Positions 1 through 40,586 of a stretch of DNA of 40,586 nt are shown here, piece after piece (the stretch's first letter is position 1; the number at the start of each line of letters is the position of its first letter). Under the pieces are notes generated by a model, which ran no database searches, was not told the origin of the DNA, and saw nothing but the letters and a program-made list of their open reading frames with translations. The position numbers and the translations under genes were made by a program. Source of the stretch: Thermoplasma sp. Kam2015 (GTDB lineage Archaea; Thermoplasmatota; Thermoplasmata; Thermoplasmatales; Thermoplasmataceae); the NCBI RefSeq assembly GCF_003205235.1, contig NZ_QJSM01000025.1, positions 1-40,586 of the forward strand, read 5' to 3'.

Positions 1-1
1 T

Positions 2-151
2 TTGAATAACCAAGCGCTGATAAATCCCGGATCGAATTATAAACTATCCGACTACAGCTCCTATATGCCAGTTTCGTTCACGGTCAACGGCAATTATTAC
101 AGCTTCTATGCGCCTGAGGACTATCTCGATGCGACATCGATAATACCATAA
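2..151 (+). CDS. C-terminal end of an unidentified protein (cut by window edge)
   Basis: An open frame enters from the window edge and ends at TAA 149-151, giving 49 residues with no start codon in view. The sequence is rich in Asn, Ser and Tyr (for example VNGNYYSFYAPEDY), which resembles the end of an exported or surface protein, but no motif is recognisable and there is no C-terminal membrane segment. A T-run at 184-192 may be its terminator. Function unknown. Confidence 0.5.
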   Translation: MNNQALINPGSNYKLSDYSSYMPVSFTVNGNYYSFYAPEDYLDATSIIP

Positions 152-300
152 AAATGAAAATATTCAATATGTTGATAATCTCTATTTTTTGAAAACTCCA
201 ACATGGGGGTCAATAATGCGGAGTTTCATTTCTATACCGCCAATTATTTCTGAAACTTCACATTATTCCTATGAAACAGAGCAGGCCAAATATTCCCCTG

Positions 301-569
301 TGAGCTACTCCTAAGCTAAAGCATCGGAGCTTCCTTTCATCTAAGAGACGCCTGCCTTTACGGACATACGTACAAGCCACATATCTATATAACCACAGGC
401 GTATATTCGGATCTTATCGATCCCATTTATCGTATACTTGTTTATCGTGGATGATACGGAAAAATATAGGAAGAAAAATCATAAATATTTCTAATGGGGG
501 AAGTCTGTGTATCTCCTGTCTGAAGGATAGATTTACAGCTTCCCCCAAACCCCTAACTTCTCTTTTAAA
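301..569 (-). mobile_element. MITE-like IS605 derivative, copy 1
   Basis: This 269-bp block, read on the minus strand, starts with the same left end as the complete TnpB element at 11258 (ATTTAAAAGAGAAGTTAGGG, then a G-rich hairpin arm GGGGGAAG pairing with CTTCCCCC). It ends with the same right end (GCTTAGGAGTAGCTCA) and keeps a relic of the last ~100 bp of tnpB (TACGCCTGTGG, GGCTTGTA), but almost all of the gene is missing. It shares a central segment with the copies at 2047 and 4431 that I do not find in the complete element, so the three form one family. Together with short flanks it accounts for the 152-592 gap between genes. Confidence 0.8.
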
Positions 570-592
570 TTCAATAAATATTAAATTTATTC

Positions 593-1282
593 ATGCATTT
601 TATCTTTATGGATGAATTTACCGATGCTGAATGCTTAAAGCGGATAAATGATGCAATATATTTAAACAATACAAGAGGAAAAAAAGGTAGAAAAGAAAGG
701 GATAGAGAATGCGATGAGTTGCTTCTAAGATATTTTGACCAATGCAGATATACAGATTTAAAAAATATTGTAAAATTTGATGTTTTTTCAGAGGCTACAA
801 CTACTATGATACAGGCAATAGAATCATACAGAATCGGGATGTTCGATGCCTGTATGGTGATGCTAAGAAATACAATAGATGCAATAATGTTTGTAGCCTT
901 AAACTATGAAGTTATATTTAATGATCAAAAAACTGCTGTATGGTATTTAAAGCCAATTGATGGCATTTCAAGGTTTGAAAATTATAAAAAATGGGATAAA
1001 AGGATAGAGGCACTAAAAGAGAAAAAATTTATTAATGATAAGGATGCGGGCAAACTTGGAGAAATCCATGAAGCAGGCCATTTCTCAGCCCATTATTTTC
1101 TAAAAGGCAAACAAAATATGCGTAAGTTTATAGAGAGAAAGGTAAAATTGCAGAACAATAATATTGGGAAATACCCAAAGACTTTTACAACAGAAAAAGA
1201 ATGCAGGGAAAATCTGAATGATGCGTTTGATATTTTAGAGAAATTAATTAATAATTATGTGTTATCACAAATTACTAAGTGA
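593..1282 (+). CDS. Hypothetical protein, possibly DUF4145/HEPN-like
   Basis: Soluble 229-residue protein in strongly A/T-rich DNA. The first 60 residues are charged. A central helical part (about residues 75-105, including FDACMVMLRNTIDAI) and a later EIHEAGHFSAH (about 158-168) resemble the pattern of DUF4145 or HEPN-like proteins, in which a helix of the A-L-R-x-x-L-E type is followed by a G-x-x-x-A-H segment. That similarity is only by eye. An alternative start is Met7 at 611; neither start has a clear ribosome-binding site. It lies between MITE copy 1 and a broken recombinase, so it is probably accessory cargo. If the HEPN reading is right, a defence role is possible, but nothing here proves it. 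Confidence 0.6.
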   Translation: MHFIFMDEFTDAECLKRINDAIYLNNTRGKKGRKERDRECDELLLRYFDQCRYTDLKNIVKFDVFSEATTTMIQAIESYRIGMFDACMVMLRNTIDAIMFVALNYEVIFNDQKTAVWYLKPIDGISRFENYKKWDKRIEALKEKKFINDKDAGKLGEIHEAGHFSAHYFLKGKQNMRKFIERKVKLQNNNIGKYPKTFTTEKECRENLNDAFDILEKLINNYVLSQITK

Positions 1283-1418
1283 AAGATTATTGCTTTACAA
1301 AACTTACATTTTGTCAATCATATTGGTATATATGATATAATTTATTTATATATCCATACATGATTCCCAAAATTTTATGGAAAGAAAACTATTTAAGGAT
1401 ATATGAATTGTTAATCAC

Positions 1419-2037
1419 ATGAGTAATATAGTTCCAGTTCCGAGATCTTGGAAGATACAACCGGCTCAGAAAAGATGCCGGTAGAATTCTTTTCTGATGA
1501 TGAGATAATTTCAATGCAGTCATGGATTATAGATAAAATCCAGGAAAATGAAAAAAAAGGTCTGATTACCACAAAAGGTATTTTCTATTATTTAAAACTC
1601 TATTATGGGCTGGTGAAAGGATAGATGAGGCTCTTTCAATAAGGCCTATAGATATTCATTTAGATATCAATACAATTGATTTAATAACATCGAAGAGGAG
1701 CAGGCCTGTGATAAGGACAATCCCGTTACATAGAGATCCAAAGGATGCAATGATGTCATATTTTATAGAGTTCCATATTGACATGAAGTCCAGGGAAAGG
1801 ATATTTCCAATGAAAAGGCAGGCCATTGATTTGTATTTAAAAAGGATGCAGAGGGATTTAAAATTTAAAATCCATGCGCACAAGTTCAGGCATACATTTG
1901 GTGTAAAAACAATAATGAACCATGTTCCATTATCCGTGCTCCAGGAATGGCTGGGCCATTCAAGCATATTCACAACAAGCATTTATACACAGATTACTGG
2001 AATGGATACAAGCCAGTTTATGGAGAATATGAGGTGA
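1419..2037 (+). pseudogene. Tyrosine recombinase (XerC/D-like integrase), frameshifted
   Basis: Three consecutive frames carry one recombinase. ATG 1419 opens MSNIVPVPRSWKIQPAQK and stops at 1482. The next frame runs from about 1475 (MPVEFFSDDEIISMQSWI) to TAG 1622. The third frame carries the rest to 2037. The catalytic residues survive across these frames: the first Arg in AGERIDEALSIRP, then H-x-x-R in HKFRHTFG, the LGHSS box, and the nucleophile Tyr in TTSIYTQ. At about 206 residues with two frameshifts it lacks most of the N-terminal core-binding domain and should be inactive. It is the left-side counterpart of the recombinase scrap at 35119, though the two sequences are not halves of one gene. 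Confidence 0.75.
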
Positions 2038-2046
2038 TGGGGTGGT

Positions 2047-2319
2047 ATTTATAGAGGGGTTAGGAGCTTGAGAAAAGCAGTAAAACCTCTCTTCGGACAG
2101 GAGATACACGAACACCCCTCAATAAAATGAGCTATAAATTATCTTTCCATATTTTTGTATCAGCCATGAGAAACGAGTGTACGATACCTGAGTGGGATAG
2201 GTGCGGACCGAATACGCGCCTGTGGAGATCGCAACATCGGGCTTGTACGGAATATATCCGTACAGGCAGAGATCTCTTCGATGAAAGGAGAAATCGAAGA
2301 TTCAGCTAGGGGCAGCTCA
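2047..2319 (+). mobile_element. MITE-like IS605 derivative, copy 3 (plus orientation)
   Basis: A 273-bp block opens with a left end matching the IS605-type element (ATTTATAGAGGGGTTAGG) and a hairpin-forming stretch. It closes with TTCAGCTAGGGGCAGCTCA, the counterpart of the complete element's right end. Between them lies the relic of the tnpB tail, here nearly identical to the complete element (GCCTGTGGAGATCGCAACAT, then ATATATCCGTACAGGCAGA). The right end overlaps the last codons of the methyltransferase gene that converges on it. The 60-residue open frame inside it is not a gene. Confidence 0.8.
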
Positions 2320-3553
2320 AGCCTTTGCCCTTTTGCATGACAATAATGTGCTCCTTAAGCATCGTACTTGACGTTTCGCCGGATACATTGGTCGGGCTGT
2401 TTCTTAGAGGCATCCTCTTATTTGGTATATCCCTTACAAACGTTGCTATGTGGGCGAATCCCTGCGATTCAAAGAAATCCCGTATCGCGTCTGAGGTGGG
2501 AAGTATTACCGAGGCGACAGTTCTATTGGCTACAACATAGCAGGCATATCCATTTGCTTTCAGGACTCTAGATACGTTTACAATGGAACTAAGAAGGTCA
2601 GCATAGAAGGATGAAACTTCCAAGGCCCTTTCGTAATTCTTATTTGAAACAGCCGATATGGCCTTATTCAAGACCTCTGATGGAAACTCATCTATGCTCT
2701 TAGCCTTAGACCCGCCCATCAGTTTCTTGTCAATATTTCTATCGGTTAGCCCCAGCCATATGGACGAGAATTTAGAGTACTGGCCATAGGCGACGGTGGT
2801 ATGCGAGTCGCCGTATGGCGGAGATGTTATTATTATATCAGCTGAGCCCTCGGGGATATCGCTGTTTGGGATCTCGTTGACCGAGTTGTATGGAAATACC
2901 GATACATGAGGTGGACTGCCGAACGCCGATATCTCTTTCCTAAACTCAATCAGACCCTCGAGGTTCCTCCTCAGCTTCTCCTTAAATATACGAAGAGGAT
3001 CCGGATTCCATGCCTTTAGCCTCTCATCATCGTATCTAAAAATCTTGAACTCGTCTTTCCTTGTGTTTGAACTCTCTCTGACAGTTTCGCTAAAAGCTAC
3101 TTCAAAGAACAGCTTCGTATGCTTATTCTCGATGTTATTTAAAAAATTCCTGATCTTTCCCAGAGAATAGGCAGCTTCTTTCTTGAACCAGAAATCTATG
3201 TTCTTCATTTTCGGGATGTCAGGCTTAAGATCGCTCCACTCGAAGTCGAGCCTGAGCATATGCTCCGATACGGAATTTGGATCTATGTATGGATCCGTCT
3301 TAGCCTCCGCGATAAGCCTCGCCAACGGGTTTAGATCTGTGCCGATGGCGTCTATACCTTTCAGCTCTGCCTCCACAAGGGAGGTACCTGTACCACAGTA
3401 GGGATCGTACAAAAGTCTAGCATTGGAGCCGTACATAGCGAGCAGGCGTTCTGCCACCTGCGGTATCATCCTTGCCGGATAATCATGGTATATATGGGTA
3501 TAGCGCCTCGTATCAGCATCCTTGAATGTCCAGTCCTCCATGCCTTCGATCAT
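2306..3553 (-). CDS. DNA methyltransferase of a type II restriction-modification pair (probably N4-cytosine)
   Basis: The SAM-binding motif I is DPYCGTG (residues 50-56), followed by the acidic loop GTDLNP. The catalytic motif IV is TSPPYG at about 243-248. The order I then IV and the SPPY tetrapeptide point to an amino-methyltransferase, with SPPY favouring N4-cytosine; MvaI-type systems use such enzymes. It protects host sites from the endonuclease encoded just upstream: its ATG (3551-3553) overlaps the endonuclease TGA (3553-3555) by one base, so the two are co-translated. At 415 residues it is full length, but its last residues (LSCP) are encoded by the right end of MITE copy 3, so the native C-terminus was replaced by the insertion. 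Confidence 0.85.
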   Translation of the reverse strand: MIEGMEDWTFKDADTRRYTHIYHDYPARMIPQVAERLLAMYGSNARLLYDPYCGTGTSLVEAELKGIDAIGTDLNPLARLIAEAKTDPYIDPNSVSEHMLRLDFEWSDLKPDIPKMKNIDFWFKKEAAYSLGKIRNFLNNIENKHTKLFFEVAFSETVRESSNTRKDEFKIFRYDDERLKAWNPDPLRIFKEKLRRNLEGLIEFRKEISAFGSPPHVSVFPYNSVNEIPNSDIPEGSADIIITSPPYGDSHTTVAYGQYSKFSSIWLGLTDRNIDKKLMGGSKAKSIDEFPSEVLNKAISAVSNKNYERALEVSSFYADLLSSIVNVSRVLKANGYACYVVANRTVASVILPTSDAIRDFFESQGFAHIATFVRDIPNKRMPLRNSPTNVSGETSSTMLKEHIIVMQKGKGLSCP

Positions 3554-4251
3554 CAGAGAACCTCAGCAGATGCAAAAACCTTCGGTAAATCAGTTGGGTG
3601 CACGCGGAATCCTGTGCCGTGGTTCCTAGCCATTGTTCCGGCGTAATGCAGCCTGAGATCTATTAGTATTATGCCATTTAAGATGCTGTCCCGGATTATA
3701 TCTTTATTTGCTCCTTTATAAAGAATGGCCTTATAGAAATTGAAATATTCTCCATCTATCCTCTCCTCCACCCTAGCATAGACTATGATAATGGCCGGAA
3801 TTTTTTGCTCAAACTGGTTCTGGAGATCATCAAATCGCCATCTTACAATGGTCGAGCCATCTATGTGCCTGACCATGACGTATTGGTCGTCTGCATATAG
3901 GAACAAGCCCGCGTTGTTAGGCCTGAAGCTCATGGTGAAGTATAGCCCCAGCCTGCCGTTTGAGTCAGGCGTTCCATACTTTTTAATGGCTTCTAAAGGA
4001 TCCATCACCCATGCGCCCCTGTTGAACGTAAAAAGGGTAATCATATTGTTGGAATCTTCGCGATGCGCCTTAAGCTCAATGCCATCTATATCTGGCAACG
4101 ATATGTTATTCTCATGGATGCCTAAAAGCGTTTCGAGCGTCATACCTATTCCAGTTGGGCCTTCTCTAAGTGATTTCACATAACCTTTGCTCTGTATCTG
4201 CCTAAAGCGTATTTTGAATTCATTAAGATCCATATATTGCTCGTAATCCAT
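3553..4251 (-). CDS. MvaI/BcnI-like type II restriction endonuclease
   Basis: Protein of 232 residues. GPTGIGMTLETLLGI (about 32-46) followed by LPDIDGIELKAHR (about 53-65) matches the MvaI/BcnI family, with the catalytic D-x-x-x-x-E-x-K arrangement in DIDGIELK. Family members are monomeric nickase-like enzymes cutting CCWGG or CCSGG; the actual site here is unknown. It is first in a two-gene operon with its methyltransferase. Start choice: a TATA-like TTTTAAATTT at 4258-4267 is too close to ATG 4251 but about 29 nt before ATG 4233 (Met7), so a leaderless start at 4233 is equally possible. The pair sits between MITE copies 2 and 3. Confidence 0.85.
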   Translation of the reverse strand: MDYEQYMDLNEFKIRFRQIQSKGYVKSLREGPTGIGMTLETLLGIHENNISLPDIDGIELKAHREDSNNMITLFTFNRGAWVMDPLEAIKKYGTPDSNGRLGLYFTMSFRPNNAGLFLYADDQYVMVRHIDGSTIVRWRFDDLQNQFEQKIPAIIIVYARVEERIDGEYFNFYKAILYKGANKDIIRDSILNGIILIDLRLHYAGTMARNHGTGFRVHPTDLPKVFASAEVL

Positions 4252-4430
4252 AACACATTTTAAATTTTTTGAGGAAATTGAGAAGATCTTGCTTTATCTA
4301 TCTTCACCGTCAAATTGCTGTCAATCTTCTTTGTATTTTGATGGATAATTTCCGCATTGTAATAGCAATATGTCCACTATTCTATTTATTCTTCCCTATG
4401 AACTCTCCGCAATATATGATATATTCACAG

Positions 4431-4704
4431 TGAGCTACTCCTAAGCTAAAGCATCGGAACTTCCTTCCATCGAAGAGACCTCTGCCTCTCCGGACATACG
4501 TAAAAGCCATATATCGCTATAACCACAGGCATGTATTCGGTTCGCAACGATCCTACTCAGTTATCATCCACTTGGTTATCGTGGATGATACAAAAAAATA
4601 TGGGAAGACGATCTATGAATATTTCCATTGAAGGAAGTCCGTGCATCTCCTGTACGAAGAGTGAGTTTTACCACTTCCCTCAAACTCCTGACTTTTTTTG
4701 AAAT
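4431..4704 (-). mobile_element. MITE-like IS605 derivative, copy 2
   Basis: This 274-bp block is in the same orientation as copy 1 and lies head-on to copy 3. The right end TGAGCTACTCCTAAGC starts at 4431, the tnpB-tail relic and the shared central segment (TTATCGTGGATGATAC) follow, and the hairpin-forming left end closes near 4704. It differs from copy 1 at many positions, so neither is a recent copy of the other. With copy 3 it brackets the restriction-modification genes. The remaining 4705-4839 shows nothing recognisable before the next gene's 3' end. Confidence 0.8.
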
Positions 4705-4839
4705 TCAGATAAACCATCTACTTTTTGAATCCTTCTTTGCATCACACTCTCTGCCCGCGTTTTGAGGATTATTCAGGTTCGCAGATCTACTCAACTTTTT
4801 GACTCCAACACCGGCTCGCATTCATAGACACTTTCAGAT

Positions 4840-5820
4840 TCAATCCTCGGAGTCGCCTTCGCTCTCCTTCCTCTTCAGGAATTCCCGATATTCCTCAGGC
4901 AGCCTCTCGCGATTCGTTGAAAGCCATGCGACGATATTGTTAAAGGCCCTAATACGCATCATCTGTATGTCGTAGTAGTTGTCGGTCAGCTGCTTCACCG
5001 CCCAGGACGCTTCATCATCCACCGCCTCAAACGACCCTGGCTGCGGCAGGGGGTATCCATCATCCGTCCGTATGGGTTCGATGGTATGGTTCGGAAGCGT
5101 GGCCTCATAGGGCGTAACCTCCTTGCCGATCCCCCGCATCCATACTACATGGAGGTTCACTAGAAAGCGTTTTTCAACGTAGCGCAGGGCCATCATCCTC
5201 GCATGCCCCTTGTTGATGCCCTCGCGCGACGCATATTCTGCCTTCTTGGCTTCGTACAAGGCCCTGTACTGGGATTTGTCCGCTGAGAGCTTTTCAAAGG
5301 ATGTGGCCACCTTGAACAGCGTTGCCTTGAGCCTGGTGTTCTGGAACACATGGTAGCCGGCCTCATGCCTCATGATGCTCTTTTCCAGCACCGATTTGAC
5401 GATGGGCGCTCCGCATGCCCTGCCCTCGCCGTCCGTATTCGATTCGAGAACAGGACAGGATGCTTTTGGCGATGAAGATATGATCTTGTGGCCATTCGCG
5501 CACTCCATGCGGTAGAACTGTCCGGCGAGGCCGGCGTAGGCGACAAGCATTGACGGCTTCGGGAACCTATCGATCGGCGTGAGCATCGCTATTAGGTTCG
5601 CTGAAAGGATCGGGCCAATGCCCTTGATGTGCTTCAGATAGTGCTCGTAGATGGGCATCTTGGCAACCCAGGGGACGATGGATCTGGAAAGGTTTTCCTC
5701 GGTGTTTTTCAGATCCATGAAGTACTTCAGGATGGGGTCTATGGCCGGATCCGGTGGAACCTTCTTCTCTATGATCCATGTGGCCAGCTTCGCGAATCTC
5801 TTTTCACCATCGTCTTTCAT
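4840..5820 (-). CDS. IS110-type transposase C-terminal domain protein with zinc-ligand-like insert
   Basis: About 326 residues from the preferred start. HIKGIGPILSANLIAML (about 64-80) followed by RFPKPSMLVAYAGLAG (about 85-100) is the helix-hairpin-helix core of the Transposase_20 (IS116/IS110/IS902) C-terminal domain, and NTRLKATLFKVATSF matches the family's following helix. Two things are odd. There is no N-terminal RuvC-like DEDD domain, and an insert after YAGLAG carries Cys107, His111, Cys122 and Cys136, a possible zinc site. The longer frame opens at 5880, but the preceding gene ends at 5831 and ATG 5820 follows a GAGGG, so Met21 is preferred. It is last in an operon with an RHH protein. 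It may be a domesticated DNA-binding or recombination protein rather than a transposase. Confidence 0.65.
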   Translation of the reverse strand: MKDDGEKRFAKLATWIIEKKVPPDPAIDPILKYFMDLKNTEENLSRSIVPWVAKMPIYEHYLKHIKGIGPILSANLIAMLTPIDRFPKPSMLVAYAGLAGQFYRMECANGHKIISSSPKASCPVLESNTDGEGRACGAPIVKSVLEKSIMRHEAGYHVFQNTRLKATLFKVATSFEKLSADKSQYRALYEAKKAEYASREGINKGHARMMALRYVEKRFLVNLHVVWMRGIGKEVTPYEATLPNHTIEPIRTDDGYPLPQPGSFEAVDDEASWAVKQLTDNYYDIQMMRIRAFNNIVAWLSTNRERLPEEYREFLKRKESEGDSED

Positions 5821-5830
5821 GCAAGGTCCC

Positions 5831-6142
5831 TCAACGAATTTCAGCTCCGTCCATGCTGAGTGCAGTATGCGAAGACTCAATGCGGTGCCTGGTCATCTCG
5901 TTCTTCGCCCTCTCCACGACCAGGCGCCTGATCTCGGGATCCTTGACGGATATAGTTGAGAGGTATGCGACGACCTCAAGGAAGCTGTCATCGAAGACGC
6001 CACCGACTGCCCCTATCTCCTTCAGCATTCCGCGCATCTTCACTGAATCGGCCTCGTTGAAGCGCCTGAGGCGGAGGACGTTTCCCGTCTTGGAGACGTA
6101 GACGAGCGAAATTGAGCTTTCGCTCTCAGTTACCTTGATCAT
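5831..6142 (-). CDS. Hypothetical protein, middle gene of the RHH operon
   Basis: About 103 residues from ATG 6142, which has GGAGGAGCAGC directly before it; the frame itself is open 10 codons further upstream. The start lies inside the end of the RHH gene (17-nt overlap), and the stop is 10 nt before the IS110-like gene, so all three should be co-translated. The sequence has an N-terminal beta-rich part (ISLVYVSKTGNVLRLRRF) and a helical, charged C-terminus. No family is recognised. The context suggests an accessory DNA-binding or partner protein of the IS110-like product. Confidence 0.6.
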   Translation of the reverse strand: MIKVTESESSISLVYVSKTGNVLRLRRFNEADSVKMRGMLKEIGAVGGVFDDSFLEVVAYLSTISVKDPEIRRLVVERAKNEMTRHRIESSHTALSMDGAEIR

Positions 6143-6317
6143 GCTGCTCCTCCAGCCTCTCCAGCCTCTCAACCTCGTCGAGCAGCTCCCCTATCACATC
6201 GCCCACAGTTTCAAACGGCTCATAGCCGCCTCGCTTTTTCTTCCATTCGTTCAGCCTCCGGATCGTCTCATCCGGTATCCTATATGCCTTGCTCACCATC
6301 GCTTCCTCCATGTCCAT
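6126..6317 (-). CDS. Ribbon-helix-helix (CopG-like) DNA-binding protein
   Basis: Protein of 63 residues. The segment KAYRIPDETIRRLNEWKKKR is a short beta strand followed by the first helix, and VGDVIGELLDEVERLERLEE gives the second helix and an acidic tail, the usual RHH layout. It is first of three overlapping genes. Two starts are possible: ATG 6317 after GAGGTTG, or ATG 6299 (Met7) after ATGGAGGAAGCG, whose Shine-Dalgarno match is better. It probably binds its own promoter at about 6354. Confidence 0.7.
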   Translation of the reverse strand: MDMEEAMVSKAYRIPDETIRRLNEWKKKRGGYEPFETVGDVIGELLDEVERLERLEEQHDQGN

Positions 6318-6348
6318 TTTTCAACCTCGATCCCGCAATCATTGATGG

Positions 6349-6358
6349 CATATAAATC
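6349..6358 (-). promoter_or_regulatory. TATA box of the RHH/IS110-like operon
   Basis: On the minus strand this reads GATTTATATG, an archaeal TATA box centred about 37 nt before ATG 6317. That allows a leader of about ten bases containing the GAGG ribosome-binding site. Confidence 0.5.
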
Positions 6359-6479
6359 TTTGCCAGCATTGATACAGACGGTTGCCGATCTTCCGGTCGG
6401 AACGCCAAACTTTGAAGCCCATGAAAACGCACGATATCGAAGAACGCACGGGTTTTTCTGCACCTGACAGCGGACAGGC

Positions 6480-6600
6480 GTCTAAAATGAATTATAAATC
6501 ATTTATGAATAAAAACGGAAAGAACTGGGTCTGCTGTAAACAAACGGAAAAAAAATTATAGTGAAAAATTTTTGGACAGCCACCCTGCGTTTGCGCCGGT
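6480..6600. other. A/T-rich intergenic stretch with two ACGGAAA repeats, candidate origin
   Basis: Between two transcription units lies an A/T-rich segment holding two direct AAACGGAAA repeats at about 6513 and 6542, several A/T runs, and a G/C-rich flank (6584-6620). It is non-coding in all frames as far as I can judge. An element that carries its own MCM helicase needs an origin, and this is the largest non-coding A/T-rich gap in it. The evidence is weak because no full origin recognition box is visible. Confidence 0.25.
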
Positions 6601-6619
6601 GCGTTCCGCCCGCGGAGGC

Positions 6620-6631
6620 TTAATTTATATG
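6620..6631 (+). promoter_or_regulatory. TATA box for the putative RNA gene
   Basis: TTAATTTATATG is a good archaeal TATA match on the plus strand, opposite to the surrounding genes. It predicts transcription from about 6655, exactly where the base-paired segment begins. Confidence 0.5.
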
Positions 6632-6656
6632 AACTCTTAGTAGACCGTTCACTGTG

Positions 6657-6786
6657 GCATGCGCCCAGTGGTGGGGAAAACGTGGCAAATGGACGGTGGG
6701 AAGAGACATGGGAAAACGAACAAGCTTTGACGGACCCGCCCTGTCACCCCTTCCTCGCTGAAGGCTGGGACTCATGCTCAATTTTT
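6657..6786 (+). ncRNA. Putative structured non-coding RNA, about 130 nt
   Basis: A TATA box ends 26 nt upstream and a T-run (ATTTTTCC, 6781-6788) follows, so this looks like a complete small transcription unit in a gap without a credible gene. The ends pair: GCATG 6657-6661 with CATGC 6773-6777, then CCCAG 6664-6668 with CTGGG 6765-6769. Inside, GGTGGG (about 6695-6700) pairs with CCCGCC (about 6735-6740). G-rich and GGGAAAACG-type loops remain unpaired. It is not recognisable as RNase P RNA, SRP RNA or a box C/D guide. It is transcribed toward the 3' end of the ATPase gene. Possible roles are control of replication or copy number, or a guide RNA for the neighbouring IS110-like protein. Confidence 0.5.
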
Positions 6787-6789
6787 CCG

Positions 6790-7659
6790 TCAGGCATTCT
6801 TCTTGCTTTTCTGCGCCTTCCGGATGGCTTCGCTCTCCTTCCTGTCCATCTCCTCTGCGACCCTGTTGAATATATCATCGCCCACGTCAGCGCTCTTCAT
6901 GCTGTCTGCCTTTGCCTTCGCCTTGGGACGCCCCCTGCCCGACACCTTCTCCAGAATGCGGTCGAAGTACGTGTCTGTATATTCTGCTGCGACCTGCTCT
7001 ATCCTCTCGTAGAACGGGGTGAGGTACGCATCCTTCTTAGCCTCGTAGGCTGAAGAAAGGTAAGCCGGTGGCATTGGGAGGACTATGCGCTTCTTGATCT
7101 CCTTCACAATGCCCTCCCTGTAATGCCTTACTATGACCGGGTACTTGAACCAGCTGCGCGGGTCGTTCTTGTCCGGCGAGGGGCTAAGCAGGAACGGCTT
7201 GAAGGTCCCGCGCACCCTTGTGGCCTCAAGCACCAGCTGTATGAGCTCCCTTGAACGCTTCGTGATGCTGGGCAGCGAAGGCACGGTGTAAAAGACGATG
7301 AGGTTCCTGTACCTCATGGTCTCGGATACCTTTCCGAACAGTATCAGCTCCTTGCTCTGCCACTCCTGGCTGTCTATGCCCTGACCGGCCTCATCGAATA
7401 CTATGACCGTTCCGGGCGGTGGCCTTGAGTTCAGTATCTTCAGGAACTCGGGGATGGAGAATACCACGTTGTCTACGGTGAAGTTCCTATCGACGAGGTA
7501 GGCAAGGCTCAGGGCCCCGTACGATTTGCCAGACCCCGGCTGTCCTATGAATACGACGTTGATAGGCCTCTTCTCTATCCTCCTTTGGTGTATCCAGCGG
7601 AGGATCCATACGTCCTTCCATGATGCACCGCTTATGCCCTCATAGCCGCCTTCATCCAT
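6790..7659 (-). CDS. P-loop ATPase (DNA packaging, transfer or secretion type)
   Basis: About 289 residues from ATG 7659. Walker A is GQPGSGKS (residues 39-46) and Walker B is TVIVFDEAG (about 84-92). A further conserved-looking stretch, FYTVPSLPSITKRSRELI, follows like a sensor region. The C-terminus is long, basic and helical (GRGRPKAKAKAD). The general layout recalls Zot/FtsK-HerA-type ATPases of viruses and conjugative elements; exact family unknown. The open frame extends 21 codons upstream, but ATG 7659 overlaps the previous stop (7652-7654) and is preceded by GGTGA. It is the last gene of the structural operon, as expected for an assembly or DNA-translocation motor. Confidence 0.75.
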   Translation of the reverse strand: MDEGGYEGISGASWKDVWILRWIHQRRIEKRPINVVFIGQPGSGKSYGALSLAYLVDRNFTVDNVVFSIPEFLKILNSRPPPGTVIVFDEAGQGIDSQEWQSKELILFGKVSETMRYRNLIVFYTVPSLPSITKRSRELIQLVLEATRVRGTFKPFLLSPSPDKNDPRSWFKYPVIVRHYREGIVKEIKKRIVLPMPPAYLSSAYEAKKDAYLTPFYERIEQVAAEYTDTYFDRILEKVSGRGRPKAKAKADSMKSADVGDDIFNRVAEEMDRKESEAIRKAQKSKKNA

Positions 7660-8119
7660 CAATCTCGTCACCCGCCATGTTCTCTGGTTCATCGTCGCTC
7701 GATGGACCGCTGTCGCCGTCAACTGGCGGCAGCCTCATATCGCTTGAGAGGACATCGCTCGTTGAGAGCACCACATCCTCGCCTATGTATCCCATGGTCT
7801 TCATCAGCGCTGTGATCTGCCCGAACCACATCATGAGGTAATGCAGGTACTTCCACCTGAATTTATAGAAGTTTACCTCTATAAGCGGCTCTACCTGCTT
7901 GAGCTGATGGTATATAGAGGAGAGCTTGGTCTGATAGTTCATCTGCGCATAGGTGCCGGACATGTTGGGCGTATTCTCCACTATGGCCATCAGCATAGTA
8001 TGCAGCTGGACGATGCTTATCAGGTTCTGCTCCAGCTGCTCTGGTGAAGGATCCCTGTTCCTAAGCGTGTCTGAGAGGCTGTAGTAGAGAGCAAGGACCG
8101 GATCTTTGGCGTCAACCAC
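7652..8119 (-). CDS. Hypothetical helical protein
   Basis: 155 residues starting at GTG 8119, which has a strong GGAGGAGGTGAGGAA ahead of it. It begins 4 nt after the previous stop and overlaps the ATPase start. The body is alpha-helical with aromatic-rich helices (YKFRWKYLHYLMMWFGQ, about 86-102). The C-terminal 35 residues are acidic and probably disordered. No signal peptide or clear membrane helix. Position next to the ATPase suggests an adaptor or structural partner, but no family is recognised. Confidence 0.7.
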   Translation of the reverse strand: MVDAKDPVLALYYSLSDTLRNRDPSPEQLEQNLISIVQLHTMLMAIVENTPNMSGTYAQMNYQTKLSSIYHQLKQVEPLIEVNFYKFRWKYLHYLMMWFGQITALMKTMGYIGEDVVLSTSDVLSSDMRLPPVDGDSGPSSDDEPENMAGDEIDG

Positions 8120-8123
8120 TTCC

Positions 8124-9320
8124 TCACCTCCTCCTGAGCCTCAATTTCTTGGCAAAACTTATAATTGATTGTAGAAGCTTATTTTTCTTTGTCTGCGTGA
8201 AATTTGATACATCTGTAGCAATTTCCAAACCCCCGTCATGAGCCTCAGCGCCACGGCTGAAGGACACTGGAGTACTCGGAGCCTCTGCACGGTGCTCCAC
8301 CTTCGGCTCCGCAGGCGCATCCACAGAAGGCGGCTGGCGCTTCTTCTTCGGTAACCGACGGCCCTTGAATATGCGCCTTATTTCGGATATGATCGAGACG
8401 CTCTCCTTAAGGCCATCGAGCATGCCAGCGACCTCGTCCTGAGTGTAGCCCATAGCCTCCATATAACCCAGAACGGCTTCGTTATCCATATTATAGACCG
8501 CAATCATCACCTTGAGCCTCTCCAACGCCACATACTCAGGCACCTTGCCGAAGAATACATACGAACGGATGCCGTTCGGCTCAGGAACGCGGAACGGCGC
8601 TATGGACAACGGGTAGACCGGTATCATGGATCTTCCAGCGTCCTCAATGCCGACCGGGCGGCCAAGCACATGCCAGCCGTCGTCAAGCCTGTAGGCCGAT
8701 ACCAGCGGATCAAGAGAGAGGATGGCAAAGTCTATGAGCTTCTCTTCGTACACTCCCGTCCTGTCGCCCTGCACTTTCAATATCCATATCCGCTTCTCGA
8801 ATGGAGGGTGCCCCTCGGTCTTCATATAGGTATTCATCGGAAATGGGCTTTGAAGCGGTTTCCAGCCTGGCAGCGTGTCATTCTTTGCCACTTTGAAGAA
8901 CATCGGAGTCATTATCTCCTCCATTGCCCTTATCTCCGTGTGATCGGGGTGCTGTGGTGGGATACGCACAACAACCGCTTCGACTGTGTCGTCCAGCAGA
9001 TCCGAAATAGACGGAAACGTGAACTTGGACGAGGGGTCTTCCCTCTCTATCACCGACTTTCTCTTCATATCGTAATAGGAGTTGTCCTTCAGCCCTGGGT
9101 TTTCAAACTCCAGATCCCTGAAGAACAGCTCATCGCCCCACCTCTCCTGCGGGACGCGGTATGGGAAAGACCTCGGATAGTAGTCCCTGCCAGTTTTTTT
9201 CCTCACTGCACGGTGCAGGACTTCTTCCGATGCACGCCTCTGGTGTTCCAGCTTTTTCCTGAATTTTTCCTCGGTGCTGCCGAGGCCTGACAGCATGTCA
9301 TCAAAATCACTGCCCGCCAT
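8124..9320 (-). CDS. Hypothetical protein with basic C-terminus
   Basis: 398 residues, soluble, no signal peptide. The first 45 residues are charged and helical, the middle (about 100-280) is beta-rich and Pro-containing, and about 320-375 is a low-complexity Pro/Ala/Glu linker. The end FAKKLRLRRR is strongly basic and could contact nucleic acid or the membrane. Its first codons lie within the end of the preceding membrane-protein gene (14-nt overlap). I recognise no family. By context it is probably a structural or assembly protein of the element. Confidence 0.7.
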   Translation of the reverse strand: MAGSDFDDMLSGLGSTEEKFRKKLEHQRRASEEVLHRAVRKKTGRDYYPRSFPYRVPQERWGDELFFRDLEFENPGLKDNSYYDMKRKSVIEREDPSSKFTFPSISDLLDDTVEAVVVRIPPQHPDHTEIRAMEEIMTPMFFKVAKNDTLPGWKPLQSPFPMNTYMKTEGHPPFEKRIWILKVQGDRTGVYEEKLIDFAILSLDPLVSAYRLDDGWHVLGRPVGIEDAGRSMIPVYPLSIAPFRVPEPNGIRSYVFFGKVPEYVALERLKVMIAVYNMDNEAVLGYMEAMGYTQDEVAGMLDGLKESVSIISEIRRIFKGRRLPKKKRQPPSVDAPAEPKVEHRAEAPSTPVSFSRGAEAHDGGLEIATDVSNFTQTKKNKLLQSIISFAKKLRLRRR

Positions 9321-10155
9321 TGTTATCAGCCACCTCGCCCTTCTTCTCCATGCTGTCGAGCATTTCCTTCATCTGCTTCAGCCTATTCTTGAGGTCGTTG
9401 AGCTCTGCCGTGGCCGCACCGGCTTCATCTGTCTTTGCGCTCTCGATTATGCGCAGCCTGCGGTCTGTGAGGTCCTTGCCGAACACAAACGACTCAAAGT
9501 CAAGGGTCTCCTTCAACGTCTCATCGTACTGCAGCGTGAGGTTCACAAAGGGCACAATTGTGTCGTAAACAGAGGCCTTTGCTATGAACCTGTGCTCAGG
9601 AAAATGGTGCCACTGGAAGTGCATCCATACTGGATAGTCCCCATTATCCGCAAACTCCATATCATCCACGGCGTAGGCGACTCCCCCGTCAGTGCTGCGG
9701 ACGGTGTTAACCAGGCCGTCTGTCTGTATATACTGCATTACCTTTGCGGGGATGTAGTAAGTACCCCTATTTATGGTGCCATGTTCAGAGTCTATCTTAT
9801 CATAGTACACCTTCGTGTACGCTGGATGGTAGAACCTGCTGACGAGGATCGCGCTGATCAGCATACCGAAGATGAGCGTGGGGATGGCTATCGTCAGGCC
9901 TACGAGGAAATAGGCTGCGGTAAAGAGCACCGCGCCAAGTATTATAGAGGGGAGGGAGTCGATGATGTCCCTCTTCAGCGAGAAGGTCTGCTCCATGATC
10001 TCCTTCAGCTTCGCAATCATGGCCTCAGTCTGCGTATCAAGATCGACGTCAGGTTTTTCTCCGGTTACAGCTGCTCTGATGGCGGCCTGCTCCCTCTCTA
10101 TGTAGCTCTCTTCACGGGCTATTCTCTTATTTCTTATTCTCGATATTAGACCCAT
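9307..10155 (-). CDS. Membrane protein with two central TM helices and a C-terminal coiled coil
   Basis: About 282 residues. A charged cytoplasmic-type N-terminus (RIRNKRIAREESYIEREQ) precedes two adjacent hydrophobic helices at about 69-107. A folded domain of about 130 residues follows, then a heptad-like coiled coil at about 248-272 (LNDLKNRLKQMKEMLDSMEK). The start is ATG 10155, overlapping the previous TGA by one base (TGATG), with GGGTGG upstream. Probably an inner-membrane component of a virion or secretion apparatus; family unknown. Confidence 0.75.
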   Translation of the reverse strand: MGLISRIRNKRIAREESYIEREQAAIRAAVTGEKPDVDLDTQTEAMIAKLKEIMEQTFSLKRDIIDSLPSIILGAVLFTAAYFLVGLTIAIPTLIFGMLISAILVSRFYHPAYTKVYYDKIDSEHGTINRGTYYIPAKVMQYIQTDGLVNTVRSTDGGVAYAVDDMEFADNGDYPVWMHFQWHHFPEHRFIAKASVYDTIVPFVNLTLQYDETLKETLDFESFVFGKDLTDRRLRIIESAKTDEAGAATAELNDLKNRLKQMKEMLDSMEKKGEVADNNGGQ

Positions 10156-11033
10156 CAATCCACCCTTATAGCTTTGCGGTCCTTTCTTCTCGCAACAATA
10201 GGCCCTACAATAAGGGCACTCGCAACTATGATCAGCACAACACCCGCATCAACCTTTACCTTAAAGAGATTAAGATAGGCCTGGGTATATATAGGAATGG
10301 GCGCCGGTGGGGCATATATCTTCTGCAGTGGAGCCGTCGCTATTGGAATGCCCTGAAACCTGTACGCTACCGAATTAAGATCCACAACCACGTCCGATGT
10401 GCTCGCGTTGACGTAGAGTAGGAATGTATGCTTGCCGACAAAAGAACCAGATGCTACGTAGCCTCCGTTTGAGAATATGGTGTAAGTGGCCTTCTGCGAC
10501 GAATACATGGTAATGTTCCAGTATGGATACATTATGGGCAGAATGCGGTAGGTGGCGTTTGCAGCGATGAGCGGGGAGGCGTAGAGGAACTGGTCATTGC
10601 TTCCCAGCGTGGAAACCGCGTAGACAGCCTGAAAACTGTATGTGGTAACCGACTGCACGACGGTAACGTTAAACGCATAGAAAGACAACGGCGTTGAGCC
10701 AGGCGCCTTGCTTATATTGAAGTAGAGGTCCCCGTGCCCGCTGATCGTAAAGGATACGGTCTCCGGGGTTGAAGCAAATCCGTTCTGCACAACCTTTCCA
10801 TTGTAGGAAATATTGTACTGGCCGTAGTCTATGAAGACGTTGATCACGGGCAACACGGTGTCGTTGTATGAATCGAGAGGCACCGCCAGCGTTATGTTCG
10901 TGACGGGTGATGAAGACCATACGGATATATAGGGATTGGCAGGTGCAGGTGGGGCTGACGCCGAAGCAGTCGATGGTGCAGAAAGAAGCACGGCAGCGGA
11001 CGCCAGAAGAATCAAAATGAACGCCCTGTTCAT
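10155..11033 (-). CDS. Secreted, C-terminally anchored surface protein
   Basis: 292 residues. A classical signal peptide occupies residues 1-25 (FILILLASAAVLLSAPSTAS), followed by a beta-rich, Ser/Thr/Asn-rich ectodomain with several N-x-S/T sites. A membrane anchor lies at about 262-280, followed by the basic tail ARRKDRKAIRVD. This type I topology is what one expects of a viral spike or pilus-like surface protein. Its ATG overlaps the stop of the small membrane gene upstream (ATGA). No sequence family is recognised. Confidence 0.8.
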   Translation of the reverse strand: MNRAFILILLASAAVLLSAPSTASASAPPAPANPYISVWSSSPVTNITLAVPLDSYNDTVLPVINVFIDYGQYNISYNGKVVQNGFASTPETVSFTISGHGDLYFNISKAPGSTPLSFYAFNVTVVQSVTTYSFQAVYAVSTLGSNDQFLYASPLIAANATYRILPIMYPYWNITMYSSQKATYTIFSNGGYVASGSFVGKHTFLLYVNASTSDVVVDLNSVAYRFQGIPIATAPLQKIYAPPAPIPIYTQAYLNLFKVKVDAGVVLIIVASALIVGPIVARRKDRKAIRVD

Positions 11034-11203
11034 GCGCCCAACACCTGATGTGGCATATTCGGAAGGGCCAGCACAAGCGATCCTGAGATGAAGTGACGTA
11101 CATCCGATATTATGATTGGAAGGGTAAGGCCCATCTTAACTGCAAAAACAATGAACAATATCACAATTATTATGATTAACGCCGCAGATATAACTGCTCC
11201 CAT
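11030..11203 (-). CDS. Small membrane protein, 57 residues
   Basis: An uninterrupted frame from ATG 11203 to TGA 11030-11032 encodes MGAVISAALIIIIVILFIVF and continues with a charged turn (AVKMG) and a second hydrophobic stretch. GAGGTG stands about 12 nt before the ATG, and the stop overlaps the ATG of the next gene, so it belongs to the operon. The IS605-type element lies immediately upstream and separates it from the giant-protein gene. Such tiny hydrophobic proteins are typical of archaeal virus envelopes. Confidence 0.65.
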   Translation of the reverse strand: MGAVISAALIIIIVILFIVFAVKMGLTLPIIISDVRHFISGSLVLALPNMPHQVLGA

Positions 11204-11257
11204 ATATTCATTTACACCTCAAAAAATGAATGCTCAAGAAAAATTTAAAGTTCGCGT

Positions 11258-12609
11258 ATTTAAAAGAGAAGTTAGGGGTTTGGGGGAAGCTGTAAATCTC
11301 AACCTCTTCGTACAAGAGATACACGGACTTCCCTCAATGGAAATATTTATAAACAATTTACCATACTTATAGATAGTGATAACAGCCACCAAAGTGAAGC
11401 TGTATCCAAACGAAGGACAGAAAATTTTACTGGAGAAGCACTTTGGCAGCTGTAGATTCGTATACAATTATTTCTTAGCGAAGAGGGACGAATACTATAT
11501 AACGCATAGGGATGCTAAAAAATCCTCTTTAAACTATTTAGACACACAGAACATGCTCATCGATCTAAAGAAGGAATATCCATGGCTGTACGAGATCAAC
11601 GCCCAATCACTTCAGATGTCTCTACGTTTCTTAGACAATGCATTCAAGAACTTCTTTCATAAGAATGCAGATCATCCAAGATTCAAAAAGAAAGGTATTA
11701 ACGAATACTTTGCAGTACCACAGCACATAAAAATTCAAGGAAACAGGATCTATTTCCCAAAGTTCTCTGAAGGCATATACTTCAAGGGATCTAGAGAGAA
11801 ACTTTCAAAGATCAAAGACGTCAACGAGATAATAATAACAAAGGATTCAGGATACTACTACTGTTCCATAATATATGAGATACCAGAAGAGTTCCCAGAG
11901 AAGAAACCATTATCTGAAGAGAACTCCGTTGGCATAGATCTAGGCATCGAGAAGTTCGCAACATTATCGGATGGAACAGTGATAGAGAATCCAAGGTTCA
12001 TAAAGAAGATAGAAAAAAGAATAAGACGATTACAAAAACAGTTATCAAGAAAGCAGAATGGATCGAAGAATAGAAGGAAGCATATACTTAAATTACAGAA
12101 GGAGTATATGAAGATCAGGAATATGCGTGAAGACTTCGATGATAAAATATCGACTGCGATAGCCAAGCGGTACGATACCATCGTCATCGAAGATCTGAAC
12201 GTATCAGGCATGTTTAGAAACCACCATATTGCAAAGAGTCTAAGTGATGTTTCTTTCTATTCCTTCAAGCAGAAACTGGAATGGAAAGCAGAAAAATATG
12301 GAAAGAATATAATAGAGATAGGAAGATTCGATCCATCATCTAAGATATGTTCAAGATGCGGTAACATAAAGCATGATCTGAAGTTATCAGATCGCATATA
12401 TCATTGTGATGTATGTGGTCTCATCATAGACAGGGATCTGAATGCCGCCAAGAACATAAGGAAAATTGGACTTATAAAAGTAGGGCTGGTGCAGTCCGAA
12501 CTTACGCCTGTGGAGATCGCAACATCGGGCTTGTATGGAATATATCCGTACAGGCAGATGTCGGTCGTTGAATCAGGAAGCTCCGAAGCTTCAGCTTAGG
12601 AGTAGCTCA
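11258..12609 (+). mobile_element. Complete IS605-type element (IS1341 group, TnpB only)
   Basis: About 1350 bp bounded by the ends shared with the three MITE copies. The left end ATTTAAAAGAGAAGTTAGGG is followed by a hairpin (GGGGGAAG pairing with CTTCCCTC around an inner CTCTT/AAGAG stem), and the right end is GCTTAGGAGTAGCTCA. It has no terminal inverted repeats and no tnpA, so any movement would need TnpA in trans. It is inserted between the giant surface gene and the small membrane gene, opposite to the operon, so it probably affects read-through. TTTAAAT-like sequences in its left end could drive the downstream genes. Confidence 0.85.
11376..12599 (+). CDS. tnpB: TnpB RNA-guided nuclease of the IS605-type element
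   Basis: 407 residues from GTG 11376. The N-terminal OrfB helix-turn-helix region (KVKLYPNEGQKILLEKHF) is followed by the split RuvC nuclease: GIDLGIEKFATLS with the first Asp (~187), VIEDLNVSGM with the Glu (~271), the zinc ribbon CSRCG...CDVCG (~325-345), and DRDLNAAKN with the last Asp (~352). All catalytic residues are present. TnpB proteins cut DNA guided by an RNA made from the 3' end of the element. The tail after the last Asp (PVEIATSGLYGIYPYRQM) overlaps the region kept in the MITEs, which fits a guide-RNA scaffold there. Confidence 0.92.
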   Translation: MITATKVKLYPNEGQKILLEKHFGSCRFVYNYFLAKRDEYYITHRDAKKSSLNYLDTQNMLIDLKKEYPWLYEINAQSLQMSLRFLDNAFKNFFHKNADHPRFKKKGINEYFAVPQHIKIQGNRIYFPKFSEGIYFKGSREKLSKIKDVNEIIITKDSGYYYCSIIYEIPEEFPEKKPLSEENSVGIDLGIEKFATLSDGTVIENPRFIKKIEKRIRRLQKQLSRKQNGSKNRRKHILKLQKEYMKIRNMREDFDDKISTAIAKRYDTIVIEDLNVSGMFRNHHIAKSLSDVSFYSFKQKLEWKAEKYGKNIIEIGRFDPSSKICSRCGNIKHDLKLSDRIYHCDVCGLIIDRDLNAAKNIRKIGLIKVGLVQSELTPVEIATSGLYGIYPYRQMSVVESGSSEASA

Positions 12610-12630
12610 CACTTGAGGATTTTCCCATTT
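12500..12630 (+). ncRNA. Predicted guide RNA (omegaRNA/reRNA) at the IS605-type right end
   Basis: In characterised TnpB systems the guide RNA scaffold is the 3' end of tnpB plus the right end, and the first ~16-20 nt beyond the element are the guide. Here the segment from about 12500 to 12609 is the part retained in all three MITEs, although they lost the coding region, and it contains internal stems (for example GCCTGT with ACAGGC). The guide would be the flank starting CACTTGAGGATTTTCC. The limits are approximate, and expression is inferred from the family rather than seen. Confidence 0.45.
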
Positions 12631-12644
12631 TTTCCTTGTTTTTC

Positions 12645-15600
12645 CTACATTCTTCTCTTCCTGAATGCGCTGAAGAATCCCTTGAGGCCACCCCGCTTCG
12701 GCTGGCTCTGCGGCAAGTTGAGGAAGAGCTGGTTCTGGACAGGCCTGCCTATCTGCATTTGCTGCTGTACCGGCGGCTGTATCGGAGGCGGGGCCTGTGG
12801 TTGAACCGGCGGCTGGACAGGCCTTGGCTGTACAGGTGGCGGGGCAACAGGGTTCTGTACGGGCATTTGAAGGTTCAGGCCCGTTGGAACCACTGGGTTC
12901 TGTTTTCCGCGGTGCAGTCTGCTCAGCATGCTGTCCACAACCGACCTCTTCGCCTTAACATCGAAGCCACCGATGTTGAGATCGATAGTCCTGCGGCTTC
13001 TGCGGTCGAGATAGAAGGCCACAGACAGGCCTATACCCGTGACGATGGACAGCAGCGATATCACCATGTCCAGGCCTCCTCCGAAGAAGCTCACAAGAGA
13101 GAATCCCTGACTGCGCCCGAACTGCGACGATACGAAGTACTGCACTACGATGAAGTTGGACTCCCCGTTTACCGTGAAGGCCACTATCTTGAGGTTGTTT
13201 GTGCCAGCTGGATAGTCTCCGGCGTAGAGCGTCAGGTTGTAGTGATAGCCGTCTGTGGTGTTGACAAGCGTTGGCTCAAGGACCTGCGTCCCTATGAAGG
13301 CCTCTACAATGGAGAGCGGTGCTGAAGAAAGCACGGTTATTTCGTAGGTCGTGTATGGTCCGTTGACCACGGAATGGGCCTCGATGACTATGTTGGCGTT
13401 GGTCGATACCGGGAGTATGGACACATTCACCGAATACGCTGCGGTTGCGCCGAGGGAATCGACAACGTATGCAGACACCGTGTAATTGCCGACCGTTGGG
13501 AAGTAGAGCTCCTGCTCCTGGCCTGACAGGCTATGGCCCATATACTCCCATGTGACCGTATAGACGCTCGAATCTGGATCGGTGACCGTTGCGTTCACGT
13601 CCACCAGTGTGCCTACGGGCATTACCTTTGGCAGCGTGAACGATACGGATATCGGCGCTGGATACAGCCTCACCTTGAGGTACTGGACGTACGTACCGCC
13701 GTTGTACTTGAACGTAGCTATGACAGTGTTGAACTCGTTGTATATGGGGAACCTGTAGGATACGTTCATTCCGGTCAGCGTCTGGCCGTTGGGGAACGAC
13801 CATGACATGCTGTACGGGCCAGGCGCGTCCCAGTTCGGTATGGCCTCAAAGTGGAATGTGGTCAGTATTGTCCCGTTCACCGTCGGCGAATATAAGAACG
13901 TTACGGGCGCGGGAAGCGATTCTACGGTGAGGCTTGCAGATCCAGTTGCACCGTTGGATGCCACCACGCTGAGCGTTACCGTGTAATTTCCTGAGGGGAA
14001 AACGTACACCGGATCTGGCTGGAGCGAGTAGTGGCCATTCCCGAAAGACCAGTTGTAGGCGTACGACGAACCGCCGAGGACAGAAGAGGAGAACTGCACG
14101 GCAAGCGGTGCAAAGCCGTAGGTTTCATTCGCAGCTATGGCCACATAGAGATGCACGGTGACGGAGAAGTTCTGGACATCGACGTAGCCCGATGCGTCCT
14201 TCACCTGAACCTCGAAGGTCTCCGGCCCTGCGGATCTGAATGCATGCGTAATATTCGCTCCGGAGAACTGCTCGCCTGACGGGAAGTACCACTGCACGGC
14301 ATACGGCTTGATGCCGCCGGATATGTTAAGCGAGAGCTGCTCTTGCTCGGAGGCGATGATCCTGGAAGGCGCTATCAGCGATGCGTGCGGGTCCGGAAAT
14401 ACGGTCTCATTTATCTCGGCTATGGCTTCCCTTCCGAATGCATCTGTCACGGTGAGCTGCACAACGTAGGAGCCTGAGGCCGGGAATGCGAACGTCAGCG
14501 TGGCATTGGAGTAGGTATGGCCGGCTATGAGCCATGAATATGTGTATGGGCCCGTGCCGTTTGCGAGTATGGATCTGAACTCTATGGGCACGTTTGCATC
14601 AGTGCGGTTCGTGGGCGTAACGATGGAGACGGACGGGTTGGGCCTCACCGTTATTGTGGAGCGCAGGATTACCGATTCGCCGGCTGAGTCGTTCACATAG
14701 GCGGTTATCTCGTATGTGCCGGCCTTCGTGAAGTACTGCGAATACGAAGAGGATGAGGACACCTTGACGCCGTTTATCAATACTGCGTACGTGTATGACG
14801 GCGTTCCATTGGCAGCTGTCAGCGTTATGTTGTCCGTGATGTTCTCATCGACGGTCGGGTATTTGACCGATATGGAGGCATGAAGCGCCGGGTTTACGAC
14901 GACCGATACGCTGTATGTGGCGTTGTGGCCAAGATCATCGATGACTACGAGCTTCACAGTGTATGTGCCAGGCACAGCGAACAAGTAAGTCTGATCTTGC
15001 TGGGACGATACAAGGTTGCCGTTTACGTACCACTCATACGTATAAGGAGAGGTGCCTCCAGAGACATGCGATGCAAACGATACGGACATGCCCTCATCGA
15101 TGGAGCTGGCCGAATCCGATATTGAAACGCTCACAGGGGCGTTGACCGTTATCGTAACCGATGCGCTCGAAGCCTCGCCGAAGGAGTCCTTAACGATCAG
15201 CGTGATCGTATACGATCCTGATGATGGGAAGGCATGCGATGCGTCCGCGCCGTAGGCGAAGACCGCTCCGTTGATCTCCCAGGTATAGTTGTACGGAGAG
15301 ACGCCTCCGGACACGCCGGACAGGAACGATACGGACATGCCCTCATCGATCGCCGTGCGGTTGGCGTATATCGATGCTACAGGCAGCGGCTCGACATATA
15401 CAGCACGCGAGAAAGTGGCGGTGTAGCCGAAGTAGTCCCTCAGCGTGACGTTTACATAGTAGGTCCCGGGTGCTGGGAAGGCATGGGCGATCGATGGACC
15501 ATATCCTATGATGGCTCCATTTACGTACCATGTGTAGTTGTACGGGGATGTGCCGTAGAGAGGCGTTGCATTGAATTCGTCCTGTACGCCCTGATCTATG

Positions 15601-18600
15601 TACACATACTTGACGCTGAAGGAGACAGACGGCGGTGAAACAACATCGACGGTAACGTTGCTTGAAACGGTATAGCCGTTTGCGTCTGTCATCTTCACGG
15701 TTACCGTGTATGTACCCACCGCGTTGAACACATAGGTGAACGATGCGGAAGTGGATATGACGTTACCGTCCAGCACCCATTCATACGTATACGGGCTGAG
15801 GCCTCCAGACCCGGATGCGGTGAATGTCTCTGCGTATCCTGCATCCATCTGCGAGTAATCTGCCTTTGCCGACACCGATGGATCTGGATGCACGGTAACC
15901 GTGGTAGATGAGACCGCGGTCTTGCCAACGGCGTCCGTGATCTCGACCTCAACGGTGTAATTTCCGGGCGAAGCGAAGGAATAGCTGAATGACGAGCTGT
16001 TTGATAAGGCCTGGCCATTGACGTACCATTCGTATTTGTACGGAGATGTACCGTTTGAAACCTTCACGGTAAATGTCTCACCCTGACCGGCATCGAGCGA
16101 TGCCCTCGGTGCATAGATCTGGCTCGATGGGTCTGCATTGACAGCCTCTATCAGCGTTGAGGACTCAACGGAGTAGCCTATGCCGTCCTTGACCACGACG
16201 TATATGCCGTAGGTTCCAGAGGAAGTAAAGGACGTAGTGTATTGGTAGGACGTGGCTCCTGATATTGCCGTACCATTGGACCAGTACCACTGGTATGAAT
16301 AAGAACCAGTTCCGCCTGAAGCTGATGCTGTGAATGTTATGGAGTTGCCGATGTCTGTGGGGTTCTGGCTTGACGATATGCTTACGGATGGATCTGTATT
16401 GACCGTTATGACTGTGGTTGCGGTTGCGGTGACGCCGTCTCCGTCGGTCACAGTCAGCGTGACGTTGTACGAACCTGATGATGAGAAGGAATAGGTGACG
16501 TTCTCAGTGTTGAATATGTGCCCCTGTATATCCCATCTGTACGTATAGCCGGGCGAGCCGCCGCTGACGGACGGATCGAACAGATCCACAACACCCGCGT
16601 CAACGCTCGTGTACTTGGCGGTTATGGCAGCGGTTGGGGGTGTGTTTGCCCTGACGGTTATTGATACGTTGTACCACTTTCCCTGAACGATGTAGTGCGC
16701 AGATATGGGGAATGATGCGATGCTGGTGTTCTCAAACGTGAGACCGATCTGCACATCGTTGGCGTCGGCAGTCTGGTTGATATCATCTACAAACCAGTAC
16801 ACGTTTCCGCCGGCTATGGAGCCGTTTACAACTATGCCCCAATAGTTCTCTTTTCCATAGGTTATGTTTGTCGGGCCTGCAATGTATATTGAGGGGAGCT
16901 GATCGGCTGTTATAGCTACCGCTGAAGTGTTCGTCTGGTTCAGGCCATCCCTTATCTTAACCTCGATTGTGTAGGTGCCTGGAGCTCCGAACTTGTAGGT
17001 CAGATAGGCCCCGTATCCTATTACCGCAGAACCGTTGAGCCATGTGTAATTATACGAGCCGGTTCCGTAGGATCCGGATGCCCTGAACAGGTCATTTGTG
17101 CCGGCGTAAACGGGATTGTACTGAACGGATATTGAAACGGACGGCTGATGGTTGACCACTATTGTCTCAGATGCGGAGGCAGTATCGCCCAACGAGTCCC
17201 TGATCGTGACCGAGGCCGTGTATGTGCCAGGCTCGCTGAAAGTGACCGTTGGATCCTGAGCGTAGTATGTGGCGCCGTTGATCGTCCAGGTGTAATTATA
17301 CGAGCCGGTGCCACCGGAAGCTGATGCGGTGAACGTTACAGGAACGCCTGTATCTGTTGGGCTGGGTGATTCGCTCACCGCCACTGATGGATCTACGTTC
17401 ACCGTCTCAGTTAGAGTTGAAGATTGAGCCGTATTGCCGTTTGCGTCCTTGACCACGACGTATATGCCGTAGGTTCCGGAGGAAGTAAAGGACGTAGTGT
17501 ATTGGTAGGATGTGGCTCCTGATATTGCCGTACCGTTGGACCAGTACCACTGGTATGAATAAGAACCAGTTCCGCCTGAAGCGGACGCAGTGAACGTAAC
17601 GGAATTACCGATGTCTGTGGGGTTCTGGGATGATGAGATCGAAACCGATGGATCTGTATTAACAGTCTCAGTTATAGTATTTGAGGTTGCAGAATTGCCT
17701 ACGCTGTCCTTGATTATGACATAGACACCATACGTTCCTGAGGAAGAGAATGATGTGGTGTATGACTGTGAGGTCGCTCCTGATATTGCCGTACCGTTGG
17801 ACCAGTACCACTGATATGTGTAGCTTCCTGTACCACCACTTGGTGATGCTGTGAACGTAACGGAATTACCGATGTCTGTGGGGTTCTGGGAAGAGGTTAT
17901 GCTTACGGATGGATCAGGATTTACCGTCTCATCTATCGTATTTGAGGTTGCAGAATTGCCTACGCTGTCCTTGATTATGACATAGACAGAATCAGAGCCG
18001 GAAGACGAAAAAGACGTTGTATATGTCGATGAGGTTGCTCCCGACACTGCTGCACCGTTCAGATACCACTGATACGTGTATGAACCAGAACCTCCACTGG
18101 GGGAAGCGGTGAATGTGACGCTATTGCCGATGTCTGTGGGGTTCTGGGAAGAGGTTATGCTTACGGATGGATCTGAATACACCGTCTCCGTAAATGAATA
18201 TGATGCTGAGTCGCCGACCGAGTCCTTGATCGTCACGTTGACGTAATAGGTACCGGGAGATGAGAAGGACGTTGAGAATGTAGAGGTGGTAGACGACTGC
18301 ACTGCTCCATTGAGATACCAGGTGTATGAGAATGCCCCCGTTCCTCCGGAAGCGGACGCAGTGAACGTGACGCTGTTCCCGACATCCGTTGGATTCTGGC
18401 TAGACGATATGCTTACGGATGGATCTGGATTCACGGTTTCGGTAATCGTATTTGATTGAGCTGAATTGCCAATACCGTCATGGACAACTACATAGATATT
18501 ATAGGTTCCAGACGAGGAAAACGAAGTTGTATATGTGGACGACGTAGCTCCGGACACAGGATTGCCGTTGAGGTACCACTGGTATGAATAAGAACCAGTT

Positions 18601-21221
18601 CCGCCTGAAGCCGATGCTGTGAATGTAATGGAGTTGCCGACATCAGTCGGGTTCTGGCTAGACGATATGCTTACTGAAGGATCGGCGTTGACCGTCTCGG
18701 TGGCGCTGGCCGATCCAGATACGCCTATGCCGTCCTTGCCGGTAAGATCGACAGTGTAAGTTCCTGCAGAAAACGTTGTGTTGAACGCAGGAGTTGTGTA
18801 CGTGCTGCTACCGACGGTCCAGCTCCATGTGTATCCTGCCGATGATGGAGCGGTCCCGCTGGTAGAACCGCCTATTATCACGCTGAGGAAGAACTGTGTG
18901 TTTCCAGCGTCCGTGGACGATATGATTGGCGGAGTTCCGGAGGTGGATATGGGACCGCCGGTGATGTTCAGGGCTGACATGGAAGGCCCTCCGCCCATGT
19001 TGCCGTTGTCAACCGCAACGAAATACCAGCCAGCCGAAAGCGTCTCGGTTCCGGAATACTCGGTTGCACCTTCGGAGTGCCATGCATTATCGCCGAGGAC
19101 GGATATCCAGTTGACGCCGTTGTCCGATATCCATATGGCGCCGTTGTCGTCGTATTCGCCGTAGAAAGTGTACGTTCCACCGCCGAAGTACAGGACAGTT
19201 ACGGCAACGTAGCCCTCATCGTATGCGCCTCCACTCGGCTCAGTGTTCAGGACGCTGAGGCTCGACGGGTACGGGACGTTAGGCCTGCCCAGGAATGTCT
19301 GCCCGTTGTATGCTGGGTTTCCGTAGTCGTAGCCGAAGCCGCCATCTACGAAGGTGCCTGTCCATGTTGATACGTTGTTCTGGAACGAGTCCGGCATGAT
19401 GAGCGGGTACGAGGCGATCTCTGAATAGGGCACAGCGCCTTCGTAGGGGGCGGACGTGTACGAGTAGACGTAGAATACGCCCGGGGTCATATCGTTGAGA
19501 ATGTATACGGAAGGCGGGTTGAACACATATTCGCTTATCGTGTATGATGCTGTATGCCCGTCGCTGTCCGTGACTACTACCTCGATAGTGTACGAACCGG
19601 ATGATGAGAAGGAATAGGAGAGCGTGGAGCCGGATCCTTCGGACGCTCCGTTGACGTACCACGCGTACGATATCGAGCCTGTTCCACCGGATTCGGATGC
19701 TGTGAATGTAACGCTATTACCGACATCTGTGGGATTCTGGCTCGAAGATACGGACACTGATGGGTTGTTGTTTATCGTGACCGTTACGGATGCGCTGTAC
19801 GTTTCTCCGACCGCATCAGTGACGGTAACGGTGACCGTGTAGGATCCGGCGGAGCTGAACGTGTATGAGAAGTCCTGGCTCGTAGATACCTGAGAGCCGC
19901 CTATGATCCATGAATACGTATACGGAGAGGTACCGCCCGAAGGCGTAGCCGAAAACTCTATGGGATACCCGACGTCTGCAGTGCTGACGTTGGATGAGGC
20001 AGAGACTGTTGGACCTGTATTTACAGTTTCGTCGATCGTGTTAGAATCGACCGTGTATCCTGCGGCATCAGTTACCGCGACATAGTAGTCGTAGGTTCCG
20101 GACGAAGAGTAGGAAACAGAATATGTGGATGATGTTGCTCCTGATATGGCGTTTCCGTTCAGGTACCACTGATACGAATACGGGGATGTGCCGCCTGACA
20201 CGGACGAGCTCAGCGTTATGGTCTTTCCCACATCGGTTGGGTTCTGGGATGAGGATATGCTTACGGATGGATCTGTATTGACGGTCTCTGTCAGGGACGC
20301 CGAGACGGTGTTTCCGTTTGAATCGGTCACTGAATAATCTAGCAGGAACTGACCGGTAGAACTGAATGAATATAAGAACGATGATGTGGAGCCTGATGCA
20401 AGCTGAGAATCTGATGTAGATGTGCCGTCGTAGAGGACGTAAGAATAGGATGAGTAGGACCCTGAGCCGCCGGAGGCTATTGCATCGAAGGCAATGGACT
20501 GGCCCTCATCGGCGGGGTTGTGTGACGGCGATATTGAAAGCGATAGGGACGAATCTACCGTAAGGCCTACGGTGTTGGACTGCGCATACGACGAGGCACC
20601 ATACACGATCACGTATACGGTGTCGGATCCGCTGGGCAGGCTTGTAGGATTCCATGTGGACGAAGTGGCTCCGGACACAGGATTGCCGTTCAAATACCAC
20701 TGATAGGAAAAGGGGGACGTACCGGTGTTGGATGAGATGGAGAAGCTGTCGGCCTGATTTGCATCCAGCGTGGTCTTCGACGCCGTGATCGACACGGAGA
20801 AGGGGGTATAAGTGCCTGTAACGCTGTACGTTCCTCCAGGAGATGCGAATATCACTTGGTACGACGGCGTGTTCCAGCCGGGGACACTGTCCCAGTCGAC
20901 CTCAAAGGATATTCCGCCTCCTTCTTGAGACGTCTTCCATTCTGCGACGAGGGTGATCGTTTCCCCTGGAGCTGCTGATCCACTTGCGCTGTTTTCGGTC
21001 CCGTGGAGATACGCACCCCATGAGGATACGTCGGAGTTCAGTCCGCTCTCATGAACGTTTACCGTGGCCGTATAGGTATAGTATGTAAACGGATTTACTC
21101 TCCATTCAGGCCCAATGTGGGGATCAAAATGGCTCAGCGGGACCTCAGCCGGAACGAGGGCAGAGAAGAGCATCACGGTTGCAACAACCAGAAGAAAGAG
21201 ACGCCTTGAACGATCTTTCAT
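12645..21221 (-). CDS. Giant 2858-residue PKD/Ig-repeat surface protein with PA14-like domain
   Basis: A signal peptide (RLFLLVVATVMLFSALVPAE) begins the protein. About 25 beta-sandwich repeats of ~85-90 residues follow, many starting like DPSVSISSSQNPTDVGNSV and containing YQWYLNG and SSSGTY motifs of PKD/Ig-like folds. At about 570-755 the repeats are interrupted by a domain with GGTYTFYGEYDDNGAIWIS and LSAGWYFVAVDNGN, which resembles a PA14 carbohydrate-binding domain. A single membrane anchor lies at about 2717-2738, then a 120-residue Pro/Gln-rich cytoplasmic tail ending in basic residues. The DNA of several repeats is almost identical (16191-16330 and 17451-17590), so copies are exchanged or recently duplicated. 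It has no clear Shine-Dalgarno; T-runs upstream (21245-21275) suggest separate transcription. Likely an adhesin or receptor-binding spike. Confidence 0.88.
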   Translation of the reverse strand: MKDRSRRLFLLVVATVMLFSALVPAEVPLSHFDPHIGPEWRVNPFTYYTYTATVNVHESGLNSDVSSWGAYLHGTENSASGSAAPGETITLVAEWKTSQEGGGISFEVDWDSVPGWNTPSYQVIFASPGGTYSVTGTYTPFSVSITASKTTLDANQADSFSISSNTGTSPFSYQWYLNGNPVSGATSSTWNPTSLPSGSDTVYVIVYGASSYAQSNTVGLTVDSSLSLSISPSHNPADEGQSIAFDAIASGGSGSYSSYSYVLYDGTSTSDSQLASGSTSSFLYSFSSTGQFLLDYSVTDSNGNTVSASLTETVNTDPSVSISSSQNPTDVGKTITLSSSVSGGTSPYSYQWYLNGNAISGATSSTYSVSYSSSGTYDYYVAVTDAAGYTVDSNTIDETVNTGPTVSASSNVSTADVGYPIEFSATPSGGTSPYTYSWIIGGSQVSTSQDFSYTFSSAGSYTVTVTVTDAVGETYSASVTVTINNNPSVSVSSSQNPTDVGNSVTFTASESGGTGSISYAWYVNGASEGSGSTLSYSFSSSGSYTIEVVVTDSDGHTASYTISEYVFNPPSVYILNDMTPGVFYVYSYTSAPYEGAVPYSEIASYPLIMPDSFQNNVSTWTGTFVDGGFGYDYGNPAYNGQTFLGRPNVPYPSSLSVLNTEPSGGAYDEGYVAVTVLYFGGGTYTFYGEYDDNGAIWISDNGVNWISVLGDNAWHSEGATEYSGTETLSAGWYFVAVDNGNMGGGPSMSALNITGGPISTSGTPPIISSTDAGNTQFFLSVIIGGSTSGTAPSSAGYTWSWTVGSSTYTTPAFNTTFSAGTYTVDLTGKDGIGVSGSASATETVNADPSVSISSSQNPTDVGNSITFTASASGGTGSYSYQWYLNGNPVSGATSSTYTTSFSSSGTYNIYVVVHDGIGNSAQSNTITETVNPDPSVSISSSQNPTDVGNSVTFTASASGGTGAFSYTWYLNGAVQSSTTSTFSTSFSSPGTYYVNVTIKDSVGDSASYSFTETVYSDPSVSITSSQNPTDIGNSVTFTASPSGGSGSYTYQWYLNGAAVSGATSSTYTTSFSSSGSDSVYVIIKDSVGNSATSNTIDETVNPDPSVSITSSQNPTDIGNSVTFTASPSGGTGSYTYQWYWSNGTAISGATSQSYTTSFSSSGTYGVYVIIKDSVGNSATSNTITETVNTDPSVSISSSQNPTDIGNSVTFTASASGGTGSYSYQWYWSNGTAISGATSYQYTTSFTSSGTYGIYVVVKDANGNTAQSSTLTETVNVDPSVAVSESPSPTDTGVPVTFTASASGGTGSYNYTWTINGATYYAQDPTVTFSEPGTYTASVTIRDSLGDTASASETIVVNHQPSVSISVQYNPVYAGTNDLFRASGSYGTGSYNYTWLNGSAVIGYGAYLTYKFGAPGTYTIEVKIRDGLNQTNTSAVAITADQLPSIYIAGPTNITYGKENYWGIVVNGSIAGGNVYWFVDDINQTADANDVQIGLTFENTSIASFPISAHYIVQGKWYNVSITVRANTPPTAAITAKYTSVDAGVVDLFDPSVSGGSPGYTYRWDIQGHIFNTENVTYSFSSSGSYNVTLTVTDGDGVTATATTVITVNTDPSVSISSSQNPTDIGNSITFTASASGGTGSYSYQWYWSNGTAISGATSYQYTTSFTSSGTYGIYVVVKDGIGYSVESSTLIEAVNADPSSQIYAPRASLDAGQGETFTVKVSNGTSPYKYEWYVNGQALSNSSSFSYSFASPGNYTVEVEITDAVGKTAVSSTTVTVHPDPSVSAKADYSQMDAGYAETFTASGSGGLSPYTYEWVLDGNVISTSASFTYVFNAVGTYTVTVKMTDANGYTVSSNVTVDVVSPPSVSFSVKYVYIDQGVQDEFNATPLYGTSPYNYTWYVNGAIIGYGPSIAHAFPAPGTYYVNVTLRDYFGYTATFSRAVYVEPLPVASIYANRTAIDEGMSVSFLSGVSGGVSPYNYTWEINGAVFAYGADASHAFPSSGSYTITLIVKDSFGEASSASVTITVNAPVSVSISDSASSIDEGMSVSFASHVSGGTSPYTYEWYVNGNLVSSQQDQTYLFAVPGTYTVKLVVIDDLGHNATYSVSVVVNPALHASISVKYPTVDENITDNITLTAANGTPSYTYAVLINGVKVSSSSSYSQYFTKAGTYEITAYVNDSAGESVILRSTITVRPNPSVSIVTPTNRTDANVPIEFRSILANGTGPYTYSWLIAGHTYSNATLTFAFPASGSYVVQLTVTDAFGREAIAEINETVFPDPHASLIAPSRIIASEQEQLSLNISGGIKPYAVQWYFPSGEQFSGANITHAFRSAGPETFEVQVKDASGYVDVQNFSVTVHLYVAIAANETYGFAPLAVQFSSSVLGGSSYAYNWSFGNGHYSLQPDPVYVFPSGNYTVTLSVVASNGATGSASLTVESLPAPVTFLYSPTVNGTILTTFHFEAIPNWDAPGPYSMSWSFPNGQTLTGMNVSYRFPIYNEFNTVIATFKYNGGTYVQYLKVRLYPAPISVSFTLPKVMPVGTLVDVNATVTDPDSSVYTVTWEYMGHSLSGQEQELYFPTVGNYTVSAYVVDSLGATAAYSVNVSILPVSTNANIVIEAHSVVNGPYTTYEITVLSSAPLSIVEAFIGTQVLEPTLVNTTDGYHYNLTLYAGDYPAGTNNLKIVAFTVNGESNFIVVQYFVSSQFGRSQGFSLVSFFGGGLDMVISLLSIVTGIGLSVAFYLDRRSRRTIDLNIGGFDVKAKRSVVDSMLSRLHRGKQNPVVPTGLNLQMPVQNPVAPPPVQPRPVQPPVQPQAPPPIQPPVQQQMQIGRPVQNQLFLNLPQSQPKRGGLKGFFSAFRKRRM

Positions 21222-21284
21222 GCTTTATCAATGCACAAATGCACGAAAACAATAAAAATAACTTGGAAAAATTTTCGAGGAGGA

Positions 21285-22019
21285 TCAGAGAAGGTCCACG
21301 CCCAGCTTGAAGAGTGTGTAAATGCCAAGGAAAATCACCAGGATCACCAGCATGGCGATTATCGGCCCGAACAGGCCTGCATTGTCCGCAAGATCTGCCA
21401 CAGAAACAGCCATTCCATTGAAGACCTGGGTGATTACCCCAGAGAGGAAGGTGAACGCGGAGAGAACGAAGCCCTCTAACGTTGCAACAACCTGCCCAAT
21501 GACATCATTCCCAAATGAGCCCATTGCGTTTTCAATACCCGAGACAAGCGAAGAGAAGTCTGAGACTATGGAAGATGGATCTGTGAATATGTTCTCAATC
21601 GCAGCTCCAGCACTGGCAAGCCAGCCGAAGAAGCCGCCAGAAGAGGTCTTCGGGGGCTGGACGCTGATCGCCATTATGGGCGATGAAATGGCCACGGTGG
21701 AATTTTTGGCGATCACATACACGCTGTAGGAACCCTCTGAAGGAAAGGTGTATGGTATGGATGCGGGGCTACTACCCTGAGCGGATGCAACCTCACTACC
21801 GTTCACATAAAGCGTAAAGGACGATGCGCCGGGCAAATCGGTCGCCACAGATATGGAGATCTGAGATCCGGCATAGATCGGAGATGGCAGGGATACGGTC
21901 ACCGAATAGGATGAGGAGTACGGCGATGCGGTTTGTACAGCTGCGGCCGGCGGAACGGCAAGGAGCATGAATACGGCCAAAACCATTAAGAAAAAAGGAA
22001 CGAGACGACTAAACTGCAT
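21285..22019 (-). CDS. Secreted Ig-like protein with C-terminal membrane anchor
   Basis: 244 residues. The signal peptide is residues 1-28 (LVPFFLMVLAVFMLLAVPPA). One Ig-like domain (about 35-125, with SFTLYVNGSEV and EGSYSVYVIAKN) resembles a single repeat of the giant protein. A Gly/Ser/Phe-rich amphipathic part follows, then a membrane helix at about 218-240 (GPIIAMLVILVIFLGIYTLF). It overlaps the preceding small membrane gene by 11 nt and is immediately upstream of the giant gene. It may form part of the same surface assembly. No family is recognised beyond the Ig-like fold. Confidence 0.75.
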   Translation of the reverse strand: MQFSRLVPFFLMVLAVFMLLAVPPAAAVQTASPYSSSYSVTVSLPSPIYAGSQISISVATDLPGASSFTLYVNGSEVASAQGSSPASIPYTFPSEGSYSVYVIAKNSTVAISSPIMAISVQPPKTSSGGFFGWLASAGAAIENIFTDPSSIVSDFSSLVSGIENAMGSFGNDVIGQVVATLEGFVLSAFTFLSGVITQVFNGMAVSVADLADNAGLFGPIIAMLVILVIFLGIYTLFKLGVDLL

Positions 22020-22272
22020 CGTCGATCCCCCTGAATGCTATCAGAACAAGGAAAGCAAGGGAAATGCCCAACAAAACCAGAAAGACCAAGACCACTGGGG
22101 CCAGCCATTCAGGCCTTATGGACGAGAGTTCCAGAGCAAACCTTCCGAATATGTTTCCAATGGCATTCCCGAATATGGCGAAGAATTGAGAAAAACCAGA
22201 GCCTATGACCTGGGCTATAAGATGAAAGAAAATTATAACGGAACGCCCGAGTGCTGAAAAAAGTGTAGACAT
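22009..22272 (-). CDS. Small membrane protein, 87 residues
   Basis: Two hydrophobic regions are visible: an amphipathic one at about 10-45 rich in Phe, Ile and Gly, and a clear membrane helix at about 59-80 (PVVLVFLVLLGISLAFLVLI). Its end overlaps the start of the secreted Ig-like gene, so the two are co-translated. The alternation of short glycine-rich membrane proteins here suggests virion-envelope or pore components. No family recognised. Confidence 0.7.
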   Translation of the reverse strand: MSTLFSALGRSVIIFFHLIAQVIGSGFSQFFAIFGNAIGNIFGRFALELSSIRPEWLAPVVLVFLVLLGISLAFLVLIAFRGIDDAV

Positions 22273-22287
22273 TGAACGGCCTCGAGG

Positions 22288-22692
22288 TCAGACATCTTCT
22301 TCCGCACCGAGGACGTCCCTCTCTATTCCATACGCATCGAACCAGAAGTACATCACAGCGCCGGCGAGGCCTATGACTATCACGAATATCACAGGCGCCC
22401 ATATGCCCAAACCCTGCAGTGAGTACGACCAGTTCTGGAACATGGTCTGTATCGACGAACCGAAGCCGCCGAATATATCGTGCAGCAGCAGCGATATGCC
22501 GCTGGTTATCGCATTCACGATCGGCTCAAAGATCGAATCCCATATGAGCTTCAGTATGCTGCTTACTGAGGGGAAAGTTTCCCATGTCGCTGGAAAAAGA
22601 AGGAGGAAGAAGAGCGTTGCCTCTCCCTTTGCCTTCTCTTTCAGCTTTCTGAACCATGTCCCAAGGTATTCTTTTATTTTTTTGCCCAGCAT
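22288..22692 (-). CDS. Membrane protein, 134 residues
   Basis: A basic N-terminus (GKKIKEYLGTWFRKLKEKAK) is followed by a hydrophobic segment at about 25-41, a long amphipathic region with Gly-rich turns, a membrane helix at about 98-120 (WAPVIFVIVIGLAGAVMYFW), and an acidic tail. The layout (central amphipathic region, then C-terminal anchor) parallels the two downstream proteins. It begins 6 nt after the stop of the four-helix protein. Function unknown; part of the membrane module. Confidence 0.7.
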   Translation of the reverse strand: MLGKKIKEYLGTWFRKLKEKAKGEATLFFLLLFPATWETFPSVSSILKLIWDSIFEPIVNAITSGISLLLHDIFGGFGSSIQTMFQNWSYSLQGLGIWAPVIFVIVIGLAGAVMYFWFDAYGIERDVLGAEEDV

Positions 22693-22698
22693 GGCCGG

Positions 22699-23190
22699 TC
22701 ACCTGTTCTGGCCGCTGTTCATCAGTTCGTGCTTTATGAATGTCTTGTTATGCATGTATGCTGCAACGACCAGGAAGGCCACAAACGCTAAGAAGGTCAC
22801 GATAAGCAGGAACATCGCTGCCGGATTGCCTGCAAAAGCTGCGACCTCAACGTACTGCGGCCAGTCAAAGTAGTAGGCTATGAATGCTCCTATGAAGCCG
22901 CCGATGATCATCGAACCGAAGAACCTTACCAGCAGATCCACTATGCTTCTCCTAGGCCTTGTGACCTCTTCAACAAGAGCCCAGAACATTGCACCGGTTA
23001 GCAGCCCAAAGATGAACATCCCATGGGTTAGGGTTATCACCGTGCCGTTGATGGATACTGAGGGCTTGGTCATGAACAGCGCCAGCCCGAACAGACCCAT
23101 AATGGCTGCGAAGACGCTTGCCCACAGGTCCCACGTGGTGCTGTACATCTTGGCTTCCACATTTATCTTCTTTGCTGTTACCATATCCAC
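22699..23190 (-). CDS. Four-TM membrane protein
   Basis: 163 residues with four predicted helices at about 23-42, 50-72, 86-108 and 122-146. Helix 2 contains GMFIFGLLTGAMFW and helix 3 contains SMIIGGFIGAFIAYY, both glycine-rich packing faces. The loop between helices 2 and 3 is charged (EEVTRPRRSIVD). Two starts are possible, GTG 23190 or ATG 23184; the latter has GAGGGTGG just upstream. It is part of the membrane-protein run and is of unknown family. Confidence 0.72.
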   Translation of the reverse strand: MDMVTAKKINVEAKMYSTTWDLWASVFAAIMGLFGLALFMTKPSVSINGTVITLTHGMFIFGLLTGAMFWALVEEVTRPRRSIVDLLVRFFGSMIIGGFIGAFIAYYFDWPQYVEVAAFAGNPAAMFLLIVTFLAFVAFLVVAAYMHNKTFIKHELMNSGQNR

Positions 23191-23193
23191 CCT

Positions 23194-23289
23194 CTATTTC
23201 CTTCCTCTTCTTCGCGAAGCCTTTCTCTTCACTGTCCTCTTTCGCGCTCCACTTTTCCTTCCATTTCTCTTCTTTACCAGCTCTCTCAC
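23194..23289 (-). CDS. Very basic mini-protein, 31 residues
   Basis: GTG 23289 overlaps the TGA of the upstream gene (GTGA), and the frame runs to TAG 23194-23196, four nt before the next start. The product, reading RELVKKRNGRKSGARKRTVK and ending RRRGRK, has about half Lys/Arg and no acidic cluster. It could be a DNA-condensing or membrane-binding peptide; small basic proteins of this kind are packaged with DNA in several archaeal viruses. The short length leaves open that it is only a chance frame filling the gap. Confidence 0.4.
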   Translation of the reverse strand: MRELVKKRNGRKSGARKRTVKRKASRRRGRK

Positions 23290-24080
23290 CTCTTTCCTCT
23301 CTTTCTTCCACCGGATCCAGCCTTCCTGCCGGCATACGGAACTGATACGCCCTTCGCCTTCATCGTCTTTATTGATATATCATGGAACGGCAGCATCAGG
23401 AAGACGCCGACAAGTGCAATTATTCCAGCAGCAACTTCAGCAACATATTCAGCCGTGGTGTAGTTGAAGACACCAGAAGACACCCCGCTGGCAGTCAGCA
23501 TGACTTTGTACGAAGTTGCCGGCTCAGACGGGAACTCAAGCTTGACCATCACAGTATCGTTCTGGGGGCCGGTCAGCATCGCCGGGCTTACCGGGATATT
23601 GTAGTCAATTGTACCGTTCAGCGGCACTTTGGCTGCATATGCAGGCGTGAAGGAAGCCGCTGTGGTGCCGTACCCGAAGACTATGGTCATGTTGCCGGTC
23701 ATGCTCTTATAGACCGTGGCTCCTGTTGCGTTCTTCGTCGCTATGTCCACTCCGCTCAGGTACACTGTCAGCTTGTTCACCGCATAAGCGTTGAACTGAC
23801 CGAGTTTGGCTCCTGTGATCAATATGTCGGTTGCAGATCCCGGAGTAACCGTTGCTGTCTCATTGGTCAGCGCGAAAGACGTTGCATAGGCGCCTGTGCT
23901 GTTGACGTAGTAGACGTAGTGTGGTACTGTATCCGATGTCAGAACTGAGGTGTGCTGTTGCACAGCACTCATTTCCTGGGCGCTCCATCCCGCGAACGCT
24001 CCCGATAGCACTATCACAATGAAGACTATCAGGGAGAAGATCGTGAGACGCTCGCCCTTGCTTTTTTTTGTCTCAGCCAT
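23286..24080 (-). CDS. Surface protein anchored at both ends
   Basis: About 264 residues from ATG 24080; the frame opens at TTG 24089. An N-terminal membrane helix or uncleaved signal (about 13-33, FSLIVFIVIVLSGAFAGW) is followed by a beta-rich ectodomain with several N-x-S/T sites, a second membrane helix at about 213-232 (VAAGIIALVGVFLMLPF), and a basic tail (GRKAGSGGRKRGKR). It is the first gene after an 80-nt gap and may start a transcription unit. The architecture is that of a small virion membrane or pilus-like protein; no family recognised. Confidence 0.75.
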   Translation of the reverse strand: MAETKKSKGERLTIFSLIVFIVIVLSGAFAGWSAQEMSAVQQHTSVLTSDTVPHYVYYVNSTGAYATSFALTNETATVTPGSATDILITGAKLGQFNAYAVNKLTVYLSGVDIATKNATGATVYKSMTGNMTIVFGYGTTAASFTPAYAAKVPLNGTIDYNIPVSPAMLTGPQNDTVMVKLEFPSEPATSYKVMLTASGVSSGVFNYTTAEYVAEVAAGIIALVGVFLMLPFHDISIKTMKAKGVSVPYAGRKAGSGGRKRGKR

Positions 24081-24171
24081 TGTTCTCAAATTTTTCTAAA
24101 CGAAATCATTCTTAAAGTTAGCGATTGGTGATGGCGGCGGCAAAACGCAGGTGCTTCAGCGGCAAGATCGT

Positions 24172-24954
24172 TCAAGGCTCCAACGGCTGGCCCTGCTGCA
24201 TGTTCGACTGCAGGACTGCCGAGATCTGGTTTGGCAAAGGCTCCGGCTGAATCTCCGCCGGCAGCTGCTGGCTGCTGTCAGCTGATGGGGGGCTGGACGG
24301 GGCGCTGTTGAGCATCTTCATCAGCTCCTTCCTTTTTATCCTATGGTAATCGAACTTGGGGCTGTGTTCAGGGCTGTATCCAAAGACCTGCACTGATCCG
24401 CGTGATTTGAGAGCGTTTTCTATTTGCGAACCAAGTTCAATGATGGACAGCAGCGCCTTGCTCACCTGGAACTCATCCTGAGCCGCATTTTCAGCGTCAG
24501 GCCTCAGCATCATGTACGGAGAACTTAGGATCTTGACCAGGTCCATGACCTGCTTGTGCAGTGCAATGGCTCTCCTGAGGGCATAGTCCATGGATCTTGG
24601 GAGGCTCTGGCTGTTGAGCATCTTCTTCAGGTATGAAAGCAGGGCTGCAAAGCCGTTGCCCACATGGGAAAAAAGTGCGGCCATCTCTGCATACTCCAGA
24701 GGGTGGTCATGGCCCATGTCATTTTTCAACGTCTCCACATAGCCGTTTACAGATGCCTGCAGAGAAGAGGCATTCTGAACCGCATCCTTCAGCGCAAATA
24801 TGGTCTGGAGGAGTTGTCGGGACTCATCGTCCATCCCGTTGACGGGTACATTCGCGAGCGTCATCTGAGGCGCAGCCGGCTTCGGCTGGGAAATTGGTAT
24901 GTGCTGGGCTTCATCGCCCGAACCGCGGGTGAACCATGATGTTGGTGAAACCAT
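24172..24954 (-). CDS. Hypothetical helical protein with Pro/Gln-rich end
   Basis: About 260 residues from ATG 24954, the first ATG in a frame that opens at TTG 24981. The N-terminal 40 residues are flexible (ISQPKPAAPQ). The body from about 45 to 190 is alpha-helical with repeated Leu-rich segments (LLQTIFALKDAVQNASSLQ; ALRRAIALHKQVMDLVKIL). The last 45 residues are Pro/Gln/Ser-rich. No membrane segment. It sits between regulators and the membrane module and could be a scaffold or matrix protein. Family unknown. Confidence 0.68.
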   Translation of the reverse strand: MVSPTSWFTRGSGDEAQHIPISQPKPAAPQMTLANVPVNGMDDESRQLLQTIFALKDAVQNASSLQASVNGYVETLKNDMGHDHPLEYAEMAALFSHVGNGFAALLSYLKKMLNSQSLPRSMDYALRRAIALHKQVMDLVKILSSPYMMLRPDAENAAQDEFQVSKALLSIIELGSQIENALKSRGSVQVFGYSPEHSPKFDYHRIKRKELMKMLNSAPSSPPSADSSQQLPAEIQPEPLPNQISAVLQSNMQQGQPLEP

Positions 24955-25009
24955 CAAAAACAAAAAGCCAAACTCATTCAAATACTTGCGGGAAAACCAG
25001 CATGAAGGA

Positions 25010-25306
25010 TCAGCGGACCAGCTGATTGCTCCGTTTTTCGCCGTTGCCGTCTGGGGCGCGGTGGTGGAGGAAATTGAACCAGTTCAGGTTCCTGCTGTTG
25101 CCCTTTTCCTGCCGCATGGCAACGTAGCCGTCGGCTGCCAGGGCTTCCAAAATCAGGAGGACGCTCCTCGCCGTAGGCTCCTCGCCATATTCTCTGCCGA
25201 TCTGTATGCAGATGCTCCGCACGGAGAGCCATCTGTTGCTGTATCTGGAGAGCACCTCGATTATCCTTGAAACCAGGACTTCATTCTGATCAGGATCCGT
25301 CTTCAT
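25010..25306 (-). CDS. Winged-helix-like DNA-binding protein
   Basis: About 98 residues from ATG 25306, which has GAGGAAGAAAGC before it; the longer frame to 25333 overlaps the neighbour more. SRIIEVLSRYSNRWLSVRSI then TARSVLLILEALAADGYVAM and a wing-like RQEKGNSRNLNWF give the helix-helix-recognition helix-wing order of winged-helix regulators. The predicted start overlaps the end of the two-helix membrane gene by 17 nt. Probably a transcription regulator of the element. Identification rests on pattern only. Confidence 0.6.
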   Translation of the reverse strand: MKTDPDQNEVLVSRIIEVLSRYSNRWLSVRSICIQIGREYGEEPTARSVLLILEALAADGYVAMRQEKGNSRNLNWFNFLHHRAPDGNGEKRSNQLVR

Positions 25307-25505
25307 GCTTTCTTCCTCGCCTGTGGACCACAATCGCCCATAGCGAATAAATGGCCATCATGCCCGAAAAAAGAAGGATGCCGGCGCTGAACCGCTGGAA
25401 TTGATCTGAGGGCAGAAGGAACAAGAGGGCTACGCCTGACATGGTGAATGAGGCTGCTGAAAAAACGAAAAGGCGGAGCTCGATGCTATTGTTTCCCTTT
25501 TCCAT
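25290..25505 (-). CDS. Small two-TM membrane protein
   Basis: About 71 residues from ATG 25505 (GTG 25517 is an alternative that would overlap the TFB stop). Two hydrophobic helices (RLFVFSAASFTMSGVALLFL and SAGILLFSGMMAIYSLWAIV) are separated by a short polar turn, and the end is basic then acidic. It begins a few bases after the TFB gene and overlaps the winged-helix gene. Unknown function. Confidence 0.65.
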   Translation of the reverse strand: MEKGNNSIELRLFVFSAASFTMSGVALLFLLPSDQFQRFSAGILLFSGMMAIYSLWAIVVHRRGRKHEDGS

Positions 25506-25509
25506 GCTT

Positions 25510-26391
25510 CTAGACACCGACTATGGCTACGAGCCTTTTTGACTGGTTCCTGATGCTTGACTCGGAGGCGCCGACTATGCGGGCTATCTCGTTCTGAGAT
25601 ATATGCAAGCCTGCCTTCCTTGCTGCTATGTAGACTGCAGCTCCGGCTAGCGATGCCGGAGAGCCGCTCTTGATGTAATCCTTGATCTCAACGAAGCGCA
25701 GGGCGGTTGATCTTGCGCTGTGGTCCATAGACAGAAGGGAAGCAGCATACACCACATATTCCCTGGGATGGGCTGCAGTGTAGTTCAGATTGCCGCTGGT
25801 CTTTGCATACATCTTGATTGTCTTGTTGAAGATGGATCTGTAAATGCGCCTGTTGAGCCCGAACAGCTGATAGGCCTCACGCACCGGCATCGCATAACCA
25901 TAGTTCCTGAGCGCGACGTAGAGCGTAGCGCTGATCTTTGCAAAGAGCGAGGTGTTCTGCGTCATGTTCATGCTGTTCCTTTTGTACATGAGGATGGCTT
26001 CGCGCACTACCGCATCCGGCAGACCGATGCTCTTCGCCAGCCTGTATGTATCGTTGATGACATGGCCAAGCCTCCTGTTTGCCGAACCTGCATAGATTGA
26101 ATCGAGGAACTTCAGCCTGGAATACTTGTACTTGGCCTTATGGGAAAGCGGCTTGCCCAAGGCATCTCTCTTGTTATTGAAAAATGTCATTGAATTTCCA
26201 ATATAATGATCCTCTGTACGCCACAACTGGCCCCGGTTTACCGCAGACATGGCTATATCCAGCTGGGAGGATATCACCGCACCGCAATTGGAGCATACGG
26301 CCTCTGCCCTAATTGAATCGTAAAAAATGCGTGTGGAACCGCATTCCGGACATCTCTGAACGTTCTGCTCCTCTGGACCGCTGACGTACAT
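25510..26391 (-). CDS. TFB (transcription initiation factor IIB) homologue
   Basis: 293 residues. An N-terminal zinc ribbon CPECG...CSNCG (about 14-36) is followed by a short B-finger-like linker and two cyclin-like repeats (about 95-190 and 195-290), the second ending in the helix-turn-helix SQNEIARIVGASESSIRNQS that binds BRE. In archaea TFB recruits RNA polymerase to TBP-bound promoters; an extra copy on an element may redirect polymerase to element promoters. The linker after the zinc ribbon does not show the usual strongly conserved form, so it may be a divergent, element-specific factor. GGAGGGGAAATAG precedes the ATG, and the previous gene stops at the adjacent base. Confidence 0.9.
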   Translation of the reverse strand: MYVSGPEEQNVQRCPECGSTRIFYDSIRAEAVCSNCGAVISSQLDIAMSAVNRGQLWRTEDHYIGNSMTFFNNKRDALGKPLSHKAKYKYSRLKFLDSIYAGSANRRLGHVINDTYRLAKSIGLPDAVVREAILMYKRNSMNMTQNTSLFAKISATLYVALRNYGYAMPVREAYQLFGLNRRIYRSIFNKTIKMYAKTSGNLNYTAAHPREYVVYAASLLSMDHSARSTALRFVEIKDYIKSGSPASLAGAAVYIAARKAGLHISQNEIARIVGASESSIRNQSKRLVAIVGV

Positions 26392-26730
26392 CTATTTCCC
26401 CTCCTCTTCTTCCAGGTATGGATCGATGAAGTTCAGGAACTCCTCATCGGACATGCCGAAGACGTATTTCCTGCGCTTCTGAAGCCAATTTTTGTTGTAG
26501 ATCCTGCGCTTCAGGTAGTAGAAGTAGTTCTCCTCCTCCTTCTTTCTTCTTCTGCGGTTCTTCAAGAGCTCCGTGTCGTCCGGCTTGACGTAGAACGTGC
26601 CGAACATGCGCTGCTCCTTGACGCAGTCCCTGCAGAGCCCGCCGTCCTTTTTCAGATTCTCCAGCGAGGCGTTGTACTCCGTGAGCACAACCCCGCACCT
26701 TGCACATCTCTTCTTTTTTCCTTCCTCCAT
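26392..26730 (-). CDS. Zinc-finger protein with highly charged helix
   Basis: 112 residues. RCARCGVVLTEYN and LCRDCVKEQ provide two C-x-x-C pairs 20 residues apart (about 9-36), an arrangement also seen in HNH-type endonucleases, but I see no convincing catalytic histidines. Residues 55-90 are extremely basic (KNRRRRKKEEENYFYYLKRR), and the end is acidic. It directly precedes TFB with no gap, so it is probably a nucleic-acid-binding partner or regulator. Confidence 0.65.
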   Translation of the reverse strand: MEEGKKKRCARCGVVLTEYNASLENLKKDGGLCRDCVKEQRMFGTFYVKPDDTELLKNRRRRKKEEENYFYYLKRRIYNKNWLQKRRKYVFGMSDEEFLNFIDPYLEEEEGK

Positions 26731-26743
26731 TTCTTACCTCCAT

Positions 26744-27106
26744 CTATTCCATGGCGCTCTTCCCGCCAAAATTCCACCTGTGCTCCTCCAGCAGAGCGCT
26801 GAAAACCGAAGCGGAAAGGGAAAGAATGAGCAGCTCCGAGAGCAGAGAAAGCACCGTCATGACGGGGACGCTGTCTATGAACACGGACAGGATCTTGATG
26901 ACGATGAGGGCGCTGGCCAGGGTCGTGAGGATCAAAACGATCATCGATGCCATGTGCAGCACTTCCGCCCATTTCCTCGAAAGCCTTGAAAATACAGGCT
27001 TCGCAATCTCGAAACGCATACCAAGTATTGTGATATTTCTATACTGCGCTTCTCTGGGGCTCTGTTTGAAATTTGATACTGAAGTATCGATATTTTCTGC
27101 ATTCAT
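26744..27106 (-). CDS. Two-TM membrane protein, 120 residues
   Basis: A hydrophilic N-terminal 45 residues is followed by two membrane helices at about 50-72 (MASMIVLILTTLASALIVIK) and 80-103 (VMTVLSLLSELLILSLSASV), then a short charged end. Its ATG overlaps the stop of the nuclease-like gene (ATGA). Unknown function. Confidence 0.65.
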   Translation of the reverse strand: MNAENIDTSVSNFKQSPREAQYRNITILGMRFEIAKPVFSRLSRKWAEVLHMASMIVLILTTLASALIVIKILSVFIDSVPVMTVLSLLSELLILSLSASVFSALLEEHRWNFGGKSAME

Positions 27107-27531
27107 TTTACCGCCTCAACCTCCATGCTTTCACTTTCCGCAGGATCGAAACGCCTGCCCCAGCCGAGTTCCGGGGTATAGCTCAGGACGGATAGGACCC
27201 ACCGCCCCCCTTTCTTAGAATAGATCCAGAGCTCTACTGGAACTGTGAATTTCCAGTACTGCTCTATCTTCTTCCGATGTTTATAGACCGAATCGGACCC
27301 CGATGACGAATGGTGTCTGGAGTTCGGCGAAGCGTTCTCGCTGGTCACCTGTATGAAGCGGACGTCAGATTTTTGCAGGGCGATGATATCGACGACATGG
27401 AAGAAGTCGAAGCGCCTTGCGACATAGCCCTTGTTCGGTACGAAGACGGCTTTGTTGGACGCCCTCTCGCACACGTAGCCTTCGAGTTCGAGCTGCTTGA
27501 TGGCCTTCCTCTCAAGATCGGATCGATTCAT
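27103..27531 (-). CDS. PD-(D/E)XK-fold-like protein with altered active site
   Basis: About 142 residues from ATG 27531, chosen because GGAGGAAATGACG lies at the right distance; the frame is open 19 codons further. LERKAIKQLELEGYVC, then FDFFHVVDIIALQKSDVRFIQVTS has the helix-strand-strand order of Holliday-junction-resolvase-like nucleases with an Asp (about 48) in place, but the usual E-x-K reads Q-V-T. This could be a variant active site or a non-catalytic DNA-binding relative. C-terminal half WIYSKKGGRW. Co-translated with the membrane gene downstream. Confidence 0.6.
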   Translation of the reverse strand: MNRSDLERKAIKQLELEGYVCERASNKAVFVPNKGYVARRFDFFHVVDIIALQKSDVRFIQVTSENASPNSRHHSSSGSDSVYKHRKKIEQYWKFTVPVELWIYSKKGGRWVLSVLSYTPELGWGRRFDPAESESMEVEAVK

Positions 27532-27844
27532 CGTCATTTCCTCCATACTCCACCACCGCGCAGTCTCCCGTATCGAAATCGATGTCATCGATCCAAAAGC
27601 GCTTTCCGAACAGGCTGTCCCTTTTGCTGATGTTTGCCACCTTCAGCCCGAAGCTGTGCGGAGAAAAAATTCCGCCGACTGCTTTATCCTTTGAAAAAAT
27701 CATAAAAACGTTCTCTGGACTGTTGAGCTTATAATAAAATTCGTCTACAAAGAAGTACCTAGAAGTTGAGTCCAAGAAAACGACCGCATCTCTGCCTACA
27801 AATTGGGCTAAAAAATCATCGACCTTTGCTGTATATGCTCTCAT
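27512..27844 (-). CDS. Hypothetical protein, 110 residues
   Basis: The longer frame (to 27997) mostly overlaps another gene; the credible start is ATG 27844, which overlaps the upstream TGA (ATGA). The product mixes strands and helices (RDAVVFLDSTSRYFFVDEFY; FMIFSKDKAVGGIF) and has an acidic end. The end overlaps the nuclease-like gene by about 20 nt. No family recognised. Confidence 0.6.
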   Translation of the reverse strand: MRAYTAKVDDFLAQFVGRDAVVFLDSTSRYFFVDEFYYKLNSPENVFMIFSKDKAVGGIFSPHSFGLKVANISKRDSLFGKRFWIDDIDFDTGDCAVVEYGGNDDESIRS

Positions 27845-28047
27845 CGCTCGAACACCTCCAGTATTGTGGTAAATTCGTCGGCCGTGAACCATGTCGTCCG
27901 CGGTTCTGCCCCTGGCGGCACTGGGATATCCCACTGCACCAGGTATGCTGTGATGTCCCCCATGTCGTTCATGTCTGTGTCTACCACAGTTCCCCATGTT
28001 CCAACAGGTATGTCGTCAATTTGATAGTCTGTTGCAACTCTGATCAT
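27841..28047 (-). CDS. Small beta-barrel-like protein (DUF4926-like pattern)
   Basis: 68 residues. VPVGTWGTVVDTD... and TAYLVQWDIPV followed by TTWFTADEFTTILEV fits a small SH3-like barrel in which a G-T-V-V turn is followed by a Y-x-V-x-W/F strand, as in DUF4926 proteins. This is pattern similarity only. It overlaps genes at both ends by ATGA junctions, which strongly supports that it is translated. Confidence 0.6.
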   Translation of the reverse strand: MIRVATDYQIDDIPVGTWGTVVDTDMNDMGDITAYLVQWDIPVPPGAEPRTTWFTADEFTTILEVFER

Positions 28048-28220
28048 GCCCTCGCCTTCTTCAATCCAAAGAGAGAAAGAGCCATCATAGCGCTAGCCAC
28101 AACCCCCAGAATGCCTGCTCTGCCGAGCTGTATTGCCTTTGCCATCACGACGATGGAAACGGCAAAAGCCGCAATCATGAGAAGCTCCTGGGATCCTCTC
28201 GTGAACTCGTTTTTATTCAT
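28044..28220 (-). CDS. Small membrane protein, 58 residues
   Basis: Start at ATG 28220, which overlaps the previous stop by 8 nt and has GGTGGTGATG ahead; upstream in-frame starts exist. Two hydrophobic helices (ELLMIAAFAVSIVVMAKAIQ and GILGVVASAMMALSLFGL) are separated by a short basic loop. Unknown role; one of the series of tiny membrane proteins. Confidence 0.6.
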   Translation of the reverse strand: MNKNEFTRGSQELLMIAAFAVSIVVMAKAIQLGRAGILGVVASAMMALSLFGLKKARA

Positions 28221-28440
28221 TTTCATCACCACCGGAGAATTTGAGCATGCTTGCCAGATTCATGATGGCGTTGTACAGCTCATTTGAGTGCTTCTTTGTC
28301 ATGATCAAAAAGACCACAACAAATTCTGCCACCTTGCGAGTCTCGCAATCCTTCAACATTTCCATTATCTCCTTGTAGCTCTTCTGGAATTCCTCCATCG
28401 CTTGATCCATCTCCTCTAGATCCATCTTCTCTATGTTCAT
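28213..28440 (-). CDS. Small acidic helical protein, 75 residues
   Basis: Start at ATG 28440, preceded by GGGTGAAGGA; the frame is open 8 codons upstream. The first half is an acidic amphipathic helix (MDQAMEEFQKSYKEIMEMLK), and a hydrophobic helix follows (KVAEFVVVFLIMTKKHSNEL). It could be a coiled-coil or peripheral membrane protein. No family recognised. Confidence 0.6.
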   Translation of the reverse strand: MNIEKMDLEEMDQAMEEFQKSYKEIMEMLKDCETRKVAEFVVVFLIMTKKHSNELYNAIMNLASMLKFSGGDENE

Positions 28441-28460
28441 TCCTTCACCCTTCCTTCTAT

Positions 28461-28802
28461 TCATTTCTTCACCTTTCCATTCATTTTTCCAACACCTTCT
28501 TGCCCCCTGCTAGGAGATACGTATGGAATATCATCCTGAAAAGAATGGAATGATTTCAGTCGCCTCCAGCTGAGAGCCGTCACAAAAAATGAGACTATCA
28601 GGCCGGCAATATAGAGCGCCAGCAGTATTTCAATGAGAATCCATACCAAGGACGGCACTGCGATGCCCTTCCGTGCGAGCTCCCACGCGATTATGCCGAG
28701 TATTATCAGGAGCCCGAGATTGAAGAAATCAAATTCCCATTTGTTCATGTGCGATAGACCGTTTGCCGCTGAAGTTGTGGTCCATGAGCTGCCTATCTTC
28801 AT
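28461..28802 (-). CDS. Two-TM membrane protein, 113 residues
   Basis: ATG 28802 overlaps the upstream stop (ATGA) and has GGGTGGAAGA before it. Two membrane helices at about 26-45 (FFNLGLLIILGIIAWELARK) and 50-75 (LVWILIEILLALYIAGLIVS) are followed by a polar, basic tail. Unknown function. Confidence 0.65.
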   Translation of the reverse strand: MKIGSSWTTTSAANGLSHMNKWEFDFFNLGLLIILGIIAWELARKGIAVPSLVWILIEILLALYIAGLIVSFFVTALSWRRLKSFHSFQDDIPYVSPSRGQEGVGKMNGKVKK

Positions 28803-29068
28803 TCTTCCACCCCTGCATCGCTCTGCCCAGGCTTGACTTTCACTTCAAGGACGCTCTTTTCGGACTCTGAACCGACAAAGAAAAATTCGATTATGCGGTC
28901 GATGTTGAAATAATGCTCATTTCCGTCAGGCAACATCAGGCGGAGCCAGTATCTGTCAGCGCCCATGATTTTTCCTTCATAAGCGTAATCGGCATCCTCC
29001 GTATCCTCTGCCATCCAAAAATCAATGGTTTTACCCACATTTTTCGCGAATATCTCTCCTTTAGTCAT
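28799..29068 (-). CDS. Sm-like small protein, 89 residues
   Basis: From ATG 29068, with GGGGGTTGAGC upstream. VGKTIDFWMAED...YEGKIMGADRYWLRLMLPDG...YFNIDRIIEFFF follows the five-strand pattern of the Sm/LSm fold, in which strand 2-3 reads Y-x-G-x-I-x-G-x-D. Sm-like proteins bind RNA; if the call holds, it may act with the element's RNA. A second protein with a similar strand pattern is two genes upstream of the methyltransferase (30711). Pattern-based. Confidence 0.5.
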   Translation of the reverse strand: MTKGEIFAKNVGKTIDFWMAEDTEDADYAYEGKIMGADRYWLRLMLPDGNEHYFNIDRIIEFFFVGSESEKSVLEVKVKPGQSDAGVEE

Positions 29069-29201
29069 GCTCAACCCCCTCTTCTGGTTCTGCCTTAGTG
29101 GAGCCCCTCCTTGGACTGCAATTCACACTGCCACTGAAATCATGGATCCATTTCTTTCCCTTGAAAAGCAAAATCTCTTCGCCACAATTCTTGCATTTCA
29201 T
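29061..29201 (-). CDS. Mini zinc-ribbon protein, 46 residues
   Basis: ATG 29199-29201 overlaps the methyltransferase TGA (29198-29200), and the stop TAA 29061-29063 lies within the start of the Sm-like gene. The product begins MKCKNCGEEILLFKGKKWIH and continues with a further Cys near residue 28, giving C-x-x-C plus His/Cys ligands of a one-finger zinc ribbon. The end is acidic. Overlaps on both sides make it very likely real despite its size. Confidence 0.65.
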   Translation of the reverse strand: MKCKNCGEEILLFKGKKWIHDFSGSVNCSPRRGSTKAEPEEGVEHD

Positions 29202-30499
29202 TCTTCAATCACCTCTCCAGTTTCATCAGTTTTCTGGGGGTTTTTCAGTTTTCTAGAACTTCTCTGTTTAATCAGCTTCACTGCCACAGGCTGAATATTC
29301 TCCGGCTTAAACCTCTCCTCTATTATCTCGCAGTATTCTGATGATATCTCTATCAGTATGCTGTCCCTGCCCAAAATCTGTGCGACTACGCCAGTTGTTC
29401 CTGAACCAGCAAATGGATCAAGCACTATACCTCCCTTTGGACAACCTGCCTCTATCAATGGAGCTACAAGCGTTTCTGGGTATATTGCAAAATGAGCTTC
29501 TTTATGGGGGATAGTAGGTATACTCAGAAAGTCTTCGCCATCAGCATTAGCAGATGCTTCAATCACATCCCCGGGGTTAGCTCCTTTTGGATTGCCACGG
29601 ATAGAGCCACCGTGCTTCCCCCCACACGAACTATTTTGCTCATATTTTTGCCTTATGTTTGGTCTGGGTTTGTTTATGCCTGGGTTTATACCTTTCCCTA
29701 CTGTATTATACTTGTTTCCTCCAGATACAGCCCTTAGCGATCTATTTGGGTCTGCTAATGGCTTTCTCACAGAATCCAAATCAAAGTAGTATTTCTTGCT
29801 CTTTGTGAAGAAGAACACATATTCCCATTTATTTGAGAACCTGTCTTTTACTGAAGATGGAAGGCCGTTCACTTTACGCCACACAATCTTATTCCTAAGT
29901 ATCCAGCCATCATCAATCATAGCAATGGCAAAGCGTTCTGGGATCATCATGAGGGATTTCTCTCGAATATTCCCATAATCCGCCTTAAGAACTATGGCTA
30001 TACCCTTTTCTCTGCCTTCCTCATCCGTGTGCGCCAATTTATGATCGGCCCAGCCAGACCTCCTGCCCATATTTCCTGCATACGAATCTCCCATATTCCA
30101 GAACACCGTTCCTGTCTTCTTGAGGACGCGCTTTATTTCTTTAGTGATCATCATCAAATGTTCGATGTACATCTGGTAGGTTGGCTCAAGACCTAACTGA
30201 CCTTTCCAGGAACCGCATTTTGAGCAGATTGCACTGGTAATATCTGGTTTATCAAATATTTCTTCATTTCTTTGATTACCAACAGATGCTATATGGTTAG
30301 GGTCTCTGAACCTTAAGTTGTCTTTGTAATCCTTATAAGAAATCCAATCATGTTCGCAATTAGGTTCCCTATCCCACACCGTATCTGCTCCCTTATATGA
30401 CCGAAGGCCGTAGTATGGAGGGCTTGTAATAACACAGTCCACGCTTTCATCTGGAAGGCTTCTCAGAGCGTCGATTGCATTGCTATTTATTAGCTTCAT
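29198..30499 (-). CDS. Orphan DNA methyltransferase, beta class
   Basis: 433 residues. Motif IV TSPPYYG comes first (25-31) and SAM-binding motif I DPFAGSGTTG is near the C-terminus (about 360-369), the order of beta-class amino-methyltransferases; TSPPY is compatible with N4-cytosine or N6-adenine. Between them lies a target-recognition region with a possible zinc site (NCEHDW... CSKCGSW, about 48-96). No endonuclease lies nearby, so it is solitary. On a mobile element such an enzyme commonly masks restriction sites. Its ATG overlaps the preceding gene, and its stop overlaps a mini zinc-ribbon gene. Confidence 0.9.
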   Translation of the reverse strand: MKLINSNAIDALRSLPDESVDCVITSPPYYGLRSYKGADTVWDREPNCEHDWISYKDYKDNLRFRDPNHIASVGNQRNEEIFDKPDITSAICSKCGSWKGQLGLEPTYQMYIEHLMMITKEIKRVLKKTGTVFWNMGDSYAGNMGRRSGWADHKLAHTDEEGREKGIAIVLKADYGNIREKSLMMIPERFAIAMIDDGWILRNKIVWRKVNGLPSSVKDRFSNKWEYVFFFTKSKKYYFDLDSVRKPLADPNRSLRAVSGGNKYNTVGKGINPGINKPRPNIRQKYEQNSSCGGKHGGSIRGNPKGANPGDVIEASANADGEDFLSIPTIPHKEAHFAIYPETLVAPLIEAGCPKGGIVLDPFAGSGTTGVVAQILGRDSILIEISSEYCEIIEERFKPENIQPVAVKLIKQRSSRKLKNPQKTDETGEVIEE

Positions 30500-30714
30500 T
30501 CTTCAACCACCCCAAGTCGCTCAAGTTTTTTCGAGCATTTCCCGCATTTCACATAGTCAGATCCAAGTTTTTCGTCTACCAGCCTTATGTTTTTATTGCA
30601 AAGGGCGCGGCCGTCAACGTTGTAGTGAACCACCGTTCTGTAAGTACCCATTGGGTCTTCGCCATAGGTTGATTTCAGCCATGCAGAATAGGAAGGCAAC
30701 CATCGAGCCGTCAT
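30496..30714 (-). CDS. Small Cys-containing protein, 72 residues
   Basis: Contains Cys39 and a C-terminal KCGKCSKKL (C-x-x-C), a possible zinc knuckle, plus aromatic N-terminal residues (WLPSYSAWLKSTYG). Overlaps both neighbours through ATGA junctions (30711-30714 and 30496-30499), so it is probably translated with the methyltransferase. Unknown family. Confidence 0.6.
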   Translation of the reverse strand: MTARWLPSYSAWLKSTYGEDPMGTYRTVVHYNVDGRALCNKNIRLVDEKLGSDYVKCGKCSKKLERLGVVEE

Positions 30715-30941
30715 TCTTCAATCGCCTCCCCTTCCGCAACGCTCAAAGGTCTGAACGAAATGATCGAAGAAACTGGAATCCGCCACTCCTTGCCATTCGG
30801 CCTTTCGAGTTTGGCGTTTTTGTAGACGTGAGCCAGAATGCCGGATCTACATATGATCTGCCCGCCCCTGAGCCGGCAGCGTACCTCGACCCACTCGCCG
30901 GTGTGCGCCTTCAGATCCCTGAATATCCTGTCCGAATTCAA
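30711..30941 (-). CDS. Small beta-rich protein, Sm-like pattern, 76 residues
   Basis: GEWVEVRCRLRGGQIICRSG then ILAHVYKNAKLERPNGKEW and IPVSSIISFRP resemble the strand succession of small Sm-like barrels, with a strand-turn-strand on R-G-G and a closing I-x-x-I-x-x-F strand. The similarity is by pattern only. Its ATG follows 20 nt after the longer AT-hook paralogue. Might bind RNA. Confidence 0.5.
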   Translation of the reverse strand: MNSDRIFRDLKAHTGEWVEVRCRLRGGQIICRSGILAHVYKNAKLERPNGKEWRIPVSSIISFRPLSVAEGEAIEE

Positions 30942-30962
30942 GATATCACCCCTAGTTGGGAA

Positions 30963-31586
30963 TCAAGATCTTTGCATTCGTTCCCCATCGATCTCCCTCA
31001 GGATCTCCTTTTCCGCGAACGCACGGATCTTATCGCCCAGCACCGGATCTGAATCCACTATCCTGACGCCTACCTCTTTGGCCACCGCCTCCTCATTGCC
31101 TGCGAGGACGTCCGCAGCATAGCCGAGAAAATCGCTGTTGAATTTTTCTATGTCAAGCGCGATGCCGTACCTGCGCGCTATCCCGTCAGGGTCGGATAGC
31201 TTCTTCTCGTTGGGCGTGAGCCTTCTCACGTCCTGTATCAGAAGCCTGAGCGCCACGGCAGGCATCCTCTCCTGAACGCGCATGGCCTTCTCCAGCTCTT
31301 TCTGCCTTGCCTTCTTCTGTTCTATCTCATTAAGCTGGATCCTGAGCTTCGCCGTTTCAAGCTCATGCTTCTGGATCTCCTCCTGGATCTTCCTTTCCTC
31401 TAGCTCAATCTTAGACGAAGTGAGAGCGTCTATAGCATTTCTTAAAAGATCCGTAGGGCTTATGCCGAGAGCTTCGAGCTTCGCTTTTTGATTCGCCGTT
31501 ATATAAACGCTGATCTGGGTCAACTGTTCACCAGCAGGCTTAGCCTGCCTTGGTCTTCCAGGCCTTCTCCTCTCAGGAATGTTCAT
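30963..31586 (-). CDS. AT-hook/RHH-like DNA-binding protein, long paralogue
   Basis: 207 residues. An AT-hook-like RRRPGRPRQ (7-15) is followed by QISVYITANQKAKLEALGIS and PTDLLRNAIDALTS, a strand-helix-helix unit like RHH proteins. A strongly predicted coiled coil (about 60-108, ELEERKIQEEIQKHELE) and a unique C-terminal domain (about 110-207) complete it. The N-terminal ~100 residues are paralogous to the next gene, whose stop it overlaps (ATGA). Probable DNA-organising or replication/partition regulator. Confidence 0.7.
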   Translation of the reverse strand: MNIPERRRPGRPRQAKPAGEQLTQISVYITANQKAKLEALGISPTDLLRNAIDALTSSKIELEERKIQEEIQKHELETAKLRIQLNEIEQKKARQKELEKAMRVQERMPAVALRLLIQDVRRLTPNEKKLSDPDGIARRYGIALDIEKFNSDFLGYAADVLAGNEEAVAKEVGVRIVDSDPVLGDKIRAFAEKEILREIDGERMQRS

Positions 31587-31912
31587 TTGCCCTGCTCCCT
31601 CCTTTCTATCTCATCAAGCTGGATCCTGAGCTTCGCTAATTCCAGCTCGAGCATCTGTATTTGTTCCTGGATCTTCTTTTTCTCCAACTCAATATTAGAC
31701 GAAGTGAGCGCGTCTATTGCATTACGTATCAGATCGGTGAGGCTTATGCCGAGAGCATCAAGTTTTGCCTTCTGACTTGCCGTGATGTAAGCACCGACAT
31801 GGACTAGCTCTTCTCCTACTGGTTTCAACTTCTTAGGCCTTCCAGGCCTTCTCCTCTCTAGAGCGTGGTACTTTTCCTGCTTCTCAATCCTGATCTCTTT
31901 TCCATTTTCCAT
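31583..31912 (-). CDS. AT-hook/RHH-like DNA-binding protein, short paralogue
   Basis: 109 residues: RRRPGRPKK AT-hook (about 20-28), then HVGAYITASQKAKLDALGIS and LTDLIRNAIDALTS as the RHH-like unit, then a coiled coil (IELEKKKIQEQIQMLELELA). It matches the first half of the downstream gene closely and lacks that gene's C-terminal domain, so the pair arose by tandem duplication. GGGGGTAAAAAGA precedes ATG 31912. The palindromes at 31934-32145 lie directly upstream and are the obvious binding sites. Confidence 0.72.
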   Translation of the reverse strand: MENGKEIRIEKQEKYHALERRRPGRPKKLKPVGEELVHVGAYITASQKAKLDALGISLTDLIRNAIDALTSSNIELEKKKIQEQIQMLELELAKLRIQLDEIERREQGK

Positions 31913-31933
31913 TCTTTTTACCCCCTTTATTTG

Positions 31934-31968
31934 AATTAATTACATGCAATAGTTGCAACTAATTAATT
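31934..31968. promoter_or_regulatory. 35-bp interrupted palindrome before the AT-hook genes
   Basis: Two nested inverted repeats share one centre (31951): outer arms AATTAATTA (31934-31942) and TAATTAATT (31960-31968), inner arms GCAA (31946-31949) and TTGC (31953-31956). It lies 22-56 nt before ATG 31912, over the expected core promoter, so a dimeric regulator bound here would control the AT-hook/RHH pair. Confidence 0.65.
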
Positions 31969-31971
31969 AAA

Positions 31972-32205
31972 TCAAAATTTTTTAAAGCCGTATTTTCGGG
32001 CTTCCAAGAATTTCACACTATTGTGAAATTCGATCGATATCACAATAGTGTGAAATTCATTTTTAATTGCGGAGCCAGTTCTATAGCCGTTCTGTATGAA
32101 AAAGCCGTTGGAGGGTGATGGGAATTTCACAGCACTGTTAAATTCACTTTTATCTACATAGAACGGCTGCGCCGTGCAATCATATTCTGGTCTTCCGCTG
32201 TTCAT
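31972..32205 (-). CDS. Doubtful 77-residue frame containing operator repeats
   Basis: The ATG overlaps the MCM stop (ATGA), as for many true genes here. But the frame runs through three copies of a palindromic motif that spell EFHTIV, EFHNSVKF and EFNSAVKF in the product, and no fold is recognisable. Either the DNA is a regulatory region that happens to stay open, or coding and operator functions overlap. I favour the regulatory reading. Confidence 0.35.
   Translation of the reverse strand: MNSGRPEYDCTAQPFYVDKSEFNSAVKFPSPSNGFFIQNGYRTGSAIKNEFHTIVISIEFHNSVKFLEARKYGFKKF
32008..32058. promoter_or_regulatory. Large perfect inverted repeat (19-bp arms)
   Basis: GAATTTCACACTATTGTGA (32008-32026) is followed after 13 nt by its exact reverse complement (32040-32058). 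The left arm with its flank is itself a 24-bp dyad, GAATTTCAC-N6-GTGAAATTC (32008-32031). Two operators for a dimer would thus stand back to back. A cruciform is possible, but repressor or partition-protein binding is the simpler reading. Confidence 0.8.
32122..32145. promoter_or_regulatory. Third copy of the 24-bp operator-like dyad
   Basis: GAATTTCAC-AGCACT-GTTAAATTC repeats the dyad at 32008 with one mismatch in the right arm. It lies 64 nt from the inverted repeat, in the same unusual frame after MCM. Confidence 0.65.
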
Positions 32206-34256
32206 AGCTGCACCCCCTGAATCACGCCGTCTCTTGGCTCGTACACGTCGCCCTTCATCTTCATCTTGTCCACGGCATCCCTGATCTGGCCCTCCGTGAA
32301 GGACGGGATCAGCGTCTTCAGCTCCTCCATGCTCACCTTCCCCCTTGCCCGCAGTATGTCTGAGATCTCGTCGATCAGGCTCCTGATCTTCCTTGTGATT
32401 CCGGACAGCGTGTCCATGTCGTAGTTTATGCCGGAGAGATAGGCCTGGTATATCGACTGCATTACCTCGACGTCCGCATCCTCGACCTTGTCTGAGAGCC
32501 TGATCTTTGCGGAGGCCTCGCAGATCCTCTTCATAGCCTCCAGCGATCGGAAATTGACGGCTATCTCGGTGTTCGACGACCTTGTCTGGGCGTAGAAGTC
32601 AGCGATCTTCGCCGCGATCTCGTCGGTCAGAACAGGCCTGATCTTCTTGGCGTAGGCGATGTACTTCCTCAGAAAACCGTCGTCCTGCACGCCCGGCTTG
32701 GATATGACCCTGGCCGCCTTCTCGTATTCGACGTCCCTGGTCTTCTTCTGATCCACGAAGAAGAATATCAGATCGAACCGGTTCAGTATGGTGTCCTCAA
32801 GCCCGATCTGGTCCGCTATCGACCTCGAAGTGTCGAACCTGTGGTACTTCGGATTCGCAGCTGCGAGTATGGACGTATCGGCTTTGAAAGAACCGCGGAG
32901 GCCCGCCTTGCTCTTCTCGATCACGCCCTGCTCCATCGCCGTGTGCATCGCGTCGCGGTCCTCCTTCTTCATCTTGTCGAACTCGTCGATGCACGCGACC
33001 CCGCCGTTGGCAAGCACCAGGACGCCGGCCTGCATCACCTTCTTCCCGTCCACGTCTACAACGGCAGCTGTGAGGCCTGCTGCGGACGCCTCTGAGACGA
33101 AGAGGGATTTCGGGGCCAAGTGCCTGTTCGCCATGAGGAGCTGGGTCTTTCCAAGCCCCGGATCTCCTATCAGCAGAATGTGTATGTTGCCCCTGATCTT
33201 TGTCATCGATTCCCTGTGCTCTACGCCGCCGACGGCCTGCAGCACGATCGCCTTCTTCACCGTGTCCAGGCCGACGATCTCCGGGGCGTACATCTTTGCA
33301 AGTGCCTCCAGAGCGTCGCCCTTGGCGATCGCCTCTATGCGCTTTACGTCATCTTCCGTTATCGATATGTCCTCCACGTCCTCCTTCTCCCCGCTGATCG
33401 CCTCCAGGACCTGCGTCACGTAGACGCTCTTGTCCTTCCTCTCGACCTGCTTCTGCCTCAGTATGCCGATCACGATGACGCGGTCGCCGACGGCAAATTT
33501 GTTGAGCGTGGCGTTGCTGAAGATCACCCTCAGGGATATCGGCGTGGTGCCCACGTCCTCGTAGTTCTCCGTTATGATGGCCTCCTGGAACTTCTTCATC
33601 TCAGCCTTCCGCATCTCGACGAACGGCCCCTTTCTCTTGCACTCAGGGCACTGCCTCACAAACGAAGCGTCTATGACCGGGAGGTCGAAGGTGGCCTCGC
33701 AGGAGAGGCACTTGAAGACATGCGATGTGACCTCTTCCATGGGCGTATCCGATATGTAGCGTATCCACCCCCTGATCTGAACGAGCCTGTCCCTGTGCTT
33801 CTCGAGGGCCAGATCGCTTATGTGTATGAAGAAATCGTCCGCGTTCTTGATGATGAAGTGGGGCACCACGAAGTCAGGCCAGTCCTCGCCCTGGGCGTTC
33901 GCACTCCTGGAGTATACGGATTCGTAGAGGGCTGAATCCAGAAGCTCCAGCGTCTTCTCCGGGCTGGCGATCAGGGAGTCGTAGATCCTTCCTATCATGC
34001 GGCCGTAGGCCACCCTCTCGAATTCCTCTGCGTAATGATCGTATACCCTCTGGCGCTGTTCGTCGGTCATCCCGGCGGTGAGCTGCTCGACCTCATCGTT
34101 CGCCGGCGCCCTGTAGTTTACCGCGAACTCCTTCTCGCCTCTCATCCACTTCAGATCGAGGTGGTAGGCTTCATGCCAGTCGTGTTCCCTGCCGTCCGCA
34201 AGGAAGCGCATCATGAACTCCCTCGCGTAGTCCCATGAAATCGTAGGATCGTTCAT
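32202..34256 (-). CDS. mcm: MCM replicative helicase encoded by the element
   Basis: 684 residues. The N-terminal domain contains a zinc finger C-x-x-C...C-x-x-C (about 180-207, CLSC...CPEC) and an OB-fold region. The AAA+ core has Walker A GDPGLGKT (~363), Walker B VACIDEFDK (~424), sensor-type LAAANP and the arginine-finger box LNRFDLIFF (~491). A C-terminal winged helix follows. All ATPase residues are present, so it should be an active 3'-5' hexameric helicase. The DNA is more G/C-rich than the flanking chromosome. MCM genes occur on several archaeal plasmids and viruses, where they free replication from host timing. Confidence 0.95.
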   Translation of the reverse strand: MNDPTISWDYAREFMMRFLADGREHDWHEAYHLDLKWMRGEKEFAVNYRAPANDEVEQLTAGMTDEQRQRVYDHYAEEFERVAYGRMIGRIYDSLIASPEKTLELLDSALYESVYSRSANAQGEDWPDFVVPHFIIKNADDFFIHISDLALEKHRDRLVQIRGWIRYISDTPMEEVTSHVFKCLSCEATFDLPVIDASFVRQCPECKRKGPFVEMRKAEMKKFQEAIITENYEDVGTTPISLRVIFSNATLNKFAVGDRVIVIGILRQKQVERKDKSVYVTQVLEAISGEKEDVEDISITEDDVKRIEAIAKGDALEALAKMYAPEIVGLDTVKKAIVLQAVGGVEHRESMTKIRGNIHILLIGDPGLGKTQLLMANRHLAPKSLFVSEASAAGLTAAVVDVDGKKVMQAGVLVLANGGVACIDEFDKMKKEDRDAMHTAMEQGVIEKSKAGLRGSFKADTSILAAANPKYHRFDTSRSIADQIGLEDTILNRFDLIFFFVDQKKTRDVEYEKAARVISKPGVQDDGFLRKYIAYAKKIRPVLTDEIAAKIADFYAQTRSSNTEIAVNFRSLEAMKRICEASAKIRLSDKVEDADVEVMQSIYQAYLSGINYDMDTLSGITRKIRSLIDEISDILRARGKVSMEELKTLIPSFTEGQIRDAVDKMKMKGDVYEPRDGVIQGVQL

Positions 34257-34498
34257 CTCCTGCCCCTCCCGTAGAATGAACCGTAGATCTTCAGCGTCAA
34301 GGGGTTCCTCCCGACCTCGCAGACATCCGCCTCATGCCTCTCCATGAATGTGCGCAGCGCGTCCTCAGCTGCTGGAAGGTCGTAGCCTACAGATCCCATC
34401 ACTATCATGTCCGTGGCGCTTAGGAATATCGGGTGGTTCTCGAAGACGTAGGCGTCCAGGATGCTCTGGACCTCCATCTGATCCCAGGACAGCATCAT
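34253..34498 (-). CDS. Hypothetical 81-residue protein before MCM
   Basis: The stop overlaps the MCM ATG, and its own ATG overlaps the upstream RHH gene stop, so it is firmly embedded in the operon. Helical N-terminus (WDQMEVQSILDAYVFENHP), a FLSATDMIVMGSVGYDLPAA region, and a basic end (SFYGRGRR). The pattern could be a small winged-helix or replication accessory protein. No family recognised. Confidence 0.62.
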   Translation of the reverse strand: MMLSWDQMEVQSILDAYVFENHPIFLSATDMIVMGSVGYDLPAAEDALRTFMERHEADVCEVGRNPLTLKIYGSFYGRGRR

Positions 34499-34656
34499 TC
34501 CACCCCCTCAAGAAGCTTCCTGACCGCATCATCGAAGCTCACAGGACGACCGCGCTCCTCTTCGATCCTGCCTTTGATCCTGAGGAGACGCCTGTACGTG
34601 TCCCCCTTTACCCTTATCTGCATGATATCACCCTTTGTCGATTGCTTTGACATCAT
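34495..34656 (-). CDS. Ribbon-helix-helix protein, 53 residues (minus strand)
   Basis: ATG 34656 is preceded by GAGGAGGTGTTGTAG, a strong ribosome-binding site, and the stop (34495-34497) overlaps the next ATG. MQIRVKGDTYRRLLRIKGRI is the strand and first helix and SFDDAVRKLLEGVE the second, a CopG/VapB-type RHH. It heads the MCM operon and is divergent from a similar RHH gene at 34745, with only 88 bp between them. Likely autoregulator of the element's early genes. Confidence 0.7.
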   Translation of the reverse strand: MMSKQSTKGDIMQIRVKGDTYRRLLRIKGRIEEERGRPVSFDDAVRKLLEGVE

Positions 34657-34744
34657 CTACAACACCTCCTCGTATTTATTTTTGTCGATGAAGTAATTTA
34701 CATTGACATAATTGTTAAATCTGAACATGTCATCATTGTCATCG
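34657..34744. promoter_or_regulatory. Divergent promoter between two RHH genes
   Basis: The 88-bp gap holds A/T-rich TATA-like sequences for both directions: TTAAAT at about 34714-34719 lies 29 nt before ATG 34745 (leaderless), and on the minus strand AAAAATAAATAC (about 34671-34682) precedes the ribosome-binding site of the other gene. Repressor binding here could switch between the two directions. Confidence 0.5.
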
Positions 34745-34909
34745 ATGACAACACGATCAACATCACCGTTCCCGCAGATACGCGTTTCGAGGGAGACGTA
34801 CGATAAGCTCCGTGCGCTGAAGTTCAGGCTGGAAGGCGAGAGGCAGGAAGAGCTCTCCATGGATGACGTGATAAAGGCGCTTTTGGCTAAATACGGCGAT
34901 TCCAAGTAA
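34745..34909 (+). CDS. Ribbon-helix-helix protein, 54 residues (plus strand)
   Basis: PFPQIRVSRETYDKLRALKF then LSMDDVIKALLAKYGDSK is a complete RHH (strand, helix 1, helix 2). The frame opens earlier (TTG 34712, ATG 34727), but a TATA-like TTAAAT 29 nt before ATG 34745 favours that leaderless start. It is one of very few plus-strand genes of the element and similar in layout to its divergent neighbour; the two may compete for the shared promoter. A T-run follows its stop. Confidence 0.7.
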   Translation: MTTRSTSPFPQIRVSRETYDKLRALKFRLEGERQEELSMDDVIKALLAKYGDSK

Positions 34910-34978
34910 TTTTTGCAAAAACCGTCAACGGTGCAATCATGGAAGAGAAGACTCCTCCAAGCTTCGGCAAGGAATAGT

Positions 34979-35137
34979 TCACAGACCATAGAATAGATCC
35001 TCCATCTCGCCGGCATCGAATGGGGGCCTCACTTGAGTGCTATTCCATATTTCTATGATCGGTGAGGGATCCGGGTAGAGCCTTCGCAGCTCCTCCTCTA
35101 CCTCCTTTGGCACAAGACTCAGAACGAGAGACTCCAT
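34979..35137 (-). CDS. Small acidic protein, 52 residues, outermost gene of the element
   Basis: ATG 35137 follows GGAGGTGGCCAT, a near-perfect ribosome-binding site, and a TATA-like TTATAAATTT lies just upstream (about 35155-35165). The product begins MESLVLSLVPKEVEEELRRL and ends GEMEDLFYGL before TGA 34979-34981. It is acidic and helical, with no recognised family. It overlaps the in-frame extension of the recombinase remnant, so its promoter now lies inside that fused frame. Confidence 0.6.
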   Translation of the reverse strand: MESLVLSLVPKEVEEELRRLYPDPSPIIEIWNSTQVRPPFDAGEMEDLFYGL

Positions 35138-35379
35138 ATGGCCACCTCCGGATAAAATTTATAAGCAAATGCAGGGGGTTGCGTAAGGCTGAGCGACGCC
35201 CGTCCGGGGCGCTCATGATCCTTCGGGTTCGCAATCTTTTCGGTGGGTCCAAAGTCAAGGTCTATCCTGCGAACCGAAGAAATTGCGTCTTCCACAGATT
35301 CCTGAATGTACTCTTTGGTCGTCTCAAACTTCGCATGTCTCATCAGGATTCGTACCATCTTAAAATAATCGTGTTTCTG
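35119..35379 (-). pseudogene. C-terminal fragment of a tyrosine recombinase at the element boundary
   Basis: The frame begins after a stop at about 35380 and reads HDYFKMVRILMRHAKFETTK then EYIQESVEDAISSVRRIDL, matching the last catalytic box and Tyr nucleophile region of XerC/D-type recombinases (with RH where GH is usual). After IDLDFGPTEKIANPKD the frame simply runs through the promoter and start of the small gene at 35137, so the original C-terminus is lost. The switch, at roughly 35165-35250, should be the right junction of the inserted element. Confidence 0.65.
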
Positions 35380-35426
35380 CTATCCATATCAATCATCAGC
35401 ATTATGATCGCTTGTTCGAAAGAAAA

Positions 35427-36491
35427 TCATATCCTGTCGAGAAAGATCAAAGACAGATCCCCGAATTCATGATACGTATATCCCCATTCATTGGCCTTTT
35501 TTGAAATCAACCTTATAATTTCCTCATCCTGAAATGCTTCAAGCATCATTATGTGGGAACCTTCTTTTTCATGCATTCCCGTTATTAGTCCGTCCACCAT
35601 TCTAATCCTGTGGTTTTGGTCTATAAATGCATTGGTTGTTCCTGATATCATTCCTTCATCATTCTCATCCTGCATCAACATTTCGCTAAGCCTAAATTTG
35701 CCACTGGTCATTTCTATAGTTTCCAATGCCCTGACCACTGTTGTACCAACAGCTATGACCTTGTTGCCCCTTTTTCTGGCTTCGAACAGCGACCTGAAAG
35801 TTCTAATGGGAATAGAAAATCGCTCCTCCATAAGGCGACGTTCATTTAGAAATTCATAAGGTTCAAGCGATCCAAGGTTACAATGAAGCGTCAGTTCTTC
35901 TATATTTATTCCTTTATCTACAAGTTTCTTTATTATTTTTGAATCGAATGAATAGGAAGCGGATGGTAACTCTACACTCCCTGGTATCTTATAGAACGGA
36001 CCTTCATAATACATATCTGGAATGTCAAATGGTATATGCTCATACCTGATAAATCGACCATAATTACCAATAACATGGTCAATTGTATCATCGTTTCTAT
36101 TTAGCCTTGCCCACCAATATCTAGGGAACAGATGATGCCTCTTGAAAAGTATTATTGAATCTGAACTGTCTAACAGATCCAACCCATCGCCCTCGGTCAT
36201 ACGAAATCCTGTTCCCTTTGGCCTTATCTCCAGAAGAAATAAGTTAGAAAGTCTGTCCGTACCTATATTTACAGTCAGATATTCCTGAAGTTTAGGTGAA
36301 TATACTTGGAGGCTTGAGGGTATGATCTTACTGTTGTTGAAGATGAGCAAATCTCCTTCAGCCAGCATGTCTGGAAGATCGGGGAGAGTTGAATTCAATA
36401 TACTATTTTTGAACACTACCATCATCTTTGCGCCACTCCTGCTGTATCCATACATTTGCCTCGGCAAGTAGCCTGAAAAAAATTCATTCAT
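35427..36491 (-). CDS. QueA-like protein (tRNA ribosyltransferase-isomerase family)
   Basis: About 354 residues from ATG 36491 (the frame opens at TTG 36500). Family features: LLIFNNSKIIPSSLQVY near residue 50, LTLHCNLGSLEPYE (about 203-216; bacterial QueA has LHVGLGTFRPV), VIAVGTTVVRALET (QueA: GTTSVRTLES) and LITGMHEKEGSHIMMLEAF near the C-terminus. QueA transfers the ribosyl part of SAM to preQ1-tRNA to make epoxyqueuosine, but archaea usually make archaeosine instead, so the substrate here is uncertain. It overlaps the short-chain dehydrogenase gene by 8 nt and is co-transcribed with it. DNA composition matches the flanking chromosome. Confidence 0.8.
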   Translation of the reverse strand: MNEFFSGYLPRQMYGYSRSGAKMMVVFKNSILNSTLPDLPDMLAEGDLLIFNNSKIIPSSLQVYSPKLQEYLTVNIGTDRLSNLFLLEIRPKGTGFRMTEGDGLDLLDSSDSIILFKRHHLFPRYWWARLNRNDDTIDHVIGNYGRFIRYEHIPFDIPDMYYEGPFYKIPGSVELPSASYSFDSKIIKKLVDKGINIEELTLHCNLGSLEPYEFLNERRLMEERFSIPIRTFRSLFEARKRGNKVIAVGTTVVRALETIEMTSGKFRLSEMLMQDENDEGMISGTTNAFIDQNHRIRMVDGLITGMHEKEGSHIMMLEAFQDEEIIRLISKKANEWGYTYHEFGDLSLIFLDRI

Positions 36492-37152
36492 TTCTCTCAA
36501 GCCTCTCCATTACTTCATCCAAGAGTTTACCGGCGACATCTTTTGGATTTTTAAGTGGAGATCGGTCCTCAGGTAAGGCCATATGATGCATTTCTGTGTC
36601 CATATCGCCTGGATCATAGGAGAACGCCTGGATCTTTCTTTCCGTCAGTTCCACGTTGAGAATTCTTATGATTGCGTCGAAGGCCGCCTTTGATGATGAA
36701 TACGCACTCCAGCCAGCATAGGGTACAGTGGCAGCGTCAGAGGTGATATGAACAACAATGCCTCCATCTTTTAACAGAGGTATGGAATATTTCAGAAAAT
36801 TAAAATTACCGAAAAAGTTCGTTTCAAAGGTCATTCTTAGATCCTCTATTCGAAGTTCTTCTACCTTTGGCAGGGGAAGAGGGCCTATTGTTGCTGCATT
36901 AAGGATCAGAACATATATCCCGCCATATTCCATCTTGACTTTATTCAGAAATATAGATATGGAGGACTCTATCCTGATATCGCAAATCTCGGCAATGAGT
37001 TGACCGTTTCGTTTACTTCTTATCTTTTCTATTTCTGCTTTCCTTCTGCCACATATAGCCACATTCCATCCTGCATTCAAAAATGCATTCATAATTTCAT
37101 AGCCAAGACCAGAGGTTCCACCAGTTATTACTATACTTTTTTCAGCGCTCAT
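36484..37152 (-). CDS. Short-chain dehydrogenase/reductase
   Basis: 222 residues. The nucleotide-binding motif TGGTSGLG (10-17), the NAA motif (LILNAATIGP, ~86), the catalytic Ser in HITSDAAT and YSSSKAAF (Y-x-x-x-K, ~152-156), and DPGDMDTEM near the C-terminus are classical SDR features; Gly-Arg-Arg after the second strand (CGRR) favours NADP(H). Substrate unknown. It is first in a two-gene unit with the QueA-like gene. A TATA-like TTTATAAA (about 37189-37197 on the minus strand) lies about 40 nt upstream. Confidence 0.88.
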   Translation of the reverse strand: MSAEKSIVITGGTSGLGYEIMNAFLNAGWNVAICGRRKAEIEKIRSKRNGQLIAEICDIRIESSISIFLNKVKMEYGGIYVLILNAATIGPLPLPKVEELRIEDLRMTFETNFFGNFNFLKYSIPLLKDGGIVVHITSDAATVPYAGWSAYSSSKAAFDAIIRILNVELTERKIQAFSYDPGDMDTEMHHMALPEDRSPLKNPKDVAGKLLDEVMERLERNE

Positions 37153-37565
37153 AATCTATCAATTAATGAAAATTATTAAATAATAGCGTTTATAAAATTT
37201 ATAAATTAACGAATTATATACACATTCATTGCTTATCGCAAAAATTATGAGATGTTAATATAGATAATCAAAGAAGCAAATTGCTGATAACCATAGCACT
37301 CAGATTTCAGATTAATATGATGTTCCAATATATTCAATAATGGGAAGCGCCATTTATAGCGCTCATGTCTTCTAGTTGCGTATTTCAATTTTTGCACCGG
37401 ATACCATATATTCAAACGTAGCCCTCTTAAACAAATGCATGATGGCACATTGCTCTACTTGAATATCACGGTTTATGTTTAAAAGTCTAAAGCACCAACA
37501 TATTGCAAAGGAATCGATAATAGATCAGCTCTAAAAGTATATTATAAAAGTATAGATAAGCCCAT
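37153..37565. other. Divergent intergenic region
   Basis: This 413-bp A/T-rich gap holds the promoter of the dehydrogenase unit at its left end and the TATA box of the mevalonate-pathway gene at its right. The middle (37245-37500) shows no gene I would support and no recognisable RNA. Confidence 0.5.
37539..37550 (+). promoter_or_regulatory. TATA box of the mevalonate-pathway gene
   Basis: TATTATAAAAG lies about 22 nt before ATG 37566, and no ribosome-binding site is visible (AAGCCCATATG), so the mRNA is probably leaderless or nearly so. Confidence 0.55.
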
Positions 37566-38678
37566 ATGAACGTAAATAAGCTTCGAGAGGCAGGCGAAGA
37601 TATCAGAAGAATGCTCAATGATGCTGGTTATTACAAAGTACCTGTAGATTATAATCCGGAATTGGATGATGGTAGAATTACCTTCTCATATGCTTATCCC
37701 ATAAAGGCCTTTGAAAAATTCTTGGGATATTACGACAATGATAATAGGATAGCTTATAATCCGTCCATTTCGATGCAAACAAATTTTTCCTACTGTTTTA
37801 CTGCCTGCAGATACAGAAATAATGGATCAACAGATACAGTCCTCCTAGATGGAATTAGAGATAAAAAATATGATAATAAAGCTAGGTTCGCTCTGGATCA
37901 TTTCAAGAGGGAATATAATATCAAAGGGGCCTTCGATTTCTACATCAAGAGGTATAGGAAGTATACAAACGCAAAGGGCCTAAGCGAATCCTCCGCGGTG
38001 GCAGCGTCTGTGGCAAGAGCCTTAATATCCAATGCATTCGGAAACGAAGCGGCGGGCGATAATGTCTTTGTTTCGAGATATGCAAGGCTTGTATCCGGAT
38101 CTGGAACGAGAGCCGCACAGGATGGGATCTCGATCTGGCTCTCTTATCCTGGGATAGATGTGAGGGATTCCGCAGCATTCAAAGTCGGGGAAAATAGAAA
38201 GGATCTATATTATGGTATATTCCCAAAATCCAGCGATATTCCAACAGATAATGCCCACAAAATAGCCGTGAATTCCATATTCTATGAAAATTGGGTATCT
38301 GAAAAATTTAACAATATAAAGCGGCTGATTTCGAACAATTTTGAAATGAAAGATCTGCTGAGAATAGGCGAAAATGATATGCTTAGACTGAACTCTGTTC
38401 TGTTATCTGGTGGCCTTCTCATTCAAACTGCTGATAGTATAAGGCTCCTGCATCAAATACTGAAGTTCAAATCAAAGAACGATGGGTTTTATTATACCGC
38501 AGATACAGGCCCATCCATTGCTATCTTCTCATTTGATAGATCTTTGATAGACGAATTCAGGGAGAATGTTGAAGATGAATATCTGGAAGGATCATATGAA
38601 TTTAATGAACACAAGCGGGATATGAAAGCCTTTGAAAAGGAGGCTAAGGATTATTTTTTCAATCTAAAAATAACATAG
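37566..38678 (+). CDS. Diphosphomevalonate decarboxylase-family enzyme, probably mevalonate 3,5-bisphosphate decarboxylase
   Basis: 370 residues of the GHMP superfamily. The ATP loop NAKGLSESSAVAASVARA (about 135-152) and SGSGTRAAQDGISIW (about 177-191) match the decarboxylase pattern GSGSA-R-S...GG...W. YYTADTGPSIAIF near the C-terminus keeps the Asp that in classical enzymes deprotonates the 3-hydroxyl (FDAGP). Thermoplasma uses a route via mevalonate 3-phosphate and 3,5-bisphosphate to isopentenyl phosphate; this protein fits the decarboxylase of that route by length and retained Asp, whereas the related 3-kinase is shorter. The exact substrate cannot be read from sequence. Confidence 0.7.
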   Translation: MNVNKLREAGEDIRRMLNDAGYYKVPVDYNPELDDGRITFSYAYPIKAFEKFLGYYDNDNRIAYNPSISMQTNFSYCFTACRYRNNGSTDTVLLDGIRDKKYDNKARFALDHFKREYNIKGAFDFYIKRYRKYTNAKGLSESSAVAASVARALISNAFGNEAAGDNVFVSRYARLVSGSGTRAAQDGISIWLSYPGIDVRDSAAFKVGENRKDLYYGIFPKSSDIPTDNAHKIAVNSIFYENWVSEKFNNIKRLISNNFEMKDLLRIGENDMLRLNSVLLSGGLLIQTADSIRLLHQILKFKSKNDGFYYTADTGPSIAIFSFDRSLIDEFRENVEDEYLEGSYEFNEHKRDMKAFEKEAKDYFFNLKIT

Positions 38679-38830
38679 CCCTATTGGGCTATAATATAAA
38701 ATCTGAACTTAAAATCCAAAAATATGCTATAAGATATTTTAAATATTATCAAAATCAGATTCTTACAGAACGGAAATATTGAAAAATAAAAGAACCAGAA
38801 ATTGGTATAAGTAGTTTGAAATTATTTGGA

Positions 38831-40312
38831 TCAGTCGAAATCGGCATAATCACCTGGCTGAAGCTTTGTGGTGCTTCTGTAATTTAGGGAAGCCACTATG
38901 GCCCTGGCAACCAGAAGGACTGCAAGGTTGACTGCCAAACCTATTATTCCAACGTACATGTATCCAAATGTCGGTAGAAGAGAAGAAGAGAAATGCACAT
39001 CAAAGAGACCCCAGGTAACAACGGCAAAGCCTGCAGCCCAGCCCAGTCCGGTACTGTACTTATCAAGATTCTTCCAGTACATCGATATTATTATCGCGGG
39101 AAGCGTCTGCAATAGCCATGCATATGACATCGTCAGAAGGTAGAATATGAGTCCAGATGCTGCAGGAACTATGGCAAAGAGAAGCGAAGCAAATATCATG
39201 ACGACGACAAATATCCTGCCTATGAGTACCTGCCTAGATTCCGGCGCATTCTTATTGAAGAATTCAAGGTATATATTTCTAGTGATAAGATTCGCTGAGG
39301 CCAACGCCTGCAATGATGCTGGCACCATGCTCCCTATGATTATTCCGGAAAAAGCTATTACGACGAATGTTGATGGAAAATACGTAGCCAGGACTGAAGG
39401 AAACGCAAGGCTGGATACGCCGCTTGGCACAAGGTTCTCTGCAAGGGCGACTAGACCGAATATCGCAAGAAACATCAGCCAGATCTGATAGACCGGTAGC
39501 AAGATTGAATTTTTCTTTATTATCCTCGCACTTTTAGATCCGAATATGCCTGTGAGCAGATTTGGGAAAAGAAGCCAAGCCACACCGTTACCAAATGCAA
39601 GCGTTATGAAACCAAGCATCAGCTTATCCGGTATAAGCACGTTCTTTCCACTAGTTTCCAGCGTAGAAAAGACGGGCCCGAAGCCTGAGAACTTCATCCA
39701 GAGGACTACTAGAACTGTCAGTATGATTCCCCACAGAACGACATCCTTGATCACAGATCCAAGGGCAGGCCCTCTGAGACCCGCCACTATCGTGAAAGCC
39801 GCTACGATCAGGAAAGCTATTATGAAGCTTGTAAGTACAGGGAATTTCATGGCCTCAAGCACGTACTTTATTCCGACTATCTGTAAGGCTATATACGGTA
39901 ACATAGCCAGCAAGCCTGTCAGAGCCACAAGAAGGCTCAGAATACGACTATCGAATCTCGCGTTGACGTAATCTGCACCTGTTATGAAATTGTGCTTCTT
40001 TGCTATGAGATAGAGCCTCGGAGCGACGAAATAAAGAAATGGATAGGAGATGGCGCCATACACGGTTGCATAAAGTATCAGACCGCCTGCACTGAATGCT
40101 CCGCCGGGAATTGATATGAGCGAATATGCTGTGTATATATCTCCACCCATGAGGAACCAAACGATAACCGAACCAAAGCGCCTTCCACCTATGCTCCATT
40201 CGCTTATCTTGCTCAGATCCGCCTTTCTCCATCTTGCTCCAAGGAAGGAAACCACTATCACGGCAAGAACGATTAGAAAGAAGACGGTATAATCGAGCAC
40301 AGTAAAGTTCAT
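38831..40312 (-). CDS. Solute:sodium symporter family permease
   Basis: About 493 residues with some 13 membrane helices. Family signs: SEWSIGGRRFGSVIVWFLM after helix 1, TAYSLISIPGGAF in helix 2, FITGADYVNARF between helices 3 and 4, and NLITRNIYLEFF in the later loop, as in the SSS family of pantothenate/monocarboxylate transporters. The substrate is unknown; at very low external pH coupling to protons is conceivable. ATG 40312 is preferred over GTG 40318 because GGAGGCGTGGCT stands at the right distance, and it overlaps the DUF3311 stop (ATGA). Confidence 0.88.
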   Translation of the reverse strand: MNFTVLDYTVFFLIVLAVIVVSFLGARWRKADLSKISEWSIGGRRFGSVIVWFLMGGDIYTAYSLISIPGGAFSAGGLILYATVYGAISYPFLYFVAPRLYLIAKKHNFITGADYVNARFDSRILSLLVALTGLLAMLPYIALQIVGIKYVLEAMKFPVLTSFIIAFLIVAAFTIVAGLRGPALGSVIKDVVLWGIILTVLVVLWMKFSGFGPVFSTLETSGKNVLIPDKLMLGFITLAFGNGVAWLLFPNLLTGIFGSKSARIIKKNSILLPVYQIWLMFLAIFGLVALAENLVPSGVSSLAFPSVLATYFPSTFVVIAFSGIIIGSMVPASLQALASANLITRNIYLEFFNKNAPESRQVLIGRIFVVVMIFASLLFAIVPAASGLIFYLLTMSYAWLLQTLPAIIISMYWKNLDKYSTGLGWAAGFAVVTWGLFDVHFSSSLLPTFGYMYVGIIGLAVNLAVLLVARAIVASLNYRSTTKLQPGDYADFD

Positions 40313-40533
40313 AGCCACGCCTCCCTATCAACGAACTTGTAAACTACGAAAGTTATGACCGGCTGAATGAATATCCAGATGAAGAGATAGAAATACAGAA
40401 ATGGCCAGCCCCCGACGGTTGGATAGTATCTATTATACAGCGGAGCTGCAAATACGAGAGCAATCCACGGTATGAACATCAGAAGCGTCAACTTCAGGAT
40501 CAATCTATTTCTTCGGGCATAATTCAGAGACAT
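40309..40533 (-). CDS. DUF3311 small membrane partner of the symporter
   Basis: 74 residues with two membrane helices (LKLTLLMFIPWIALVFAAP and WPFLYFYLFIWIFIQPVITF) and the motif PLYNR between them, which is typical of DUF3311 proteins. These are regularly encoded just before solute:sodium symporters and are thought to assist them. Coupled to the permease by an ATGA overlap. Confidence 0.85.
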   Translation of the reverse strand: MSLNYARRNRLILKLTLLMFIPWIALVFAAPLYNRYYPTVGGWPFLYFYLFIWIFIQPVITFVVYKFVDREAWL

Positions 40534-40548
40534 GATATTTCATATCAT
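40532..40548. promoter_or_regulatory. Palindrome at the symporter operon start
   Basis: ATGATAT-TTC-ATATCAT has perfect 7-bp arms and lies over the expected transcription start, between the TATA box and the ATG at 40533. Position and symmetry suit a dimeric repressor operator. Confidence 0.5.
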
Positions 40549-40554
40549 TATGAA

Positions 40555-40566
40555 GATATAAATTTT
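40555..40566 (-). promoter_or_regulatory. TATA box of the DUF3311-symporter operon
   Basis: AAAATTTATATC on the minus strand is centred about 27 nt before ATG 40533, indicating a leaderless transcript. Confidence 0.6.
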
Positions 40567-40586
40567 ACCTTTAAATTAATTATAAT

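What the first reader, a model, noticed from the sequence alone, without database searches (positions are those of the whole stretch)
6620..6788. Complete orphan RNA gene with TATA box, paired ends and U-run
The gap between two operons contains a plus-strand TATA box, a ~130-nt G/C-rich segment whose termini pair (GCATG/CATGC, CCCAG/CTGGG) with an internal GGTGGG/CCCGCC stem, and a terminal T-run. It is not a known stable RNA that I can recognise. It lies between the ATPase and an operon with an IS110-like protein.
Basis: partly seen in the sequence, partly recalled or inferred. Interest (0 to 1): 0.72.

Follow-up and report, generated by a model that had tools for sequence, protein, structure and literature searches.

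The report
Possible RNA gene beside TIGR-Tas operon
A 131-letter stretch in a mobile element of an acid-loving archaeon looks like a small hairpin RNA gene but has no known relatives to prove it, while the nearby "IS110-like" gene turns out to be a TIGR-Tas RNA-guided protein with its own short guide array.

Summary
The TATA box, paired ends and T-run exist as described. The predicted start (6653/6654), hairpin base (6656/6778) and T-run (6782-6786) fit tightly. Of 129 TATA-to-T-run pairs in 280 kb of this genome it is the most completely paired, and no frame looks coding. It is single-copy, with no homologue in Rfam, the order, a class sample, phages, plasmids or related elements. A real RNA gene is plausible, not shown; covariation cannot be tested. 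Favoured mechanism: a plus-strand hairpin RNA convergent with the ATPase operon that insulates it from the next operon.

The firmer result is the neighbour. The "IS110-like" protein is a TIGR-associated TasA: it passes the NCBIfam TIGR-Tas cut-off and its ten best structure matches are all TasR/TasH. Just downstream lies a short 37-nt-period dual-repeat array with TGCGAGCC/TGCGAACC; the same 8-mer recurs in 36-nt arrays beside TasA relatives in viral contigs. The finding's RNA has neither period nor repeat, so it is not a dual-repeat guide array; a stem-loop guide is unlikely but not excluded.

The parts
6620..6633 (+). TATA-box-like motif TTAATTTATATGAA of the candidate RNA gene
   Evidence: Score 4.5 bits with a matrix trained on 192 gene starts of this genome; same matrix predicts a start at 6653/6654
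6653..6786 (+). Candidate small RNA, one long irregular hairpin
   Evidence: Pairs 6656-6661/6773-6778, 6663-6669/6764-6771, 6670-6678/6751-6759, 6682-6687/6742-6747, mostly above 0.9 probability; first of 129 for closed pairing; no coding signal
6782..6786 (+). T5 run, candidate terminator, three bases after the hairpin
   Evidence: Sequence
6790..7722 (-). Zot-like P-loop ATPase gene, convergent with the candidate RNA
   Evidence: No Pfam hit of its own; relatives match Zot; homologues in 24 of 117 genomes of the order
6126..6317 (-). First gene of the tasA operon, 63 aa, ribbon-helix-helix-like by eye
   Evidence: Coding-like codon usage; no Pfam match
5831..6172 (-). Second gene of the tasA operon, 113 aa, unknown
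   Evidence: ORF; no family match
   Evidence: NCBIfam NF052498 108.1 bits, cut-off 100; PDB 9mty E 1.7e-14; top ten Foldseek hits TasR/TasH
4702..4839 (-). Short dual-repeat TIGR array, period 37: edge repeats TGCGAGCC 4820-4813, TGCGAACC 4783-4776, TGTGATGC 4746-4739; loop repeats GTCAAAAAG 4803-4795, CTCAAAACG 4766-4758, TTCAAAAAG 4729-4721
   Evidence: Lag-37 autocorrelation z 4.4; 13 invariant columns over three rows, maximum for lags 35-38 in window and 240 kb chromosome; same TGCGAGCC repeat in L132/L135 arrays
4592..4598 (-). T7 run, possible terminator of the tasA-array transcript
4539..4546 (-). Lone further edge-repeat copy TGCGAACC

Best explanation
The stretch is a small non-coding RNA gene of an integrated mobile element in a Thermoplasmatales-type archaeon. 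TBP/TFB at 6620-6633 would start RNA polymerase at about 6653/6654; a rod-shaped hairpin of about 131 nt is made and transcription stops at T5 (6782-6786), just before the stop codon of the convergent ATPase gene. It is the only plus-strand unit recognised in a gene array otherwise read on the minus strand (a TnpB insertion and the integrase end apart), so its likeliest action is in cis: a convergent counter-transcript that limits read-through of the ATPase operon into the RHH-tasA-TIGR operon. Shown: the anatomy, the unusual degree of end-to-end pairing, the absence of coding signal, single copy. Inferred: transcription, termination, function.
For: Start, hairpin base and T-run coincide within 3 nt; the same promoter offset is compatible with a tRNA-Val 5' end (one of three overlapping TATA matches there); first of 129 TATA/T-run pairs for closed pairing; 0 of 1000 shuffles equal its spanning pairs; plus-strand fold better than minus-strand or DNA fold; non-coding codon usage in all frames.
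Against: Fold energy only modestly below shuffles; mediocre TATA box; no homologue anywhere searched, including 22 loci of related elements; no transcript data. The cis role rests only on position and orientation.
Confidence: 0.36

Rival explanations
1. Chance: a G+C-rich spacer between two operons that happens to fold into a long hairpin between a TATA-like word and a T-run. No RNA gene.
For: Energy z -1.2 to -2.2 only; TATA-like words this good occur at about 2.6% of gap positions; no homologues.
Against: Extent of end-to-end pairing and its fit to predicted start and T-run are rare.
Confidence: 0.36
2. Minus-strand element: 3' untranslated region of the ATPase operon or regulatory region of the tasA operon. 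The inverted repeat serves mRNA stability, termination or protein binding there.
For: ATPase transcripts must cross this stretch, and a T8 lies beyond it at about 6548-6555 on the minus strand; related elements keep operator-like repeats just after the ATPase stop codon.
Against: Minus-strand fold is no better than shuffles (z +0.3 to +0.6); the repeats of relatives are not found here.
Confidence: 0.13
3. Guide or partner RNA of the adjacent TasA protein: a single stem-loop tigRNA-like transcript supplementing the short dual-repeat array.
For: TasA is two genes away; some TasA clades use stem-loop arrays (PMC12045711); on the minus strand CCA-N9-TG occurs twice (P 0.015, post hoc); GGGAAAACG recurs at 36 nt.
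Against: No lag 36/37 periodicity, no match to the local TGCGARCC repeat, no pair of 8-12-nt unpaired spacers in the fold; tasA already has its own array; the 36-nt word repeat is not significant (P 0.085); plus strand has no CCA-N9-TG.
Confidence: 0.1
4. A short protein gene: GTG 6654 (35 aa) or ATG 6659 (23 aa) on plus, or ATG 6775 (51 aa) on minus.
For: GTG 6654 lies at the leaderless spacing from the TATA box; the frames are open.
Against: Codon usage of these frames lies in the lowest 1% of coding segments of the element; open frames of this length are expected by chance at this G+C content.
Confidence: 0.05

Closest known systems
TIGR-Tas systems (TasA with TIGR array; Faure et al., PMC12045711)
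   Same: The neighbouring operon encodes a solo-Nop Tas protein followed on the same strand by edge and loop repeats at 37 nt; found in mobile elements
   Different: The finding's RNA has its own promoter on the opposite strand, no period, no edge/loop repeats and no dual spacers; the array itself is short and degenerate
IS110 bridge RNAs (PMC11208160)
   Same: A structured RNA of more than 100 nt near an IS110-related protein
   Different: Protein lacks the N-terminal nuclease domain and fails the IS110 model; RNA is on the opposite strand, separated by two genes, and has no two guide loops
Convergent or antisense RNAs of archaeal mobile elements (from general knowledge)
   Same: Small RNA from a mobile element, transcribed against an operon
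   Different: It stops before the ATPase coding region, so it would be antisense only to the untranslated end; no replication gene overlaps it

Membership tests
TIGR-Tas (protein 4840-5820) | Nop-domain Tas protein by sequence | tested here: met
   NF052498 108.1 bits against cut-off 100; IS110 model 30.9 against 140
TIGR-Tas (protein 4840-5820) | Tas fold | tested here: met
   First ten Foldseek matches are TasR/TasH, probability 1.00; model mean pLDDT 70
TIGR-Tas (protein 4840-5820) | Adjacent dual-repeat array of about 36-nt units | tested here: met
   Three to four 37-nt units with TGCGARCC and A-rich repeats directly downstream; short and degenerate. Controls L132, L135, L143, L147 are positive
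TIGR-Tas (protein 4840-5820) | Box D 'UG' and box C 'CCA' shared by edge and loop repeats | tested here: inconclusive
   Edge repeat starts TG and ends CC; the loop repeat does not show the same boxes
TIGR-Tas (protein 4840-5820) | Array processed to guide RNAs bound by Tas | not testable with these tools
   Needs pull-down and RNA sequencing
TIGR dual-repeat array (RNA 6653-6786) | About 36-nt periodicity with edge and loop repeats | tested here: not met
   Best autocorrelation in the gap z 2.0, at lag 43; no TGCGARCC within one mismatch
TIGR stem-loop array (RNA 6653-6786) | Hairpin holding two 8-12-nt spacers flanked by C/D boxes | tested here: not met
   Predicted internal loops are 3 nt or shorter below the apex; plus strand has no CCA-N9-TG; minus strand has two, weak
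IS110 bridge RNA | Full IS110 recombinase and RNA in the element's non-coding end on its strand | tested here: not met
   Only the C-terminal Transposase_20 region is matched; RNA candidate is on the opposite strand, two genes away
Rfam families | Covariance-model match | tested here: not met
   None at gathering threshold; best relaxed match E 2, chance
Stand-alone archaeal small RNA gene | Promoter, structured body, terminator | tested here: inconclusive
   All three present; promoter mediocre, fold energy weak, closed pairing rare
Stand-alone archaeal small RNA gene | Conserved structure with compensatory changes | not testable with these tools
   No homologue in the order or sampled class, nor among 22 related-element loci
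Stand-alone archaeal small RNA gene | Transcript | not testable with these tools

The most novel reading that the evidence does not exclude
The hairpin RNA is a partner or guide of the nuclease-less TasA protein: a TIGR system that uses both a dual-repeat array and a separate, independently transcribed long stem-loop RNA, between tigRNAs and IS110 bridge RNAs.
Probability: 0.1. Interest if true: 0.75.

Novelty: new member of a known kind. Interest (0 to 1): 0.36.

Why it matters
If transcribed, it would be a structured RNA of an archaeal integrative element belonging to no known family, sitting next to a TIGR-TasA locus whose natural role is unknown. The locus itself places a solo-Nop TasA with a minimal array in a Thermoplasmatales-type mobile element; it is the only match over the family cut-off in 117 genomes of the order, and a small system in which TasA function could be tested.

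Tried and rejected
Rfam at gathering and at relaxed threshold: nothing. blastn in own genome, 117 genomes of the order, a sample of 400 of the class, phages and plasmids: only chance-length matches. A covariance model built from the single sequence: only itself. Exact 22-mer in viral contigs: none. Gaps after the ATPase in relatives hold operator-like GGCATG/TGTCC repeats and promoters, not a homologous RNA. Coding in any frame: rejected. H/ACA and box C/D snoRNA: no terminal ACA and no RUGAUGA box, by reading. Packaging-RNA-like partner of the ATPase: rejected because ATPase relatives lack it. MITE: single copy, no clear target-site duplication. Spacer targets of the TIGR array: none convincing in the sequence held. 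Attachment-site repeat between the element ends: no shared word of 11 bases or more. Viral-contig searches for the ATPase and for TasA by single protein or two-row alignment found nothing. Alignment A4, which did find TasA relatives, contains one hand-made consensus row used only as a search aid; matches were confirmed by tblastn against the window protein.

Full report
Setting. The window is contig C25 of a 1.79-Mb archaeal genome. Its ATPase relatives in named genomes are Ferroplasma, E-plasma and other Thermoplasmatales or Thermoplasmata. From about 2.3 to 34 kb the genes run almost wholly on the minus strand: restriction-modification, MCM, a TFB-like factor, membrane proteins, a giant repeat protein and a Zot-like ATPase; an integrase fragment lies at 1708-2037. 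This looks like an integrated mobile element.

Observation. The internal GGTGGG/CCCGCC stem has about 6% probability; other pairs are used there. A promoter matrix trained on 192 gene starts of this genome puts the motif 33-34 nt before leaderless starts. The predicted start is therefore 6653/6654, two or three bases before the base of the hairpin. The same offset is compatible with the 5' end of a tRNA-Val (one of three overlapping TATA matches there).

Is it more than chance? Energy alone is weak: z -1.2 to -2.2 depending on trimming. End-to-end pairing is stronger: none of 1000 shuffles equals 40 spanning pairs with closed ends, though 4.7% reach 30. Across 129 TATA/T-run pairs in the window and 240 kb of chromosome the candidate ranks first for fraction of spanning pairs and leaves only 3 end bases open. 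The minus-strand and single-strand DNA folds are ordinary, which favours a plus-strand RNA if anything. All frames have non-coding codon usage.

Comparative evidence is missing. Nothing was found in Rfam, in the own genome beyond itself, in 117 genomes of the order by blastn and by covariance model, in 400 genomes sampled from the class, in phages and plasmids, or in 22 related loci. ATPase relatives, about 30-42% identical, have different sequence after the ATPase stop codon. Compensatory change can therefore not be tested.

The neighbour. The IS110-like protein passes the NCBIfam TIGR-Tas model (108.1 bits, cut-off 100) and fails the IS110 model (30.9, cut-off 140). phmmer finds the TasR structure 9mty in two stretches, and a five-sequence AlphaFold2 model (mean pLDDT 70) matches TasR and TasH structures in its first ten hits, probability 1.00. 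No nuclease domain was detected, so it is TasA-like in the terms of PMC12045711. Twenty bases after its stop codon begins a 37-nt periodic stretch with edge repeats TGCGAGCC, TGCGAACC, TGTGATGC and A-rich loop repeats GTCAAAAAG, CTCAAAACG, TTCAAAAAG. Lag-37 autocorrelation is z 4.4. Thirteen of 37 columns are invariant over three rows, more than elsewhere at lags 35-38 in the window or in 240 kb of chromosome. TasA relatives in viral contigs (L132, L135, L143) and in Microcystis phage Mvi-JY20 (L147) have plain 36-nt arrays directly downstream, and L132/L135 use the same TGCGAGCC. [quoted passage not shown]

Does the finding's RNA belong to the TIGR system? The tests say no for a dual-repeat array: no periodicity and no repeat match. 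A stem-loop guide is not supported by the fold, though one weak minus-strand pattern (CCA-N9-TG twice, P 0.015, post hoc) keeps the possibility open.

Conclusion. A genuine small RNA gene, acting as a convergent counter-transcript between the ATPase operon and the TIGR-TasA operon, and plain chance are about equally likely on this evidence. RNA sequencing would decide. The secure result is the identification of the TasA gene and its short array.

Noticed in passing
4592-5820 (minus): The 'IS110-like' gene is a TIGR-associated TasA protein followed by a short, degenerate 37-nt dual-repeat array with a possible T7 terminator; a lone further edge repeat lies at 4539-4546. It carries a cysteine-containing insertion not aligned in the viral relatives.
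   Followed up: yes
L132, L135, L143, L147 (downstream of the tas genes): Clear 36-nt TIGR arrays directly downstream of TasA-like genes in IMG/VR viral contigs and in Microcystis phage Mvi-JY20, where the gene is annotated as hypothetical.
   Followed up: partly
31995-32145: Two perfect-looking palindromic copies built on GAATTTCACACTATTGTGAAATTC and a diverged third, between MCM and the next gene; fold z below -6. Possibly an operator or replication origin.
   Followed up: no
11376-12599 (+): TnpB-family RNA-guided endonuclease gene inserted on the opposite strand, without a TnpA seen beside it.
   Followed up: no
L018-L026, L038, L040, directly after the ATPase stop codon: Clusters of GGCATG-like (or TGTCC, ATGGGA) repeats at about 11-bp spacing, plus one near a conserved TATTATTATATA, differing between elements: operators with changing specificity.
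   Followed up: no
2306-4251 (minus): MvaI/BcnI-type restriction enzyme next to an N6/N4 DNA methylase: a restriction-modification pair in the same element.
   Followed up: no
chromosome contig C18, about 184971-185180 (locus L055): Two TATA-to-T-run stretches with fold z below -6 and no Rfam match at gathering threshold; stronger structured-RNA or terminator candidates by energy than the finding.
   Followed up: no
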